Source: Arcticibacter tournemirensis (GTDB taxonomy: Bacteria; Bacteroidota; Bacteroidia; Sphingobacteriales; Sphingobacteriaceae). From it: a stretch of DNA of 64,000 nt. The position numbers and the translations under genes are program-made. The notes under the pieces were generated by a model that was not told the origin of the DNA, did no database searches, and saw only the letters and a list, made by a program, of their open reading frames with translations. This document shows, one piece after another, positions 1-64,000 of the stretch; positions within the stretch are counted from its first letter, which is position 1, and every line of letters begins with the position of its first letter. Where the stretch lies: NCBI RefSeq assembly GCF_006716645.1, contig NZ_VFPL01000001.1:496001-560000 (forward strand), read 5' to 3'.

Positions 1-4
1 TTTA

Positions 5-754
5 ATGATTGTTGTTGGTAATGGCTACGGGGTGTATTCACAAGAACAAAATGGTAATCATGCTATCAGGAACGTAGTGCTTGTACATGGCGCTTTCCTG
101 GATGGATCAGGTTGGGAAGGTGTGTATCAAGAATTAACCCAAAGGGGATATAATGTTACTGTCACGCAACACACCTTACGGGATTTCGATGATGATGTTG
201 CTGTTGTTGAAAAAGTGATTAGTCAGCAGGATGGCCCGTGCATCCTTGTAGGGCATAGCTATGGTGGGGTAGTAATTTCGGCAGCAGGGAACCACCCCAA
301 CGTGGCCGGCCTGGTGTATATTGCAGCACATGCCCCTGATGCGGGCGAGTTGAGAGCCGATCTTGTAAAAAAATATCCATCAGCTTATAAATCGCTTATT
401 AAGGGTGATGATGGATTTGACATTGTAAACCCGGCAAAGTTTGCTGAAGATTTTGCAGCTGATCTTCCCATAGAGAGAGCTACTTTTATGGCTAATGCAC
501 AGGTTCCAACCGCCGATAAAGTGTTCCGGGCTGTGATCCAAAAACCTGCTTGGAAATATAAGCCTACCTGGTATATGGTGGCTGGTGCTGATCGTATTAT
601 CAACCCTGATCTGGAACGATTTTATGCTGGTCGGGCTAAAAGCAAAAAGGTGGTTGAAATTAAGGGCGGCAGCCATGCCATCTATGCATCGCGCCCCAAA
701 GATGTTGCCGCGCTTATTATTGAAGCGGCAGCCCATGCCGGAAAAAAGGATTAA
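5..754 (+). CDS. alpha/beta-fold hydrolase
   Basis: A 249-residue single-domain alpha/beta hydrolase of the Abhydrolase_6 / salicylate-esterase-like type, probably a small-molecule esterase; the substrate cannot be told. Visible landmarks are the oxyanion-hole stretch LVHGAFLDGSGW (from about residue 26), the nucleophile elbow GHSYGG with Ser85, an acid in AGADRIINP and the late His in GGSHAIYASRP, so the triad looks complete. The first ATG lies 5 bp from the window edge, so the true start may be further upstream; a signal peptide there cannot be excluded. It converges on the response-regulator gene, 36 bp away. Fold assignment is firm, function open. Confidence 0.8.
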   Translation: MIVVGNGYGVYSQEQNGNHAIRNVVLVHGAFLDGSGWEGVYQELTQRGYNVTVTQHTLRDFDDDVAVVEKVISQQDGPCILVGHSYGGVVISAAGNHPNVAGLVYIAAHAPDAGELRADLVKKYPSAYKSLIKGDDGFDIVNPAKFAEDFAADLPIERATFMANAQVPTADKVFRAVIQKPAWKYKPTWYMVAGADRIINPDLERFYAGRAKSKKVVEIKGGSHAIYASRPKDVAALIIEAAAHAGKKD

Positions 755-790
755 TGATTACAGGCGATATATTTCGGGATGTAGTACCAG

Positions 791-1570
791 TTACTTCTTC
801 ATTGCGTATTCTGAGGGCGACATGCCAAATTGCTTGCTAAAGTTTCTTCCGAAATGCGTTTGTGAGTTATAACCAACCATGTCCGAAATCTCATATATCT
901 TGTAATTACCCTCGCGAAGAAGCTCTGCTGCTTTCTTTAAACGGGCTATATTGATAAGTTCATTGGGTGTGAGATCGGATATAGCCTTTATTTTGCGGTA
1001 TAGGGTAGGGCGGCTCATGTTCATCATGTCTGCCAGATGCTCTACATCAAGGTCAATATTAGCAAGGTTTTTATAAATGGTATCGTTCAGCTTCTCCAAA
1101 AAGTTTTCGTCGGCTTTCGAATAGGCCATTGTTTTTATATGGACAAGCGGCGAACTCGCAAAATACTGACGGATCTTATTCCGGTTAGAAAGCAGGTTCG
1201 CTATCTGAACCTTTAAATATTCAGGAGAGAACGGTTTCTCAATATAGGCATCCGCTCCCAGTTCCAGGCCTTCGATCTTAGACTGAAGGTTGTTTTTGGC
1301 TGTCAGGAGGATGATTGGAACATGGCTGAACTCAAAGTTCGACTTAATGATTTTACAAAGTTCAAAGCCGTCCATTATGGGCATCATGATGTCGCTTACG
1401 ACCAATTGAACCGCTTCCTTAAGAAGGATGTCGAGGGCTTCTTTTCCATCGTAGGCCTTTAAAATGGAATATTTATCTTCCAAATCATCAGATATGAAAT
1501 CCAAAATCTCCTCATTATCGTCCACAAGGAGGATCAATGGTTTAGTTTCCTGGTTAGTTAAATCCTGCAT
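791..1570 (-). CDS. response regulator, REC domain plus AraC-type HTH
   Basis: A 259-residue DNA-binding response regulator. The receiver domain covers about residues 11-130, with acidic pocket DD at 17-18, phospho-acceptor Asp60 (VVSDIMMP) and the switch Lys in IEKPFSP. The AraC-family double HTH fills about 155-259 (DVEHLADMMNMSRPTLYRKI and a second helix pair ending in FGMSPSEY). This is exactly the C-terminal half of a Bacteroidota hybrid two-component protein, but here it is a separate gene that starts 10 bp after the kinase stop in another frame. A GAGGG ribosome site lies in the kinase tail. Likely an activator of the neighbouring glycosidase genes (inference from the 21-bp direct repeats there). 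Confidence 0.9.
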   Translation of the reverse strand: MQDLTNQETKPLILLVDDNEEILDFISDDLEDKYSILKAYDGKEALDILLKEAVQLVVSDIMMPIMDGFELCKIIKSNFEFSHVPIILLTAKNNLQSKIEGLELGADAYIEKPFSPEYLKVQIANLLSNRNKIRQYFASSPLVHIKTMAYSKADENFLEKLNDTIYKNLANIDLDVEHLADMMNMSRPTLYRKIKAISDLTPNELINIARLKKAAELLREGNYKIYEISDMVGYNSQTHFGRNFSKQFGMSPSEYAMKK

Positions 1571-1580
1571 GTCGTAAATA

Positions 1581-4500
1581 TTAATCCCTCTTTAGTCCAG
1601 TCGGTAAATTTAATATAAAAACATTCAATGTACTATCATTCGTATCAAGAGTTAACGATCCTTGCAGTAATTCGGCAAGTGAGCGGGAAAGAGCCAGGCC
1701 TATGCCGGTTCCGGTTTGCTTGCGGGTTTCTTTGATCCGGAAGAATGAGTCGAAGATTTTGTCTTTCATATCTGCCGGGATATGATAACCATCATTTTTA
1801 ACCTGAATGGTAAATTCATTCTTCTCTTCATCTATCCGCGAGAGGGAAACGATAACCAGCTTTTCGCTATATTTTATCGCATTAGAGATCAGGTTGCTTA
1901 TTATCTTATTGAAGGCGTCTACATCCGTTGATACATTGACCGGCTCTGCCGGAACATCAATTTGAAATGTAATTTTCTTTTGTTCGGCAGCAGATTCAAA
2001 TCTCTGATGCAAATCGTGCAGCAATGATACGATATCGACATTGCTAAAGTTGAGACTGAAACTGTTTGTTTCCACCTGTCTGAAGTCAAGTAATTGCTCG
2101 GTTAGCTCCAGCAGGCGGCCTGTGTTCCTCTCCATGATCAGAAGATTTTTTTTGATGGACGGCACTTCATCTGCTTTATTAATGATTCGCTCCATTGGCC
2201 CCTTAATTAAAGTGAGAGGCGTACGGATCTCATGCGCTACATTAGTGAAGAAGTTGATTTTTGCCTGGTACACTTCCTGTTCTTTTTTATGTGCCAGAAG
2301 CTCTATTTTCCGCCGGTTCTTTTCTTTAACTTTTCTATCATATCTCTTAATGATATAGTAAAAAGCAGCCAGCAAAATCAGCATGTAGATGAGGTAAGCT
2401 GCCGGACTTTTCCATATCGGAGGAAGAATGACTACGACCAGTCTGGTATCGGTTTTATTCCACTGGCCACTGCTGTTTGACGCTTTTACGTGGAAAGTAT
2501 AAGTGCCGGGTCCCAATCCGGTAAAATAGGCCTGTCTGTTTGTTTTGAGATATATCCATCGACTGTCGAGCCCCTCGAGTTTATAGGCGTACTCGGCCAT
2601 TTCCGGAGCGGTAAAGCTCAAGGCTGCGAACTTGATATTAAATGACGACTGATCGTAGGTGAGTACAATTGTGTCTGTTAAGATAATTGACTTTTTTAAG
2701 GGCGAGTTCTCTTTATCAACAGGCAGCTCTTTGTTATAAACCTCGAAGCCTGTAATATACACAGGTGGGATATATGTGTTGTCGGTAAACTTATCCGGGT
2801 TGAAACGGATCATTCCCTTGACGCTCCCAAAGTACATATAGCCATCGGTGGTGTCTTTGAATGCTGAATTATAATTGAATTTGTCGTTCAGCAAGCCGTT
2901 TGATTTTGTAAAAGTTGTTATCTTTTCAGAAAAAGGATTAAAACACACAAGCCCTTTTGATGTGCTTATCCATAAGTTTTTTCGAGAGTCCTCCAGTATA
3001 CCGAATATAAAGTTACTGGGCAGTCCTTCGTTAATAGTGTAACTTTTAAATGTATTAGAGCCGGGCACATACTTGCATAAGCCGCCGCCATCAGTGGCTA
3101 GCCAGATTGTTCCGCCAGACGATTCAAGTATCTTGTTAATCCTGTTGCTATTTAAGCTTTTACTCTTTCTGGGATCGTTTTTGAAATAACTTTTTTTGCC
3201 GGTGTTGTTGTCAAGACGAATCAGCCCGTCTCTGATGGTACCAATCCAGATATTCCCGCTATGGTCTTCCAGAATGGAGTATACGAAGGTGCGGTAATCA
3301 TTATTAAAAAGGTTGACGTGTGTGAAGTTGTTTTTTTCTTCGTTGTAAAGATAGAGACCTCTGGTGGTTCCGATATAGGTTTTACCTGTTCTGGTTGCAA
3401 GGAAAGTGACGATAAAATTGCTCTTTAATTCATCGGGAGCTTCTCCCGAATCGTAATGCCTGATCACCTTGTTTGTTCGAATATCCATAATATCCAGGCC
3501 GTGCTCAAACGTTCCAATCCACAGTTCGTTGCCTTTAGCAAGCAAGCCATGAATGTTGGTGTACGAAATATCCGTCTTCGAGCCGGTTGGTGAAAAATGG
3601 GTAAACACACTGGTTTTGGGATTGAACTTATTAAGAGCAGCATCTTCGGTACCTACCCATATATTGCCATAATCGTCTTTGCATATTTCTCTGACGGCGT
3701 TTCCGCTGATTGAACTGTCGCTATTCGTGGGGAAGAACTTTTCAAAAAGATTGTATTGCCTGGGATAATAATTTACTCCTCCGAAGAAACTGCCCACCCA
3801 GATTCCGCCTTCCCTGTCTTTGCACAGGGTATAAACAGCATTGTCCGACAAGGAGTAAGGGTTTACGTTGTCTTTTACCAGGTTTACGACCTTCCTTGTA
3901 GAGAGATTATATATAAAAATACCCACCTCTGTTGCTATCCAGTACTCATCTCCGGTAATGTGCAGGAAATCTCTTACATAAATTTCCGACTTGTCTTTAT
4001 TGTGCGTAAGGATGTCTTCATACGTTTTACTTTCTTTGTTAAAGAGTTTGACGCCTTGATTGGATGTTCCGAGCATCAGGTATTTCCCCGCATCATATAT
4101 CCTTAAAATATATCGCGCTTTTGCCGGCTTCGAATGTTTGAAAACATCGTATGATTTAAACGACTTGTTTTTTATGTTTAACTCTCTGACCAGTCCGCCA
4201 GAAGTACCTACCCATATAGAGCCATCAGGACTTACACATAAAGAGGAGGCATCCATTATGTTTGTTGCATCGTAAAGATGCAGCTTGTTCCGGGCCGGAG
4301 TATAACAGAAAATCTTTGAATCCGACATAAACCAAACGTTACCGTATTTGTCGGTATTAAGATTGGTTATTACCATTCCTAATGTGGCCTTTACAAGAGT
4401 GAAGTTTTCTGATACTGTATTATAGCGGTATAAGCCGTTTCCGGTACCTACCCACAAGGTCCCCTTATTGTCTTCAATCAGGCTATTTACCATGTCGGTG

Positions 4501-4742
4501 CCGATACTTCCGGGATCGTCTTTATCGGGTCTGAATACTTTAAATGTGTAACCGTCAAAGCGGTTTAATCCATCAACGGTGCCAAACCATAGAAAACCAT
4601 GTTTGTCCTGAAGACTAGCGGAAATTGTATTTGTAGACAGGCCGTCTTCTACTTCATAGCGTTTGAAGTAATATGGCTGTGCGCTTAAGGATTCATTAAA
4701 CGCAAAATATATCAATAGAATGAATTGGAATGAAAGTTTCAA
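1581..4742 (-). CDS. two-component propeller sensor histidine kinase
   Basis: A 1053-residue sensor kinase. A signal peptide (about 1-21, ending SLSAQ) is followed by two seven-bladed Reg_prop propellers (about 25-680, repeated WxGTxxGL-type motifs), a Y_Y_Y domain (about 690-770), one membrane helix (about 785-805), HisKA with the phospho-His in NVAHEIRTPL, and HATPase_c with N box (NLISNAIKYS) and G boxes (TGTGIGLALS). It ends just after the ATPase, where family members of about 1350 residues carry on into REC-AraC; that part is the next gene. The start is TTG, because an in-frame stop lies directly upstream and TTG gives a good signal peptide. In this family the periplasmic propeller binds oligosaccharides; the ligand here is unknown but the GH92/GH2 neighbours suggest a glycan. 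Confidence 0.92.
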   Translation of the reverse strand: MKLSFQFILLIYFAFNESLSAQPYYFKRYEVEDGLSTNTISASLQDKHGFLWFGTVDGLNRFDGYTFKVFRPDKDDPGSIGTDMVNSLIEDNKGTLWVGTGNGLYRYNTVSENFTLVKATLGMVITNLNTDKYGNVWFMSDSKIFCYTPARNKLHLYDATNIMDASSLCVSPDGSIWVGTSGGLVRELNIKNKSFKSYDVFKHSKPAKARYILRIYDAGKYLMLGTSNQGVKLFNKESKTYEDILTHNKDKSEIYVRDFLHITGDEYWIATEVGIFIYNLSTRKVVNLVKDNVNPYSLSDNAVYTLCKDREGGIWVGSFFGGVNYYPRQYNLFEKFFPTNSDSSISGNAVREICKDDYGNIWVGTEDAALNKFNPKTSVFTHFSPTGSKTDISYTNIHGLLAKGNELWIGTFEHGLDIMDIRTNKVIRHYDSGEAPDELKSNFIVTFLATRTGKTYIGTTRGLYLYNEEKNNFTHVNLFNNDYRTFVYSILEDHSGNIWIGTIRDGLIRLDNNTGKKSYFKNDPRKSKSLNSNRINKILESSGGTIWLATDGGGLCKYVPGSNTFKSYTINEGLPSNFIFGILEDSRKNLWISTSKGLVCFNPFSEKITTFTKSNGLLNDKFNYNSAFKDTTDGYMYFGSVKGMIRFNPDKFTDNTYIPPVYITGFEVYNKELPVDKENSPLKKSIILTDTIVLTYDQSSFNIKFAALSFTAPEMAEYAYKLEGLDSRWIYLKTNRQAYFTGLGPGTYTFHVKASNSSGQWNKTDTRLVVVILPPIWKSPAAYLIYMLILLAAFYYIIKRYDRKVKEKNRRKIELLAHKKEQEVYQAKINFFTNVAHEIRTPLTLIKGPMERIINKADEVPSIKKNLLIMERNTGRLLELTEQLLDFRQVETNSFSLNFSNVDIVSLLHDLHQRFESAAEQKKITFQIDVPAEPVNVSTDVDAFNKIISNLISNAIKYSEKLVIVSLSRIDEEKNEFTIQVKNDGYHIPADMKDKIFDSFFRIKETRKQTGTGIGLALSRSLAELLQGSLTLDTNDSTLNVFILNLPTGLKRD

Positions 4743-5142
4743 TTAATTTAAAGGCTATAACTGCAAACTTATAGAAAATTGCCTTAGGTACAATCGCTTA
4801 TACTCCGGTTTCCAATAATTTTTTAATCTATCTTTATGTAAATAAAAGGGTTATAATAAGCATTTCTGAAGCGGGTGCGAAGCGGATACATCCGGGGATT
4901 ATTTGCCGAAGGGACAATAAATAATTGAATATATTTGAATAACAATCCCTTTGAGACGAAATAGAGATATTTTGAGACAAAAAACGTAGCAAAGCTTTGC
5001 CAAATGGTTTTATTTTGGATTTTTAAAGATTGCGACACACACGAGCCTATGCAGGCAGAGTACTTTGCATGGTTCGGCAATATTCCAAAACCTTATTTAT
5101 AATAGCAGACCGGGTTATAAAGGTTTATTAAACACACATTGG
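4743..5142. promoter_or_regulatory. divergent regulatory region with 21-bp spaced direct repeat
   Basis: 400 bp between the leftward sensor kinase and the rightward GH92 gene. It holds a direct repeat TTGAGAC at 4951-4957 and 4972-4978, spaced 21 bp start to start, i.e. two helical turns on one face, the spacing typical of AraC-family half-sites. A matching pair (7440-7446 and 7461-7467) precedes the second glycosidase gene. I see no convincing complete -33/-7 promoter. A short leftward reading frame at 4823-5080 has no family features and is not counted as a gene. Confidence 0.5.
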
Positions 5143-7398
5143 ATGAAATATTTAATTGTTCTTTTATTTGTTAGCAAGCTGGCTGTTGCTCAAACGCCTG
5201 ATCTTGTTAAATATGTCAACACACTGCAGGGAACCAATTCAAAACATGAGTTGACGCGCGGCAATACGTACCCCACTACAGCCCTTCCTTTTGGAATGAA
5301 TACCTGGACTCCGCAGACGGGCCGAAATGGTGATGGCTGGAAATACCAGTATTTTAAGAAAACGATCAGGGGCTTCCAGCAGGCGCACCAGTGCAGTTCG
5401 TGGAGTAATGATTATGCGGTATTTTCTTTCATGCCGGTTACCGGAGCTCTTAAGGTAAACGAAGAAGAAAGGGCTGCAGGTTTTAGTCACGATAATGAGA
5501 TTGCACGTCCCAACTATTATAAAGTAAAGCTTGATAACGGAATTACTACAGAGATGTCACCCACAGAACGCGGGGCACATCTTCGTTTCTCATTCCCTAA
5601 AGGCGAAAAAAGCTATCTGGTTCTGGACGGCTACACAAAAATGAGCATGGTGAAGATCATTCCTTCAGAACGCAAGATCATCGGATACGTTAATAATGGT
5701 CATTATGTGCCTGAGAATTTCAGGAACTACTTTGTCGTGGTATTCGATAAACCTTTCAAAAGCTACGGCACATGGGAAAACCGTACAAATTCTGTTTCTA
5801 CGGGGACATTGGAGCTGGAAGGTAAGGGAGCGGGTGCGTATATTGAGTTTAAGGCCGGAGAGCAGGTACAGGCGAAGGTTGCTTCTTCGTATATCAGTAC
5901 TGAGCAGGCCGGACTAAATTTAAAAAGAGAGCTTGGCAAGTTCAGGAACCTCGAGGCTACCAAAACGGCTGCCGCTAAGATATGGAATGAGCACTTAAGC
6001 AGGATACTTGTAGAAGGCGGCACTGAGGAGGAGAAAGCAACATTCTATTCCTGCTTCTTCAGGGCCAGTTTATTCTCCCGTCAGTTTTTTGAATATGATA
6101 AGGATGGTAAACCTTATTACTACAGCGCTTATGACGGAAAGATACACGAAGGGTACATGTACACGGACACCGGTTTCTGGGATACGTTCAGGGCTCAGTT
6201 CCCGTTAAATGCTATCATGCATCCTACTATGCATGGTCGTTATATGCAAGCTTTGCTTGCCGCTTACGAACAATGCGGATGGCTGCCTTCATGGTCGTTT
6301 CCCGGTGAAGGCGGAAGTATGATCGGAAATCATGCCATCTCATTACTTACAGACGCCTGGGTAAAAGGCATACGGACATTCGATCCGAAACAAGCTTTGC
6401 AGGCTTATCTTCATGAAGCCACTAACAAAGGTCCATGGGGCCCCGCCAATGGCAGACATGGCTGGAAGGAATATTATCAACTGGGGTACGTTCCTTACCC
6501 CGAATACGGAGAAGCTACTGCAAAAACTCTTGAATACGCGTATGATGATTTTTGCGCCTGGCAGTTATCGAAAGAAACGGATCAGCCATTTTATACCCGT
6601 ATTTTTGAACGCCAGATGTACAACTATAAAAACGTTTACGACCCATCTACGCGCTTTATGAGAGGCAGAAACAGCAAAGGGGAATGGAAAGCCAACTTTG
6701 ATCCTATTGAGTGGGGCGGTCCCTATACCGAAGGTAATGCCTGGCATTGGCAGTGGTCGGTTTTTCATGATGTTCAGGGACTGATCAACCTGATGCAGGG
6801 AGAGAAAAATTTTACTGCGAAGCTTGATTCGGTGTTTTCAGAGCCTAATAAAGTGAATACAGGAACCTATGGTGGAATGATACACGAGATGACTGAGATG
6901 GTGATGGCGAATATGGGGCAGTATGCTCATGGCAATCAACCGATTCAGCATATGATCTATTTGTATAACTATGCGGGTCAACCCTGGAAGACTCAATATC
7001 ATGTACGTCAGGTAATGAGCCGTTTGTATAATTCTACTGAAAACGGGTATCCCGGAGACGAAGATCAGGGTCAGACTTCGTCATGGTATGTTTTGAGCGC
7101 TTTAGGCTTTTATAGTGTTTGTCCCGGCACTGATCAATATGTAATCGGCAGTCCGGTATTTAATAAGGTGACTATTACTCTGGAGAATGGGAAGAAGTTT
7201 GTGATCCAGGCGCGTAATAACAATGCGCAGAACGTATATATCCAGTCGGCAAAGCTTAACGGAAAAGACTATACTCCTACTTATATAAAACACTCAGACA
7301 TTACAAACGGCGGACTGCTGGAGTTTGATATGCAGGCTCAGCCCGCAACGCAAAGAGCGCAAAGTGTATCTGACCGGCCTTTTTCGTTATCGCGCTGA
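5143..7398 (+). CDS. GH92 family glycosidase (alpha-mannosidase type)
   Basis: A secreted glycoside hydrolase of family 92, which releases mannose from alpha-mannosides in a calcium-dependent, inverting reaction. The ATG at 5143 is chosen over an in-frame ATG 26 codons earlier because it opens a clear signal peptide (MKYLIVLLFVSKLAVAQ); the product is 751 residues, normal for the family. Family landmarks are the N-terminal VNTLQGTNS and YPTTALPFGM, the QAHQCSSWSNDY stretch, TDTGFWDTFRA, EGNAWHWQW with the presumed catalytic Glu, and GDEDQGQTSSWYVLSALGFY near the C-terminus. It probably acts in the periplasm or at the surface with the two following glycosidases, and is a likely target of the adjacent regulator. 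Linkage specificity cannot be read from sequence. Confidence 0.93.
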   Translation: MKYLIVLLFVSKLAVAQTPDLVKYVNTLQGTNSKHELTRGNTYPTTALPFGMNTWTPQTGRNGDGWKYQYFKKTIRGFQQAHQCSSWSNDYAVFSFMPVTGALKVNEEERAAGFSHDNEIARPNYYKVKLDNGITTEMSPTERGAHLRFSFPKGEKSYLVLDGYTKMSMVKIIPSERKIIGYVNNGHYVPENFRNYFVVVFDKPFKSYGTWENRTNSVSTGTLELEGKGAGAYIEFKAGEQVQAKVASSYISTEQAGLNLKRELGKFRNLEATKTAAAKIWNEHLSRILVEGGTEEEKATFYSCFFRASLFSRQFFEYDKDGKPYYYSAYDGKIHEGYMYTDTGFWDTFRAQFPLNAIMHPTMHGRYMQALLAAYEQCGWLPSWSFPGEGGSMIGNHAISLLTDAWVKGIRTFDPKQALQAYLHEATNKGPWGPANGRHGWKEYYQLGYVPYPEYGEATAKTLEYAYDDFCAWQLSKETDQPFYTRIFERQMYNYKNVYDPSTRFMRGRNSKGEWKANFDPIEWGGPYTEGNAWHWQWSVFHDVQGLINLMQGEKNFTAKLDSVFSEPNKVNTGTYGGMIHEMTEMVMANMGQYAHGNQPIQHMIYLYNYAGQPWKTQYHVRQVMSRLYNSTENGYPGDEDQGQTSSWYVLSALGFYSVCPGTDQYVIGSPVFNKVTITLENGKKFVIQARNNNAQNVYIQSAKLNGKDYTPTYIKHSDITNGGLLEFDMQAQPATQRAQSVSDRPFSLSR

Positions 7399-7439
7399 AG
7401 GGATACTGAAGAATGAATGGAGATTAACTCATAGCCATA

Positions 7440-7467
7440 TTGAGATCTTTAGTACATATAATGAGAC
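7440..7467 (+). promoter_or_regulatory. candidate regulator operator, 21-bp direct repeat
   Basis: TTGAGAT at 7440-7446 and ATGAGAC at 7461-7467 repeat the core TGAGA(C/T) with a 21-bp step, the same word and spacing as at 4951/4972 in front of GH92. The distal half-site ends 46 bp before the GH43-like start codon. Co-regulation by the REC-AraC protein is inference. Confidence 0.45.
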
Positions 7468-7513
7468 AGTTTAGTGAAAGTATCGCTGCCTTTTTTACTT
7501 TATTTGTAAGCCA

Positions 7514-8557
7514 ATGAAGTTGAACCTGTTCTATTTAGTTTTTATAGTTACTACCAGCTGTTTCTTCTCATTACAGGCGCAGGAACGCGATAACATGCAT
7601 GCCGCGCCAGCACCACTGTTCCGCGATCCGGTCACCGATGGTGCCGCTGATCCCGTAGTCTTCTGGAATCATAAAGAAAAAGCGTGGTGGATGCTTTATA
7701 CACAGAGAAGGGCGAATTCGGAAACAGCCGATGTTGCTTATTGTTATGGGAATGCTATTGGTATCGCTTCGACCGAAGATAAAGGACGTACATGGGCTTA
7801 CCGTGGAACACTTAATCTTGACTTTGAAAACGGTCATAATACGTTCTGGGCTCCTGATATTGTTTTCCATAAAGGGAAATATCACTTATTTGTTTCTTAT
7901 ATCCGGGGTGTATATAACCATTGGGCAGGAAAGCCACGAATGGTACATTATACCAGCAAAGATCTGTGGAACTGGAAGTTTGAAGGTTTTCCTGTATTGC
8001 CATTTGATAACGTAATAAATCCGACTCTTTTCCAAATGCCCGACGGCAACTGGCGGATGTGGTATAAAGGTCCCAATAGTCTTACTTATATGGCTGAGAG
8101 CAGAGATTTAAAGAAGTGGCATTCACCATCAAAGGAGCCGGTGATTAAAGGGAATCCACATGAAGGAGAAAAAGTTTTCCGATTCGTAGGATCCTATTGG
8201 ATGCTTACTGATGAATGGTCGGGCATGAGGATATATAAATCTGCGGATCTTGAACATTGGGAGAAACAAGGAAAAATACTTGATAAAGCCGGGAAGAGGC
8301 CAGATGATACACCTACCGGCGCTCATGGCGACGTGGTTGTAGTGGGCAATAAGGCGTATGTGTTTTATTTTACGCATCCTGGCAGAAAGGCGCATTCAGC
8401 AGCAGATATTCGTCCGGATGGGGTGCTTCCCTACGAGTTTCGACGCTCATCCATACAAGTAGCCGAACTCGTATTAAAAGATGGTACTCTTACCTGTTTA
8501 AGAGATGAGCCTTTTGATTTTGAAATGACGCCGCCGACGGAGAGAGATATAAAATGA
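7514..8557 (+). CDS. beta-propeller glycoside hydrolase (GH43-like)
   Basis: A 347-residue secreted protein with a signal peptide (about 1-22, ending SLQAQ) and a five-bladed-propeller glycosidase fold of the GH43/GH117 kind. Blade-like repeats are visible: ADPVVFWNHKEKAWWMLYT, FWAPDIVFHKGKYHLFVSY, INPTLFQMPDGNWRMWYKG, EGEKVFRFVGSYWMLTDEW and GAHGDVVVVGNKAYVFYF. Acidic residues in ADP, APD and EGEK sit where clan-F propellers carry catalytic residues, but I cannot settle the family number or the substrate. It lies 115 bp after GH92 and 97 bp before GH2 on the same strand. Its own upstream repeat pair suggests a separate promoter under common control. Confidence 0.8.
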   Translation: MKLNLFYLVFIVTTSCFFSLQAQERDNMHAAPAPLFRDPVTDGAADPVVFWNHKEKAWWMLYTQRRANSETADVAYCYGNAIGIASTEDKGRTWAYRGTLNLDFENGHNTFWAPDIVFHKGKYHLFVSYIRGVYNHWAGKPRMVHYTSKDLWNWKFEGFPVLPFDNVINPTLFQMPDGNWRMWYKGPNSLTYMAESRDLKKWHSPSKEPVIKGNPHEGEKVFRFVGSYWMLTDEWSGMRIYKSADLEHWEKQGKILDKAGKRPDDTPTGAHGDVVVVGNKAYVFYFTHPGRKAHSAADIRPDGVLPYEFRRSSIQVAELVLKDGTLTCLRDEPFDFEMTPPTERDIK

Positions 8558-8654
8558 AGTACATCGCTGGATTGGTAAGGTCTGAAAATTAGACTTAGCT
8601 GATGTGGATTGTGGCTCTGATGATTACCAGAACAAGTTAAACGACAATTATATA

Positions 8655-10502
8655 ATGAAAAAGACGTATTTATTTCTGCTTTTTGTGCTGCTAAGCCAGA
8701 TTGGTGTAAACGGACAGAGCCCTCAGTGGCAAATAGTGAAGGGAAAGATCACTTCTCCATGGAGTGAAAATGTAAATCCATCGCGGGTATTACCCGAATA
8801 TCCCCGTCCACAAATGGTGAGGGAAAACTGGGCAAACTTAAATGGACTGTGGAACTATTCTATATTGCCTAAAGATGGCGCTAAACCATCGGCTTACCAG
8901 GGTAAGATATTAGTACCCTTTGCTGTAGAATCGGCACTCTCGGGTGTGGGAAAACGGGTTGGAAAGGATAGTATTCTTTGGTATAACACTTCTGTAAGTA
9001 TACCATCAGCTATGAAAGGGAAAAGGGTGCTTTTGCATTTCGGTGGTGTTGACTGGGAAACTGAGGTTTATGTGAATGGCAAGAAGGTGGGAATGCATCA
9101 GGGCGGTAATGATCCCTTTTCATTCGATATCACTTCGAGTTTAAAAAAGAGTGGAAAACAAGAGATTTCGGTACGGGTATGGGATCCTACGGATGAAGGT
9201 CCTCAACCACGAGGCAAACAGGTTAGGCGGCCCGAAGGAATCTGGTATACTCCCGTTACTGGTATCTGGCAGACTGTTTGGCTGGAAGCGGTTGCTCAAA
9301 CTTATATAAGTGGCACAAAGCAAACACCAGACATCGATAAAAAAGCGCTGATCGTTAGTGCTTCTGTTGAAAATGCTGTTAAAGGCGATAAGGTGAAGAT
9401 CTCTGCCTGGGATGGTAAATCGAAAGTGGCAGAAACAACGGTTGATGCGGGAACTGAAACCGCTCTTAATATAGCGAATCCCAAACTATGGTCGCCAGAC
9501 AGCCCTTTCTTATATGACCTCCGTTTGTCAGTGATCAGGAATGGTAAGACGATAGATGAGGTGAAAAGTTATTTTGCGATGCGGAAGTCCTCTATGGGTA
9601 AGGATGCAAACGGCATACAAAGAATGCTGCTGAATAATGAGTTCGTATTCCAATATGGGCCTCTTGATCAGGGCTGGTGGCCCGACGGGCTTTACACTGC
9701 TCCAACGGATGAGGCCTTGAAGTTTGATATAGAGAAGACTAAAGAAATGGGCTTCAATATGATCAGAAAACATATTAAGGTGGAACCGGCACGCTGGTAT
9801 TATTACTGCGACGTTATGGGATTGCTGGTTTGGCAGGATATGCCAAGCGGCGACCTGGGTAATCACTGGGAGATGAGGCCGGGCGTGTTTGGTCGCGCAA
9901 CAGATAAGAACCGCAGTCCTGAATCGGAAGGATATTACAGAAAAGAGTGGAATGCTATTATGGATGCTCTTCACAATTATCCTTCAATTGTAGTCTGGAC
10001 TCCTTTCAACGAGGCCTGGGGGCAGTTTAAAACCGAAGAGATTGTGGAATGGACGATGAAAAAAGACCCTTCTCGTTTAATAAATACGGCAAGCGGTGGT
10101 AATTTCCATCCTGTAGGGCATATCATCGACCTGCACAACTATCCTGAACCATTAATGCCGGATCCACGTACCTACGGTGCTGAAAGGGCGCTTGTGCTAG
10201 GCGAGTTTGGAGGTCTTGGACTGCCGGTAGATGGTCATGTATGGCAGCAGAAAGACAACTGGGGATATCAGAGCTTTAAAAGTGCGGATGCGCTTTTTGA
10301 AAGATATTCTTCTTTCATGAATTCGCTTGAGGGGTTAATCAAAGCGGGACTTTCTGCTGCTGTGTACACGCAGACAACAGATGTTGAAGTTGAAACGAAT
10401 GGTCTTATGACTTACGACAGGAAGGTAATAAAAGTGCCGGAAGCAAAGCTGAAACAGGTTCATCAAAAGCTGTACAATAAATCTCTTGTAAAGTTGCCGT
10501 AG
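8655..10502 (+). CDS. GH2 family glycosidase
   Basis: A 615-residue secreted GH2-type enzyme (beta-galactosidase/beta-glucuronidase superfamily). ATG 8655 is preferred over an in-frame ATG 17 codons upstream because it starts the signal peptide MKKTYLFLLFVLLSQIG. The order is a sugar-binding jelly roll (about 40-215, ending near the WLEAV strand), an immunoglobulin-like domain (to about 310) and a TIM barrel. The acid/base Glu is in WTPFNEAWG and the nucleophile Glu in VLGEFGG. It lacks the extra C-terminal domains of LacZ and resembles the short GH2 enzymes common in Bacteroidota. It is the last gene of the glycosidase run and is followed by a strong terminator. Substrate unknown. Confidence 0.9.
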   Translation: MKKTYLFLLFVLLSQIGVNGQSPQWQIVKGKITSPWSENVNPSRVLPEYPRPQMVRENWANLNGLWNYSILPKDGAKPSAYQGKILVPFAVESALSGVGKRVGKDSILWYNTSVSIPSAMKGKRVLLHFGGVDWETEVYVNGKKVGMHQGGNDPFSFDITSSLKKSGKQEISVRVWDPTDEGPQPRGKQVRRPEGIWYTPVTGIWQTVWLEAVAQTYISGTKQTPDIDKKALIVSASVENAVKGDKVKISAWDGKSKVAETTVDAGTETALNIANPKLWSPDSPFLYDLRLSVIRNGKTIDEVKSYFAMRKSSMGKDANGIQRMLLNNEFVFQYGPLDQGWWPDGLYTAPTDEALKFDIEKTKEMGFNMIRKHIKVEPARWYYYCDVMGLLVWQDMPSGDLGNHWEMRPGVFGRATDKNRSPESEGYYRKEWNAIMDALHNYPSIVVWTPFNEAWGQFKTEEIVEWTMKKDPSRLINTASGGNFHPVGHIIDLHNYPEPLMPDPRTYGAERALVLGEFGGLGLPVDGHVWQQKDNWGYQSFKSADALFERYSSFMNSLEGLIKAGLSAAVYTQTTDVEVETNGLMTYDRKVIKVPEAKLKQVHQKLYNKSLVKLP

Positions 10503-10520
10503 GGCTTTAGTTCAAACAAG

Positions 10521-10575
10521 GTGCTGATTCTAAGGGGGAAGTTTCTTTTTGTATTTTGGAATCAGCACTTTTTTT
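10521..10575 (+). terminator. intrinsic terminator after the GH2 gene
   Basis: A perfect 10-bp stem (GTGCTGATTC at 10521-10530 with GAATCAGCAC at 10559-10568) is followed directly by a run of T. It closes the rightward glycosidase run and lies just before the end of the convergent lipoprotein gene. Confidence 0.85.
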
Positions 10576-10579
10576 ATAA

Positions 10580-11521
10580 TCACTTTGTCCCTTTAACATG
10601 GAGGGCAATTTCGCTCGTATGTGCTATATCTAATGTTGTTCCTGGCTTAATATCAAGAAAACGCTCAAGATAGACGTCTATAATGCCTTCAAGGACACGT
10701 CTTCTTGATTCTTTGAATTCGGGACTTACGGTGAATTTTGAAAGTCGCATACTTCCTTTATCATCTACCAAAACAGAGAATGAATAGTTAAAATCCTTAT
10801 AGGCTTTATCAATTGTAATGCTATACTCCGGGTAAAGGTATTCATCCGAGGGGCTTACATGGAGGAGGTCGTGTGGGTCAAGTTGTACTTTGAGTTTGTT
10901 TACTTTGATCTCAGGGATTTTGCTTTTGAGAACAACGGGCATCCGGGCTGCGAATGCACTGTCTCTGACTCCGGGATTCCTGTTTGCCTTCGCTGATTTT
11001 GCCTGGATGAACAATGTGTCTTTATGTGAAGGCTTACGAAGCTGCTCAGGGTCGGCATGTGTTTTTTGAAGGTAAGCATATGAATAGAACTTCATGTAGG
11101 CATTGGAAAAGTCTTTTGATACCTTTTTTTCCTCCACAGAAAGGAGCTGAAAAATGAGGCTGTCTTTGCTTACCGTTTTAATTCTCATCCAGTGGCGGGC
11201 GATATTAAATACCGAGTCATGATCATGATAAATAGGATAGTGGTAAAACACCTTTGCCTGCGGATGAAAAATCATCAGAGAGTCGTCTGAAAGAAGATAC
11301 ATTTTCCAGGTTGGTTCAAGCTCATATCCCTGATCGTTAAAGGATAGTCCGGAGGTAAAGTACCTGTCGGTTTCGATATACTGCATTCCAAGCACTGCTT
11401 TAAAGGTCGGCCTATCATTTTCTTTTGGCTTTTCCCGGCTGCATCCACTAATTATTGAAAGAGTTAGCATAACCCTAAGGAGAGACAGTCCGGGCTTTCT
11501 ACAGAAGTATTTTAAAATCAT
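10580..11521 (-). CDS. hypothetical lipoprotein
   Basis: A 313-residue protein I do not recognise. It has a lipoprotein signal with lipobox ISGC at about residue 27, so it is probably anchored in the envelope. The mature part is mixed and hydrophilic; the last about 100 residues (FSVLVDDKGSMRLSKFTVSP onward) faintly resemble TonB-C-like domains, which often start with a conserved FxVxxDGxv strand. ATG 11521 is chosen over a TTG one codon earlier. The gene converges on the GH2 gene and stands 87 bp downstream of the lipocalin gene. No function is proposed. Confidence 0.65.
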   Translation of the reverse strand: MILKYFCRKPGLSLLRVMLTLSIISGCSREKPKENDRPTFKAVLGMQYIETDRYFTSGLSFNDQGYELEPTWKMYLLSDDSLMIFHPQAKVFYHYPIYHDHDSVFNIARHWMRIKTVSKDSLIFQLLSVEEKKVSKDFSNAYMKFYSYAYLQKTHADPEQLRKPSHKDTLFIQAKSAKANRNPGVRDSAFAARMPVVLKSKIPEIKVNKLKVQLDPHDLLHVSPSDEYLYPEYSITIDKAYKDFNYSFSVLVDDKGSMRLSKFTVSPEFKESRRRVLEGIIDVYLERFLDIKPGTTLDIAHTSEIALHVKGTK

Positions 11522-11611
11522 CAAGGGCTAAAATAGATATTTCTGCAATTCATAAAGTCAATGGTAATAGAAATGTGCCTATTAATCTATCAAACCGCTA
11601 CCTGGCTTTAT

Positions 11612-12148
11612 CTAATCGCCTGATTTTTGAGGTGTAATCTTGAGTTTGGAGATATCGAAACCTTTACTCATCGCCGAAATAAGCAGCTCTTTATAGGTTT
11701 CTTTTTCCATCCACGGCTTTCTGCTAAGAATCCATAGGTATTTACGGTTAGGATGGCCAACCATGGCGTATGAGTAGTCAGATGCAAGATCGATAATCCA
11801 ATACTTTCCGCTGAAAGGCCAAAAAAAGCTTACGTTTAGTTTGGCATTGCTAACAGGGTCGGAAATTGATGCCTTTCCGGTTGCCGTTCTCTGTATTCCT
11901 TTAGATATGCACGAATTTTTGATAGCGATAGTGCCATCATCATTTAGCGAATACTGAGCAGTGGTATAAGTGCAGCCTTTTTCGAACCGCTGAGGTATAG
12001 CGGCTATTTCATACCATCTGCCGAGATAGCGGTTGAGATCCACCTTTGGAACTGTATCTAGCGGTTGTTCAAGAAGTTTTTTAATAATTAACGCTGCAGT
12101 CCCAAACACCAACGCTGCTGCAGCTATCATAGGAATAGATTTTTTCAT
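11612..12148 (-). CDS. lipocalin family protein (Blc-like)
   Basis: A 178-residue bacterial lipocalin. An N-terminal hydrophobic helix (about 5-24, without a clear lipobox) precedes the barrel. The first family motif is GRWYEIAAIPQRFEKGC (about 46-62), followed by TAQYSLNDDGTI, and the closing strand/helix YLWILSRKPWMEKETYKELL. Blc proteins bind fatty acids or lysophospholipids at the outer membrane and often respond to envelope stress. Here the anchor looks like an uncleaved helix or a signal peptide rather than a lipidated Cys. It is transcribed with the same orientation as the YjbR, S41 and CsbD-like genes upstream, with gaps of 50-150 bp, so an operon is possible but not shown. Confidence 0.88.
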   Translation of the reverse strand: MKKSIPMIAAAALVFGTAALIIKKLLEQPLDTVPKVDLNRYLGRWYEIAAIPQRFEKGCTYTTAQYSLNDDGTIAIKNSCISKGIQRTATGKASISDPVSNAKLNVSFFWPFSGKYWIIDLASDYSYAMVGHPNRKYLWILSRKPWMEKETYKELLISAMSKGFDISKLKITPQKSGD

Positions 12149-12207
12149 TCAGCTATAACAATAAGAAGCTTAGATGGTTTATTGCAAGGAGATGAATATA
12201 AAAGCTT

Positions 12208-12552
12208 TCAGATCAAACCGGTCCGGTCTTTAAGCGGCAGTTTGGATACCACGAGCCTGTAAGAGTCACGAATCCACTCCCGCATGAGTGCATCGTCTGC
12301 AGATCCGTTGGGAATTATTGTATTCCAGTGTTTTTTATTCATATGGTAACCGGGAAGTACTTCAGGATATTGCTCTCTCAGCTCTATAGCTCTCTCAGGA
12401 TCGCATTTTACATTAAATGTAAATGAGTTTAACGAAGCAAGGCTAAACATCTTTCCTTTGACTTTCATTACCAAGGTGTCGTCGCCAAACGGAAATCCTT
12501 CAATAACGCCGGGAAGGGAAAGACAGAAATCTCTGTATTCTTCTATATTCAT
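12208..12552 (-). CDS. MmcQ/YjbR family protein
   Basis: A 114-residue protein of the MmcQ/YjbR (CyaY-like DNA-binding fold) family, matching the usual length. Typical motifs are CLSLPGVIEGFPFGDDTLVMKV near the start, FNVKCDPERAIELREQYPEV in the middle and KKHWNTIIPNG towards the end. Members are small cytoplasmic proteins; DNA binding was proposed from the fold and the real role is unclear. The ATG at 12552 is the natural start. It lies between the S41 protease and lipocalin genes on the same strand. Confidence 0.88.
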   Translation of the reverse strand: MNIEEYRDFCLSLPGVIEGFPFGDDTLVMKVKGKMFSLASLNSFTFNVKCDPERAIELREQYPEVLPGYHMNKKHWNTIIPNGSADDALMREWIRDSYRLVVSKLPLKDRTGLI

Positions 12553-12608
12553 ATAAGTAGTACGGTTATCTGTTGGTGACAGGGGAGTCCGACGTTAAAC
12601 CTTCCATC

Positions 12609-14327
12609 TCAATCTTCTGCTATATTGGCTGAGAATCCTGCTGCCGGTTTTCCTATTGATTTGTAGGCTCCTTCGCCATGCAGTATCGCTGCCAGGCTGG
12701 AGTTGTTTGTGATAACGGATGTAGCAGCTTTAATATCTTCATCATATTTGAAAGACTGCTCCATTCGCCCTTTCTGGAAATAATAACGCGATACTATTTC
12801 ATTTTCGAGGATACGCTGTATTTCTTCTTTAAACTGTATGAAGTCGTTCTTTTTACTTACAGAGACTTTATTTTTCAGAGCTTCGTATTCAGCTTTGATC
12901 TCTGCCATTTTACTTTCTTTATCGGCTTCAGACTGGAGGTCGTTGAGCAGCCTTTCTGTTCTCGTATAGTAGTTATAGTCTTTATCCGACAAATAATTTA
13001 TAAACTCGTTATATTCATTTGTACTTAACTTGAAGTGCCTGGGGTCATTCGGTTTTGGTTTCTCGTTTCGATATTTAGTTGCATAATCAAAAAAGTAATA
13101 GCGTGTTGCCAGCGTTTGCGAGATTGGGCTATATTTTACAGGCTTAACGAAAATATCGGGATAGATACCACTTCCATCATAAACGATACGTCCGCCGAGC
13201 GTTTTATAAGCAGAAATCAGAGAATCGGCTACTTTCTCCACACTGCCTTCTGAGGTACGGTGTGTGTAATCTAATGCCTGTATACATCTTCCGGAGGGGG
13301 TGTAATATTTCGCAACGGTGACCTTTACCAGGCTGTTGTAGGGGAGGTTAAAGGTTTGCTGAACAAGTCCCTTCCCAAAGCTTCGTTGTCCAATAACAGC
13401 GGCCCGGTCTAGATCCTGCAGCGACCCGGCTACAATTTCGGAAGCCGAGGCAGAACGATTGTTTATAAGTACTGCCAGCGGAAGGGTTGGCGCTATAGGG
13501 GAATTATAAGTTTTATATGTATAGGTTTTTTCTTGGTTGTTGCCCTTTTGAGTTACAACTTTCGTATTGGAAGCAACAAAAAGGTTAACAATCTTTACAG
13601 CTTCCTGCAGGATACCCCCTCCGTTAGAGCGGAGATCGAGAATCAGTCCGGTTGGTTTGTTCTTAAGGATGGTCATCAGCGCATTTTGAACTTCTGCACC
13701 AGAGTTTTCAAGAAACTTGTCGAGCTTAATATAGCCGATATTATTATCCAGCATTCCGAAATAGCTAATATTTGGTTGCGTTATCTCTGCGCGAACAATA
13801 TCTTTTTCTATGGGGCTTGCCTCTCCGGGTCTATTAATCAGAAGCTTCAATGGTGTGTTTTTCGGCCCTTTTAACATTGAACTGACAAGCTCGTAAGGTC
13901 TGTTTTTTAGGGAGACGTTGTTTATCTTAATAATCTCATCGCCTGCGCGAATATCTGCTTTCTGAGCGGGAAATCCTTCAAAGGTGTCGGCTATGATAAA
14001 TTTACCGTTTCTGTTCTGAATGCTCGTTCCAATGCCTCCATATTGGGTGCTCACATATTTCATGCGGTAATCTTCCATTTCGGATTCAGGCACAAATTCC
14101 GTGTATGGATCAAGGCTTTCAAGCATGGCATCAATCCCTGTTTGCATAAGCTTTGACGAATTTATCTCGTCGACATAATTCATGTTGAGCTCAGTGTACA
14201 GGGTAGAAAATATCTCGAGATTTTTTGACGCCTGAAAGTAATCGTCGCTGAAGGCCAAAGACAATCCGGCGATTCCCACAGAAGCTATAAGTATTTTTTT
14301 TCTGAGGTTTTTATTCAGTGTAAGCAT
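12609..14327 (-). CDS. S41 family carboxy-terminal processing peptidase
   Basis: A 572-residue tail-specific protease of the CtpA/Prc type that acts in the periplasm. An N-terminal hydrophobic segment (about 10-26) exports or anchors it. A PDZ domain spans about 95-170 (YGGIGTSI, IRAGDEIIKINN), followed by the S41 core with Ser296 in SASASEI and Lys319 in SFGKG forming the Ser-Lys dyad. The last about 130 residues are charged and probably coiled or helical. Bacteroidota carry several such proteases that trim C-termini or cut envelope proteins; the target is unknown. The gene follows the CsbD-like gene but is separated from it by a terminator. Confidence 0.93.
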   Translation of the reverse strand: MLTLNKNLRKKILIASVGIAGLSLAFSDDYFQASKNLEIFSTLYTELNMNYVDEINSSKLMQTGIDAMLESLDPYTEFVPESEMEDYRMKYVSTQYGGIGTSIQNRNGKFIIADTFEGFPAQKADIRAGDEIIKINNVSLKNRPYELVSSMLKGPKNTPLKLLINRPGEASPIEKDIVRAEITQPNISYFGMLDNNIGYIKLDKFLENSGAEVQNALMTILKNKPTGLILDLRSNGGGILQEAVKIVNLFVASNTKVVTQKGNNQEKTYTYKTYNSPIAPTLPLAVLINNRSASASEIVAGSLQDLDRAAVIGQRSFGKGLVQQTFNLPYNSLVKVTVAKYYTPSGRCIQALDYTHRTSEGSVEKVADSLISAYKTLGGRIVYDGSGIYPDIFVKPVKYSPISQTLATRYYFFDYATKYRNEKPKPNDPRHFKLSTNEYNEFINYLSDKDYNYYTRTERLLNDLQSEADKESKMAEIKAEYEALKNKVSVSKKNDFIQFKEEIQRILENEIVSRYYFQKGRMEQSFKYDEDIKAATSVITNNSSLAAILHGEGAYKSIGKPAAGFSANIAED

Positions 14328-14452
14328 AATGTTTTTCTATCATGTAAACGAAAACGGCTGTAATAGTGTACAGGATTATAAATATACCAGATGATTATGA
14401 GATTTAATAGATCTAAATCTTTTTTCTGCAGGAGGGTTCGCAGTGCCTGGAT

Positions 14453-14476
14453 AAAAGAAAAGCCCCAGATGGAGCT
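14453..14476 (-). terminator. intrinsic terminator of the CsbD-like gene
   Basis: On the minus strand a 6-bp stem AGCTCC/GGGGCT with loop ATCT (14461-14476) runs into TTTTCTTTT. It lies 4 bp past the stop of the CsbD-like gene, separating it from the S41 protease gene. Confidence 0.65.
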
Positions 14477-14479
14477 TCC

Positions 14480-14695
14480 TTATAAACGATTATTATCAAT
14501 ATTAGCAAGTCCTTTTTCAAGGGTGAATACTACATATTCCCTGTTTCGTTTCAATCTGTTCATCAGGTGCTGAATAAGCTTCTCCTCTTCTCCAGGAGTG
14601 TAAATGAGGTCATCTTCAGAAAGTTCCCTGTATTTCCGTTTTACCTTAAGTTTAAGTCTTTCCCAGTCCGACTTGCTTATACTGATCTCTGCCAT
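14480..14695 (-). CDS. CsbD-like stress protein
   Basis: A 71-residue hydrophilic protein resembling the CsbD/YjbJ family. Compared with the family pattern, W11 and the KLKVKRKY segment match WxxxKGKxKxKY, LSEDDLIYTPGEEEKL matches LTDDDLxxxEGxxEEL, and the C-terminal part LIQHLMNRLKRNREYV corresponds to the second helix. CsbD proteins accumulate under general stress; the molecular role is unknown. It has its own short terminator and is followed by the S41 protease. It diverges from the outer-membrane barrel gene with 135 bp between them. Confidence 0.75.
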   Translation of the reverse strand: MAEISISKSDWERLKLKVKRKYRELSEDDLIYTPGEEEKLIQHLMNRLKRNREYVVFTLEKGLANIDNNRL

Positions 14696-14830
14696 AATTT
14701 TCTTTGTTACAAAATTATAAATTTTGTCGTCTTGTTAAAGCTGATCAGAATATACTTCGTCAACATTTTTAAAATTCAGGTGTTGTTGACTTAATATTGA
14801 CTGATACGTGAAAATTAAATTATAAAAATT

Positions 14831-15427
14831 ATGAAAAAAATCATTCTACTAAGCTGTTTATGCGTCGCAATGAGTTTTGCGTCATTCGCACAGCTTCCCT
14901 CTTTTAATCTGGGAGTAAAAGCAGGGCTTAATTTGGCAACTCTGAAGTCGGACAATTTTTTCGGTGAAGAAAATCGCCTGGGTTATCAGTTCGGTGTATG
15001 GGCTCGCTTAGGGGGTGCAGGTTTCTATGTCCAGCCAGAGGCTTATCTGGCCGGAAAGGGTGGAAAGTTTGATCTGAGCCAGGACAACGGCGTTAACGCT
15101 GAAGGAAAAGTAAGGTTCACAACACTCGACGTACCTGTATTGATCGGAAATAAAATAGGATTTGACAAACTGAATGTGCGTTTTATGGCCGGTCCGGTTG
15201 TTTCTTTCATCCTGGATGATAGTTTTAAAAGTAATTTCCAGAATGTTACAGACGTTAACGATTACAAAAATCAAACCTGGGGCGCCCAGATAGGCGCGGG
15301 AGTAGATATTGGCAGTTTGGCTGTTGACCTGAGGTATGAGGCCGGCTTAAGTAATGTAAGCAAAAGCGGACAGTACGACCAGAAGCAAAATCTATGGCAT
15401 TTAAGCCTGGGTTATAAGCTATTCTAG
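14831..15427 (+). CDS. outer-membrane beta-barrel protein (PorT-like)
   Basis: A 198-residue porin-family protein. The signal peptide (about 1-20, ending SFAQ) leads into FNLGVKAGLNLATLKSDN, the usual first strand of the Bacteroidota outer-membrane beta-barrel domain (PF13568-like). Alternating hydrophobic strands follow (FQFGVWARLG, GFYVQPEAYLAGKG, TLDVPVLIGNKI, LNVRFMAGPVVSFIL, WGAQIGAGVDI, LAVDLRYEAGL). The last strand LWHLSLGYKLF ends in an aromatic residue, as needed for barrel assembly. It is a single gene with its own terminator. These small barrels have no agreed function. Confidence 0.88.
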   Translation: MKKIILLSCLCVAMSFASFAQLPSFNLGVKAGLNLATLKSDNFFGEENRLGYQFGVWARLGGAGFYVQPEAYLAGKGGKFDLSQDNGVNAEGKVRFTTLDVPVLIGNKIGFDKLNVRFMAGPVVSFILDDSFKSNFQNVTDVNDYKNQTWGAQIGAGVDIGSLAVDLRYEAGLSNVSKSGQYDQKQNLWHLSLGYKLF

Positions 15428-15493
15428 GTTAAGTTATACGTAATAAGTTGTAGGTGTTAAGAACAAAACTAACGTCTTAAGCTATTTACCCAT

Positions 15494-15524
15494 AATCAGC
15501 TCCGGAAACGGGGCTGATTTTTTT
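15494..15524 (+). terminator. intrinsic terminator of the barrel gene
   Basis: A 10-bp stem AATCAGCTCC/GGGGCTGATT (one T-G pair, loop GGAAAC) is followed by a run of T. It lies 66 bp after the stop codon and before the convergent anmK end. Confidence 0.8.
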
Positions 15525-15560
15525 GGTGATAACGCATCTTCCGCAAAGAGTAGCTTTTAG

Positions 15561-16745
15561 CTACAGGGGAAGCGATATCTTTCCCATCATTACGGCAGGC
15601 CCGCCTCCGGTTTGTATAACCGATCCGCAAATGGTTTCGTTTGCAAGCAGGGCAAATAGTGCTGCTTCTTTAGCGTCAGCGTTAAATCCCAGTTCCTCTG
15701 TTCGCTTTATGGCACTATGAGGCAGGCATTTTTGAATCTCCTCCATAATGTATGAATTATGGCAGCCGCCTCCACTTACATATACGACCAAATTTTCCTT
15801 ACCTGTTATCTCTTTAATACCATTTGCAATGGAATGTGCCGTAAGGAGCGATACAGTTGCTATGACGTCGGCAGGGTTGGCCTCTGAAATGCCTGCTAAT
15901 GCCTTAGATTCTTCTACAAAATTTAGATTGAATAATTCAGGACCTGTAGTTTTGGGAAGATCTTCCCTGAAAAAGGGATGCGCCAGCATAGCGTTTAGAA
16001 GCGAAGGGATTACCTTCCCCGACCTTGCATAGGTTCCATCGTTATCGAAGGGTGAATTAAAGTACTTTCTTGACAATGCATCTGTTAGTGTATTGCCTGG
16101 CCCTGTATCAGTACACACCACTCTGGAAGCATTTCCGTCACCGGGAAGATAGGTAAAGTTTGAAATTCCACCTATATTTAATAGTATACGGTTCTCCTCT
16201 TCAGAGGAGAACAATATATAATCTCCGTAGAGTGCAAGAGGGGCTCCCTCCCCACCGGCTGCAATATGTTTTTGCCTAAAGTCGCTGAGCGTCAAAATTG
16301 CCGTTTTTACTGCAAGATGATCGCCGTCACCAATCTGAAGGGTAGCGTCGGGATATCCCGTCAATTGATGCAGGCGCCGGGGCGCGTGGTAAATGGTTTG
16401 TCCGTGGCTGGCAATGCAATCAATATCAGAAGCACTTACTCCCCATTTGCCGAGCATGCTTAGGATCATATCGGCATGAAGGGTTCCTATTAGTACATTA
16501 AGGAGGCTTAATTTCTGTAGATCAACCTGTTGTTTGGAAAAGACACTTTTCACATCTGCTTTAAAATCTTCAGAATATGGAAGCGTTTCAAATTCTTCAA
16601 CGGCCAACCGGGTTTGTCTTCCGCTGCCATGAATACGACATAACGCGATATCAAGCCCATCAAGAGATGTACCAGACATAAGTCCGACGATCAGGCGGCT
16701 TTCCTTGTCGGCCATCAGGCATAGCTTTTGTATTTCCTTATTCAT
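15561..16745 (-). CDS. anmK: anhydro-N-acetylmuramic acid kinase
   Basis: A 394-residue AnmK, which opens the 1,6-anhydro ring of anhydro-MurNAc and phosphorylates it to MurNAc-6-phosphate in cell-wall recycling. Visible motifs are the phosphate loop GLMSGTSLDGLDIAL near residue 21, ASHGQTIYHAPR, LLNIGGISNFT, CTDTGPGN and the C-terminal YVSGGGCHNSYIM. Length agrees with the family. The ATG at 16745 is given; an in-frame ATG at 16715 would match the short N-terminus of most members. A hairpin ATTCTCC/GGAGAAT (16758-16774) just before the first start would hide its GGAG ribosome site, which may control translation or argue for the later start. It diverges from the M16 gene. Confidence 0.95.
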   Translation of the reverse strand: MNKEIQKLCLMADKESRLIVGLMSGTSLDGLDIALCRIHGSGRQTRLAVEEFETLPYSEDFKADVKSVFSKQQVDLQKLSLLNVLIGTLHADMILSMLGKWGVSASDIDCIASHGQTIYHAPRRLHQLTGYPDATLQIGDGDHLAVKTAILTLSDFRQKHIAAGGEGAPLALYGDYILFSSEEENRILLNIGGISNFTYLPGDGNASRVVCTDTGPGNTLTDALSRKYFNSPFDNDGTYARSGKVIPSLLNAMLAHPFFREDLPKTTGPELFNLNFVEESKALAGISEANPADVIATVSLLTAHSIANGIKEITGKENLVVYVSGGGCHNSYIMEEIQKCLPHSAIKRTEELGFNADAKEAALFALLANETICGSVIQTGGGPAVMMGKISLPL

Positions 16746-16913
16746 AGAATATTAGGCATTCTCCTTCGGAGAATAAAATCACTACTAAGGAACGTAAAAA
16801 ACACGAAAATTTCTTATAAAAGCCTACATTTATGCTGGCTATACTACACAGCAGTATGCACGCCGCCTCATTATGAATTTGTAACAAAAATTGCTTTAAC
16901 GAATCGAAACACC

Positions 16914-19751
16914 ATGAAAAAATGTATTAAATCCTGGCTGTACCTGCTTGTTTTGTCTATATGCATAAATGGGTACGTTCAGGCCCAGCCTAATCTTAAG
17001 ACAAAAACCGGCCGCGTTATAAATAGCGAGGTACTCCCTTTGGATACGGCAATCAAAGTAGGTAAGCTAAAAAATGGCTTTACTTATTACATTCGAAGGA
17101 ATACCGAACCCAAAGAAAGGGTTCAGCTATACCTGGCAACAAAAGCAGGATCGATACTGGAGAATGAACAACAATTAGGGCTTGCTCATTTCATGGAACA
17201 TATGAGCTTTAACGGGACCAAAAATTTCCCCAAAAATGAGCTGGTTAACTACCTTCAGAAGTCAGGAGTCAGGTTTGGCGCAGATCTCAATGCCTATACC
17301 AGTTTTGATGAGACAGTATACCAGCTTCCACTGCCTACAGACGACCCTGAACTATTTAAAAATGGAATGCAGATTATGCGCGACTGGGCGCAGGACGCCC
17401 TGCTTGATCCGTCTGAGATAGATAAAGAAAGAGGAGTAATATTAGAAGAAAAGCGCCTTGGTAAAGGTGCCCAGGAGCGGATGCAGAATAAGTATCTTCC
17501 TATGCTGTTCAATAACTCCAGGTATGCAAAACGCCTTCCTATCGGAACAGAGGAGGTGCTGAAAAGTTTTAAGCCTGAAACTATCCGGCAGTTTTATAAA
17601 GACTGGTACCGGCCTGAACTTCAGGCTTTGATCGTTGTTGGAGATGTAAATGTCGCCCAGGTGGAGAAGATGATCATAAGCATGTTTTCCGATCTTAAAA
17701 ATCCTGCAAAGCCACTTCCTCGTACAAAATATACTATTCCGCTTCTTAATAAAAATCAGTTTATAGCAGTAACAGATAAGGAAATGCCCTATACTGTCGC
17801 CCAGGTGATGGTAAAGCACCCTGCAGCAGACTTGAAAACAACAGGCGACATGAGGAACAGTATCGTCAGAACTCTCTATAACCTCATGATAAGCGCCCGT
17901 TTCTCAGAATTAATGAAACAGGCTAACCCTCCGTTTCTACAGGGAGGAAGCAGCATCGGAGATTTCATGGCCGGACTGGATGTTGCCTCGGCTTTTGTAG
18001 TAGCCAAGCCCGGAGAGCTTGAAAGCGGGTTTAAGGCGGTGTATACCGAAATTGAGAGAGCCCGGAATTTCGGTTTTGTTGCGACAGAATTGGAACGCGC
18101 TAAACAGTCGTACATGACTTCGATGGAGGCAGCATATAAAGAAAAAGATAAAACGTCTTCTGAAAACTATGTACAGGAATACCTGAGGTTGTTTCTTCAG
18201 GAAGAGGCCAGTCCCGGGATAGATTACGAGTATAATTTTGCAAAGAATACGATAGGTGGAATATCACTGGAGGAAGTAAACGGATTAACTGCTAAATACC
18301 TTACTGATGTAAACAGGGATGTTATCATCATGGCTCCCGAGAAGGAAACTGCTACTCTTCCGGTAGAAGCTACAGTGAACGCCTGGATTCAGGCAGTGAA
18401 GCAAAGCAATATTACTGCATACAGTGATCAGGTGTCGGATAAACCGTTGTTGGCAGTTAAACCCACAGCGGGAAAAGTGGTCAGCGAAAAAAAGATTGGT
18501 GCCATAGGAGTAACAGAATTAACTTTAAGTAATGGAGTGAAGGTGGTATTAAAACCCACGGATTTTAAGAATGATGAGATTCTGATCAATGCTTTTAGTC
18601 CTGGTGGCACTTCGCTTTACTCAGATGCTGACTACCAGTCGGCTTCATCTGCGTCCTCACTTGTAGCACGCAGTGGTATCAGTGAATTTAATTCGATTCA
18701 GCTTCCCAAGCTTCTCACTGGCAAGAGAGTATCTGTAACTCCCTATATTTCCGAGCGTGCGGAGGGCATCTCCGCCTTTTCTGCGCCGAAAGACCTCGAA
18801 ACCGCTTTGCAATTAGTGTATCTGTACTTTACTCAGCCACGAAAAGACGAGGAGATATTTAAATCGGTTATCCAGCAGCAAAAGGGCGCACTTGCTAACA
18901 GGGAAAATGACCCGAACAGCGTCTTTTCAGATACAATATCTGCCGTGCTGGGAAATTATAATATAAGGCGTACCGGGCCCACTCTGTCAAAAATAGAGCA
19001 AATAGATCTTGAAAAGGCCTACTCTATTTATAAAGATCGCTTTGCCGATGCCAGTGACTTTACCTTTACGTTTGTTGGCAGTTTTAAGGATCAGGAGATA
19101 AGACCGTTGCTTGAACAGTATCTTGGTGCTCTGCCTTCTTCGAAAAGGAAGGAGGAGGCTAAGGATCTTGGTATTTATCCGCCTGCGGGGGAGATTACTA
19201 AAAATGTTTACAAGGGACAGGAAGACAAAGCCACCGTACGGCTGATTTTTAGCGGTGATTATAAATACAGTGACGAAAATAATAACCGGCTGGATGCCTT
19301 GGCCGAAGTTCTTCAGATAAAGCTTATTGAGCGCTTAAGAGAAGAAGAAAGTGGTGTATACAGCCCTGGGGCTGGTGCCAGCTACAGCAAAAATCCAAGA
19401 AACCGGTATTCTGTGACTGTTGCCTTCGGGTGCGCACCAGCAAATGTTGATAAATTGGTGAATGCTACATTAGACGAAATCAATAAGATAAAACAAAACG
19501 GAGCTCAGGCTGGCGATATTGAGAAGTATGTTGCAGAAGAGAGAAGAACCACAGAAACCCAGTTAAAGCAAAATGGATTCTGGGCGGGTTACTTAACTTC
19601 AAATTATCAGTTGAATGAGGATCCTCTTAAGATTCTTACATATCTTGATTCCTTAAAGAAGATTACACCTGAAAGCCTGAAGACTGCGGCTAATGAATAT
19701 TTGAGCGGTAGTAATTTGATAAAATTTGTTCTATTGCCCGAGAAGAAATAA
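16914..19751 (+). CDS. M16 family zinc peptidase (pitrilysin/insulinase type)
   Basis: A 945-residue secreted metallopeptidase. ATG 16914 is chosen because it opens a signal peptide (MKKCIKSWLYLLVLSICINGYVQAQ). The reading frame extends 62 codons upstream into the divergent anmK start region without coding features. It has two M16 halves. The N-terminal half has the inverted zinc motif H92-F-M-E95-H96 and the distal Glu region in LDPSEIDKERGVILEE. The C-terminal half starts at about 525 (GVTELTLSNGVKVVLKP) and lacks the zinc motif, the usual inactive half. Such peptidases degrade peptides in the periplasm. A very long symmetric terminator follows. Confidence 0.92.
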   Translation: MKKCIKSWLYLLVLSICINGYVQAQPNLKTKTGRVINSEVLPLDTAIKVGKLKNGFTYYIRRNTEPKERVQLYLATKAGSILENEQQLGLAHFMEHMSFNGTKNFPKNELVNYLQKSGVRFGADLNAYTSFDETVYQLPLPTDDPELFKNGMQIMRDWAQDALLDPSEIDKERGVILEEKRLGKGAQERMQNKYLPMLFNNSRYAKRLPIGTEEVLKSFKPETIRQFYKDWYRPELQALIVVGDVNVAQVEKMIISMFSDLKNPAKPLPRTKYTIPLLNKNQFIAVTDKEMPYTVAQVMVKHPAADLKTTGDMRNSIVRTLYNLMISARFSELMKQANPPFLQGGSSIGDFMAGLDVASAFVVAKPGELESGFKAVYTEIERARNFGFVATELERAKQSYMTSMEAAYKEKDKTSSENYVQEYLRLFLQEEASPGIDYEYNFAKNTIGGISLEEVNGLTAKYLTDVNRDVIIMAPEKETATLPVEATVNAWIQAVKQSNITAYSDQVSDKPLLAVKPTAGKVVSEKKIGAIGVTELTLSNGVKVVLKPTDFKNDEILINAFSPGGTSLYSDADYQSASSASSLVARSGISEFNSIQLPKLLTGKRVSVTPYISERAEGISAFSAPKDLETALQLVYLYFTQPRKDEEIFKSVIQQQKGALANRENDPNSVFSDTISAVLGNYNIRRTGPTLSKIEQIDLEKAYSIYKDRFADASDFTFTFVGSFKDQEIRPLLEQYLGALPSSKRKEEAKDLGIYPPAGEITKNVYKGQEDKATVRLIFSGDYKYSDENNNRLDALAEVLQIKLIERLREEESGVYSPGAGASYSKNPRNRYSVTVAFGCAPANVDKLVNATLDEINKIKQNGAQAGDIEKYVAEERRTTETQLKQNGFWAGYLTSNYQLNEDPLKILTYLDSLKKITPESLKTAANEYLSGSNLIKFVLLPEKK

Positions 19752-19765
19752 ACGAGGTTAGTTTT

Positions 19766-19817
19766 ATAAAAACAGAACAGGCCGGTATATTAATATACCG
19801 GCCTGTTCTGTTTTTAT
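19766..19817. terminator. 52-bp perfect palindrome, bidirectional terminator
   Basis: 26 bases at 19766-19791 are exactly complementary to 19792-19817, with the centre at TTAA, a GC-rich middle (GGCC flanked by CAGAACA/TGTTCTG) and A and T runs at the outer ends. It lies 14 bp after the M16 stop and 95 bp before the end of the convergent GHL10 gene, so it can stop transcription from both sides. Confidence 0.85.
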
Positions 19818-19911
19818 CTCTTGTGTTATGTTAAGGTAAATATCTTGCTTCGTTTTTATAAGCTGACTATTGGTTAGTCCACGCTTGTATCTTACGACTT
19901 ATTACCCGACA

Positions 19912-21453
19912 CTAATTAGCTGTTGGTAAGGAAATCATAACGTTGTTCGAAGGCTGACTTTCATTTTTTAACCGGTCTATGGCTGTCACAACATAATAGT
20001 ACGTACCGGGCCTTACGTTTTCATCTATAAAGCCTGTGTGGTTCTCGAAACTTATGTTAATGATTTTAGATCCATCCTGTAAGTTGATACTTTCATTGGA
20101 ATGGAAACGGTAAACTACATATCCATACGCTGTTTCCCCATCACGAGCTCTAAGAGGTTGTTCCCAACTTAAAGAAACCCTGTTTCCCGTGACGTTGGCC
20201 TGGAGATTAAGTGGCGACTGTGGAGGAACGGCATCAAGCCATAGCATCTGCGGAGGCAGTGCCGGATGGCTATAAAAATTTTGACGTAAAGAATCCTGTA
20301 TCCCGGCATAATTTAGAGTAACAGATTTAGAGCTAAAAAAAACGCCTCCCTGCACCCTATTGTTTTTTCTTGCATATCTGATCTGATCGGGGATTTGTCT
20401 CCAGTCGTTCCATCCAGCCCTTCGTTCGATGGCGCGATACGCTGCATGTCCGATATATAAGTGTTTTCCGAAAGTATTATTACTCCACCAGTCTACTAAT
20501 TTCTCGTAAGGTGCAGCTCTGTAATAAAAGGGGAAATAGATCTGAGGATTTATATAGTCGAGCCATCCTTGTTGAACCCATTTCCTTGCGTCGGCATATA
20601 ATGTACCATATCCGTCAAGACCGCTGCTTTCCGATCCTTCCGGATCTTGAGATCGGTTACGCCAGATACCAAAGGGGCTTATTCCGAACTTAACATATTT
20701 TTTTGCCGCGTGAATGCTATCGGAAAGGTCGTGTATTAATGTATCCACATTATGACGCCGCCAATCTGCTATATTGTCAAAATTCTTTCCGTAGGTATTA
20801 AAGGTTTGCTTATCCTGGATTACCTGATTCTTTTCCGGATAAGGATAGAAGTAATCATCAAAATGAACTCCGTCAATATCATAGTTTCTTACCACATCCA
20901 TTACCACCTGTATAATATATTCCCTTACTTCCGGCAGCCCGGGGTTGAAAAGCTTTTTGCCTGCGAAGCTAAAAAACCATTCAGGATGCTTCCTGGTGAT
21001 ATGTTCAGAATGGATGTCCGCTGCCGCAAGGGTAGTAGATGCGCGGTATGGATTAAACCATGCGTGTAACTCCATTCCTCTTTTATGTGCTTCATTAATT
21101 GCAAACTCCAGTGGGTCATAATATGGAGTGGGCGCCTGTCCCTGCCTGCCGGAAATAAACCTGCTCCAAAGTTCCCTGCCTTTTCCATAAAAAGCATCCG
21201 AAGCCGGCCGTACCTGTAATATTATGGCATTTATACCATTTTTCTTATGCGCGTCAAGAATTTGAATAAGTTCCTCCTGCTGTTTCCCTGCAGAAAGTCC
21301 CGGCCTGGATGGCCAGTCGATATTAGCAACGGTTGCAACCCATACACCTCTGAATTCTCTTTTTGGATGCAACTCATCCGAGTTGACTTGTGATAAAGCC
21401 GTGGAAATTACAGCACAAAAGATAATCATCACCAGCCAGAATCTTAAAAACAT
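19912..21453 (-). CDS. GHL10 family glycoside hydrolase with C-terminal FN3 domain
   Basis: A 513-residue secreted protein of the glycosyl-hydrolase-like 10 family (PF02638, DUF187). ATG 21453 opens a signal peptide ending STALSQ; an upstream in-frame start at 21498 is less likely. The TIM barrel covers about 30-370: EFRGVWVATVANIDWPS, NAIILQVRPASDAFY, ELHAWFNPYRAS and DIDGVHFDDYFYPYP with the acidic pair typical of the active site. A fibronectin type III domain follows at about 410-510 (PPQSPLNLQANVTGNRVSLSW). Characterised relatives cut peptidoglycan-derived or other glycans (DigH in E. coli cleaves denuded peptidoglycan), so a cell-wall role is possible. It converges on the M16 gene. Confidence 0.9.
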   Translation of the reverse strand: MFLRFWLVMIIFCAVISTALSQVNSDELHPKREFRGVWVATVANIDWPSRPGLSAGKQQEELIQILDAHKKNGINAIILQVRPASDAFYGKGRELWSRFISGRQGQAPTPYYDPLEFAINEAHKRGMELHAWFNPYRASTTLAAADIHSEHITRKHPEWFFSFAGKKLFNPGLPEVREYIIQVVMDVVRNYDIDGVHFDDYFYPYPEKNQVIQDKQTFNTYGKNFDNIADWRRHNVDTLIHDLSDSIHAAKKYVKFGISPFGIWRNRSQDPEGSESSGLDGYGTLYADARKWVQQGWLDYINPQIYFPFYYRAAPYEKLVDWWSNNTFGKHLYIGHAAYRAIERRAGWNDWRQIPDQIRYARKNNRVQGGVFFSSKSVTLNYAGIQDSLRQNFYSHPALPPQMLWLDAVPPQSPLNLQANVTGNRVSLSWEQPLRARDGETAYGYVVYRFHSNESINLQDGSKIINISFENHTGFIDENVRPGTYYYVVTAIDRLKNESQPSNNVMISLPTAN

Positions 21454-21804
21454 ATATCTTTTATAATTATAAAATTTAATGGAATATCCCTTTAACAATG
21501 TCGTTGCCCGTTTCTCTTTCTAATCCAGAAAGTGTATTTGGGCAAAGATAATTAAACAATCTTTATAAGATATTATTATGAGCACAAGCGACTTTCTCCT
21601 AATCAGAGAATGCCAGATAAATAATTTTCAAGGCCAATAAGCTTTGTTTAGAGCAAACGTTAGAGTAAGTATAATTAACTAATGAAATTTAAAGCTTTCC
21701 TAAAATATTATATTTGTCTTTTCGCGGGTATAAAGTGATGGATGATAAATATTGGATGTCTATACCGCTGCGTTGCCCGAATATAAGCTTGAAACTAAAA
21801 AATT
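21454..21804. promoter_or_regulatory. divergent promoter region
   Basis: 351 AT-rich bp between the leftward GHL10 gene and the rightward coiled-coil gene. It holds two exact -7 boxes of the Bacteroidota TAnnTTTG type: TATATTTG at 21709-21716 facing right and TATCTTTG at 21543-21550 (minus strand) facing left. Neither has a perfect TTTG at the -33 position. Leaders of roughly 80-90 nt would result. I see no other structure. Confidence 0.45.
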
Positions 21805-22722
21805 ATGGAAAATACTCAATACGAGCCGGCTACCAGAAAAGATTCGAATAAAGTTTATTTTTTGATCCTGGTTATTGTTGCTCTTCTTGGAACGAATGCT
21901 TACCTGTTCTTCAAAGACAAAAAGGCAAGTGATAAGATCGTTACGCTTACTGATGAAAAGTCGCGTATGGAGATTGAGATTGATAAGATTGAGGCTGAAT
22001 TGGATAAGGCAAATACGAACAACGTGAAGCTTTCGTCAGAAATGAAAGAAAACCAGGAGCTTGCCAGGCAGAAAATTAATGAACTGCGTGAAGAGCTCAG
22101 AAAAGGCAAACTGACGCAGGGACAACTTGCAAAAGCCCAGGAAGAAGTTAAACAATTACGTTATTTCGTATCAAAATATACTTCTGATTTAGCCGGTCTT
22201 CAAAAAAAGAACCAAGCGCTGATTTCTGAAAGGGATAGCCTGAAAACGACGGTGGCAAATGTCAGCGAACAAGCAAGCCGCCTGGAACAACAGAACAGCG
22301 AGTTAAACAGCAAAGTGAAAGTTGCTGCCGCTTTAAAGTCAGGAGCCATTAATATTACGCCTGTTAAAGTCAGGAATAATGGCAAAGAAACAGAAGTAAG
22401 TCGTGCAGGATCGGCCAAGAAGCTTCGGATCAGTTTTACGATAGCAGATAATCCGATCTCAGAAAAAGGTATGCATGACATTTTCGTAAGAATTGTTGAT
22501 CCGACAGGAAATCTGATCGTTTCTGATAACGGCAGTTTATTTACTGCCGACGGGGATGACCTGCAGTATACCTACAAAACAGCCATCGAGTTTGATAATG
22601 CGCAAGGCAAGGTCTTCAATATTGACTGGACAAATCCTGGTCCTTTCCAAAAAGGAACATACACCGTTATTCTTTATTCTGATGGCTACACAATGGGTAC
22701 GTCTAAAGTGAACCTGAAATAA
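21805..22722 (+). CDS. membrane-anchored coiled-coil protein, unknown function
   Basis: A 305-residue protein of no family I recognise. A short cytoplasmic tail precedes one membrane helix (about 18-36, VYFLILVIVALLGTNAYLFF). A long coiled coil runs from about 40 to 172, rich in E/K/L/Q heptads and broken near residue 100 by KGKLTQGQLAK. The C-terminal 200-305 is a compact beta-rich domain (KKLRISFTIADNP, GMHDIFVRIVDPTGNLIVS, KGTYTVILYSDGYTMGTSKVNLK) that looks immunoglobulin-like. The whole resembles a tethered stalk with a periplasmic head. It has its own promoter and converges with the large histidine kinase, 17 bp away. Confidence 0.7.
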   Translation: MENTQYEPATRKDSNKVYFLILVIVALLGTNAYLFFKDKKASDKIVTLTDEKSRMEIEIDKIEAELDKANTNNVKLSSEMKENQELARQKINELREELRKGKLTQGQLAKAQEEVKQLRYFVSKYTSDLAGLQKKNQALISERDSLKTTVANVSEQASRLEQQNSELNSKVKVAAALKSGAINITPVKVRNNGKETEVSRAGSAKKLRISFTIADNPISEKGMHDIFVRIVDPTGNLIVSDNGSLFTADGDDLQYTYKTAIEFDNAQGKVFNIDWTNPGPFQKGTYTVILYSDGYTMGTSKVNLK

Positions 22723-22739
22723 AGACGTGCGCTGCCACT

Positions 22740-25700
22740 TTAAGCAAGTGGCAGAATAATATGAAACGTTGTGCCTCTGCCGGGTTCCGTTTCAAAATGA
22801 ATAGATCCGAGCATATTTTCTACAGCTTGTTTAACAAAGGCAAGACCCAGGCCAGTTCCTGAGCTCTTAGTTGTAAAATTAGGATTGAATATCTTTTCAC
22901 GCAATTCTTCAGGTATGCCTTTGCCGTTGTCGCTCACATTTATAATAACGTTTCCTGAAGAGAGGGACAGGTTAATGCCGATAATCTTTTCACGACTTTC
23001 AGGGATGGCCTCGATAGCGTTTTTTATAAGATTATTAAATATCCTTAGAAGATGGTCTTTACTACCGTTCACAAATATTTCTTTTTTAGGATAAGTGAAT
23101 TGGATGTCGGGTCCCACAGATTGGAACGCTTCCATTGATTTTTCTATCATATCAACGAGGTTGATGCTTTCGAATGGAGTATCAGGCAACTTCGCAAAGT
23201 TAGAAAACTCAGAGGCTATCAGCGACAGGCTCTCGATCTGTTCGATGAACGATTTACTGAACTTTTCAAACTTCCTGTTAAAGTTTACATCGTTTTCTTT
23301 CCATGATTTTTCCAATAATTGAACGCCAAGTTTCAGGGGGGTAAGCGGATTTTTTATTTCATGGGCCACCTGTTTAGCCATCTCTCTCCATGCCGACTCC
23401 CTCTCGGACCGTGCCAGCTTCTTAGCACTCTCCTCAAGTGCAATAATCATATGATTATATTCTTTTATCAGGCTTCCTATTTCATCATTACTTTTCCATT
23501 CTATGGGTTCATTTTTACCGTCGATTTTTATTTCACTTAAACTCTTACCCACCAGCGTGAGAGGGTAGGTTATCTGATTTGCCAGGAAAATCGCGAAAAG
23601 AACAATTACAACTAATACCAAAGCATATACATTAATTAGGGTATTCAAATATTGCCCAATCCGCTGATCGTAATCGCTTTCATTCGAGAAGTAAGGTAAC
23701 CCAAGGTATGCAATAGTCTCATTCCGGCTGTTTCTTACAGGTTTATATGCGGCAATAAATTCCATCCGTCCTACCTGTTCAACGTTAAGGAATTCTGAAC
23801 GCTGATATCGGCTCATATAGATATAAGCAAAAGCGTTCATCCTGGGTTCCAGAAAACCGTATTCGTAAATTTTATTTTGGGTAGTAAAAACAAGTTTTCC
23901 CTGTACGTCAAAAAGATTCAGATCGGTAGCATTAATATCAGCAAAGGCATGAAGGGCCTCTTCGTTATCGGCGAGCGATCCTTGATTAAACATTTTGTTT
24001 TTCTCTAATCCATTGTTGATTTGATTTACCTTTTTTACTACATCGTCTTCCAGTTGCTGTCTGAATTGTTTGCTGATGCTTATATAGGTGATCAGGCCAA
24101 CGATCAGAAGTGTGAAAATAATCCCGGCTACCAGCGATGCCTGTATTCGTGTCCGGTATAATATTCTGTTACGCGAAACCAGGTAAGTCCATTTGTTTTG
24201 TTGGAGACGGAACGTATCATCATGTAAGATAGTCCATATTTGATGTATGACAATTATTAATGCCGACAAGCCTGTCATCACCAGGAAAAGGAACGATACA
24301 GACGCCAGCTTCATTATCCAGGTCGTTACCGGCAGGCTTACAACAATTACCTTTTTGTAGTTTGGTTTATAAATGAGGTGATTATATCCATTTTTTTCAA
24401 TGAATACAAAGTTTTTGTCTTTGCCCTTGAAATCATTGTTTACCAAATTGTAAATGTAAGTCCCATTTTGATTGAGCAGGCGGTCGTTGAGATAGAAAGC
24501 AAAAGAATAATTATCAAGATCTTTATCTGCGTTCATCTTGCTGTCAACCAGAATTTCGGGCACAGAGCCAGGGTCCTTAAATGTTTTTGACTTTAAGGTA
24601 ATGATAAGCGTTCCGACCTGGAGGTCGCCGTCCTTTATCGGAAGAATTGCGAAATAATGCTGGAACCCGAAAGTATTATTGATTCTATAGAAATTCTCCG
24701 ACACTTTTATTGAGCCCGCGAGAACAAGATTTTTAAAAAGATCAATACTTGCTATATCTTTTGAGGTTTCCTGTTGACCGTTTTTATAGGTAAAGACCTC
24801 AAAGTCATACCGGGCGAGGTAGCCTTCAAAATATAATTTCTGAAGCTTGCTTCGAAGCGCAACATTGTCTACCTGAGGCTGCTTGAAATAGTCTGTTATT
24901 GCGTCGTCTTTACGTATTTCCTGCTCGAGCGAGAAGAACAGAAGCACTGCGTTCGGGTCATCTGCCGATTCAAGTTTATAAGCGATAATCTTTCTTTGTT
25001 CCCGCTCTTTTAAAAATTGAAATGAAGAAAGTTTTATCGATGCGATTATAGCAAACAGAAGCACAACGAACAGAAAACTTAAAAATTTGTAACGTTCATT
25101 ATTGGTATAGAACTCCCATCCTCTAATGAAAACGATTGTACTGAAAAGAAGAATATACAGGCTATAATCGTGAAATACTATTTGCATGATTATAATCAAC
25201 ATAAGCCCGGCGATAAATATCCTCAGTCTATGTGGATTTGTTAATGGAAGAGTTTTTCCTATTGCCAGCAGTATTTCAAGTACAAGGTAAAGATTAAAAG
25301 CTCCGATAAACATCAAAAGAATCCCTACCCAGCTGTAACTGTCGAGGTAAAGGATATTTGTAAGGTCAAAATTTATATTTGATTTAGTTACGAGGTTGTA
25401 GAAAACGTCGCTTTGCTGGTTGGCGATCAAATAGATTATAAGACCCAATAAGACAAAAATAATTCCCCCTGCTGTCTTGCTGACAGGTTTGTTTGAGAGC
25501 TGAATTTTAAAGCGATAGCTATAAACAAAGCATAGAAACCAACTTACTAAAACCGTACTTAAGACAAAGTCGCCTAACGACCTTAGAAAATATCCTCCAG
25601 AAAAATGTCGTGGATCAAAGATGCTGATGTTAAAGTAAGTATCAAGAACAGGAAACTGCAGCGAAAGAAGTTTTATTCCCAGGAAGTATGAGAAGAAAAT

Positions 25701-26432
25701 GGCTATAGCTGATTTTATATAACTTTTCGAGGCAAGAAGAACGCATAAGTAGTTTACAAAAATAGTAATCAGCAGCGCGGCCAGCATAAACATTAATAGC
25801 TCGAGTTTTGAATAAAAGCTATTGGTGACCGACGATTTCAGCTTAACAGATATGATAAACTGGCCATCGCTATTTTTGATATTGTACACCCGTATATCGT
25901 CAAGATCGGCTACTTCGAGGTTGTTTTCTTTAATCAGGTCGGGAGCGAAGGTGTTCTTAAGATATTTATTTTGGAAAGGATACTCTGCTTTTATTGGAAT
26001 AATACAAACAACGGAGAAACTGCCAGAAGATTTTTTGATTGCTTCATACCAGCCATTTTGCGTTTTGATTCGGTTGCTTCCATCTTTGAGGCCGGCGTCG
26101 GTGGCGGGGGCAATTCTATTAGCTCCCCAGAAAACCAATTGATTGTTGTAGTATGTATGAAGATAGATAGAACGTTTATCCCTGAAATCTTTTATTAATC
26201 CTGCTGCCACCTGCGGATTATTGTGAATAGTTCGGAGCGAATTAAAGTTAACTTTATTGTTTAAAAATCGCTTTACAAAGACTTCCTTTTTGTGAAGATT
26301 GGTCTCAATGGTTTTTGCATCGAGCTCCAGGATTTGGTTTTTGTTAAATGTAAAATGAATGGAGACTGCTGTAACTGCAAAGCCAACGGCGAGGAAAAAA
26401 AGAAGGAGTCTTATTTTAAACAGAGCACTCAC
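22740..26432 (-). CDS. very large NtrY-like sensor histidine kinase
   Basis: A 1230-residue kinase. Order: membrane helix (about 7-25); extracytoplasmic region (about 30-205); a block of about seven or eight membrane helices (about 210-470); a second extracytoplasmic region (about 475-690); two more helices with a cytoplasmic segment between them; a third sensor segment (about 785-905); a last helix (about 910-930); HAMP ([15 protein letters not shown]), HisKA with the phospho-His in [15 protein letters not shown], and HATPase_c ([33 protein letters not shown]). The kinase core is NtrY-like. The start is GTG with no clear ribosome site. No response regulator is adjacent; fabD lies upstream with 100 bp between them. 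Confidence 0.88.
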
Positions 26433-26468
26433 AGAGGAAGTTTTAATGTAGCTTGAGAGAGTAACAAG

Positions 26469-26505
26469 CGGATACAGGCTCTGTTTTTTTATTTGCCTGT
26501 ATCCG
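26469..26505. repeat. hairpin between fabD and the histidine kinase
   Basis: A perfect 11-bp inverted repeat (CGGATACAGGC at 26469-26479, GCCTGTATCCG at 26495-26505) encloses a 15-base T-rich loop. No T run follows on either strand, so it is not a classical terminator. It lies between the fabD stop and the kinase GTG and could act as an attenuator or a processing site. Confidence 0.5.
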
Positions 26506-26532
26506 GTCGATAATTAACAATACTATCAAACG

Positions 26533-27411
26533 CTATGCTTTAGCGCTTATCGTTTCTACTGAGCGATCCACTTTCTTTACTAGTCCCTGAAGAACATTTC
26601 CCGGACCAACTTCCGTAAAAGATGTCGCGCCGTCTTCTAGCATTCTCTTTACTGTTTGTGTCCATCTCACAGGCCCGGTTAGCTGTGCTATCAGGTTTTG
26701 TTTAATGATTTCTGGGTCAGTATGAGGTTTAGCATCAATATTCTGATAGATAGGGCAAATCGGCGGTTTGACTTCAGTAGCATGGATTGCGTTTTCTAAT
26801 TCCACCCGTGCAGCTTCCATTAAAGGTGAATGAAATGCACCGCTTACGTTCAGCTTCAAAGCGCGTTTAGCACCTCTTTCAGTAAGAAGGATGCATGCTT
26901 TATCCACACCTTCAATACTGCCTGAAATAACCAATTGCCCGGGGCAATTATAATTTGCAGGTACTACAATCTCGCTTACCATCTGACATACTTCTTCAAC
27001 AGTATAATCATCAAGACCCAGAATTGCTGCCATCGTTGAAGGCTGAATTTCGCAGGCCCGTTGCATGGCGTTTGCACGTGCAGACACAAGTCTTAATCCG
27101 TCTTCAAAAGTTAAGGCGCCTGCTGCGACCAGAGCAGAAAATTCCCCTAATGAATGTCCTGCCACCATATCGGGTTCAAAATACCCACCAAGAGAACGGG
27201 CAAGAATAACAGAATGTAAGAAAATTGCAGGCTGCGTTACGTTCGTTTGTTTTAGTTCCTCTTCGGTACCGTCGAACATGATATCAGTGATCCTGAATCC
27301 TAAAACTTCATTCGCCTTTTCAAACAATTCTTTCGATTTTGGATCTTCATACAGATCCTTGCCCATGCCGGGAAACTGAGATCCTTGTCCGGGGAATATA
27401 TATGCTTTCAT
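26533..27411 (-). CDS. fabD: malonyl-CoA:ACP transacylase
   Basis: A 292-residue FabD, which moves malonyl from CoA to acyl carrier protein to start fatty-acid elongation in the cytoplasm. Landmarks are FPGQGSQFPGMG (about 6-17), nucleophile Ser87 in GHSLGEFSAL, an Arg in SARANAMQ, the active-site His in GAFHSPLM (about 196) and TEVGPGNVLQGLVKK near the end. ATG 27411 is chosen, five codons inside an earlier in-frame ATG, because it gives the family N-terminus MKAYIFPGQG. A weak -7 box (TATCTTTA, minus strand, 27448-27455) lies upstream. It stands alone rather than in a fab cluster. Confidence 0.95.
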   Translation of the reverse strand: MKAYIFPGQGSQFPGMGKDLYEDPKSKELFEKANEVLGFRITDIMFDGTEEELKQTNVTQPAIFLHSVILARSLGGYFEPDMVAGHSLGEFSALVAAGALTFEDGLRLVSARANAMQRACEIQPSTMAAILGLDDYTVEEVCQMVSEIVVPANYNCPGQLVISGSIEGVDKACILLTERGAKRALKLNVSGAFHSPLMEAARVELENAIHATEVKPPICPIYQNIDAKPHTDPEIIKQNLIAQLTGPVRWTQTVKRMLEDGATSFTEVGPGNVLQGLVKKVDRSVETISAKA

Positions 27412-27497
27412 ATGCTTTTTATCCATTCAGTTTATTTATTATTGGGTTAAAGATAACGTGACTTATTATTTTTTAAAAGGCGCCTCGCATGTCCTGC

Positions 27498-28139
27498 TTA
27501 ATCGAGACTCGCTGTAATCAGTCTCAAAAATTCGGCCCTGGTTCTTTCATTTGCAAATGCACCTGTAAAGGCTGAAGTAGTTGTTACCGAGTTTTGCTTC
27601 TGGATACCCCGCATAGACATACATAAATGCTTGCATTCAATAACTACCGCTACACCCATCGGTTGCAACGTCTCCTGAATGCAATCTCTTATCTCATTTG
27701 TGAGCCTTTCCTGTACTTGCAGCCTTCGTGCGTACGCTTCAACAACACGGGGGATCTTACTCAGCCCTACAATATGGCCGTTAGGAATATAAGCAACGTG
27801 CGCTTTGCCGAAGAACGGAAGCAGGTGATGCTCACACATGGAATAGACCTCGATATCCTTTACAACCACCATCTGGCTGTATTCTTCCTTGAACATGGCG
27901 CTCTTTAAAATTTCATGTGGCTTCAGATCGTAGCCATGTGTGAGAAATTGTAAAGCCTTAGCCACACGTTCAGGAGTCTTTAATAAGCCGTCCCGTGACG
28001 GGTCTTCTCCCAAATCAGAAAGTATTTCACTGTAATGAGACGCTATTCGTTCAATTTTAACAGCATTATACCGGTCAATTTTAACGTATCCATCCAACTC
28101 GTTTTCTTCAGCCATGTGATTTATCTCTTTCTCTTTCAT
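27498..28139 (-). CDS. folE: GTP cyclohydrolase I
   Basis: A 213-residue type I GTP cyclohydrolase, which converts GTP to 7,8-dihydroneopterin triphosphate. Motifs are [17 protein letters not shown], the zinc Cys and His in [34 protein letters not shown], and the third ligand Cys in [15 protein letters not shown] 28139 is used; an ATG at 28115 is also possible and would drop a charged, poorly conserved tip. The gene starts 3 bp after the queD stop, so the two are surely cotranscribed. Together they make the pterin precursor and then the carboxy-tetrahydropterin of the queuosine route; folate synthesis also needs FolE. Confidence 0.96.
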
Positions 28140-28142
28140 TTT

Positions 28143-28568
28143 TTATAATGCTGGCTCTTCGCCGTAATATTCTACAAAATTATTCTCCGTTTCAACTAAT
28201 TTAACCTTGTAAAGAGTTACTGATCGTTGTTCCAGCGGCCCTTTTAACTGATTGAAGATCTCCACCGTCATAACTTCGGTAGAAGCCATTTTGCCGCGCA
28301 TAAAATCGACATCAAGGTTCACGTTTTTGTGATCCAGTTTATCCGTAATACAAGTCCGGATAAGGTCCTTTAGTGTTTTCAGATCGATAAGATAACCGGT
28401 CTCCGGATTAATCTCACCCTTTACCGTTACATAAAGTTCGTAATTATGTCCATGCCAGTTAGGATTAGAGCACTTTCCAAAAACCTCAAGGTTTTTTTCA
28501 TCGCTCCATTCTTCTCTGTATAGCTTATGGGCTGCGTTAAACTGTTCTCTTCGGGTAATGTATATCAT
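28143..28568 (-). CDS. queD: 6-carboxytetrahydropterin synthase
   Basis: A 141-residue protein of the 6-pyruvoyl-tetrahydropterin synthase / QueD family. The zinc His residues are in FNAAH and HGHNYEL, the catalytic Cys is in GKCSNPN, and the substrate-binding Glu is near the end in VETENN. Active as a homohexamer in the family, it converts dihydroneopterin triphosphate to 6-carboxy-tetrahydropterin for preQ0/queuosine. Coupling to folE (3 bp apart) supports that role over a biopterin role. The -7 box of its promoter lies inside the inverted repeat at 28581-28598. Confidence 0.9.
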   Translation of the reverse strand: MIYITRREQFNAAHKLYREEWSDEKNLEVFGKCSNPNWHGHNYELYVTVKGEINPETGYLIDLKTLKDLIRTCITDKLDHKNVNLDVDFMRGKMASTEVMTVEIFNQLKGPLEQRSVTLYKVKLVETENNFVEYYGEEPAL

Positions 28569-28580
28569 TTAAATTTAATA

Positions 28581-28598
28581 AAGTATACAAATATACTT
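28581..28598 (-). promoter_or_regulatory. queD-folE promoter box inside an inverted repeat
   Basis: An inverted repeat AAGTATA-CAAA-TATACTT encloses an exact minus-strand -7 box TATATTTG (28588-28595), 20 bp before the queD ATG. A dimeric repressor binding here would block the promoter. The -33 element is not evident. Confidence 0.45.
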
Positions 28599-28651
28599 AA
28601 ATCTCCCAGCATGCCTTACCTTCAAAATCAGGCAATACGTATCTTCGCATC

Positions 28652-29296
28652 ATGAAACTGCTGTTTGTATCTGCTACTTTGGAAGAAATTAAACCCCTTA
28701 TGGAAACGTTTGATTTCGGAGAAGGAGAGAATACGAGGAACGGTCATGATATTACAATCCTGGTTACGGGGGTGGGGATGGTTAGCACCGCTTATTCCCT
28801 GGGAAATATACTTGCGTTGCGTAGCTTCGATATGGCCATTAACGCAGGTATCGCAGGCAGTTTTCAGCGATATTTAGAGATTGGTAAGGTGGTTAAGGTA
28901 ATTGAAGATTGCTTTTCCGAGCTAGGCGCAGAAGATGACAGTGCTTTCCTGTCCATAGATCAGATGGGGTTTGGCCGGAGTTGTGAAACCTCTATTGCTT
29001 GCGAAACATTAGAAACCCTTACCCCGCATCTGCAAACGGTTTCGGCTATTACCGTAAACAAAGTGCATGGCAATGATGAAAGTATTCAAAGCACAGTTGA
29101 AAGGATAAATCCCGGGATAGAAAGCATGGAAGGTGCCGCCTTTTTTTACGCCTGTCGGTTTAATGAGCTGCCTTGTCTTCAAATCAGGGCAATATCAAAC
29201 TATATCGAGCGACGAAACCGGGAGTCGTGGAATATCCCTCTGGCCGTTGCCAGTCTGAATTATGAACTCATTGCCCTCTTAAATAAAATAGTATGA
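28652..29296 (+). CDS. mqnB: futalosine hydrolase
   Basis: A 214-residue nucleosidase of the MTA/SAH phosphorylase superfamily. MqnB removes the base from futalosine (or aminofutalosine products) in the alternative menaquinone pathway. Motifs are LLFVSATLEEIKPL at the start, VTGVGMVSTAYSLGN, NAGIAGSF and the substrate Glu in GIESMEGAAFFYAC. The stop overlaps the mqnD start by 4 bp (ATGA), a coupled pair that supports the assignment over a plain MTA nucleosidase. A -7-like box TATCTTCG ends 4 bp before the ATG, implying a very short or absent leader. Confidence 0.92.
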   Translation: MKLLFVSATLEEIKPLMETFDFGEGENTRNGHDITILVTGVGMVSTAYSLGNILALRSFDMAINAGIAGSFQRYLEIGKVVKVIEDCFSELGAEDDSAFLSIDQMGFGRSCETSIACETLETLTPHLQTVSAITVNKVHGNDESIQSTVERINPGIESMEGAAFFYACRFNELPCLQIRAISNYIERRNRESWNIPLAVASLNYELIALLNKIV

Positions 29297-30168
29297 AATT
29301 AACGCTTGGATTCTCACCATGTCCCAATGATACCTTCATTTTTGATGCTTTGATCCATCATAAAATTGATACAGAAGGCTTGGAGTTTGAGGTGTTTTAC
29401 GACGATGTCGAAACGCTTAACCATAAGGCATTTCAGGCTAGGCTGGATATTACAAAACTTAGCTTCCATGCGTTTGCATACGCCGTTAAGGATTATGTCC
29501 TTCTCGATGCAGGCAGCGCTTTGGGCTTTGGCGTGGGCCCGCTCTTGATTTCAAAGAAAGATCTCGCTGCTTCCGACCTTCAGGAGGTGCGGTCTCCCTC
29601 GCACAACCCGCAGCCCGCAACTCACAACCCACAACTTAGGGTTGGCATTCCCGGAAAGTTCACAACTGCCAACTTCCTCTTAAGCCTCGCATTTCCTAAT
29701 CTTACAAATAAAACGGAGTTTGTTTTTTCAGACATCGAGGACGCCTTGCTGCGCGACGAAATTGATCTTGGTCTGATCATTCACGAAAACCGGTTTACAT
29801 ATCAGAATAAGGGGTTAAAGAAAATTATAGATCTTGGAAGCTATTGGGAGGAGACAACCGGATGCGCTATTCCCCTTGGAGGGATCGTAATTAAGCGAGA
29901 TTTGCCCGACGATCTGAAGCATAAGGTAAATCGTATCCTGCGTAAAAGCGTGGAGTATGCATTTGAAAATCCGGCATCGGGAATAGATTTTATCCGGAAG
30001 CATGCTCAGGCAATGGATGAGGAAGTGATGTATAAACACATCGAACTTTATGTAAACAAATATTCAGTAAATTTGGGGCCTGAAGGCCGGAAAGCTGTCA
30101 GGCTTCTTTTTGATACCGCTTTATCAAAGGGAATAATACCCCAGATAGACGAAAGCATTTTTTTATAA
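29293..30168 (+). CDS. mqnD: 1,4-dihydroxy-6-naphthoate synthase
   Basis: A 291-residue MqnD, which converts cyclic de-hypoxanthine futalosine to 1,4-dihydroxy-6-naphthoate for menaquinone. The periplasmic-binding-protein-like fold shows GFSPCPNDTFIFDAL at the start, ITKLSFHAFAYA, GFGVGPLLISKK, GIPGKFTTANFLLSLAFP, DLGLIIHENRFTY and CAIPLGGIVIKRDL. Unusually, about 20 residues at 96-116 (LQEV...HNPQPATHNPQL) are low-complexity and come from a degenerate 10-12-base repeat at about 29578-29640; most members pass straight from the Lys-rich loop to the GIPGKFTTAN strand. The frame stays open, so the enzyme may still work. Confidence 0.93.
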   Translation: MKLTLGFSPCPNDTFIFDALIHHKIDTEGLEFEVFYDDVETLNHKAFQARLDITKLSFHAFAYAVKDYVLLDAGSALGFGVGPLLISKKDLAASDLQEVRSPSHNPQPATHNPQLRVGIPGKFTTANFLLSLAFPNLTNKTEFVFSDIEDALLRDEIDLGLIIHENRFTYQNKGLKKIIDLGSYWEETTGCAIPLGGIVIKRDLPDDLKHKVNRILRKSVEYAFENPASGIDFIRKHAQAMDEEVMYKHIELYVNKYSVNLGPEGRKAVRLLFDTALSKGIIPQIDESIFL

Positions 30169-30196
30169 ATAATAATCCCGTTGAGGGAAAGAAACT

Positions 30197-31162
30197 ATGA
30201 TTATAATCACCGGAGCTGCAGGATTTATCAGCAGTTGTTTAGTACAGAAACTGAACGATGAAGGCTATTACGATTTAATATTGGTTGATGATTTCTCTGA
30301 TGAGAAGCAGAACAAAAACTTCGAGGGCAAGCGCTTCTCGAAGCTGGTAGACCGTTCTGAATTTATTCCGTGGTTAACCGCAAATCATTTACATGTACAG
30401 TTTGTGTTTCATCTCGGAGCCCGTACAGATACTACCGAGTTTGACTATGCTCTCTTAAATGAGCTGAACCTCGAATACTCTAAAGATGTTTGGAATTGCT
30501 GCGTTGAGTTCGGTCTGCCTTTAATTTATGCATCGTCTGCCGCAACTTATGGTCTGGGAGAAAATGGTTATGAGGATGATGAGAGTAAGATCAATCTTCT
30601 AAAGCCTCTCAATCCTTATGGTGAGTCAAAGAACGAATTCGATAAATGGGCTTTGCAGCAGGAAAGGAAACCTTATTTCTGGGCCGGACTCAAGTTTTTC
30701 AATGTCTACGGACCTAACGAATACCACAAAGGCAGAATGGCGTCTGTTATATTCCATACCTATAATCAGATTAGGGATACAGGTAAAATGAAGTTGTTTA
30801 AGTCTCATCGTCCTGACTTTAATGACGGTGAGCAAATGCGCGACTTCGTTTTCGTTAAGGATGTAACTGAAGTTTTATACTTTTTGATGCATCACCGTAA
30901 GGATGCCGGTATTTATAATCTGGGTTCGGGAAAAGCACGTACTTTTTACGATCTGGCAGCAGCTACCTTTAAAGCTACGGGGAAAGAGCCGGATATATCC
31001 TTCATTCCCACGCCTGAAGATATAAGAGATAAGTATCAGTATTTTACAGAGGCAAAAATGGACAAACTCCATTCTATAGGCTATCATAAACCTTTTCATA
31101 CATTGGAAGAGGGAGTGCATGACTATGTCACAAACTACCTGATCCCTAATAAGTATTTATAA
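30197..31162 (+). CDS. hldD: ADP-glyceromanno-heptose 6-epimerase
   Basis: A 321-residue short-chain epimerase of the HldD (RfaD) family, which makes ADP-L-glycero-D-manno-heptose for the lipopolysaccharide core. The nucleotide-binding motif is TGAAGFISS (the third Gly of GxxGxxG is Ser here). Further on are HLGARTDTTEFD, the Ser of SSAATYG, the catalytic Tyr-x3-Lys in NPYGESKNEFD, and KFFNVYGPNEYHKGRMASV, which is characteristic of HldD. A GAGGG-type ribosome site sits 13-17 bp before the ATG. It follows mqnD by 28 bp, so it is probably in that transcript. Its 3' end overlaps the convergent permease gene by 6 bp. Confidence 0.93.
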   Translation: MIIITGAAGFISSCLVQKLNDEGYYDLILVDDFSDEKQNKNFEGKRFSKLVDRSEFIPWLTANHLHVQFVFHLGARTDTTEFDYALLNELNLEYSKDVWNCCVEFGLPLIYASSAATYGLGENGYEDDESKINLLKPLNPYGESKNEFDKWALQQERKPYFWAGLKFFNVYGPNEYHKGRMASVIFHTYNQIRDTGKMKLFKSHRPDFNDGEQMRDFVFVKDVTEVLYFLMHHRKDAGIYNLGSGKARTFYDLAAATFKATGKEPDISFIPTPEDIRDKYQYFTEAKMDKLHSIGYHKPFHTLEEGVHDYVTNYLIPNKYL

Positions 31163-32383
31163 TTCTTCCTTCATCCCGCGTAAGCTCTTAACGCTTAAAC
31201 GGGATGAAATACCAGATGTTATAACGGAGACACCTGTCACCGTAAAGAAAATCAGTATGAAGTCGGTCACCTTAAGACCTACGGGGTACGATTCTGTAAT
31301 AGCGTTCCCTTCGGCCATCTTAATAAACCCATAATGCTGTTGAAGGAGACAGAATATAAGACCCGCCAGCATACCCGAAATACAACCGGTTAAGGCAATC
31401 ATCATGCCTTCAATGAAGAATATTTTGCGGATCAGAGCTGTACCGGCTCCTATGCTGCTTAATATAGCAATGTCCTTTTTCTTATCCAGCACCAGCATTG
31501 TTAAAGAGCCTACTATGTTAAACACGGCAATAATCAGTACAAAGGTTAAAATGATGAAAATAGCCCATTTTTCGGAGTTCAGTATCTTATAAAGAAGTTC
31601 ATTTTGCTGAACCCTGTCTTTGATTAAAAACGCATCACCCAGCTTTTTCGACACTTCGTCATGAAATTTGTCTACTGATTCCCCTTTCTTCAGGTATATT
31701 TCAATGGAAGATATGTTCCTTTCTTCTTCCAGCAGATCACGTGCGAAGTTCATGGGGACAATCACGGTTTCATCAAACTGTTGCTGTATCTGAAACACGC
31801 CGGCAGGGTGGATGCTTTTCACGACAAATTCATCTGCGGGATTAATCGAATTTCCAGCTCCCTTCCGGGGGGAATAAATCATAAGATCGCTGAATTGGTC
31901 GTTTACGTTCAGACTCAGGTACGACTGTACGAGTGATCCCACCACAGCATAATTTGTTCCGCCTTTCTTTAGCGTGAAACTACCTTCAATGATGGTGCTG
32001 TCCAACTGATAACGTCTTAGAAAATCGTTGCTTACCCCCTTAATGACGCCAATATACTGGCCGTCTTTGTATCGTATCAAGGCTTTTTCCTGGAGTACCT
32101 CTGTGTAGTTCTCAATTCGTTTATCGCGTTTCAGTTCTGAAAAATAAGGTCCTTCAGGATAAAACGTTTTACCAATGGAGGGCTCAATCCTTATTTCAGG
32201 AGTGAAGGTGTTGTACATCGAAAGTACTACATTTTCAAAACCGTTAAAGACGGAGAGAATTACGATCAGAGCGGCGCTTCCTACAAATACGCCAAGTACA
32301 GATATTCCCGAAATAATATTAATAGCATTAAGAGATTTTTTTGAAAAGAGGTACCTTTTGGCGATATAGAAGGAAGTATTCAT
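31157..32383 (-). CDS. LolC/E-like ABC transporter permease
   Basis: A 408-residue FtsX-family permease with the lipoprotein-releasing (LolC/LolE) layout. One N-terminal helix (about 25-47) is followed by a large periplasmic MacB-like domain (about 48-265) and three C-terminal helices (about 270-300, 318-345, 370-393). The opening ISGISVLGVFVGSAALIVILSVFNGF and the late LSSIGAGTALIRKIFFIEGMMI are typical of this family. It would work with a LolD-type ATPase, which is not next to it. It probably moves lipoproteins to the outer membrane. The gene lies 48 bp after the MBL gene. Confidence 0.87.
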   Translation of the reverse strand: MNTSFYIAKRYLFSKKSLNAINIISGISVLGVFVGSAALIVILSVFNGFENVVLSMYNTFTPEIRIEPSIGKTFYPEGPYFSELKRDKRIENYTEVLQEKALIRYKDGQYIGVIKGVSNDFLRRYQLDSTIIEGSFTLKKGGTNYAVVGSLVQSYLSLNVNDQFSDLMIYSPRKGAGNSINPADEFVVKSIHPAGVFQIQQQFDETVIVPMNFARDLLEEERNISSIEIYLKKGESVDKFHDEVSKKLGDAFLIKDRVQQNELLYKILNSEKWAIFIILTFVLIIAVFNIVGSLTMLVLDKKKDIAILSSIGAGTALIRKIFFIEGMMIALTGCISGMLAGLIFCLLQQHYGFIKMAEGNAITESYPVGLKVTDFILIFFTVTGVSVITSGISSRLSVKSLRGMKEEL

Positions 32384-32431
32384 CTATTTGTCTCTTAAAT
32401 GCAATTGTATATTTGTTAGGTCTTAAAAACG

Positions 32432-33070
32432 CTAAGTCAAAAACGGGTTGTACTGTTTTTCGTCCCCTATATTGGTTTCCGGCCCATGACCAGGGTAAAC
32501 AATGCAGTCGTCGGGTAGTTTGAAAAGTCTCTCTTGAATACTGTTAATCAGCTGCTGGTAGTTCCCTCCAGGCAGGTCCGTTCTGCCGATACTACGGTAA
32601 AATAACACGTCGCCCCCTATAATGAAATTATCAGCCGGACTGTAAAAACACAAATGAGCAGGTGAATGTCCGGGGGCATAGATAAGCTCAAGCTCGCTTT
32701 TTCCAAAGGATATACTTCCGCTTTCGGGGAGATACTTTTGCGGAAGGGGCGAAAGTTCATAACGTATGCCCATTGGGGCTGCGTATGCGGGTGCAGATTC
32801 AAGCACAGGCAATTCACCTTCATTAAAGCAGGGAAGCAGGCCGTATCTGTCGTGTATAAATTTGTTGCCTAATATATGATCAATATGGCAGTGGGTATTC
32901 AGAAGTAGAACTGGCTTGAGTCCCTTACTCTGCACATAGTCGGTTACGTCATTCTGTTCGTATCCTGAATACATTCCTGGGTCTACAATAATGCACTCAC
33001 CTGTTTCGTCAGACAGGATGTAAGTATTCTCTTGAAATGGATTACATACGAATGATTTTATCTGGATCAT
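32432..33070 (-). CDS. MBL-fold metallo-hydrolase (glyoxalase II-like)
   Basis: A 212-residue metallo-beta-lactamase-fold hydrolase. Metal-binding motifs are complete: NTHCHIDHILGN (HxHxDH), PGHSPAHLCFY, GGDVLFYRSIGRTDLPGG and CIVYPGHGPETNIGDEK. The pattern is that of the YcbL/glyoxalase-II-like group, small cytoplasmic thioester hydrolases or detoxifying enzymes; the substrate is not known. It lies 77 bp downstream of gldD and 48 bp upstream of the LolC/E-like gene on the same strand. Confidence 0.92.
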   Translation of the reverse strand: MIQIKSFVCNPFQENTYILSDETGECIIVDPGMYSGYEQNDVTDYVQSKGLKPVLLLNTHCHIDHILGNKFIHDRYGLLPCFNEGELPVLESAPAYAAPMGIRYELSPLPQKYLPESGSISFGKSELELIYAPGHSPAHLCFYSPADNFIIGGDVLFYRSIGRTDLPGGNYQQLINSIQERLFKLPDDCIVYPGHGPETNIGDEKQYNPFLT

Positions 33071-33147
33071 ACACTCAAAAATATTATTAATTTCATTAAT
33101 ACCACTAATGTTCTCTCAGCCGACAGCGGCCGAACCCAGTGGCGATA

Positions 33148-33753
33148 TTATTTCCAGGTAAAGGACTTGATCATTACATCAATATCTTTCTTAACAAAAT
33201 CAAGTACTGGTTTGATAGAGTCTATCCTGGGCGCCTCATTGAAATAAAGTGCCCCGCGAAGGTAATGCCGGGTGCTGTCTGTAAGGAAAAACTGCACGGA
33301 TGATGCTGTGTTGCCTTCTATTGTATAGTAAACTCCATAGACCTTCTTTTGGGGATACATGATTCTTGCCTCGTCAATTGAGGTCGCCTTTACCGTATGC
33401 TTAAACGCAAAGGTTCTCGAATCCTCCACCAGCTCGTTAAAAACCTTCTGCGAAGTAACCGGATGATAGCTTAGGTGTATCTTACCATTAAGCTGAGGAA
33501 AATCGATGTTTATCCAGCAGGGTTGCGCATCGCGCGAGCTGTCACGTAGTATTCTCGAGTAGGTTGGGTATTTGAACGTATAAGGGCAGGGGCCGCTATA
33601 TTCCTGGTAAGCTTTCGCCGGGAATTGAAGTCGGTAGAAACCTCTTGGTTTGGGTGAATAACTATCATCTCCGCACGAATTGCAGGAAGTAAGCGCCACG
33701 GACAGCAGGCAAAGAAGCACTGCAAAATTTATCCGTTGTTCCAGATTTCCCAT
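33148..33753 (-). CDS. gldD: gliding motility lipoprotein
   Basis: A 201-residue GldD lipoprotein. The signal peptide ends in the lipobox LTSC (about residue 24), followed by PRGFYRLQFPAKAYQEY, CPYTFKYPTYS and WINIDFPQLNGKIHLSYHPV, which are the characteristic GldD blocks. In Flavobacterium gliding genetics GldD is needed for motility, and homologues occur in non-gliding Bacteroidota with type IX secretion. The ATG lies inside the 3' end of aroE (25-bp overlap), so the two are translated in a coupled way. With porX elsewhere in the window it supports a type IX secretion system in this organism. Confidence 0.9.
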   Translation of the reverse strand: MGNLEQRINFAVLLCLLSVALTSCNSCGDDSYSPKPRGFYRLQFPAKAYQEYSGPCPYTFKYPTYSRILRDSSRDAQPCWINIDFPQLNGKIHLSYHPVTSQKVFNELVEDSRTFAFKHTVKATSIDEARIMYPQKKVYGVYYTIEGNTASSVQFFLTDSTRHYLRGALYFNEAPRIDSIKPVLDFVKKDIDVMIKSFTWK

Positions 33754-34511
33754 GATCTTTCAGCTTGGAGATGCAGCATTTCCTCACCGTTCTTTATCGT
33801 AGCTCCCATTTCTTTACCGCGTTTCAGAAATTCAGTTTCGTCAGGATTATAAATCAAGTCGTAAAGCAGGTGATTAGAGGTAATATACTCGTAAGGAATG
33901 TCGGGATATGTTTCGACAGCCGGAGACAGACCCAGGGGTGTAGTATTGATAATGAGCAAACGGTCCGACATTAAGTTCCTATTTATATCGGAATATGTTA
34001 TTTGTTTTCTGGCTTTGCGTCTGGATACGATTTTATAATCAATGCCAAGTCTCGAAAGAGCGTAAGCAACTGCCCTTGACGAGCCTCCGCTTCCGAGCAC
34101 AAGTGCTTTGTTGTGATGCTTTTTTAATAAAGGCTTCAGCGAATTTTCGAAACCATAGCAATCTGTATTAAAGCCTTCCAGTCTTACTTTTGTTGATGAA
34201 AGCTCGCCAGTAAAAAAGGATTCTACCGGTTTTTGCTTTATTATTTTTATACAGTTAACTGCATCAATAGCCTTCGCTGCCGGATCAATTTTGTCGAGGT
34301 AAAACATTACACCTATCTTATGCGGAATAGTAACATTTAAGCCACACAGATCAGGATTAGAGGTAATCAGCTTTTCAAAATCGCTAAGGGTTTCCAAAGG
34401 GAACAATTCGTAAGAACAATCCGTTAACCCTTCTTTTTCAAATTTCTCCTGAAAATACTTGCCAGAGAAAGAATGGCTCAATGGATAGCCTATCAGCCCG
34501 AACTTCTTCAT
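33729..34511 (-). CDS. aroE: shikimate dehydrogenase
   Basis: A 260-residue AroE, the NADPH-dependent reductase making shikimate from 3-dehydroshikimate. Substrate motifs are GYPLSHSFSGKYF near the start, NVTIPHKIGVMFYLD with the catalytic Lys, and GFNTDCYGFENSL. The nucleotide loop is VLGSGGSSRAVAYAL, and the C-terminus GEEMLHLQAERSWEIW is typical. Length is normal. It sits between the ComA-like gene (24 bp upstream) and gldD (overlapping). Confidence 0.95.
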   Translation of the reverse strand: MKKFGLIGYPLSHSFSGKYFQEKFEKEGLTDCSYELFPLETLSDFEKLITSNPDLCGLNVTIPHKIGVMFYLDKIDPAAKAIDAVNCIKIIKQKPVESFFTGELSSTKVRLEGFNTDCYGFENSLKPLLKKHHNKALVLGSGGSSRAVAYALSRLGIDYKIVSRRKARKQITYSDINRNLMSDRLLIINTTPLGLSPAVETYPDIPYEYITSNHLLYDLIYNPDETEFLKRGKEMGATIKNGEEMLHLQAERSWEIWNNG

Positions 34512-34534
34512 ATATTCTTGTAACCTGATGGAGG

Positions 34535-35302
34535 CTAAATTGTGTTAAGGAAATGATTAAAGGTGTCACCGCGTAAACCTAACCGTATAGTTTCCAGGGG
34601 AATAACTTCTGCGGGGGCTATATTACCAAGGTTCACATTCGCACCGATTAATTTTATAAACCACACCTGTTGACCCTTCTGAGGCGCTTCCCATATAATT
34701 TTTTCTTCAGGAATTTGAGTGAGAATTTCGTCAATCAAGCCCTCCCTAACTTCTCCTGAATCTCTGTATATGCCTACGTTACCTCCTTCACGCGATTCTG
34801 CTATCAGTTTCCAGGAACCAGCTTCAAGCTCTGCTTTCATCATTTTGATCCATTTATAAGGAGCAAAGATCTTTTGGGCATCCTTTGAGCCAACCTCTGA
34901 AATAACGGTAACCTGACTACTGAGCAATGAGATGTAGTTGCATTTTTCTTCATGAGGAATTTCTATAGATCCATCAGAGACCTCGGCATACCGCAAATCA
35001 TATTTGTCCAATACCCGGCGATAGTCGTCGAACTGGCCGCGGATAGCAAATGCTTCGAATAACGTGCCACCAAAGTAAACAGGGATACCGGCATTCTTAT
35101 ACACTTTAATCTTGTCGCCAAGATTGGGAGTTACATACGAAGTGGCCCATCCTAATTTGACAAGGTCAATATGGGGGCCTGCTACTTCAATTAAATTTTC
35201 AATTTCCCGAACGCTTAAGCCTTTATCCATTACCATCGTTACTCCCTTTTCCCGGGGCTTTATACTGCGGTCAGGTATATTCTTTAAACTGAAATTCATC
35301 AT
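34535..35302 (-). CDS. phosphosulfolactate synthase family protein (ComA-like)
   Basis: A 255-residue (beta/alpha)8 protein of the ComA family (PF02679), which adds sulfite to phosphoenolpyruvate to form phosphosulfolactate. Typical blocks are REKGVTMVMDKGLSVREIE, GPHIDLVKLGWATSYV, YFGGTLFEAF, YAEVSDGSIEIP, VISEVGSKDAQKIF, EARE-like AESREGGNVGIYRDSG, and IIWEAPQKGQQVWFI. In archaea it serves coenzyme M; in Bacteroidota a sulfonate or sulfonolipid role is possible but unproven. ATG 35302 is chosen; the frame has a TTG three codons earlier. It lies directly after the TPR-gene terminator and leads aroE-gldD. Confidence 0.9.
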   Translation of the reverse strand: MMNFSLKNIPDRSIKPREKGVTMVMDKGLSVREIENLIEVAGPHIDLVKLGWATSYVTPNLGDKIKVYKNAGIPVYFGGTLFEAFAIRGQFDDYRRVLDKYDLRYAEVSDGSIEIPHEEKCNYISLLSSQVTVISEVGSKDAQKIFAPYKWIKMMKAELEAGSWKLIAESREGGNVGIYRDSGEVREGLIDEILTQIPEEKIIWEAPQKGQQVWFIKLIGANVNLGNIAPAEVIPLETIRLGLRGDTFNHFLNTI

Positions 35303-35317
35303 ATGGCGCAAATCTCA

Positions 35318-35357
35318 AAAAAAAATCCAATACTATTCTTACGTATTGGATTTTTTA
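35318..35357 (-). terminator. intrinsic terminator after the TPR gene
   Basis: Stem AATCCAATAC/GTATTGGATT (35324-35333 and 35343-35352) with a 9-base loop is flanked by A and T runs on both sides. On the minus strand it ends the TPR gene 24 bp after its stop. It nearly touches the start of the ComA-like gene. Confidence 0.8.
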
Positions 35358-35381
35358 TTAAAACTTTTTTAACAGGCATTT

Positions 35382-36785
35382 TCAGATCAGATACTTGTTA
35401 ATGATATCAATAATGATTTTGTTATCCTGGATTTGGGGCAGGTACTCGAACAAAATCTCATGCTTAGCGGGGTCAATTCTGAGCGCAATTTCCAGAAAGT
35501 TTAATGCTTCGTTATACTTCCCGTCAGCAAACAGGTATGCAACCATTCTGTAATATAGTTCTGCTGCATCCGGGTTATTTTTAATAGCCTCTGATATCGT
35601 TTCTGTTGCCCGGTCTAATTTTTTTTGTTCATATAAGATAGAGGAGAAATCAAGCCATGCCTCAATATCTATAGGGTTGAGTTCTAACACTTTTTCATAA
35701 GCTCTTTCTGATTCTTCCAGTCGGCCTAGTTTGTAATGAGCATCTGCTATTGCGAACCAGTAATCCGGATTTTCATCGTCGAGGGCGAGAGCTTTTTTAT
35801 AAAAGTGCAGCGACTCAAAATAACGGTCCTCGAAGTCCAGTGTAACCCCAATCCCAAACCAGGCATCTGAAAGTTTTGTATCTAACTTCACTGCCTTTTT
35901 ATAGAAAGAACGGGCTTCCTCCATATGCTCGAGCTTTTCGTAACACTCTCCAATAGCACAATAAGTGTCAGCATTGGGTGGTTCATATTCAAAAGTTTGT
36001 TTATAAACCTCTATTGCATCGGTAAACTTATCCAGATGAATAAGCGAATTACCCTTATTGAAGTAAGCCGACGCAAAGTTTTCTTTAATAAGTATCGCGT
36101 AGTCGTAGGCATCGATCGCTTTTTCAAACAAATTCAGCTTATGGTAGGCGTTACCCAGGTTATACCAGGCTGCATACGAATAAGGCTCATTATCGATGTA
36201 TTGCTTATAAAATTGAATACTTTCTTCCTGCTTATCAAGCACGTCATAGCAGAAAGCCAGCTCGTACAGAGCATCCTGATTTTCCATGTTCTGTTCAAGA
36301 CATCTTTTCAGATTCCTGATAGCACTGTCATAATCGCCGGTACTTTGATAAACGAGAGCAATCAGCAACAAGATTTCATCAGTGTTTTCGGCAAGTTCAA
36401 GTGCTTTCTCGTAGTTTTCAAGCGCTTCATCCGGCCGGTCGAGAACTTCAAATATATTACCCCTTATCAGGTAGATGTCGGCCTCAGAACGCTCAAGCAT
36501 TTCTGCTTTATCAAGCGATTCAAAAGCGCTATCAAGCTGGTTCGTAGCTACATAAAGCTGTGCCTGCTTGATAAAAAATACTGCTGCAAAAGGATGTTGA
36601 TTTACTGCATATTCTACAACCTGTAGGGCTTTTATAGGGTCGTTTTTCTCAATATAATAATCTATGATGCTTTCAAATGCCTGGGAATCAAAAAAGTACT
36701 GATCCTGATTCCGGATCATCTCTTCATATCGCTCCACTGAAAACTTTGGATCTTCAGAGAATTCAAATTCAAAATCTTCTTCCAT
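35382..36785 (-). CDS. tetratricopeptide repeat protein
   Basis: A 467-residue protein made almost wholly of TPR units, roughly from residue 40 to 450, with consensus pieces such as AWYNLGNAYHKLNLFEKAIDAYDYAI and DAWFGIGVTLDFEDRYFESLHFYKKAL. No signal peptide or catalytic domain is seen, so it is probably a cytoplasmic scaffold. The acidic N-terminus EEDFEFEFSEDPKF is conserved-looking. Neighbouring genes give no clue to its partner. A long antisense frame inside it is a shadow of the repeat composition. Confidence is high for the fold; the function is open. Confidence 0.88.
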   Translation of the reverse strand: MEEDFEFEFSEDPKFSVERYEEMIRNQDQYFFDSQAFESIIDYYIEKNDPIKALQVVEYAVNQHPFAAVFFIKQAQLYVATNQLDSAFESLDKAEMLERSEADIYLIRGNIFEVLDRPDEALENYEKALELAENTDEILLLIALVYQSTGDYDSAIRNLKRCLEQNMENQDALYELAFCYDVLDKQEESIQFYKQYIDNEPYSYAAWYNLGNAYHKLNLFEKAIDAYDYAILIKENFASAYFNKGNSLIHLDKFTDAIEVYKQTFEYEPPNADTYCAIGECYEKLEHMEEARSFYKKAVKLDTKLSDAWFGIGVTLDFEDRYFESLHFYKKALALDDENPDYWFAIADAHYKLGRLEESERAYEKVLELNPIDIEAWLDFSSILYEQKKLDRATETISEAIKNNPDAAELYYRMVAYLFADGKYNEALNFLEIALRIDPAKHEILFEYLPQIQDNKIIIDIINKYLI

Positions 36786-37207
36786 TAATATAAAATTTAA
36801 GAACGGCTTCTTTTGCAGAATGTATTAACAGAACCTTAAATCTATCCCGATTTAATTTGACATTAAGTTAGCTAATCTCGGGATCCTGTCGTTTGCTTAG
36901 TTTTCAACATCCTGGTAGAAATTGATTAAATAACTAAAAGACAGGTTTGTAACATTTTGTTTTTGTGGATAAGTTAAATTCTTCTGCGCCTTCTTTCCTT
37001 CTGATTTTAATAAATATAGCAAAAAATATTCAATTAACCATTGTGTATGTATTTTCTTCATTCGGGGATAGCGGTCATAACTTTTTATATTCTATCCCGT
37101 AAACTGATGACCGGCAAATTGTATAAGTTTGCTTTCGCCAATATCCCGATTTTTGTTCTTCAGGATATACGGTTTGCTTATATTAACGTTATAATACAAT
37201 ATTAAAT
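36786..37207. promoter_or_regulatory. 422-bp intergenic region with DnaA box and TATCCCG repeats
   Basis: The longest gene-free stretch in the window lies between divergent genes. It contains a perfect consensus DnaA box (TGTGGATAA at 36964-36972, i.e. TTATCCACA on the minus strand). TATCCCG repeats are at 36843-36851 and 37142-37150 (both TATCCCGAT) and 37093-37101 (TATCCCGTA), with inverted near-copies at 36876-36886 and 37062-37071. An AT-rich stretch lies at about 37005-37045. No RNA gene or open frame of note is seen. An origin or a regulator target is possible; neither is shown. Confidence 0.4.
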
Positions 37208-37555
37208 ATGTCACCTTCTGAAGTAAATAAAAAGTGGAGCGAGTTACAGGGAAAAATCGCCCTTGATTTTGATACCGAAAAGCCGGATATCAAGGTAATG
37301 CTTTTCCTTATCGGAGTTCAGGAACTAGGGAAAGGCCCCCGTAAGTTTTCGAAACGTCAAAAAGAAGAACTGATGCATATTGCCAACTGTCGGCTTTTCA
37401 GTGAACTTGGCTTTTATGAGCTGGAAGGCGTTGATCAGGATGGCTGGCCACATTGGAAGCTTGTGAAACAAATCCCCAGTTACACACTTCTTGAGCAGGA
37501 AATGCTTATGAAGTCGCTTATTGTTACTTATTTTGAAGACTATTTTAGAGATTAA
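37208..37555 (+). CDS. conserved hypothetical protein
   Basis: A 115-residue cytoplasmic protein with no signal peptide or known motif. It appears helical and charged (SEVNKKWSELQGKIALDFDTE, FSKRQKEELMHIANCRLFSELGFYEL) and ends in MKSLIVTYFEDYFRD. I think it belongs to a small Bacteroidota-only family but cannot name it. The gene is 26 bp upstream of the cyclophilin gene and probably shares its transcript. Confidence 0.7.
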   Translation: MSPSEVNKKWSELQGKIALDFDTEKPDIKVMLFLIGVQELGKGPRKFSKRQKEELMHIANCRLFSELGFYELEGVDQDGWPHWKLVKQIPSYTLLEQEMLMKSLIVTYFEDYFRD

Positions 37556-37581
37556 TCCTGGAAAGAAACTTACACAATCAC

Positions 37582-38364
37582 ATGCCAATGTACTACAAGC
37601 GACCTTTTGCCTTTAAACCGATTCTCATATTGTTTTTATCTTTCGTTCTGGGCAGCTCTTTTGGCGGCGATCGGAAAGAAACAGGCATTTTTGACTTTTT
37701 AAAAAAGCCACGGAATCAGTATGTCCTTATAAAAACAGATAAAGGAGAATGTATTGTCAGGCTATATAATGAAACGCCTAAGCACAGGGATAATTTTGTC
37801 AAGCTCGTAAAGAAAGGTTTTTACAACGGCACGCTGTTTCATCGGGTAATTAAATCCTTTATGATACAGGGTGGCGATCCCGATTCAAAACATGCTAAAC
37901 CCGCTCAACTGTTGGGCGAAGGCGACCTGGGTTATCAGATCCCGGCTGAATTTAACCCTGGCATTTTTCATAAGAAAGGAGTGATTGCAGCGGCGAGGGA
38001 CGATAACGCAGCAAAGTCTTCAAGCGCATCGCAGTTCTACCTGGTTCAGGGTAAAGTATATACAGACGAAGAGTTAAATGTTGTTGAAGAGAAGCGGTTA
38101 AAGGGACGTAAAATTCCGCCGGCCCAGAGGCAGATATATAAAACGATTGGAGGGACTCCTTTCCTTGATCAGAATTATACGGTATACGGCGAAATCGTAA
38201 AAGGAATTGAGATGGTTGACTCAGTTGCTTCTGTTCCAACCGACGGTAACGACCGTCCTCTTAGTGATATTAGCATTCAAATGAGACTGCTTAAAAGGAA
38301 GGAAATAAAGAAATTGGAAAAGGAACTGGCTCAAGAGAACTTCAGAAAAAAGCTGATCATGTGA
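37582..38364 (+). CDS. cyclophilin-type peptidyl-prolyl isomerase
   Basis: A 260-residue peptidyl-prolyl cis-trans isomerase. An N-terminal hydrophobic segment (about 10-28) suggests export or membrane anchoring. The cyclophilin domain runs from about 45 to 240: TPKHRDNFVKLVKKGFYNGTLFHRVIKSFMIQGGDP, SSASQFYLVQGK and FLDQNYTVYGEIVKGIEMVD. The Arg of FHRV, Gln of FMIQGGD and SQFY are the usual active-site residues. An insertion of about 30 basic residues (VEEKRLKGRKIPPAQRQ) between the last strands is common in Bacteroidota homologues. The C-terminus is a charged helix. It probably folds periplasmic proteins. Confidence 0.92.
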   Translation: MPMYYKRPFAFKPILILFLSFVLGSSFGGDRKETGIFDFLKKPRNQYVLIKTDKGECIVRLYNETPKHRDNFVKLVKKGFYNGTLFHRVIKSFMIQGGDPDSKHAKPAQLLGEGDLGYQIPAEFNPGIFHKKGVIAAARDDNAAKSSSASQFYLVQGKVYTDEELNVVEEKRLKGRKIPPAQRQIYKTIGGTPFLDQNYTVYGEIVKGIEMVDSVASVPTDGNDRPLSDISIQMRLLKRKEIKKLEKELAQENFRKKLIM

Positions 38365-38470
38365 TAACGGGAAACCGTGCACTTGTGAAAAACTACGATT
38401 TTGCCGGCAGCCTGCGGCAGATTTATAAATAAGGCTTATACAGCTCTCTTATCATCAACGATTACGAATA

Positions 38471-39238
38471 ATGAAGATAATTACGTATAATGTAAACGGA
38501 ATCCGATCAGCTCTCGGAAAGAACTGGCTCAGCTGGTTACAGGCAGCAGATCCGGATGTCGTTTGTTTGCAGGAGATAAAAGCGTCACCCGAACAGCTTA
38601 CCGATTTGTTTCTTTTGGAACAGCTTGGTTATGAACATTACTGGTACCCTGCGCAAAAGAAAGGGTATAGCGGAACTGCTATTTTAACAAAGAGAACTCC
38701 CCGTCATGTCGAATATGGTTGCGGGCACTGCGACTACGATTTTGAGGGGCGAATGATAAGGGTCGACTTTGACGATGTTTCGGTAATGAGTACCTATTTC
38801 CCTTCAGGATCGAGCGGCGACATCAGGCAGGAGTTCAAATATCGCTTTCTCGACGATTTCCAGTGCTATATTGATCAGTTAAAAGGGGAATATCCCCGAT
38901 TGGTAATATCAGGAGATTATAATATTTGTCATAAGCCTATAGATATACACAATCCCAAGTCGAACGCCAATTCTTCAGGATTTCTCCCTGCCGAACGCGA
39001 ATGGATGGAGAACTTTATCAATACCGGTTTTATTGATAGTTTCAGGTTTTTTAATCCCGACCCTCATCATTATACGTGGTGGAGCTTCAGGGCAGGGGCC
39101 AGGAAGAAAAATTTGGGCTGGCGTATCGATTACAATATGGTGAGCAGCGAGCTTGAGTCAAAACTCAAAAGATCTTCAATTCTTTGCGATGCAGTTCATT
39201 CTGATCACTGCCCCGTGCTGCTGGAATTGGAAATGTAA
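38471..39238 (+). CDS. xth: exodeoxyribonuclease III
   Basis: A 255-residue ExoIII/AP-endonuclease of the EEP superfamily, for base-excision repair. Metal and catalytic motifs are TYNVNGIRSALGKNW (Asn), VCLQEIKAS (Glu), WYPAQKKGYSGTAILTK (Tyr region), SGDYNICHKPIDIHNPK (Asp/Asn), WRIDYNMVS (Asp) and VHSDHCPVLLEL (terminal Asp-His). Length is normal. A 106-bp gap separates it from the cyclophilin gene, and it converges with the cyclo-ligase gene 16 bp away. Confidence 0.95.
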   Translation: MKIITYNVNGIRSALGKNWLSWLQAADPDVVCLQEIKASPEQLTDLFLLEQLGYEHYWYPAQKKGYSGTAILTKRTPRHVEYGCGHCDYDFEGRMIRVDFDDVSVMSTYFPSGSSGDIRQEFKYRFLDDFQCYIDQLKGEYPRLVISGDYNICHKPIDIHNPKSNANSSGFLPAEREWMENFINTGFIDSFRFFNPDPHHYTWWSFRAGARKKNLGWRIDYNMVSSELESKLKRSSILCDAVHSDHCPVLLELEM

Positions 39239-39254
39239 CCGAAGAGCCGGAGTT

Positions 39255-39830
39255 TTAATGCTTTCCGAAGCTCCAGATCTTGTCTGGTGTAATGCACAAA
39301 TCCAACGGGATATCGTGATCTTCTGCTTCTATGCTTTCTTCAGGAGGAAAGAAAGAAACGCCAGCTTTTATTATACCCGGCTTGCATTCGGAGAGGAAGC
39401 GGTCATAAAAGCCTTTTCCATAGCCCAGGCGGTTTCCCTCCCGGTCAAAGGCCAGAAGGGGAATAATTACCATATCAATAAGCCCGGGAGAGATCTCTTC
39501 CCCTTGCTCAGGCTCTGTTATGCCCCAGGCATTCATCGATAAGGGAGTTTCTTCCAGCCACAGAATATGGCGGAGGGTATATTTTTTCAAATCGCTTTTA
39601 GGCAAGACCAGAGAAATACCAGGATATTGCTCCCGTATTTTTTTTACCAGAAGAAGACTGTTGAACTCGTGCTTCCCCACCATGGGATAGAATAGGTGCA
39701 GATACTTTATTCCTGATAGAGAAAGCAATGAAAATTGGCGTACTATGGCTATACTCAGGCTGTCAACATCGCCGGGGCTAAGCTCATTTCGTTTTTGTTC
39801 GTACCATTTTCTCAGGTGCTGCTTGTCCAT
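39255..39830 (-). CDS. 5-formyltetrahydrofolate cyclo-ligase
   Basis: A 191-residue FTHFS (MTHFS/YgfA) enzyme, which turns 5-formyl-THF into 5,10-methenyl-THF using ATP. Motifs are LRKWYEQKRNELS near the start, a substrate loop YPMVGKHEFNSLLL, LVLPKSDLKKYTLRHI, and the nucleotide-binding LLAFDREGNRLGYGKGFYDRFL. It follows efp but is cut off from it by a terminator, so it probably has its own promoter. Confidence 0.93.
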   Translation of the reverse strand: MDKQHLRKWYEQKRNELSPGDVDSLSIAIVRQFSLLSLSGIKYLHLFYPMVGKHEFNSLLLVKKIREQYPGISLVLPKSDLKKYTLRHILWLEETPLSMNAWGITEPEQGEEISPGLIDMVIIPLLAFDREGNRLGYGKGFYDRFLSECKPGIIKAGVSFFPPEESIEAEDHDIPLDLCITPDKIWSFGKH

Positions 39831-39840
39831 ATTAGAAACA

Positions 39841-39874
39841 AAAAACGGTCTTAAATACCATTAAGACCGTTTTC
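39841..39874 (-). terminator. intrinsic terminator of efp
   Basis: Stem AACGGTCTTAA/TTAAGACCGTT with flanking A and T runs, read on the minus strand 26 bp after the efp stop and 11 bp before the next start codon. Confidence 0.8.
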
Positions 39875-39899
39875 AAATCAAAACTTTATATAACGGGGA

Positions 39900-40460
39900 T
39901 TATTTTACACGTTCTATATATTCACCAGTGGTAGTGTCAACTCTAACCTTTTCACCCTGGTTTATAAACAAAGGAACACGGATCTCAACGCCTGTTTCTA
40001 CCGTAGCATATTTTAATGCGTTAGTAGAAGTGTCGCCCTTAACAGCTGGCTCTGTGTAGGTAATTTCCAACTCAACACTTGCCGGAGCTTTAGCCATTAT
40101 AGGTTCATCGCTTTCGAAAGCAACAACGACGTTCATCCCTTCTTTCATGAATTTAGCAGCCTCTCCGAATAGGAATTTTGGAATATTGTATTGTTCGTAA
40201 GTGCTGTTATCCATCACAACGAAGAAATCTCCGTCCTCATAAAGGTACTGATAATCATTCGTTTCCACTCTGCAAATCTCGACTTCTTCATCGGTACGGA
40301 AGCGATATTCTACAAGTTTGCCCGTTTTAACGTTGCGCATCCTGGCCTGATAAAAAGCGCGGAGGTTGCCGGGGGTCCGGTGTATAAACTCCTCTACCGT
40401 TACCAATTCACCATTAAAACGCAAGATATTGCCATTTTTTATGTCCGAAGCTTTTGCCAT
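39900..40460 (-). CDS. efp: translation elongation factor P
   Basis: A 186-residue EF-P, which relieves ribosome stalling at polyproline. Three domains are visible: KOW-like (about 3-62), OB central (about 65-128) and C-terminal OB (about 130-186, ending GEKVRVDTTTGEYIERVK). The loop tip at the post-translational-modification position reads EFIHRTPGNLRAFYQAR. The residue equivalent to the modified Lys/Arg lies between PG and the following basic residues; here PGNLRAF offers no Lys directly at the tip, as in several Bacteroidota EF-P proteins. An exact -7 box precedes it. Confidence 0.95.
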   Translation of the reverse strand: MAKASDIKNGNILRFNGELVTVEEFIHRTPGNLRAFYQARMRNVKTGKLVEYRFRTDEEVEICRVETNDYQYLYEDGDFFVVMDNSTYEQYNIPKFLFGEAAKFMKEGMNVVVAFESDEPIMAKAPASVELEITYTEPAVKGDTSTNALKYATVETGVEIRVPLFINQGEKVRVDTTTGEYIERVK

Positions 40461-40484
40461 ACAAATTTCTTAGGTTACTAAAGC

Positions 40485-40492
40485 CAAAGATA
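40485..40492 (-). promoter_or_regulatory. efp -7 promoter box
   Basis: TATCTTTG on the minus strand fits TAnnTTTG exactly and ends 24 bp before the efp ATG. The TTTG further upstream is closer than the usual 19-21 bp, so only the -7 element is claimed. Confidence 0.45.
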
Positions 40493-40550
40493 AAATATTT
40501 TTTCCAAAAGAATGGCCGGGGTAATACATCCCCATGCCCACGCAGGGACA

Positions 40551-41183
40551 TTACAGATGATCAGGGTTTTTGTAATTGCTGATATGGATATGCCGCTCAC
40601 AGTAAGCATACTCATATTCCTGATTGGAGCAGACAATGAGGGTTCTTCCCTTTGTAAAATCTTCTATCAACGTATTATACCATTTAATTCCCTGGCTATC
40701 CAGGTTGGAAGCAGGTTCGTCCAAAAGCAGAACCGGGGTATCAGAACAAAAGGCCAGGGCAAGTTTAGTACGTTGTTTCATTCCGGAAGAAAAATGCTTA
40801 ACCGCTTTATTTCTTGATTTTTCGAAGCCCAGCAGGTCTATCACAGAATCTTTACTAAGTTGATTAAGGTAACGTTTAAAGCCAAAATGGAAATCGAGAA
40901 GTTCGGATAACGTAAATTCCTCAATAAGTTCCATATAAGGAGCTGCCATGCTGATATGGCTGTAGACAGAATCGGTATCTATTGAATTAGATGTGTTCCA
41001 ATAAGTAACCTTTCCTTCAGATGGGCTAAGGTTGCCGGAAACAATCTGTAAAAGCGTAGACTTTCCCGAACCATTAGGACCTAATACAGCATATGTCTTA
41101 CCTTCCTCGAAAGTGTAATCTATTCCTCTGAAGATCCACTCCCGGTTAAAGCGCCGGCCAATGTGTTCCAGTTTTATTTCCAT
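40551..41183 (-). CDS. ABC transporter ATP-binding protein
   Basis: A 210-residue ABC ATPase. Walker A is GPNGSGKST (about 35-43), the Q-loop region HISMAAPYMELIEEFTL, signature FSSGMKQRTKLALAF, Walker B VLLLDEPASNLD, and the switch position ICSNQEYEYAY has Asn-Gln instead of the usual His, as seen in some CcmA-like ATPases. Small size and sequence style are CcmA/exporter-like, but no permease is adjacent. The transported substrate is unknown. It lies 57 bp after lpxA. Confidence 0.9.
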   Translation of the reverse strand: MEIKLEHIGRRFNREWIFRGIDYTFEEGKTYAVLGPNGSGKSTLLQIVSGNLSPSEGKVTYWNTSNSIDTDSVYSHISMAAPYMELIEEFTLSELLDFHFGFKRYLNQLSKDSVIDLLGFEKSRNKAVKHFSSGMKQRTKLALAFCSDTPVLLLDEPASNLDSQGIKWYNTLIEDFTKGRTLIVCSNQEYEYAYCERHIHISNYKNPDHL

Positions 41184-41240
41184 CAGAAAGTTTTAAGGCG
41201 GTCCACACTTATCCGGCACACAAGATAGCTTCTGTGGCTG

Positions 41241-42023
41241 TTAAGCCCCACTAAAGCCCTTCATGATCCCACGGTTGGAATTCCTTATGAAATCTAATAT
41301 CTCGTCTCTTATTTCGGTTGGTTGATGCTCTGCTTCAATAATATCTAAAGCTGTACCAATATTATACTTCTTAACGAACAGGGTCCTGTAAATATCTTGT
41401 ATCTCATTGATCTGTTCAGAAGAATAACCTCTGCGGCGTAGCCCTACTGAATTTATACCGACGTAGGACAGAGGCTCTCTTGCAGCCTTAACGTAAGGAG
41501 GAACATCTTTTCTTACCAGAGAACCACCGGTGATGAAAGCGTGGGAACCTACTTTGCAAAACTGATGAATAGCAACAAGGCCTGCGAGTACAACATAGTC
41601 GCCTATAGTAATATGGCCGGCAAGGGTTGTACTGTTTGAGAATATACAGTTATCGCCAACTTCGCAGTCGTGCGCAATATGGCAGTATGCCTGAATCAGG
41701 CAATTTTTGCCCACAACCGTTTTCCATTTATCTTTAGTACCCCTGTTGATGGTTACACATTCGCGGATCGTCGTATTATCGCCAATTTCAGCGGTTGTTT
41801 CTTCGCCTGCAAACTTGAGATCCTGAGGTATTGCCGAAATAACAGCTCCCGGAAAGATACGGCAGTTTTTGCCAATGCGGGCGCCGTCCATGATAGTCAC
41901 GTTCGGACCTATCCAGGTTCCTTCGCCGATTTCAACGTTCTTATTAATAGTAACAAAGGGTTCAATAACAACGTTGTCGGCAATTTTTGCCTGGGGATGA
42001 ATATATGCTAAGGGTTGGATCAT
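41241..42023 (-). CDS. lpxA: UDP-N-acetylglucosamine acyltransferase
   Basis: A 260-residue LpxA, first enzyme of lipid A synthesis, which puts a hydroxyacyl chain on UDP-GlcNAc. The left-handed beta-helix hexapeptide repeats fill about 1-185 (IHPQAKIADNVVIEPFVTINKNVEIGEG). The catalytic His is in YCHIAHDCEVGDN, and AGLVAIHQFCKVGSHAFITGGS follows. The C-terminal helical part (GLRRRGYSSEQINEI) is typical. Its ATG overlaps the stop of lpxC/fabZ by 4 bp (ATGA), so translation is coupled. Confidence 0.96.
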   Translation of the reverse strand: MIQPLAYIHPQAKIADNVVIEPFVTINKNVEIGEGTWIGPNVTIMDGARIGKNCRIFPGAVISAIPQDLKFAGEETTAEIGDNTTIRECVTINRGTKDKWKTVVGKNCLIQAYCHIAHDCEVGDNCIFSNSTTLAGHITIGDYVVLAGLVAIHQFCKVGSHAFITGGSLVRKDVPPYVKAAREPLSYVGINSVGLRRRGYSSEQINEIQDIYRTLFVKKYNIGTALDIIEAEHQPTEIRDEILDFIRNSNRGIMKGFSGA

Positions 42024-43441
42024 TCTTCTGTATTTTTAACTTTAACAATTTGGGCCATGAGTTCGGCCTCTACCACAACTTTTTCTCCAACCATACCTAT
42101 TCCCTTCATCTGGGCTATGCCCCGACGGATAGGGGTAATAAGGTCGCATCTGAAAATTACTGTATCGCCCGGCGTAACCTGCGCTTTGAATCTGGCATTT
42201 TCAATCTTTAAAAAGAGCGTAAGCCAGTTCTCGGGATCGGGTACCGTATTTAAAACGAGGATTCCTCCGGTTTGTGCCATTGCCTCAATTTGAAGTACTC
42301 CTGGAAAAATAGGAGAACCTGGAAAATGGCCCTTGAAAAACTCTTCGTTCATTGTGACGTTCTTCACGCCAACCACATGGTTTTTCGTTAGTTCAATGAT
42401 CTTGTCAATCATTAAAAACGGTTGCCTGTGGGGCAGAATATTCATAATCTGAACGGTATCGTAAACAGGAGGAGTGGTAGGATCATATACCTTCACTGTT
42501 TTTTTACTGCGTTCTTTTTTTATCTGAGCCTTGATTTTCTTCGCAAAGGCAACATTTGCAGCATGACCTGGTCTGGCAGCCATAATATGGCCTTTTAAAG
42601 GAACCCCTACAAGCGCCAGGTCGCCAATCATATCTAATAATTTGTGCCTTGCCGGTTCATTCTGATGGCGGAGTTCAATATTGTTTAAAATACCTTCGCG
42701 GGCAACATCGATATCTTCGCGGTTGAAGAGAGTGGCCAGATGTTTTAACTCTTCTTTACTAACTTCCTTATCCACCACCACAATGGCGTTGTTTAAATCG
42801 CCCCCCTTGATGAGGTTGTGCTCAAGCAGCATTTCAAGTTCGTGAAGAAAGCAAAAAGTACGGCTCGACGAAATCTCTTTTTTGAACTCCGATATGCTGG
42901 TGATGGCAGCATGCTGACTGCCAAGTACAGGCGAGTTATAGTCAATCATGCATGTAAAGCGATAGTCTTCTTCGAGGGGCATCGCCACCATTTCAACACG
43001 ACGGTCGGGTTCTGTATAATGAATGTTATATGGAATGTGATAATACTCTCTTTCGGCTTCCTGCTCAATAATTCCGGTTCTCTCAAAAGCTTCTATGAAT
43101 TCAATGGAACTTCCGTCCATTATTGCTGTTTCAGGCCCATCAAGCTCGATCAGTACATTATCAATCTGAGCCCCAACAAGAGCCGCGAGAACATGCTCAA
43201 CGGTACTTACGCTGGCGCCGTTCTGTGAAATAGTTGTTCCTCTTGAAGTATCCGTAACATTGTCTACGTCAGCTTCAATAACTGGCTGACCTTGTATATC
43301 GACTCTTTTAAACTTATACCCATGATTTTCGGGAGCCGGTTTAAAGGTCATATTTACAGGTTGTCCTGTATGCAATCCGGTTCCTGAAACAGTTATTTCA
43401 CTCTTTATAGTTCTTTGTTTAACATTCATGTCCTGATGCAT
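42020..43441 (-). CDS. lpxC/fabZ: LpxC-FabZ bifunctional enzyme
   Basis: A 473-residue natural fusion of UDP-3-O-acyl-GlcNAc deacetylase (about 5-310) and hydroxyacyl-ACP dehydratase (about 325-470). In LpxC the zinc His of STVEHVLAAL, the MDGSSIEFI block and the HKLLDMIGDLAL zinc His/Asp are visible. In FabZ there are ILPHRQPFLMIDKI, the catalytic His in FKGHFPGSPIFPG and the Glu in QIEAMAQTGG. The fusion is well known in Bacteroidota and links lipid A and fatty-acid synthesis. The first ATG is used; an ATG four codons later (43429) is equally possible. It starts 3 bp after lpxD. Confidence 0.96.
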   Translation of the reverse strand: MHQDMNVKQRTIKSEITVSGTGLHTGQPVNMTFKPAPENHGYKFKRVDIQGQPVIEADVDNVTDTSRGTTISQNGASVSTVEHVLAALVGAQIDNVLIELDGPETAIMDGSSIEFIEAFERTGIIEQEAEREYYHIPYNIHYTEPDRRVEMVAMPLEEDYRFTCMIDYNSPVLGSQHAAITSISEFKKEISSSRTFCFLHELEMLLEHNLIKGGDLNNAIVVVDKEVSKEELKHLATLFNREDIDVAREGILNNIELRHQNEPARHKLLDMIGDLALVGVPLKGHIMAARPGHAANVAFAKKIKAQIKKERSKKTVKVYDPTTPPVYDTVQIMNILPHRQPFLMIDKIIELTKNHVVGVKNVTMNEEFFKGHFPGSPIFPGVLQIEAMAQTGGILVLNTVPDPENWLTLFLKIENARFKAQVTPGDTVIFRCDLITPIRRGIAQMKGIGMVGEKVVVEAELMAQIVKVKNTEE

Positions 43442-43444
43442 GTA

Positions 43445-44488
43445 TCAACTATTTTTATTTATATTTTCCTGAAGTTTCTTTTGTAATTCTTCCAGTTTGC
43501 GTTCTAGTTCGGGAAGCCGGTTAAAGATAACCTGAGCTCGCATTTGGTTACTATATGTAGTTGCAGGAGAACCGGCCCATTTCTTTCCCTCTTCTTCGAT
43601 CGCACGGTTTATACCCGACTGTGCCTGAATTTGTGTGCCGCGTGCAATGCTAACATGTCCAACTATGCCGACCTGTCCACCGATGATGGATTGCTCACCA
43701 ATTTTAGTACTCCCCGAAATTCCGGTCTGCGATGCAATAACTGTATTCTTCCCAATCTCAACATTATGTGCGAGTTGAATAAGATTGTCCAGCTTAACGC
43801 CTTTACGTATGATAGTCGAGCCCATTGTTGCGCGGTCTATCGACGAATTTGAGCCTATTTCAACATCGTCTTCAATAATAACGTTTCCAATCTGGCTGAT
43901 CTTATTATAACTTCCGTCTGCCTGAGGTGCAAATCCAAATCCGTCGCTACCAATAACAGTTCCTGCATGGATCACTACATCTGATCCAATTTTACAGTCA
44001 TAGTATATTTTGACACCAGGGAAAAAGCTGCAGTCGTTTCCAATCTCAACATTATCGCCGATATAAACCTGGGGATAAATTTTGCAGTTATTGCCTATTA
44101 CAACGCCTGCTCCAATATAGGCAAAAGCGCCAACGTAAACATCTTCACCTATTTTTGCTGAAGGGTGAATAAATGACGGCTCTTCAATGCCCGTTTTATT
44201 TAATTTAAGGGTATTGTACTTTTCCAACAGCACTGAAAAGGCACTGTAAGGGTCCTTTACTCTGATCAGGGTAGCAGTTACCGGTGCTGAGGGAATAAAC
44301 TCTTCACTTATTATTACTACTGAAGCTCCCGTCTGATAGAGAAAGGGCTCGTATTTGGGATTGGCCAGAAACGAGAGGGATCCCGCCTGGGCTTCCTCAA
44401 TTTTGGCCAGCTCATTTACTGTAACGTCCGGATTTCCATCCACATTTCCATTCAGTAAAATTCCGATCTGTTGGGCAGTAAATTGCAT
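43445..44488 (-). CDS. lpxD: UDP-3-O-acylglucosamine N-acyltransferase
   Basis: A 347-residue LpxD, third acyl step of lipid A. An N-terminal uridine-binding domain (about 1-100, NELAKIEEAQAGSLSFLANPKYEPFL) precedes the hexapeptide beta-helix (about 105-300: IHPSAKIGEDVYVGAFAYIGAGVVIG, GSDGFGFAPQADGSYNKI with the catalytic His later in LDNLIQLAHNVEIG). A C-terminal helix (LPELERKLEELQKKL) closes the trimer. It is the first gene of the lpxD-lpxC/fabZ-lpxA operon. The promoter ends only 4 bp before the ATG. Confidence 0.96.
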   Translation of the reverse strand: MQFTAQQIGILLNGNVDGNPDVTVNELAKIEEAQAGSLSFLANPKYEPFLYQTGASVVIISEEFIPSAPVTATLIRVKDPYSAFSVLLEKYNTLKLNKTGIEEPSFIHPSAKIGEDVYVGAFAYIGAGVVIGNNCKIYPQVYIGDNVEIGNDCSFFPGVKIYYDCKIGSDVVIHAGTVIGSDGFGFAPQADGSYNKISQIGNVIIEDDVEIGSNSSIDRATMGSTIIRKGVKLDNLIQLAHNVEIGKNTVIASQTGISGSTKIGEQSIIGGQVGIVGHVSIARGTQIQAQSGINRAIEEEGKKWAGSPATTYSNQMRAQVIFNRLPELERKLEELQKKLQENINKNS

Positions 44489-44492
44489 CGGG

Positions 44493-44523
44493 CAAATTTA
44501 TATGTTATTATATTATGAACAAA
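44493..44523 (-). promoter_or_regulatory. lpxD operon promoter, consensus -33/-7
   Basis: On the minus strand TTTG (44520-44523) and TAAATTTG (44493-44500) are separated by 19 bp, an exact match to the Bacteroidota sigma consensus TTTG-N19-TAnnTTTG. The -7 box ends 4 bp before the lpxD ATG, so the expected start site falls at or in the start codon: a leaderless transcript is likely. Confidence 0.65.
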
Positions 44524-44543
44524 TTTGAAAATTATTAGTGCTT

Positions 44544-45797
44544 TTAAAAGATAACTCCTTGTGGCTTATCGGCTTTTAGCTCTTTCATATAACAAAGAAT
44601 ATGTTTTTTTACCGTCTTTGCAAGTGCTTCGAGGGTAGAATTATCTGAAGCAGTTGTAATATCTTTCACTGAGCCGTCTTTGGTTAAAATATTAATATTA
44701 CCGTCATTAATGTTATACGCGGTATTAGCAACTATATCAGTAAATACAAAATACGGAACATCTGTTTTATCAATAGGGTAGAATTTCCCGGCTAAAGAAG
44801 TGATCTCATCAACTCTTTCTTTTTCAACAGGTGCCATTGTTATTTCCGTTTTATAAAGAGTGCGGCTGAGGATACTTTTACAAAGATGTGAAAGAATAAA
44901 GTCCTTTGTTCCTGCCCAAACTTTTATGGACGTATAAATGTCGTAATCATCCAGAGATGAAAAGCATTCCAGGTGAACCGGATCTTCTTCGAAATCCTTT
45001 TTTGTGACAGACTTTACCAGGAAATGCTCAAAATTCGGCGTGGCAAAAAGTTCCTCTCCGCGGGAAGCAAGGTATTTTGCCCTCCTGAGGATATTAACAA
45101 GCATATGCTCTGCCGAGACAGCGGTTTTATGCAGGTAAACCTGCCAGTACATTAACCTTCTCGCTACTAGAAATTTCTCGATAGAATAAACTGCTTTTTC
45201 TTCAATTACCAGTTGTCCGTCGGATACATTGAGCATTTTGATAATACGGTCGAAGCCGATGATGCCTTCAGATACCCCTGTGAAAAAGCTGTCCCGGCTT
45301 AGATAATCCATTCTGTCGCAATCCAGCTGGCTTGAAACCAACTGATGGAGGAAGGGCTTATAATAGCGGTTGTTGAAGATCTGCATCGCCAGTTCAAGCC
45401 TGTTTCCGAACTGCCTGTTCAGATTGTTCATCAGAAGAGATGAAATATGCTCATGAGATATGCCTTCTACAATAGTATGCTCCAATGCATGAGAGAATGG
45501 CCCGTGACCAATATCATGCAGCAGGATAGCTACATTTACAGCCTCTTCTTCTTCCTCAGTAATGATCAAACCTTTTCCTCTGAGGGTTTCTATTGCCATT
45601 CCCATCAGGTGCATTGCTCCGATAGCATGGTGAAACCTTGTATGAATAGCCCCTGGATAAACAAGGTATGCCATCCCCATTTGCTTTATATTTCGAAGCC
45701 GCTGAAAGTAGGGGTGCTCAATTAAGTCGAAAATGAGCCCTGCCGGAATTGTTATAAAACCGTAAACAGGATCGTTGATTATTTTTTTCTTGTTCAA
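44544..45797 (-). CDS. HD-domain phosphohydrolase
   Basis: A 417-residue HD-superfamily hydrolase of the dGTPase-like/SAMHD1-like group. Metal motifs are HTRFHHAIGAMHLM, the HD pair in ILLHDIGHGPFSHALEH, and a distal Asp in QLDCDRMDYLSRDSFFTGV. These enzymes hydrolyse nucleotides; the substrate is open. The frame continues upstream to 45908, into the start of divergent porX, with no coding character. I choose the TTG at 45797 (LNKKKIINDPVYGF), which has GGGAAC upstream and a promoter at 45815-45843. It is upstream of lpxD with 55 bp between. Confidence 0.85.
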   Translation of the reverse strand: MNKKKIINDPVYGFITIPAGLIFDLIEHPYFQRLRNIKQMGMAYLVYPGAIHTRFHHAIGAMHLMGMAIETLRGKGLIITEEEEEAVNVAILLHDIGHGPFSHALEHTIVEGISHEHISSLLMNNLNRQFGNRLELAMQIFNNRYYKPFLHQLVSSQLDCDRMDYLSRDSFFTGVSEGIIGFDRIIKMLNVSDGQLVIEEKAVYSIEKFLVARRLMYWQVYLHKTAVSAEHMLVNILRRAKYLASRGEELFATPNFEHFLVKSVTKKDFEEDPVHLECFSSLDDYDIYTSIKVWAGTKDFILSHLCKSILSRTLYKTEITMAPVEKERVDEITSLAGKFYPIDKTDVPYFVFTDIVANTAYNINDGNINILTKDGSVKDITTASDNSTLEALAKTVKKHILCYMKELKADKPQGVIF

Positions 45798-45814
45798 GAT
45801 AAATGTTCCCGTCG

Positions 45815-45843
45815 CAAAAATTGTTAAATTTCCCGAATACAAA
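45815..45843 (-). promoter_or_regulatory. promoter of the HD hydrolase gene
   Basis: TTTG (minus strand, 45840-45843) and AATTTTTG (45815-45822; one mismatch to TAnnTTTG) are 17 bp apart. The transcript would start just before the TTG at 45797, supporting that start codon. Confidence 0.4.
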
Positions 45844-45902
45844 AAACGCGTTTTTGCGTTATTATAGATTAGCAATATAAAATCATAAAAATACGACAAA
45901 AG

Positions 45903-47456
45903 ATGCAAGGAACCTCAATACTTTGGGCTGACGATGAAATTGATTTCTTAAAACCTCATATCATGTTTCTTACTGAAAAGGGATATGTCGTTAAAACAGT
46001 CACAAACGGGAATGATGCTCTCGATGCTTTCAGGAGCGGATACTTCGATATTGTATTCCTTGATGAGAATATGCCGGGCCTCACGGGACTCGAAACTCTT
46101 GCTGAAATAAAAAATATAAATCCCGATGTTCCGATTGTTCTGATCACTAAGAATGAAGAGGAACACTTGATGGAAGATGCTATCGGGTCGAAAATTGATG
46201 ATTACCTGATAAAGCCGGTTAATCCGAAGCAGATCCAGCTTACCATTAAAAAGCTCACTGAAAATAAAAGACTTGTTAGTGAGAAGACATCCATGGCCTA
46301 CCAGCAGGACTTCAGAAACCTTGGTATGACACTGAACGAGAATCTTAGCTTTGCTGAATGGACGGACGTTTATAAGAAACTGATCTTTTGGGAGCTGTCG
46401 CTTGAAAAACTCGAGGATGCCGGAATGCACGAGATATTAACCATGCAAAAGGCAGAGGCGAATGTACAATTCAGTAAGTTTATTGAAAAAAAATACCTTG
46501 GATGGCTTAAGGATCCTGAATCGGGACCGGTAATGTCGCATCAGGTATTACGGAAAAAGCTTTTTCCTTCTCTCGAAGCTGCTAAACCGACATTCTTTAT
46601 CCTTATTGATAACTTGCGTTATGATCAATGGAAGATTATAAACTCTGTACTTACTGAGAGCTTCAGAGTAGACGAGGAAGATACTTATTACAGCATTTTA
46701 CCCACCGCCACTCAATATGCACGTAACGCTATTTTTTCGGGGTTGCTGCCGATTGATATGGAAAAGCGCTATCCATCCATGTGGCAGAATGATGAAGACG
46801 AAGGTGGTAAAAATCTTTTTGAAGAACAGTTCCTCGCTGATCATATCCAACGTGTTTTGCGACGCGACGTCAAGCACTCGTATAATAAAATACTTACGTT
46901 TGAGCAGGGTAAAGAACTTTCAGAGAATTTCAATAACCTGATGGGCAACGAGCTGAACGTTATTGTCTATAACTTTGTTGATATGCTTTCGCATGCCCGT
47001 ACTGATATGGCAATGATCAGAGAGCTGGCAAATGATGAGGCTGCATATCGTTCACTAACTCTCTCGTGGTTTATACATTCGCCACTTCTTGACCTTTTAA
47101 AGAAACTGTCGCAGAAAAATATAAAACTTGTTATTACCACAGATCATGGTACTATCAGGGTTAAACATCCAAGTAAAGTGATAGGCGACCGGAATACAAA
47201 CACCAATCTGAGATACAAGCAAGGCAAAAACCTTAATTTTTCTGCAAAAGAAGTTTTTCATGTCAAAAATCCGTATGAAGCGTTCTTGCCTAAGCTCCAC
47301 GTTAGCTCAAGTTTCATTTTCGCAAAAGAAGACAGTTATTTTGTGTACCCCAATAACTACAATCATTTCGTGAATTACTATAATGAAACTTTTCAGCACG
47401 GAGGGATCTCACTTGAGGAAATAATTGTTCCGTATGTTTCCTATAGTCCGAGGTAA
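45903..47456 (+). CDS. porX: PorX-type response regulator with PglZ phosphatase domain
   Basis: A 517-residue regulator. The receiver domain (about 4-120) has the acidic pair at 10-11, phospho-acceptor Asp54 (VFLDENMPG) and Lys in LIKPVNPKQ. A helical linker follows, then an alkaline-phosphatase-superfamily PglZ domain (about 210-515) with metal and nucleophile motifs LIDNLRYDQW, TATQYARNAIFSG, YNFVDMLSHARTDM, ITTDHGTIRVKHP and FQHGGISLEEIIVPY. PorX controls type IX secretion in Porphyromonas with PorY and SigP, and relatives act as phosphodiesterases on cyclic oligonucleotides. No porY is adjacent. tsaE and ald follow on the same strand. Confidence 0.93.
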   Translation: MQGTSILWADDEIDFLKPHIMFLTEKGYVVKTVTNGNDALDAFRSGYFDIVFLDENMPGLTGLETLAEIKNINPDVPIVLITKNEEEHLMEDAIGSKIDDYLIKPVNPKQIQLTIKKLTENKRLVSEKTSMAYQQDFRNLGMTLNENLSFAEWTDVYKKLIFWELSLEKLEDAGMHEILTMQKAEANVQFSKFIEKKYLGWLKDPESGPVMSHQVLRKKLFPSLEAAKPTFFILIDNLRYDQWKIINSVLTESFRVDEEDTYYSILPTATQYARNAIFSGLLPIDMEKRYPSMWQNDEDEGGKNLFEEQFLADHIQRVLRRDVKHSYNKILTFEQGKELSENFNNLMGNELNVIVYNFVDMLSHARTDMAMIRELANDEAAYRSLTLSWFIHSPLLDLLKKLSQKNIKLVITTDHGTIRVKHPSKVIGDRNTNTNLRYKQGKNLNFSAKEVFHVKNPYEAFLPKLHVSSSFIFAKEDSYFVYPNNYNHFVNYYNETFQHGGISLEEIIVPYVSYSPR

Positions 47457-47504
47457 AAAAGACGTAGATGTTCAACATCTGAAATCTCTAACTTATCTTC
47501 GTAC

Positions 47505-47921
47505 ATGGAATCAAAAGTTTCAGATATAACAGAGCTGTCACGGGTAGCAGACGAATTGCTGTCATTTGCCGGTAATGAGAAGATCTTTCTCCTTTATGGC
47601 GATATGGGTGCGGGAAAAACAACTTTTATCAAGACCGTTTGTGCGCAACTAGGAGTTCAGGACATGGTCTCAAGCCCTACTTTTTCAATTGTAAATGAAT
47701 ATAAAGCCACCGGGGGGATGGTATTTCACTTTGATTTTTACAGACTAAAAGATGAAACGGAGGCTCTCGATCTAGGGTACGAAGATTATTTTTATTCAGG
47801 AAATTATTGTTTTATTGAATGGCCTGAAAAGATACCTCATCTTATTCCTGAGCATTTTATTAAAGTTAGTATTATTGCTGAAGATGGCGACACCAGACAT
47901 ATTATTGCTTCCAGACAATAG
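47505..47921 (+). CDS. tsaE: tRNA threonylcarbamoyladenosine ATPase TsaE
   Basis: A 138-residue P-loop ATPase that helps TsaB/TsaD make the t6A base of tRNAs. Walker A is GDMGAGKTT (about 32-40). SSPTFSIVNEY, FHFDFYRLKDETEALDLGYEDYF and FIEWPEKIPHLIPE are all diagnostic. Length is normal. A -7-like box TATCTTCG (47494-47501) ends 3 bp before the ATG, so the gene can be transcribed apart from porX, 48 bp upstream. A 15-base palindrome (AGATGTT-C-AACATCT, 47466-47480) lies where the -33 box would be. Confidence 0.95.
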   Translation: MESKVSDITELSRVADELLSFAGNEKIFLLYGDMGAGKTTFIKTVCAQLGVQDMVSSPTFSIVNEYKATGGMVFHFDFYRLKDETEALDLGYEDYFYSGNYCFIEWPEKIPHLIPEHFIKVSIIAEDGDTRHIIASRQ

Positions 47922-47944
47922 ATAAAATTTTTAAAGATATTAAA

Positions 47945-47963
47945 CTGAATTTCGTAAATTCAG
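47945..47963. repeat. inverted repeat upstream of ald
   Basis: CTGAATTT-CGT-AAATTCAG, perfect 8-bp arms with a 3-base centre, 20 bp before the ald ATG. It could be an operator; an internal TAAATTCA resembles a -7 box. Confidence 0.4.
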
Positions 47964-47982
47964 CCCAATTTGACCTGATCTG

Positions 47983-49197
47983 ATGATAAATGAACTATCT
48001 GACATTGCGAGGCAAGCTATGATTCAACCTCAGGAAGCAATGATGGAGACTAAAAGCCGGAAAAACAGTATCTTCATTGGTATTCCCAAAGAGTCCTCCT
48101 TCCAGGAAAACCGTATAGCCTTAACGCCGCTTTCTGTTGCCCTTTTAGTAAACAACGGGCACCAGGTAGTGATCGAGAGCGGCGCCGGTGCTGGTGCTAA
48201 TTTTTCAGATCAGGATTACAGCGAGCAGGGCGGGAGAATTACCTATGACAAGAAAGAAATATTCAAGTCGGATATTATCGTAAAAATCGGTCCGCCCACC
48301 CAGGAGGAAATAGCGATGATGAAACCTTATCAGGTTTTGTTTTCCACTCTTCAGATGGGCTCTCTCAAGGCAGAAAGCCTTGAGGCAATGATGAAGAAAA
48401 AGATCACTGCACTCTCGTACGAGTATTTGAGAGATGAAGGTGGTTCCCTCAGCGTTATTCGCTCTATGAGTGAGATTGTAGGAGCAACGTCAATTCTGAT
48501 CGCTGCTGAATATTTAAGTAATGTTTTTGACGGCAAAGGTTTGATGTTAGGAGGTATCACAGGCGTTCCTCCCACAGAAATCGTTATCCTTGGAGGCGGC
48601 ACGGTAGCTGAATATGCTGCCCGCACAGCAATTTCCCTGGGTGCGGAGGTGAAGGTGTTCGATAGTTCGATATATCGTCTCAGAAGGCTTCAGAACAATA
48701 TCGGGAACCGTGTATTTACATCGGTTATCCAACCAATCGTATTAAATAAAGCGATTACCACCTGCGATGTGGTAATCGGCGCCATCCGCTCGGAACATGG
48801 ACGGAGTCCCTGCATCGTGTCAGAGGAAACCGTAAGCCGGATGAAACCAAATTCCGTGATTATAGACGTAAGCATCGATCAGGGAGGTTGTTTCGAAACT
48901 TCCAGGATAACCAATCATACTCATCCAGTATTCAGAAAATATGACGTTATTCATTATTGCGTACCAAATATCGCCTCACGGGTAGCCCGTACAGCGACTT
49001 ATGCGCTGACGAACATATTCGCACCAATTCTGATGGATATCGGCGAAATGGGAGGTATAATGAATGTCATCTGGGAGAAGCCCGGAGTCAGAAATGCGAC
49101 CTATCTTTATCAGGGACACCTTACTAATAAAGATCTGGCCGAAAGATTTAATATTCCTCCGAAAGATCTTGAGCTGCTTATAATATCACACCGTTAA
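47983..49197 (+). CDS. alanine dehydrogenase / PntA-like NAD(P) dehydrogenase
   Basis: A 404-residue protein of the alanine dehydrogenase / transhydrogenase-alpha superfamily, annotated as alanine dehydrogenase in relatives. Visible parts are IGIPKESSFQENRIALTP with the substrate Arg (about 44), a Lys in VKIGPPT (about 101), the NAD loop VILGGGTVAEYAARTA, and VIDVSIDQGGCFETS with the Asp. At the position of the alanine dehydrogenase catalytic His (usually YLHL) it reads STLQMG, with Gln124. PntA also has Gln there, so true alanine dehydrogenase activity is not certain. A 40-residue N-terminal tip precedes the family start. It is near porX-tsaE with a palindrome in front. Confidence 0.8.
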   Translation: MINELSDIARQAMIQPQEAMMETKSRKNSIFIGIPKESSFQENRIALTPLSVALLVNNGHQVVIESGAGAGANFSDQDYSEQGGRITYDKKEIFKSDIIVKIGPPTQEEIAMMKPYQVLFSTLQMGSLKAESLEAMMKKKITALSYEYLRDEGGSLSVIRSMSEIVGATSILIAAEYLSNVFDGKGLMLGGITGVPPTEIVILGGGTVAEYAARTAISLGAEVKVFDSSIYRLRRLQNNIGNRVFTSVIQPIVLNKAITTCDVVIGAIRSEHGRSPCIVSEETVSRMKPNSVIIDVSIDQGGCFETSRITNHTHPVFRKYDVIHYCVPNIASRVARTATYALTNIFAPILMDIGEMGGIMNVIWEKPGVRNATYLYQGHLTNKDLAERFNIPPKDLELLIISHR

Positions 49198-49213
49198 CAA
49201 CCTTTATTACATA

Positions 49214-52200
49214 ATGAAATCCTTTATTGCGTACCTAAGCCTCTTATTAATCGTAATAACTGGCACCGTAAATGCACAAAATCATCTGGCCGAAGGCTGG
49301 AAGTCCTTCTTAGTGAATGACCGTCAGCTTGCCAAGACAGAGTTTACAGAAGCTCTCAAAAGTTCCGAACAACGGAAAGAGGCTTTGCTTGGTTTAACGC
49401 TGCTCTGTATGAATGATACCTATCTCGGGCAGCCATTTACTTATTTTAAGCAGTTCTGCAGCGAAGAGAAAGAGCCGGCGCCCTATATTCATGCGTTGTG
49501 GTTTTCCGGCATTCTTAATAGCAACGATCCGGCTGTCCAACTGGAAAGTATAAAGTTCGTGCAGGAACTGGCGGGCAGCAATGATGTAACGCTGGGAACA
49601 CTCAGGGCAATGGCTAATTCGAGACTGGGTAAATTTTATACAGATAAAAAGAAGTTTATTGAAGCGGAAAAGGCGTTTGCTAAAATCGGTGCATTAGACG
49701 AATGGGCCATAGCAGGCGAATTCGAGAATATCTCTGCGAGTGGTTTTGATAAGTCGTACGAAACGTTAAAGCTGCCTGCAGCAGATGCTCTTTTTGTGAA
49801 TAAATATGGAGCTAAAGTGAAGTGGTTCACTCCTCCTTTCAAACGGAAAGACAAGTGGTTCGACTTCACCTATTACTTTAATTATGAAAATTCGGTAGTC
49901 TTTGCCCAGTGCTTTGTAAATAGCCCCCGCCGTCAGGAAGTTCAGCTCAGAGCGGGAGTTTCTGGTTCAATGAAAATCTGGCTGAATGATCAGCTTGTTG
50001 TTTCAGAGTCGGAGGAAAGAAATAACGACCTTGACAATTACAATCAGAAAGTAGAGCTAAATGAAGGGTATAACCGGGTATTGGTACAGGTGGGGGAGAG
50101 CTATGCCGGGAGATCTAATTTCCTTATTCGATTTACAGATGATAATGGAAATGCCGTTACCGGGCTGAATTCAGTAGCGTCTGTTCAGGCTTATAAACCA
50201 GCTGCCCCTTACAAGGGAGAAAAGATTGGTGCATGTTACGAAAATTTCTTCGAAGACAAAGTTAAATCTCTTCCTGGCAACGCACTAAATCAGATCCTGC
50301 TTGCAAATATTTATCTTCAAAACGACCGGCTCTTTGAAGCACGGCATGTTATCGATCAGTTAAAGAGCACTTATCCTAAAAGCACATATGTCAATTCATT
50401 ACTGCTCCAATTATTCACCAAAACCAACAACCGGACAGGATTAGAGAGCACGCAGGAAGCTATAAAAATGGATGATCCAGGACATCCCTGGGCGATTAAT
50501 TTCTTCTATAACAGTGCGATTGAAAAAGAGGACATCAAGGGGGCTTCTGAATACGCTGACAAATACGAAGCGCTCTTTGGTAAGGAGGATGAAGAGGTGT
50601 TGTTAAAAAGGATTAATCTGGCCGGGAAGAATAAAAACCAGGTAGAGATGATCAGGCTTGCCGAGCTTGCCTACACTAAACACCCTCAAAACCGTTCGTT
50701 TGTTGAATTTAAATATCTCATTGAAAATAACCTTAGGAAGAACTCCAAAGCAGCAATAGCTGTGTTAAAGGAGTATCTTCAGGATAACGATGATTATGTG
50801 ATGGCTAAAGCCCTTGCGCAGATTTATTTTGACTCTGGAAGTGTAGATGCCGGTATAAAAATATATTTAACGGAAATAGAAAATGATCCGGTAGGTGTTG
50901 GCATATATACCAGCCTCGCAAAAATCTATGGACAGTTACAGAATTACCCAAAAGCAGAGGAGCTTTTGCGAAAGGCGATTTCAATAGCTCCATACCAGGC
51001 ATCTTATCATTCTGACCTTGCGCAGCTGTTAAACAACCAGGGACGAAAAGCAGAGGCTATAGCTGAATATAAGACAACGCTTGAGTTAAATCCGAATAGC
51101 TACATCGCGATAAGAGAGCTAAGAAAGCTGGAAAATAAGAAGGATGTGTTTGATTATTTTGAACCATATGATGTTCAGCAAGCAGTTCGTAATGCTCCTG
51201 CAGCCTCTGCTTATCCGGATGATAACGTGCTGATCCTGAATGAAAGCACACAGGCTGTTATTTATCCGGGTGGTGGTTCGGAAGAGAGGCATTTAATGCT
51301 GGCAAAAATACTAAACACTTCCGGGCTCGAAGGGTGGAAGGAATATGCAGCGAGTGTAAAGAACTGGCAGAACTATATTATTGAAGATGCCGAAGTGATT
51401 AAATCAAATGGGAGTAAGGTGCCCGCGGAGGTGAATGAAACTCAGATTGTATTCACTAATCTGGAAGTTGGGGATTGTGTTTTTGTGAGGTATAAACTAT
51501 ATAATTATTCGCAGGGACAGTTGGCAAACAAATTTTGGGATAGCTTTTACTTCAGCCATGGATATCCCTATATAAAGTCGGAGTATAGTGTTCTGGCTGC
51601 CCGGAACCAGAAATTATACTACAAATTTTCTCAGAAAGATATTGCTCCTGTAAAAACAGAATCAGATGAGTTTCTTTTGTACCATTGGGTTAACCAGAAT
51701 CAACCTTCTCTTCAATATGAAGATAAGATGCCGCCTTTAGATGATGTTGCCAATGTTTTGAATGTGACGACTATTCCCGACTGGTCTTTCATCTCTAACT
51801 GGTATAATGATCTCGCTTCAGCTAAAGCGAAGCCAGCTTACGAAGTGAAAGAGGCGGTAAGTGTGGTTTTAGGAGGTGAAAGAAAACTCACTGACACGGA
51901 AAAAGCAGAAAGGATCTATAACTACATCACCAGCAATATAACCTATAGTTCTGTTCCTTTCAGGCAAAGCGGATTAATTCCGCAGAACCCTTCGGCTGTG
52001 CTAAATACGCGGATAGGTGACTGCAAAGATGTCTCCACGCTGTTTTTGTCAATGGCAAAAGAGGCCGGGATAAATGCGCAGCTCGTTTTGGTCAATACGA
52101 AGAACGCAGGGGTTGAAGCCATGGTGTTACCTTCAATTAACTTCAATCACTGTATCGTCAAAATCAATACCGATGGAAGAGAGAGGTATCTGGAGCTCAC

Positions 52201-52963
52201 TTCTAATTATCTTCCTTTTAGCAGTTTTAGCGAAGGTGAGATTAACTCGGCAATCCTGGACATTGATGGAACAGCAGAGGCAAAATCTATTAAATATCTG
52301 GATCCTAAGACCCGGAAAATAAACTCCATACTTAGAAATACGTCCGTTTCGATAGAACAGGAGAATCTGGTTGTAAATGAAAAAAATGTCCGCGTTGCAG
52401 CTCCTGCAGCATATTTAAGAGAGGCTTACCTGAATTTAAGTGTAAAAGACAGGGAGAAAAAAATGCAGGAAGCACTAGGAAAATCATTCCAATCTGCAGA
52501 ATTGATGAAATTGTCTTTTAGGAATCTTGAGAATGCAGGAAACCGCGACACCCTGTTCACTGATATCGCTTACCGTATAAAAGACGACGTCAAGACTGTA
52601 GGAGGTTTAAATATACTTTCTCTTCCGTGGTCGGATAAAGCAGCTCCGGCGGACTTTTCCTTGTCATTCCCGAGGCATTTTTCTTTAGACATTTCGCAAC
52701 TGTACGACTTTGATTCTGAGAGCGAAACTCTTGTTCTTCAAATACCTGCAGGTAAGAAAATTATTGAAAATATCCCAGCGATAAACCTTTCAAACGAGTA
52801 TATGGATTATAGCTTAACGGTGAAATCAAACGGAAAAAATATTACTTATTCCAGGACCCTGCGCCTTAAGAAGGCAATTGTTCCGGCAGCTCAGGTCGCC
52901 GCTTTTCAGGAGTTCTATAAGAAGATTATCTCCGCAGACAATAAACAGCTTGCTTTTCGGTAG
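49214..52963 (+). CDS. large DUF3857/transglutaminase protein with TPR repeats
   Basis: A 1249-residue exported protein. Signal peptide (about 1-22, ending TVNAQ); TPR-like helices (about 25-170); a beta-sandwich region (about 195-325: VQLRAGVSGSMKIWLNDQLVV, GYNRVLVQVGES) resembling carbohydrate-binding modules; a second TPR block (about 335-640); DUF3857 (about 680-870); and a transglutaminase-like domain with Cys937 in IGDCKDVSTLF and His979 in FNHCIV. The usual third Asp is Glu in YLELTSNYL. The C-terminal about 180 residues are beta-rich. The role is unknown; such proteins are widespread in Bacteroidota. It lies 17 bp after ald. Confidence 0.85.
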   Translation: MKSFIAYLSLLLIVITGTVNAQNHLAEGWKSFLVNDRQLAKTEFTEALKSSEQRKEALLGLTLLCMNDTYLGQPFTYFKQFCSEEKEPAPYIHALWFSGILNSNDPAVQLESIKFVQELAGSNDVTLGTLRAMANSRLGKFYTDKKKFIEAEKAFAKIGALDEWAIAGEFENISASGFDKSYETLKLPAADALFVNKYGAKVKWFTPPFKRKDKWFDFTYYFNYENSVVFAQCFVNSPRRQEVQLRAGVSGSMKIWLNDQLVVSESEERNNDLDNYNQKVELNEGYNRVLVQVGESYAGRSNFLIRFTDDNGNAVTGLNSVASVQAYKPAAPYKGEKIGACYENFFEDKVKSLPGNALNQILLANIYLQNDRLFEARHVIDQLKSTYPKSTYVNSLLLQLFTKTNNRTGLESTQEAIKMDDPGHPWAINFFYNSAIEKEDIKGASEYADKYEALFGKEDEEVLLKRINLAGKNKNQVEMIRLAELAYTKHPQNRSFVEFKYLIENNLRKNSKAAIAVLKEYLQDNDDYVMAKALAQIYFDSGSVDAGIKIYLTEIENDPVGVGIYTSLAKIYGQLQNYPKAEELLRKAISIAPYQASYHSDLAQLLNNQGRKAEAIAEYKTTLELNPNSYIAIRELRKLENKKDVFDYFEPYDVQQAVRNAPAASAYPDDNVLILNESTQAVIYPGGGSEERHLMLAKILNTSGLEGWKEYAASVKNWQNYIIEDAEVIKSNGSKVPAEVNETQIVFTNLEVGDCVFVRYKLYNYSQGQLANKFWDSFYFSHGYPYIKSEYSVLAARNQKLYYKFSQKDIAPVKTESDEFLLYHWVNQNQPSLQYEDKMPPLDDVANVLNVTTIPDWSFISNWYNDLASAKAKPAYEVKEAVSVVLGGERKLTDTEKAERIYNYITSNITYSSVPFRQSGLIPQNPSAVLNTRIGDCKDVSTLFLSMAKEAGINAQLVLVNTKNAGVEAMVLPSINFNHCIVKINTDGRERYLELTSNYLPFSSFSEGEINSAILDIDGTAEAKSIKYLDPKTRKINSILRNTSVSIEQENLVVNEKNVRVAAPAAYLREAYLNLSVKDREKKMQEALGKSFQSAELMKLSFRNLENAGNRDTLFTDIAYRIKDDVKTVGGLNILSLPWSDKAAPADFSLSFPRHFSLDISQLYDFDSESETLVLQIPAGKKIIENIPAINLSNEYMDYSLTVKSNGKNITYSRTLRLKKAIVPAAQVAAFQEFYKKIISADNKQLAFR

Positions 52964-53062
52964 GAAAGCCCGTTTACTTTTTACGACTTGCCGCGGTGTT
53001 CTGTAAATATTTAAAACACTTTAGCGTGTAGTTTTCTTGTAAGAAATACAATAAGAATACCT

Positions 53063-54049
53063 ATGCGTTTAAATAAACAATATTTTAAAGATCTGTGGTT
53101 CGTAGTACTCGGCGCGGGAAAGGCTTTCGGCCAGGATAAAGCAATGAAGTATAGTGCATCTCTTGCCTATAGTACCGTTTTTGCATTATCACCGTTGCTG
53201 GTTCTTATCATTTCACTGGCCAGTATATTTTACGAAAAAGGCGAAATACAAAGCAAGCTCTTCCGCGAAATCGGTGCAATGGTAGGTCCGGATACTTCAC
53301 ATCAATTGCAGCTGCTGATTGAGAAGAGTGCTGTTTCTGGCGGCTCTACCATTTCTCTGATCATTAGTATCGTCGTTTTGCTTATAGGAGCAACGGCTAT
53401 ATTTACCGAAATCCAGGACACCCTGAACATCATTTGGAGAGTAAGACCGAAACCAAAGAAGGGATTTCAGAAATTGCTAATTAACAGAATTTTATCGTTT
53501 TCGATGATTATCAGTCTGGGTTTTTTGCTTGTTGTATCCCTTATTATTAACGGTATAGTAGCTGCCATAAGTGAAAGGTTGACAATTTATTTTCCGGATA
53601 TAACCATAATTCTGGTTATGGCTTTTAATGTCGTCCTTACTTTTGTGATTATCTCCGTACTCTTTGGGATCATTTTTAAATTCCTTCCTGATGTTAGAAT
53701 ATCATGGAAAGATGTCAGGGTAGGGGCAATAGCAACCGCACTCTTGTTTATGCTCGGCAGGTTTCTGATAGGAATGTACCTTCAGATTGCAGGTACCGGT
53801 TCAGCATTTGGAGCCGCCGGTTCTGTGGTTGTTATCCTCACCTGGGTGTATTATACAGCAGCTATTCTTTATTTTGGCGCAGAATTTACGCAGGTATATG
53901 CAGAAAAATTCGGCACAGCTATAAAACCTTCTCCTTACGCTGTTCATGTAGTGCAGCAGGAAGAGGAGGTTGAAGTAGACGAACTTCCTCCGCAGGGCCA
54001 TTGTGGTGTCGACGCAGATTCTGAGAAGCCTGAAGATTGCGATACTTAG
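53063..54049 (+). CDS. YihY/virulence-factor BrkB family membrane protein
   Basis: A 328-residue inner-membrane protein of the YihY/BrkB family. Six helices are visible between about 35 and 285; ALAYSTVFALSPLLVLIISLASIFYEKG opens the domain, ISLIISIVVLLIGATAIFTEIQDTLNIIWRV and the C-terminal GSAFGAAGSVVVILTWVYYTAAILYFGAEFTQVYAEKFG are diagnostic. The last about 35 residues are an acidic tail. The true function is unsettled; it was once wrongly called RNase BN. It converges with the DUF4197 gene, 19 bp away. Confidence 0.92.
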   Translation: MRLNKQYFKDLWFVVLGAGKAFGQDKAMKYSASLAYSTVFALSPLLVLIISLASIFYEKGEIQSKLFREIGAMVGPDTSHQLQLLIEKSAVSGGSTISLIISIVVLLIGATAIFTEIQDTLNIIWRVRPKPKKGFQKLLINRILSFSMIISLGFLLVVSLIINGIVAAISERLTIYFPDITIILVMAFNVVLTFVIISVLFGIIFKFLPDVRISWKDVRVGAIATALLFMLGRFLIGMYLQIAGTGSAFGAAGSVVVILTWVYYTAAILYFGAEFTQVYAEKFGTAIKPSPYAVHVVQQEEEVEVDELPPQGHCGVDADSEKPEDCDT

Positions 54050-54068
54050 AGAGCTTTACAGATATTTT

Positions 54069-54794
54069 CTAGCGTTGCCTGTCGGCATATCCAAACACCT
54101 TTTGAAGGAGTGAAGTGCTTCGTGCCGAAAAGTTCTGCCTGATATTCAATTCTTCCTGAGCAATCTGGACGAAAAGACCTTCAATTGCCTTTTGTGTTAC
54201 ATAAGCAGTAAGATCCGGATTGATATCAGTAACGAGAGGAATTTGGTTATATCGGGATACGACGTCGCCCCAGTATTTTGTTGCACCCACCTTGCCGAGG
54301 CTGCTCTGAATCACCGGTTTGAATTTTTCGGTAAGTTGAGCGTTTGTTACACGTTTAAAATACTGTGTAGCTGCATCATTCTGTTTTCCTAAGAGAATAT
54401 TGGTTGCATCTGCAATAGTCATCTGCTTTATTGCCGAGATGAATATAGGCTTTGCTTCCGCAGCGGCATTCTCTGCCGCTCTGTTCAGGCTGGTGATCAC
54501 ATTGTCGCATAGCTGATTTAGTCCCAGGCTTCTTAATGTATTCTCTGCTTTTTTTGCCTCCGGTGGAAAAAGTATCTTTATGGCCATATTCCCCAGAAAT
54601 CCGTCTTTGGCATTTAGTCTTTCTGCGCTGGTATTCGTGCCTACTTCGAGGGCCTGCTTCAACCCCAATGCTATTTCGGTAGAGGTGGGGGTGCCCAGCG
54701 ATTGATTTAACACTTTAGCTGTTTGATTGAGGGTTTCACAGCTGCTTAACAAAAGACCGGTACATAACACCAAAATGCTTAAAGAATACTTCAT
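54069..54794 (-). CDS. DUF4197 lipoprotein
   Basis: A 241-residue exported protein of the DUF4197 family. A lipoprotein signal ends in LLSSC (about residue 19). The mature part is helical: GLKQALEVGTNTSAERLNAKDGFLGNMAIKILFP, ALNRAAENAAAEAKPIFISAIKQMTIADATNILLG and AVTQKAIEGLFVQIAQEELNIRQ-like blocks give the family pattern. Function is unknown. It follows the VWA gene by only 3 bp and is likely cotranscribed with it. Confidence 0.88.
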   Translation of the reverse strand: MKYSLSILVLCTGLLLSSCETLNQTAKVLNQSLGTPTSTEIALGLKQALEVGTNTSAERLNAKDGFLGNMAIKILFPPEAKKAENTLRSLGLNQLCDNVITSLNRAAENAAAEAKPIFISAIKQMTIADATNILLGKQNDAATQYFKRVTNAQLTEKFKPVIQSSLGKVGATKYWGDVVSRYNQIPLVTDINPDLTAYVTQKAIEGLFVQIAQEELNIRQNFSARSTSLLQKVFGYADRQR

Positions 54795-54797
54795 ATA

Positions 54798-56690
54798 TTA
54801 ATTTTCTGTAGCGGAGAGCAAATCCTTTGCCACTAATGCAGATGACTTCACAATCCGTAAAAACTCTGCCCTGTAACCTTCCGGATCTTTTCCTAAAGCT
54901 GACTGGGCTATTTCTGCTAAGTTAGCAAATGTTGCCTGTTGTGAAAATTCCGATTTTCTTAAGAGCATACCGTATCCTGCCACTGCAGAGGCAAACCGGA
55001 AGTCGTCCGACGTAGCGCTCCATGGCGTTTTGTGGTCAACAACCGGTTTCTCAATCAATCTGCTTCGGTCCTCATCAGGCTTTTTATACCGGAGTTTAAT
55101 GGTAAGAAGTTCATCGCCGTTTGAGGAAAGGTTTGGTGCCTCGTTCTTCTGGTATTTTAATTTGTCAACGGAGTCAGTAAATTTACTTTTGACGCCGGCA
55201 GGGATAATTTCATACAATGCCGTTACCCTATGTCCTGCTCCAAGGTCACCGGCATCTTTCTGATCATTATTAAAGTCTTCTTTATTGAGCAGCCTGTTTT
55301 CGTAGCCTATAAGACGGTAGGCTTGAACTTTGGAGGGATTAAATTCAATCTGCAGCTTTACGTCTTTTGCAATAGTAAACAGAGTTCCGCCAAACTCTTT
55401 GACCAGTACTCGCCGGGCTTCACTTATATTGTCGATATATGCATAATTGCCATTGCCTTTATCGGCAAGAGTCTCCATTTTGCTGTCCTTGTAATTACCC
55501 ATACCATAACCCAGTACAGAGAGGAAAACACCGCCTTTCCTTTTTTCTTCAATGAGACGCTGCATTTCGCCATCGCTGGATACACCGACATTAAAATCGC
55601 CGTCTGTGGCGAGTATCACCCTGTTTGTGCCTCCCTTAATAAAGTTCTTTTCAGCAATTGCATAAGCCGCTTTTATTCCTTCTCCCCCGGCAGTAGAACC
55701 ACCTGCGGCAAGCTGGTCAATGGCGTTTTTTATCGTAAGCTTTTTGTCTCCTTGAGTAGATGGCAGCACCTCTCCGGCATGCCCGGCATAGGTAACAATA
55801 GCCACCTTGTCGGTTTTCCTGAGCTGATCAACCAGCATTTCTAGAGATGCTTTCACTAGCGGTAGCTTATTGTATGAGAACATTGATCCGGATACATCAA
55901 TAAGAAATACGAGATTGGATGGTGGGAGTTCTTTAGTGTCAGTTTTTTTACCCTGTAGGCCAATCCTTAAAAGCCGGTGATTGCTATTCCATGGAGCTGT
56001 CGAAATTTCCGTATTTACCGAAAAAGGGTGGTCTCCCGTTGGCTGGGGATACTCATAGTCAAAATAGTTGATCATTTCTTCGATGCGTACAGCATCAACA
56101 GGCGGAAGCTTACCTTCGTTGATAAAGCGGCGGATATTGCTGTATGATGCGCCATCTACATCTATTCCAAAAGTAGAAAGTGGATTTTCTTTTGTGCCCA
56201 TAAAGCGGTTTTCGTTGATTGCCGCATATGATTCGGTATTGTAATCTTCATCTCGTGCTATACCTCTGATCATCATCCCTGACGATGCTCCTCTGATCAT
56301 TATCGGGGAAGAACCCGATCCGGTTATTAAGGTCTTCTTCTGTGTCCCATGCCCAACTATAACCACTTCATTTAGTTGATCATTGTTGACTTCAAGAGTA
56401 ACATCCATTTTCTTCCTGCCGCTAAGTGCAACTTCTTTTTTTTTGAATCCAATACAGGCGAAAACTAATACAGACTTTTTCTCTGGTACCTTTATCGTAT
56501 ACTTTCCGTCAATCGCGCTTGTTGCGCTGATATTAGTGTTCTTCACTTTCACTGATACTCGGGGAACAGGCAGTCCGTCTGCTGCACTTCTGATCGTTCC
56601 TGAAATAGTATAAACACGGGTGCCGGTAAATGCGTAAAGCATCAGAAAGACCAGAACAGAGAGGGAGCTTAAGATCTTTTTCATAATCAT
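54798..56690 (-). CDS. VWA-domain protein (YfbK-like) with SusC-like N-terminal segment
   Basis: A 630-residue exported protein. Signal peptide (about 1-25); CarboxypepD_reg-like domain (about 28-100: ISGTIRSAADGLPVPRVSVKV); a segment NEVVIVGHGTQKKTLITG...MIRG (about 107-145) very like the start of SusC/RagA plug domains but with no barrel after it; a von Willebrand factor N-terminal part (TFGIDVDGASYSNIRRFINEGKLPP); and a VWA domain from about 255 with MIDAS DVSGSM at 265. A DUF3520 C-terminus follows to the end. The start is ATG 56690 (an ATG at 56684 is possible). It diverges from the ECF sigma operon with about 140 bp between, suggesting control by that sigma factor. Confidence 0.9.
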   Translation of the reverse strand: MIMKKILSSLSVLVFLMLYAFTGTRVYTISGTIRSAADGLPVPRVSVKVKNTNISATSAIDGKYTIKVPEKKSVLVFACIGFKKKEVALSGRKKMDVTLEVNNDQLNEVVIVGHGTQKKTLITGSGSSPIMIRGASSGMMIRGIARDEDYNTESYAAINENRFMGTKENPLSTFGIDVDGASYSNIRRFINEGKLPPVDAVRIEEMINYFDYEYPQPTGDHPFSVNTEISTAPWNSNHRLLRIGLQGKKTDTKELPPSNLVFLIDVSGSMFSYNKLPLVKASLEMLVDQLRKTDKVAIVTYAGHAGEVLPSTQGDKKLTIKNAIDQLAAGGSTAGGEGIKAAYAIAEKNFIKGGTNRVILATDGDFNVGVSSDGEMQRLIEEKRKGGVFLSVLGYGMGNYKDSKMETLADKGNGNYAYIDNISEARRVLVKEFGGTLFTIAKDVKLQIEFNPSKVQAYRLIGYENRLLNKEDFNNDQKDAGDLGAGHRVTALYEIIPAGVKSKFTDSVDKLKYQKNEAPNLSSNGDELLTIKLRYKKPDEDRSRLIEKPVVDHKTPWSATSDDFRFASAVAGYGMLLRKSEFSQQATFANLAEIAQSALGKDPEGYRAEFLRIVKSSALVAKDLLSATEN

Positions 56691-56836
56691 CAGTTTCAAT
56701 TGTGATGAAACAATCTCTTATATTCCATAATCCGGCAAAAAAAATTTATACTTGAATGTGGAAAATCGGAAATTCCGCATCCTTAATAGTATAGTAGTAA
56801 TTAACTCCTTTAGTAGGTTGTAGAAGAATCGTCGCT

Positions 56837-57418
56837 TTGAGGTTTATCAAAAATAAATTACATTCTGCTGAAGCTGATGAAGCTGCAATACTGAGTGACT
56901 ACCGTCGTACCGGAGATCTTGAGTTGTTGGGAAGGCTTTATCAGGGCTACATGCCACTCGTTTACGGATTATGCCTCAAGTATTTCAAAGACGAAGAGTT
57001 AAGCAAAGATGCAGTAATGCAGATATTCGAGCAGCTGATCGATAAACTCAGGAGGCATGAGGTAAGTAATTTTAAGAGCTGGCTGTATACTCTTGCCCGG
57101 AATTATTGTCTGATGGCCTTAAGGTCGAGTTCAAAACACATCTTCGTGCCGGTTGAGGATGGTGTTATGGAAAGGGATGGAATAGTGCATCTTAATATAG
57201 ATGAGTCTAAAGAAAATGCGTTAAGCTCTATGGAGAAATGCATGGAGAAGCTCCCTGACGATCAGCGCATCAGTATTGATCTGTTTTACCTGCAGGAGAA
57301 GTGTTATAAAGAAGTGGCTGATATCACGGGCTTCGATATGAATAAAGTGAAAAGCTATATTCAAAATGGCAAGAGAAATCTGAAAATTTGTATGGAGAAG
57401 AATAGTGGAAACGAATAG
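56837..57418 (+). CDS. ECF-type RNA polymerase sigma factor
   Basis: A 193-residue sigma-70 factor of the ECF kind. Region 2 is at about 25-95 (LLGRLYQGYMPLVYGLCLKYFKDEELSKDAVMQIFEQLIDKL, FKSWLYTLARNYCLMALR) and region 4 at about 130-185 (LPDDQRISIDLFYLQEKCYKEVADITGFDMNKVKSYIQNGKRNLK). The frame starts with TTG: no ATG precedes region 2, so the unusual start is accepted. The next gene begins inside its last codons with GTG, as usual for sigma/anti-sigma pairs. Confidence 0.9.
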   Translation: MRFIKNKLHSAEADEAAILSDYRRTGDLELLGRLYQGYMPLVYGLCLKYFKDEELSKDAVMQIFEQLIDKLRRHEVSNFKSWLYTLARNYCLMALRSSSKHIFVPVEDGVMERDGIVHLNIDESKENALSSMEKCMEKLPDDQRISIDLFYLQEKCYKEVADITGFDMNKVKSYIQNGKRNLKICMEKNSGNE

Positions 57419-58676
57419 AATTAAATACAGCGTAATACAGCAATACCTTGAGGGAAAGCTTGACCCAAGAGATATGCATGAGCTTGAGAAACAGGCTCTG
57501 GAAGATCCTTTTCTAGCAGAAGCGCTGGAAGGATATTCTGAGACGGAGGTTCAGGCAGCACCGCATCTCAGCCTTTTGCAAAGGCAACTCGACGAGCGGA
57601 TCGCGCAACAGCAGGAAAATAAAAATACATTCTTTTTTACCTGGCAGCGTTTAAGCATCGCTGCAGCTGCCGGCCTTATGTTTATTTCTGCGGGTATATT
57701 GTTTTGGATGAAGGGCGACAACCGTGAAACGAGAGTGGCTAAGCATGTAGAGGTGAAGTTAACGCCTGTTGACAGTTTGTATAATGAGCCGGAAGCGAAC
57801 GACATGGCATCTTTAGAAAAGGAACCTGTTACAGTAGGGAGCCCCTCCATTGAAAAAAGTCGCCCGCAGATAAAGAAAAAAAGTTCAGTCACTCCAGAGA
57901 GCGTAACGCTCACCGCGAAGCCGGGAGATAGCAGGTTGTCTTCTGTTCAGATTGCCGCAGACACAGACAGGCTGGGTGAAGTGGTGGTAGTTAGTCACGG
58001 ATCTCAATCAAAAAAAGATATTACAGGGGCTGTGTCTTCAGCCGATTCTTCCCCCCGAATCATGATCAGGGGACTTAGTTCGTTGCCTGCCGGTGAAAAT
58101 GCCCGAGTTGCTTCCATATCTTTGGCTGATAATAAAACCATTTTGGGCAAAGTGATCTCCAAAGAAGATGGTTCTCCTTTACCGGGTGTTTCGGTAAGGC
58201 TTGAGGGTACGTCAAAGAGCGTCACGACGAATGTAAGCGGCGAATTTGCTCTGGCTGACTCTGTGGGCGGGAGAATCAGTTTTGCTTATATCGGTTATAC
58301 ATCGCAGGTAAAGAGAGCGCAGCCGGGACAAACGCTTATGGTTGAAATGCAGCCTCAGAATAGTGCGTTGAGCGAAGTTGCGGTAGTTGGGTATGGTTCT
58401 GCCGTAAAAAAACAAGGAAAACCTGTTCCTGCTATTGGTTGGAAGAAATATAACGAATACCTCAAAAACAGTGTGCGGTCTGCAGATGGCGTGTTGAAAG
58501 GCAATGTAACCCTGCGTTTCGTGGTCAAGCCAGGCGGTGAACTGAGTGACTTTCACATAGAAAAAGGCCTGAATGAGGCATCCGACAACGAAGCTATCCG
58601 CATAATAAAAGAAGGGCCATCATGGATGCCCGGGGCAGTTGATTCTGAGGCCCGGGTGACGATAAAATTTAATTAG
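57405..58676 (+). CDS. membrane anti-sigma factor with SusC-like and TonB-C-like domains
   Basis: A 423-residue single-pass membrane protein that overlaps the sigma gene by 14 bp; start GTG with GGAGAA before it. The cytoplasmic part (about 1-80, VIQQYLEGKLDPRDMHELEKQALEDPF) looks like an anti-sigma domain and there is one helix (about 83-101). The periplasmic part carries a plug-like segment GEVVVVSHGSQSKKDITGAV (191-210) followed by SSPRIMIRG, a CarboxypepD_reg domain (about 246-316), a second shorter EVAVVGYGSAVKK (324-336), and a TonB-C-like end (about 345-423). Probable role: hold the sigma factor until an envelope signal arrives. Confidence 0.85.
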   Translation: METNRIKYSVIQQYLEGKLDPRDMHELEKQALEDPFLAEALEGYSETEVQAAPHLSLLQRQLDERIAQQQENKNTFFFTWQRLSIAAAAGLMFISAGILFWMKGDNRETRVAKHVEVKLTPVDSLYNEPEANDMASLEKEPVTVGSPSIEKSRPQIKKKSSVTPESVTLTAKPGDSRLSSVQIAADTDRLGEVVVVSHGSQSKKDITGAVSSADSSPRIMIRGLSSLPAGENARVASISLADNKTILGKVISKEDGSPLPGVSVRLEGTSKSVTTNVSGEFALADSVGGRISFAYIGYTSQVKRAQPGQTLMVEMQPQNSALSEVAVVGYGSAVKKQGKPVPAIGWKKYNEYLKNSVRSADGVLKGNVTLRFVVKPGGELSDFHIEKGLNEASDNEAIRIIKEGPSWMPGAVDSEARVTIKFN

Positions 58677-58697
58677 TAACGTCTTTTTACTTTTTCG

Positions 58698-60539
58698 ATG
58701 AAGTATATATTCATTTCTACTCTATGTCTTTTTTTTGGCGCATGTCAGCAGAATAAGCCCCATAGTTCTAATGAAGGAAGTGCTGACCCTCATTCGTATT
58801 CAAATCCTCAGCAGGCAGTCGTAAAGCATCTTGATCTCGACCTTAAAGTTGATTTCGAATCTCACATCCTGTCAGGCCGGGCAGAATGGACGATTGAGAA
58901 TGGAACGAATAGTGATACTATCATCTTTGATACCCGTGGGCTCAAAATAGAGAAAGTGGTTTTGGGAGAGGATGTCAAAGAGACATCTTTTACTCTGGGT
59001 AAGGAAGATAAGTTTCTCGGGCAACCATTGAAGGTGCATATTAAGCCTTCCTCTACAAAGGTGACTATCTGGTACAAAACCTCTGAAGAGGCCGCCGCCT
59101 TGCAATGGCTCACGCCTGCTCAAACTGCCGGTAAGAAACACCCCTTCCTGTTTACGCAATCTCAGGCTATTCTTGCTCGTACATGGATCCCCTGTCAGGA
59201 TAGTCCGGGAATTCGTTTTACCTATAATGCTGTGGTGACAGTACCCCATGAGCTAATGGCAGTGATGAGCGCTGAAAATTCACAGAAGCTTAGAACTGAC
59301 GGCGTATATCATTTTAAACAAGTTCACGCCATTCCTTCGTATTTAATGGCTCTTGCCGTTGGCGATCTTCAGTTTCAGAAAACCGACGAACGGACAGGCG
59401 TTTATGCCGAACCAGTAACTCTGCCCAAGGCTGCATGGGAATTCGCAGAAATGGGAAAAATGGTTAACGCTGCAGAAAAACTATATGGTCCCTATCGTTG
59501 GGGACGTTACGATGTGTTGGTACTGCCGCCAAGTTTTCCTTTTGGTGGAATGGAGAATCCGATGCTTACTTTTGCCGCACCCACTGTTATTGCCGGCGAC
59601 CGTTCTCTTGTAAGTCTTATAGCTCACGAGCTTGCACACAGTTGGAGTGGTAACCTGGTTACGAATGCTACATGGAACGACTTCTGGCTGAACGAAGGGT
59701 TTACCACTTACTTTGAACGCCGGATTGTTGAGGCGGTTTACGGAAGAGAAGAAGCCGAAATGCAGGAAGTCCTGGGTTTCCAGGCTCTCAAGGAGTCCAT
59801 TGGAGAATCTGGTGACGATACAAAACTTAAAGGTAACTTCGCTGGGCGGGACCCGGATGAGGGCATGACGGATATTGCTTATGAAAAAGGATATTTCTTT
59901 CTAAAAACGATTGAGCGAGCGGCAGGACGCGAAGCTTTTGACAAGTTCTTAAAAGGATATTTTGACCAGCATGCCTTTAAGTCAGTAACGACCGAAGAGT
60001 TCGTCAAATATCTTGAATCTAATCTTCTTGCTAAGAATGCTGGCCTCAGTGATAAGATTGGAGTATCTGGCTGGATTTATCAGACTGGTCTCCCTTCAAA
60101 TATTGCTCCTGTGAATTCAGGAAAGTTTAACGCAATAGATTCATTGGTTGCGCGATGGAAAGCAACAAATAAGACTGCGGGCTTGAAGGACCGGATTAAA
60201 ACCACGAATGAATTGCTTTATTTTATTAAAGCCCTCCCCGAGAACTTGTCTGCAAGTCAGATGGCTCTGATTGATAAAGAGCTGGCTATTACAAAATCCG
60301 GGAATGCAGAAATTCAATGTGCATGGTATACGCTTGCCGTCAGACATCAATACAAGCCGGCGTATGCACGCACTGAAGAATTTCTCGTAAATGTGGGCCG
60401 CCGAAAATTTCTGCTTCCTCTATATAAAGAGATGGCAGCAACGCCTGAGGGGAAAGCCTGGGCAATACAAATCTATAAAAAGGCGAGACCAAATTACCAT
60501 TCAGTGTCATATAACACGATAGATCAAATCTTAAAATAG
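58698..60539 (+). CDS. M1 family aminopeptidase (leukotriene-A4-hydrolase-like)
   Basis: A 613-residue zinc aminopeptidase. A lipoprotein-type signal ends in FFGAC (about residue 15), so it is probably an envelope lipoprotein. The N-terminal beta saddle (about 40-220) precedes the catalytic domain with the peptide-binding motif PFGGMENP, the zinc site HELAHSW (about 310) and the third ligand Glu in WLNEGFTTYFE. The C-terminal helical domain (about 480-613) resembles the leukotriene A4 hydrolase arm. It starts 22 bp after the anti-sigma gene and may be cotranscribed. It degrades peptides, perhaps outside the cell. Confidence 0.93.
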   Translation: MKYIFISTLCLFFGACQQNKPHSSNEGSADPHSYSNPQQAVVKHLDLDLKVDFESHILSGRAEWTIENGTNSDTIIFDTRGLKIEKVVLGEDVKETSFTLGKEDKFLGQPLKVHIKPSSTKVTIWYKTSEEAAALQWLTPAQTAGKKHPFLFTQSQAILARTWIPCQDSPGIRFTYNAVVTVPHELMAVMSAENSQKLRTDGVYHFKQVHAIPSYLMALAVGDLQFQKTDERTGVYAEPVTLPKAAWEFAEMGKMVNAAEKLYGPYRWGRYDVLVLPPSFPFGGMENPMLTFAAPTVIAGDRSLVSLIAHELAHSWSGNLVTNATWNDFWLNEGFTTYFERRIVEAVYGREEAEMQEVLGFQALKESIGESGDDTKLKGNFAGRDPDEGMTDIAYEKGYFFLKTIERAAGREAFDKFLKGYFDQHAFKSVTTEEFVKYLESNLLAKNAGLSDKIGVSGWIYQTGLPSNIAPVNSGKFNAIDSLVARWKATNKTAGLKDRIKTTNELLYFIKALPENLSASQMALIDKELAITKSGNAEIQCAWYTLAVRHQYKPAYARTEEFLVNVGRRKFLLPLYKEMAATPEGKAWAIQIYKKARPNYHSVSYNTIDQILK

Positions 60540-60574
60540 CCTTCGGATCTACTGTCCGGCACTTACACCCGGGA

Positions 60575-60901
60575 CTAATTGGACACGAACTTAAGGCCTA
60601 CTATCGAACATATTAGGGTGCTGATAAAGAAAAGTCTCCAGAAATCTGCGGGTTCTTTAAAGAAAATTATCCCCATAATCACGGTGCCAACAGCGCCGAT
60701 GCCTGTCCATACGGCATAGGCAGTTCCTATAGGTAAGGTCTGAGTTACTTTGTAGAGCAAAAACATGCTGACCGAAAGGCTGAGGAAAAAACCTGCGATC
60801 CAGAATGCCGAAGCGGTACCTTCCGTTTCTTTTGCCTTGCCGAGGCAGGTAGTAAATCCAACTTCAAAAAGGCCTGCAATGATGAGTAGTATCCAGTTCA
60901 T
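60575..60901 (-). CDS. SMR family multidrug/guanidinium exporter
   Basis: A 108-residue four-helix transporter of the small multidrug resistance family (SugE/Gdx-EmrE type). The essential Glu is Glu13 in LLIIAGLFEVGFTTCLGKA, followed by WIAGFFLSLSVSMFLLY, ALPIGTAYAVWTGIGAVGTVIMGIIFF-like stretches and a C-terminal helix. The LFEVGFTTC start and PIGTAYAVWTGIGAVGT suit the SugE/Gdx guanidinium-exporter branch. Works as a dimer. It stands alone, converging with the M1 gene. Confidence 0.9.
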   Translation of the reverse strand: MNWILLIIAGLFEVGFTTCLGKAKETEGTASAFWIAGFFLSLSVSMFLLYKVTQTLPIGTAYAVWTGIGAVGTVIMGIIFFKEPADFWRLFFISTLICSIVGLKFVSN

Positions 60902-60930
60902 ACAATAGTTATATAAGAAGATGAAAAAAT

Positions 60931-61539
60931 TTAAGCGTAAAACTTAGGCATACTAAGATTATAGCGTACCGCAACGAGACGAATTCCGCAAATGAGCGAG
61001 ATAGTAACTAGCCTGGCGATGTTTTTATCAAAGGTGCTAATTAACAGGAAATAGACAATCCCTCCAACAATACAGGCAGTAGCATATATCTCTTTCCTAA
61101 AGATCTGAGGAATATTGTTTAACAGGATATCTCTCAGCACACCTCCAAAGCTTCCGGTTATGGTACCGAGAATGATACAAATTTCGGGACTTAAGCCTTC
61201 GGCAACGCCTCTCTGGATCCCGATCATTGTAAACAATCCAAGACCTACCGCGTCGAAGATTATAAAAGTGGTTTTAAGATTTTTAATATATTGTTTAAAA
61301 AAGATTGTAAGGATGCCGGTAACCAGGGTTATCAAGGGAAGATTAGCGGTTCTCATCCAGCTGACGGGAGTATAGCCAATTAAAACATCGCGGATGGTAC
61401 CTCCGCCAAGTGCAGTTACAAATCCTATTATTAGCACGCCGAATGCATCAAAACGCTTTTGCATAGCAGAAAATGCTCCCGAGATAGTAAACACTATAAC
61501 CCCCAGAAGTTCTATTAAATAGGAGACACTCATTTCCAT
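60931..61539 (-). CDS. TRIC-type cation channel family protein (UPF0126/YadS)
   Basis: A 202-residue protein of the trimeric intracellular cation channel superfamily (UPF0126). Two internal repeats of three helices are seen: LLGVIVFTISGAFSAMQKRFDAFGVLIIGFVTALGGGTIRDVLIG and FDAVGLGLFTMIGIQRGVAEGLSPEICIILGTITGSFGGVLRDILLNNIP. The duplicated GGGTIRD/GGVLRD motif is diagnostic. ATG 61539 is used (61533 also possible); a longer reading to 61620 would enter the terminator of the preceding gene. Bacterial members are putative potassium channels. It lies downstream of the phosphate transporter. Confidence 0.92.
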   Translation of the reverse strand: MEMSVSYLIELLGVIVFTISGAFSAMQKRFDAFGVLIIGFVTALGGGTIRDVLIGYTPVSWMRTANLPLITLVTGILTIFFKQYIKNLKTTFIIFDAVGLGLFTMIGIQRGVAEGLSPEICIILGTITGSFGGVLRDILLNNIPQIFRKEIYATACIVGGIVYFLLISTFDKNIARLVTISLICGIRLVAVRYNLSMPKFYA

Positions 61540-61616
61540 TGAAAAATAGTATTGAATTGGCTTTAACGGCGTTGCAAACCTCCGACTTTTTTCCGGATAA
61601 AAAAAGAGGCGGCACT

Positions 61617-61661
61617 TCAAAAAGAAGAGGGTGACCGTTGACCGGAAACCCTCTTTCTTTT
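61617..61661 (-). terminator. intrinsic terminator of the phosphate transporter operon
   Basis: On the minus strand AAAGAAAGAGGGT pairs with ACCCTCTTCTTT (one bulged base) and is followed by T-rich sequence. It lies 21 bp after the PiT stop. Confidence 0.75.
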
Positions 61662-61681
61662 GATAAAATGTTTTTTAACTC

Positions 61682-62692
61682 TTATAAGAAGAGATTGATA
61701 ACCAGATAAACCAGGCCGGCAAGGATAGCGGATACGGGAATGGTTAATACCCAGGCCCATATCAGGTTAATAGTAACCCCCCAACGTACTGCTGATACTC
61801 TTTTAGTTAAACCTACTCCAATTATAGATCCTGTAATAGTGTGTGTCGTTGAAACTGGAATAGCAAAATGCTCGGTTATGCCAAGCGTTATAGCGCCTGC
61901 TGTTTCGGCACCTACACCTTCGAGTGCTGTTACTTTAGTAATCCTTGAACCCATGGTTTTCACAATGCGCCAGCCCCCGCTCATTGTCCCGAAAGCAATG
62001 GCACTGTAGCAAACGATAGGAACCCACTCTGGCATATGATCATTACTGCCTATCACATTTGATGCAACAAGAGCAACATATATGATTCCCATTACTTTTT
62101 GCGCATCATTTCCCCCGTGAGCAAAGCTTAAAGCAGCTGACGAAACCAATTGCAGTCGTTTAAACCATTTTTCTGCCGTTGAAGGCTTCGACCATCGGCT
62201 AAGATTAATAATGATTAGCGTAATGATGACGGAAATGATCATACCTATGATTGGCGCAAGTACAATAAAAGAAAGGATCTTAAATACATAACCAAGATTC
62301 AGCGCATCTACCGGTGTATAGCCGTTTAATAAAGCGTAGGTAATCCCCGCGCCGGCAAAGCCTCCGATAAGAGTATGGCTTGAGCTTGATGGTATGCCGT
62401 AGTACCACGTAAAGAGATTCCACGTAATGGCGGCTACCAGTCCGGCAAGAATCACGTGCATGGTAATAAAGTTCTCAACTACCGTTTTTGCAACAGTGTT
62501 GGCAACTTTATGATCATCAAAATAGAAATACGCTGCAAAATTGAAAAGTGCAGCCCAAAGAACAGCCTGAAAAGGCGATAATACTTTTGTAGAAACTACA
62601 GTAGCAATGGAGTTTGCCGCATCGTGAAATCCGTTGATATAATCGAACAAAACTGCCAGGATAACGACAATCACTAAAAGGGTTGTAACCAT
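61682..62692 (-). CDS. inorganic phosphate transporter, PiT family
   Basis: A 336-residue low-affinity phosphate permease. The duplicated PiT signature is clear: FDYINGFHDAANSIATVVSTKVLSP near the N-terminus (about 16-40) and AALSFAHGGNDAQKVMGI (about 186-204), with PVSTTHTITGSIIGVG at about 280. About ten membrane helices. It is somewhat short, lacking the long central loop of many homologues. It is cotranscribed with the DUF47/PhoU-like gene 19 bp upstream, the usual PitA-Pit accessory pair, next to a histidine kinase probably sensing phosphate. Confidence 0.94.
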   Translation of the reverse strand: MVTTLLVIVVILAVLFDYINGFHDAANSIATVVSTKVLSPFQAVLWAALFNFAAYFYFDDHKVANTVAKTVVENFITMHVILAGLVAAITWNLFTWYYGIPSSSSHTLIGGFAGAGITYALLNGYTPVDALNLGYVFKILSFIVLAPIIGMIISVIITLIIINLSRWSKPSTAEKWFKRLQLVSSAALSFAHGGNDAQKVMGIIYVALVASNVIGSNDHMPEWVPIVCYSAIAFGTMSGGWRIVKTMGSRITKVTALEGVGAETAGAITLGITEHFAIPVSTTHTITGSIIGVGLTKRVSAVRWGVTINLIWAWVLTIPVSAILAGLVYLVINLFL

Positions 62693-62711
62693 TTTTAGTT
62701 AATTTAAATTA

Positions 62712-63359
62712 TTAGGCGTTTTTAACAAGGATTGTTTCAAGAACGTTAGCTGCGTCTTCGCACTTATCCGTAGCGGTCTCAAGTGCAGAAAGAATTTCCT
62801 TATATTTTATAATAAGTTTTGCGTCCTGCTCATATTCGAAAAGATCAGCAACGGCTCTGTCGAACACGTAATCCGCTTGATTCTCCATGCTGTTGATACG
62901 CACGCAAGAATCAGTGATTACACGGATATTCTTTAAATTCTTTAGCTCACATACCGCTTTGTGTAAGTCCTGGCATCCCTGAAGAATCAGTTCCGACAAT
63001 TTCTGAACAGGAACTGTATTGTCGGTAATTTTATATAATTGCATCCTTGCTGCAGAGCCGTGAATGAAATCGGCTATATCATCGATCGCTGAAGCCAGTG
63101 CATGGATATCTTCGCGGTCAAAAGGAGTAATGAAGTTCTTTCCCATTTCAAGGAAGATTTGATGCGTGATATCATCGCCCACGTGCTCAAAATCTTCAAT
63201 GTTCTTGGTCAATTCCGTCTTACGGTTTAAATCATTCGTGTGAACAAGTTCGTTTAGAGCTTCTCCTAAGTTAATCAGGTTCCCGCTTGCCTTTTCAAAC
63301 AAAGGGAAAAATTTCCGGTCCTTCGGTACGAAATATTGGAAAATGCTGTTTAGTGACAT
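62712..63359 (-). CDS. DUF47 family PhoU-like protein
   Basis: A 215-residue cytoplasmic helical protein of the DUF47/PhoU-like family. Family blocks are FVPKDRKFFPLFEKASGNLINLGEAL near the start, FEHVGDDITHQIFLEMGKNFITPFDREDIHALASAIDDIADFI, and YEQDAKLIIKYKEILSALETATDKCEDAANVLETI at the end. These proteins partner PiT transporters and probably regulate them, binding metal clusters through the acidic DREDIH/DDIADF repeats. It lies 19 bp upstream of the PiT gene. Confidence 0.93.
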   Translation of the reverse strand: MSLNSIFQYFVPKDRKFFPLFEKASGNLINLGEALNELVHTNDLNRKTELTKNIEDFEHVGDDITHQIFLEMGKNFITPFDREDIHALASAIDDIADFIHGSAARMQLYKITDNTVPVQKLSELILQGCQDLHKAVCELKNLKNIRVITDSCVRINSMENQADYVFDRAVADLFEYEQDAKLIIKYKEILSALETATDKCEDAANVLETILVKNA

Positions 63360-63465
63360 ATTATATTTTTCGAATCATGCAAAAGTATCAATACAATGTT
63401 AACTTAATGTTAATTGTTAATAAAGCATTGCAAATGATATTTGTGAATGGTTCTCTTCCGCTGAC

Positions 63466-64000
63466 CTAAATGGGGAACGCTGCTTTAGCCCTGGCGAGTG
63501 TAAAGGCGAAGGTAGAACCCAGTCCCTCGGTACTTCTCACCGTTATGGTTTGCTGGTGTGCTTCCAGAATATGTTTCACTATTGCCAGTCCAAGTCCCGA
63601 TCCTCCGATCTGACGTGAGCGGCTCATGTCTGTCCTGAAGAAGCGCTCGAACAGCCTGGGCAGATATTTTTCCTCTATTCCAATCCCATCGTCTGTTACC
63701 TCCACTAAAATTTGATCATGCAGCTCAAAAGTTTTTATAGATGTAGTCCCATTTTCACGCCCATATTTGATTGAATTATCAATCAGGTTTATGAGTACCT
63801 GGCAAATCTTATCGCGGTCGGCGTTGACCCAGGTGGGCACATGATATTTATCTTTAAATACTAACTGTACTTTCTGGGTTCTGGCTTTTAGTTCCATTTG
63901 ATCTATAACTTCCTTTATAAGTGCTGTGAGATCGAACTTTTTATAGCTAAGCTGGATTTCACCGCTTTCCAGCTTTGAAATGGAGTCGAGGTCCTTTATA
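63466..64000 (-). CDS. sensor histidine kinase, C-terminal part (window-truncated)
   Basis: The frame is open to the window edge: 178 residues are visible, starting inside the dimerisation domain (KDLDSISKLESGEIQLSYKKFDLTALIKEVIDQ) just after where the phospho-His would lie. HATPase_c is complete: N box INLIDNSIKYG, G1 VTDDGIGIEE, F box RLFERFFRTD and G2 GSGLGLAIVKHILEAH. The pattern is that of PhoR-like kinases; adjacency to PiT/PhoU-like genes supports a phosphate sensor, but this is inference. It is the first part of the gene that is missing, not a broken gene. Confidence 0.9.
   Translation of the reverse strand, partial: IKDLDSISKLESGEIQLSYKKFDLTALIKEVIDQMELKARTQKVQLVFKDKYHVPTWVNADRDKICQVLINLIDNSIKYGRENGTTSIKTFELHDQILVEVTDDGIGIEEKYLPRLFERFFRTDMSRSRQIGGSGLGLAIVKHILEAHQQTITVRSTEGLGSTFAFTLARAKAAFPI

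Follow-up and report, generated by a model that had tools for sequence, protein, structure and literature searches.

Bacteroides hybrid two-component systems (HTCS), BT4663 and BT4124 among them, carry a sensor, HisKA-HATPase, receiver (REC) and AraC-type helix-turn-helix (HTH) domains one after another in a single polypeptide, which has an S/CHIP loop and is encoded beside glycan genes (PMC11253607, PMC3878776). The loop is tied to an inhibitory contact between the receiver and the DNA-binding domain (Gao, Wu and Stock; PMC11253607). According to the same report, HTCS are considered dependent on the tether between kinase and regulator: it is held to relax the specificity of the two for each other, and it keeps two DNA-binding domains close together, which is said to require the conserved S/CHIP-DK inhibition (PMC11253607). 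The motifs recognized by Bacteroides HTCS are direct repeats, with tandem sites on average 21 bp apart (PMC3878776). Two-component genes are known to undergo both fusion and fission (PMC3018481, PMC4603909).

Here we describe a locus in a 64,000-nt stretch of Arcticibacter tournemirensis DNA (hereafter the window) in which the domains of an HTCS are divided between two genes. A word-based search of the open-access literature found no paper describing a split HTCS, which is weak evidence of absence. As far as that search shows, a widespread untethered HTCS lineage that has kept the autoinhibition loop and, it appears, the operator would be new.

Kinase and regulator genes of the window

The first gene encodes a sensor histidine kinase of 1053 aa (1581..4742, minus strand) with Reg_prop repeats, Y_Y_Y, HisKA and HATPase_c domains and no receiver domain. 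The second encodes a free-standing response regulator of 259 aa (791..1570, minus strand) consisting of Response_reg and HTH_18/HTH_AraC. The Reg_prop/Y_Y_Y sensor with HisKA and HATPase_c, the REC domain with an AraC-type HTH output and the S/CHIP loop of the regulator, which reads SHVP, are all features of HTCS. Unlike the Bacteroides proteins, however, kinase and regulator are two proteins encoded by ORFs in different frames, as they are in relatives, some of which have the two genes unlinked or separated. As this is not a single polypeptide, we do not class the locus as a strict HTCS. The pair resembles classical two-component systems in its separate, usually adjacent genes and in encoding kinase and regulator as two proteins, each with its phosphorylation site intact; it differs from them in its apparent derivation from HTCS and in retaining the AraC-type output domain and the S/CHIP loop.

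At the junction (1568..1600, minus strand) the regulator ATG (1570-1568) lies 10 nt past the TAA stop of the kinase (1583-1581) and in another frame. The regulator frame is open from 1591 and thus has 8 nt (1584-1591) in common with the kinase frame ahead of the kinase stop; skipping one base within this overlap would join the two frames on paper. The split and the overlap had both been described, with the same positions and lengths, in the initial annotation of this DNA, and both hold. The GAGGG ribosome site that was offered there as an argument for fission ends 15 nt before the ATG. This is far for a Shine-Dalgarno site, and the argument is weak.

The longest kinase frame (4742, minus strand) opens with TTG directly behind an in-frame TAA and has no ATG start nearby; the true start may be this TTG or another codon. 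An alpha/beta hydrolase gene (2-754, plus strand) enters from the edge of the window, its convergent end lying 36 bp from the regulator stop. The source genome (5.66 Mb in two contigs) contains 14 REC-AraC matches at 1e-40 or better, 12 in long frames and two free-standing, and it has a second split pair whose two genes overlap by ATGA.

Catalytic residues are invariant in the aligned split loci (rows). Among those with an aligned kinase domain, 71/71 have the kinase His and 71/71 the N-box Asn, and the REC Asp is present in 83/83 split rows. A regular-expression search of 79 kinases recovered the H-box in 69, G2 in 73 and the N-box in 20, the expression being too strict for the N-box. In the S/CHIP loop of the 83 split rows the first position was S or C in 81, H was found in 83 and P in 82, and the remaining position was I in 71, V in 10 and L in 2; in 52 fused rows the counts were 43 for S, 51 for H and 52 for P. 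We also compared evolutionary rates at kinase-regulator contact positions, presumably equivalent to those of the EnvZ/OmpR and HK853/RR468 work, in 71 split and 32 fused distinct rows, having set aside 12 split rows with no kinase domain that could be used and 20 fused loci that were distant or long. No significantly slower evolution of contact residues was seen in split rows compared with fused ones, whether for DHp (p = 0.076), for REC alpha-1 (p = 0.81) or for the two combined (p = 0.27), and tighter evolution of these contacts in split pairs is thus unsupported.

We consider it highly probable that the locus is a genuine two-gene split hybrid two-component system derived from HTCS, and propose that it operates as follows. 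The ancestor would have been an ordinary one-polypeptide Bacteroidota HTCS with a periplasmic Reg_prop/Y_Y_Y sensor, HisKA-HATPase, REC and AraC HTH. Breakage of the linker between HATPase and REC, in an ancestor common to many Sphingobacteriaceae and Chitinophagaceae, would have yielded a kinase in the membrane and a soluble REC-AraC regulator translated on its own, in most cases from the adjoining gene. The periplasmic propeller would sense a glycan product, whereupon the kinase would autophosphorylate and hand the phosphate to the regulator in trans. Phosphorylation would free the DNA-binding domain to bind a tandem site at 4950-4982, and the bound regulator would turn on the divergent GH92, GH43-like and GH2 genes. 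We infer that the pair is HTCS-like in sensing and DNA binding and classical in phosphotransfer.

Split and fused forms in relatives

In a search of 41 genomes, i.e. the source genome and 40 relatives, 10 relatives had a regulator 68-87% identical to that of the window, and in 10/10 it occupied a separate short frame of 264-297 aa. Among the best 150 matches in 399 genomes of the family (E values up to about 6e-99), 94 were in short frames and 55 in frames of more than 900 aa; the remaining match occupied a frame of 470 aa. The comparison of orthologues that had been proposed with the initial annotation thus returned split genes in all ten relatives with a regulator in the 68-87% range, with fused forms also present in the family. 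Among these best matches the fused relatives reached 74% identity to the window regulator, so identity alone does not tell split from fused. At the level of the class, 9/395 genomes, the source genome included, reached 1e-80; the 10 matches comprised six in short frames and four in frames of over 1300 aa. Two loci carry unexpected titles, one Williamsia (an actinomycete; L101) and one Cellulophaga (L129). Their genes group with Chitinophagaceae and Dyadobacter rows, which may reflect mistaken titles or horizontal transfer.

The junctions of the split pairs are heterogeneous. For the 77 pairs with a kinase frame just upstream, two rows of which are copies of others, the regulator was in frame +2 relative to the kinase in 50, in frame +1 in 17 and in frame 0 in 10. 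Measured between the kinase stop and the furthest upstream ATG, the gap ranged from -68 to +56 nt in these pairs, the commonest values being -16 (22 pairs) and -4 (10 pairs). After removal of the copies (L091 of L017 and L065 of L059) and addition of L097, a split pair with an in-frame stop and a 9-nt gap, 76 pairs were classified: 58 had open frames overlapping in another frame (by 2 to 415 nt), 11 had an in-frame stop and seven had no overlap. The 8-nt overlap in the window is unremarkable in this set. The closest relative (L009, regulator 87% identical) has an in-frame TAG at the junction, and another close relative (L010, 81% identical) has open frames that do not overlap. A one-base slip therefore cannot fuse the genes in the two closest relatives.

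These comparisons decide between the three readings offered in the initial annotation, i.e. gene fission, a sequencing or assembly indel and a programmed shift. If the true gene were one fused HTCS broken by an indel, the 8-nt overlap that one base would bridge and the fused relatives at up to 74% identity would be readily explained. Yet the closest relatives are themselves split at junctions that one base would not mend, and the source genome holds its second split pair; we regard an indel as extremely improbable. A programmed frameshift, yielding both the kinase and a fused protein, would accord with the overlapping open frames in 58/76 pairs, but the conserved frame relation at the junction that is expected of such a shift was not found among the 77 pairs (50, 17 and 10), and the in-frame stops (11/76) and lack of overlap (7/76) likewise leave this reading with next to no credibility. 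Split relatives and varied junctions thus rule out both an indel and a programmed shift. We conclude that the split is no sequencing error: it is genuine, dates far back and represents a rewiring shared by many related bacteria. The same split in many genomes, with differing junctions, supports the fission reading. The description of the genes as split by one base is misleading: the junctions vary freely among relatives.

Kinase and regulator are not always neighbours. In one relative (G001) the kinase most similar to that of the window has no receiver and shares 66% identity over the C-terminal part; it lies near 31-32 kb of a 98,651-bp contig (C10), and the 75% identical regulator lies near 350 kb of a 375,929-bp contig (C11). 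These positions put at least about 50 kb between the two. We found no regulator in the stretch following this kinase, and no such kinase in the 4 kb before the regulator. In Paraflavisolibacter (L088) regulator and kinase have a GH2 gene between them, and in Sphingobacterium pedocola (L138) a non-hybrid kinase is found about 4 kb beyond the regulator, past ORFs on the opposite strand. No such kinase was present on the stretch around the regulator in two incomplete metagenome bins (L077, L105), or in the genome of L139 at 1e-45. We infer that these unlinked or separated kinases and regulators are partners. The suggestion that the regulator would be diffusible rather than membrane-tethered gains support from relatives of this kind.

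A further explanation is that the pair is decaying, the split being an early step of gene loss. This would fit a genome (G012) with an intact regulator frame behind a kinase remnant of 120 aa (37.5% identical), two of the 77 pairs (L074 and L137) whose upstream kinase frames measure only 87 and 51 aa, and a kinase with stop codons in a genome of the same genus (G005). Both window genes, however, are of full length with intact domains, and split regulators are conserved across genera with the catalytic Asp in 83/83, which makes decay very unlikely. In the G005 genome the kinase (L152, on contig C70) is broken by these stop codons and no such regulator was found at 1e-70.

Direction of change between split and fused forms

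A tree of the kinase domain and regulator for 135 rows (83 split, 52 fused) required four changes between split and fused labels, compared to a mean of 41.4 for shuffled labels. The window falls inside an all-split group of 49 rows, and a second all-split group contains 32; the two remaining split rows (L138 and L139) lie outside both. A regulator-only tree of 134 rows, without L097, required five label changes. These trees were built without the row of the window itself (L001), the copies L091 and L065 and the distant rows L028 and L030, and many of their deep forks are weakly supported. The groups used in topology tests were named after the trees had been seen. In a reduced set of 95 rows, 40/135 having been dropped for speed or long branches (L138 and L139 among them), a single clade of all 68 split rows was not rejected (AU p = 0.62) and had a likelihood above that of the free quick tree. 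Nesting of eight fused Mucilaginibacter-type rows with 17 split rows was also not rejected (p = 0.20).

Cock and Whitworth reportedly treated both fusion and fission of two-component genes in 2007. Because the distant HTCS rows that serve as outgroup are fused, fission is the likely direction of change at this locus, although deep branches are poorly supported. The Mucilaginibacter-type group bears on the reverse direction. Its linker has the form FMKPxILLVDD in 10/10 rows (two from one genome), with an in-frame ATG at the position where split genes begin; the nearest ATG is four codons ahead of the REC core in 29/77 split genes, and no ATG occurs at that linker position in any of 43 other fused rows. 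As the ten rows form one clade, the linker ATG counts as one event. It hints either at a re-fusion in which the former start survived or at an older internal Met that later became a start.

The split could be ancestral in the subfamily and the fused relatives later fusions. Consistent with this order are the linker ATG in all ten fused Mucilaginibacter-type rows, their weakly supported placement among split rows in the regulator-only tree and the tolerated nesting. Against it stand the fused outgroup of distant HTCS rows and the single split clade, which was not rejected and scores above the free quick tree, and we consider a split ancestor unlikely. A further, improbable reading is that split and fused forms interconvert and that the Mucilaginibacter-type linker start is still used, which would provide tethered and free regulator on the same 21-bp tandem operators. 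In 6/10 of these rows AGAGAGGAG ends about 12 nt before the linker ATG. Bacteroidota make little use of such ribosome sites, and AGAGAGGAG is therefore only a hint of an internal start.

Candidate operator and target genes

In the promoter region from which the kinase and GH92 genes diverge is a direct repeat, TTTGAGACRAAA, with a start-to-start distance of 21 bp and the arrangement TTTGAGACGAAA-N9-TTTGAGACAAAA (4950..4982, plus strand). Dinucleotide shuffles produced such a repeat at some spacing from 15 to 30 in 50/1000 cases and at 21 in 6/1000; with these frequencies the repeat alone is only suggestive of an operator. Its candidacy also draws on recurrence in other genera. Of 80 named loci, 68 offered sufficient sequence upstream together with a long kinase frame, and these (40 split and 28 fused) were surveyed. 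At up to 5/24 mismatches and a spacing of 21 bp, matches occurred in seven split and no fused upstream regions, and at up to 6/24 mismatches in 12/40 split and 4/28 fused regions, leaving 28/40 split regions without a site at this level. When the motif columns were permuted 300 times, the split counts were never reached, and the fused count at six mismatches was reached by four of the permuted motifs. Each of the other spacings from 15 to 28 gave at most one match at up to five mismatches. As in the window, 16/16 matches were on the strand opposite the kinase; not all of them are independent, since close relatives occur among the loci. In the 14/16 match loci examined, the divergent ORF was SusC-like in seven, SusD-like in one, GH43 in three, another glycosidase in one, a LacI-type regulator in one and unclear in one (three calls by Pfam, the rest by eye).

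At the orthologous locus of G004, where the divergent GH92 is 85% identical to that of the window, the best site had five mismatches. The best sites had five near the unlinked regulator of G001, six in G006 and three before the G012 regulator, and eight in G003 and at the G001 kinase. Like the tandem sites of Bacteroides HTCS, the predicted operator is a direct repeat with a 21-bp period (PMC3878776), and split and fused forms seem to share one tandem DNA-binding mode. A natural lineage that lacks the tether while keeping the S/CHIP loop and, seemingly, the 21-bp tandem operator tests both ideas about tethering: autoinhibition would then have a role beyond offsetting the tether, and DNA could be bound in tandem with no kinase dimer required. 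Near relatives in fused and split form are ready pairs for comparing specificity, cross-talk and output.

A looser motif matched five places in the source genome at up to two mismatches, including that of the window, compared to one for a reversed control. One two-mismatch match (L171, around 1501-1531) precedes a secreted protein that looks carbohydrate-related by eye, and the other three places are not before obvious glycan genes; we therefore claim no regulon. Within the window the candidate targets are three plus-strand genes: a GH92 glycosidase (5065..7398, with a likelier ATG start at 5143), divergent from the kinase; a GH43/GH32-like glycosidase (7514..8557); and a GH2 glycosidase (8604..10502). 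In 13/80 named loci, a relative of the GH2 gene with 63-73% identity is found no more than 6 kb from the regulator.
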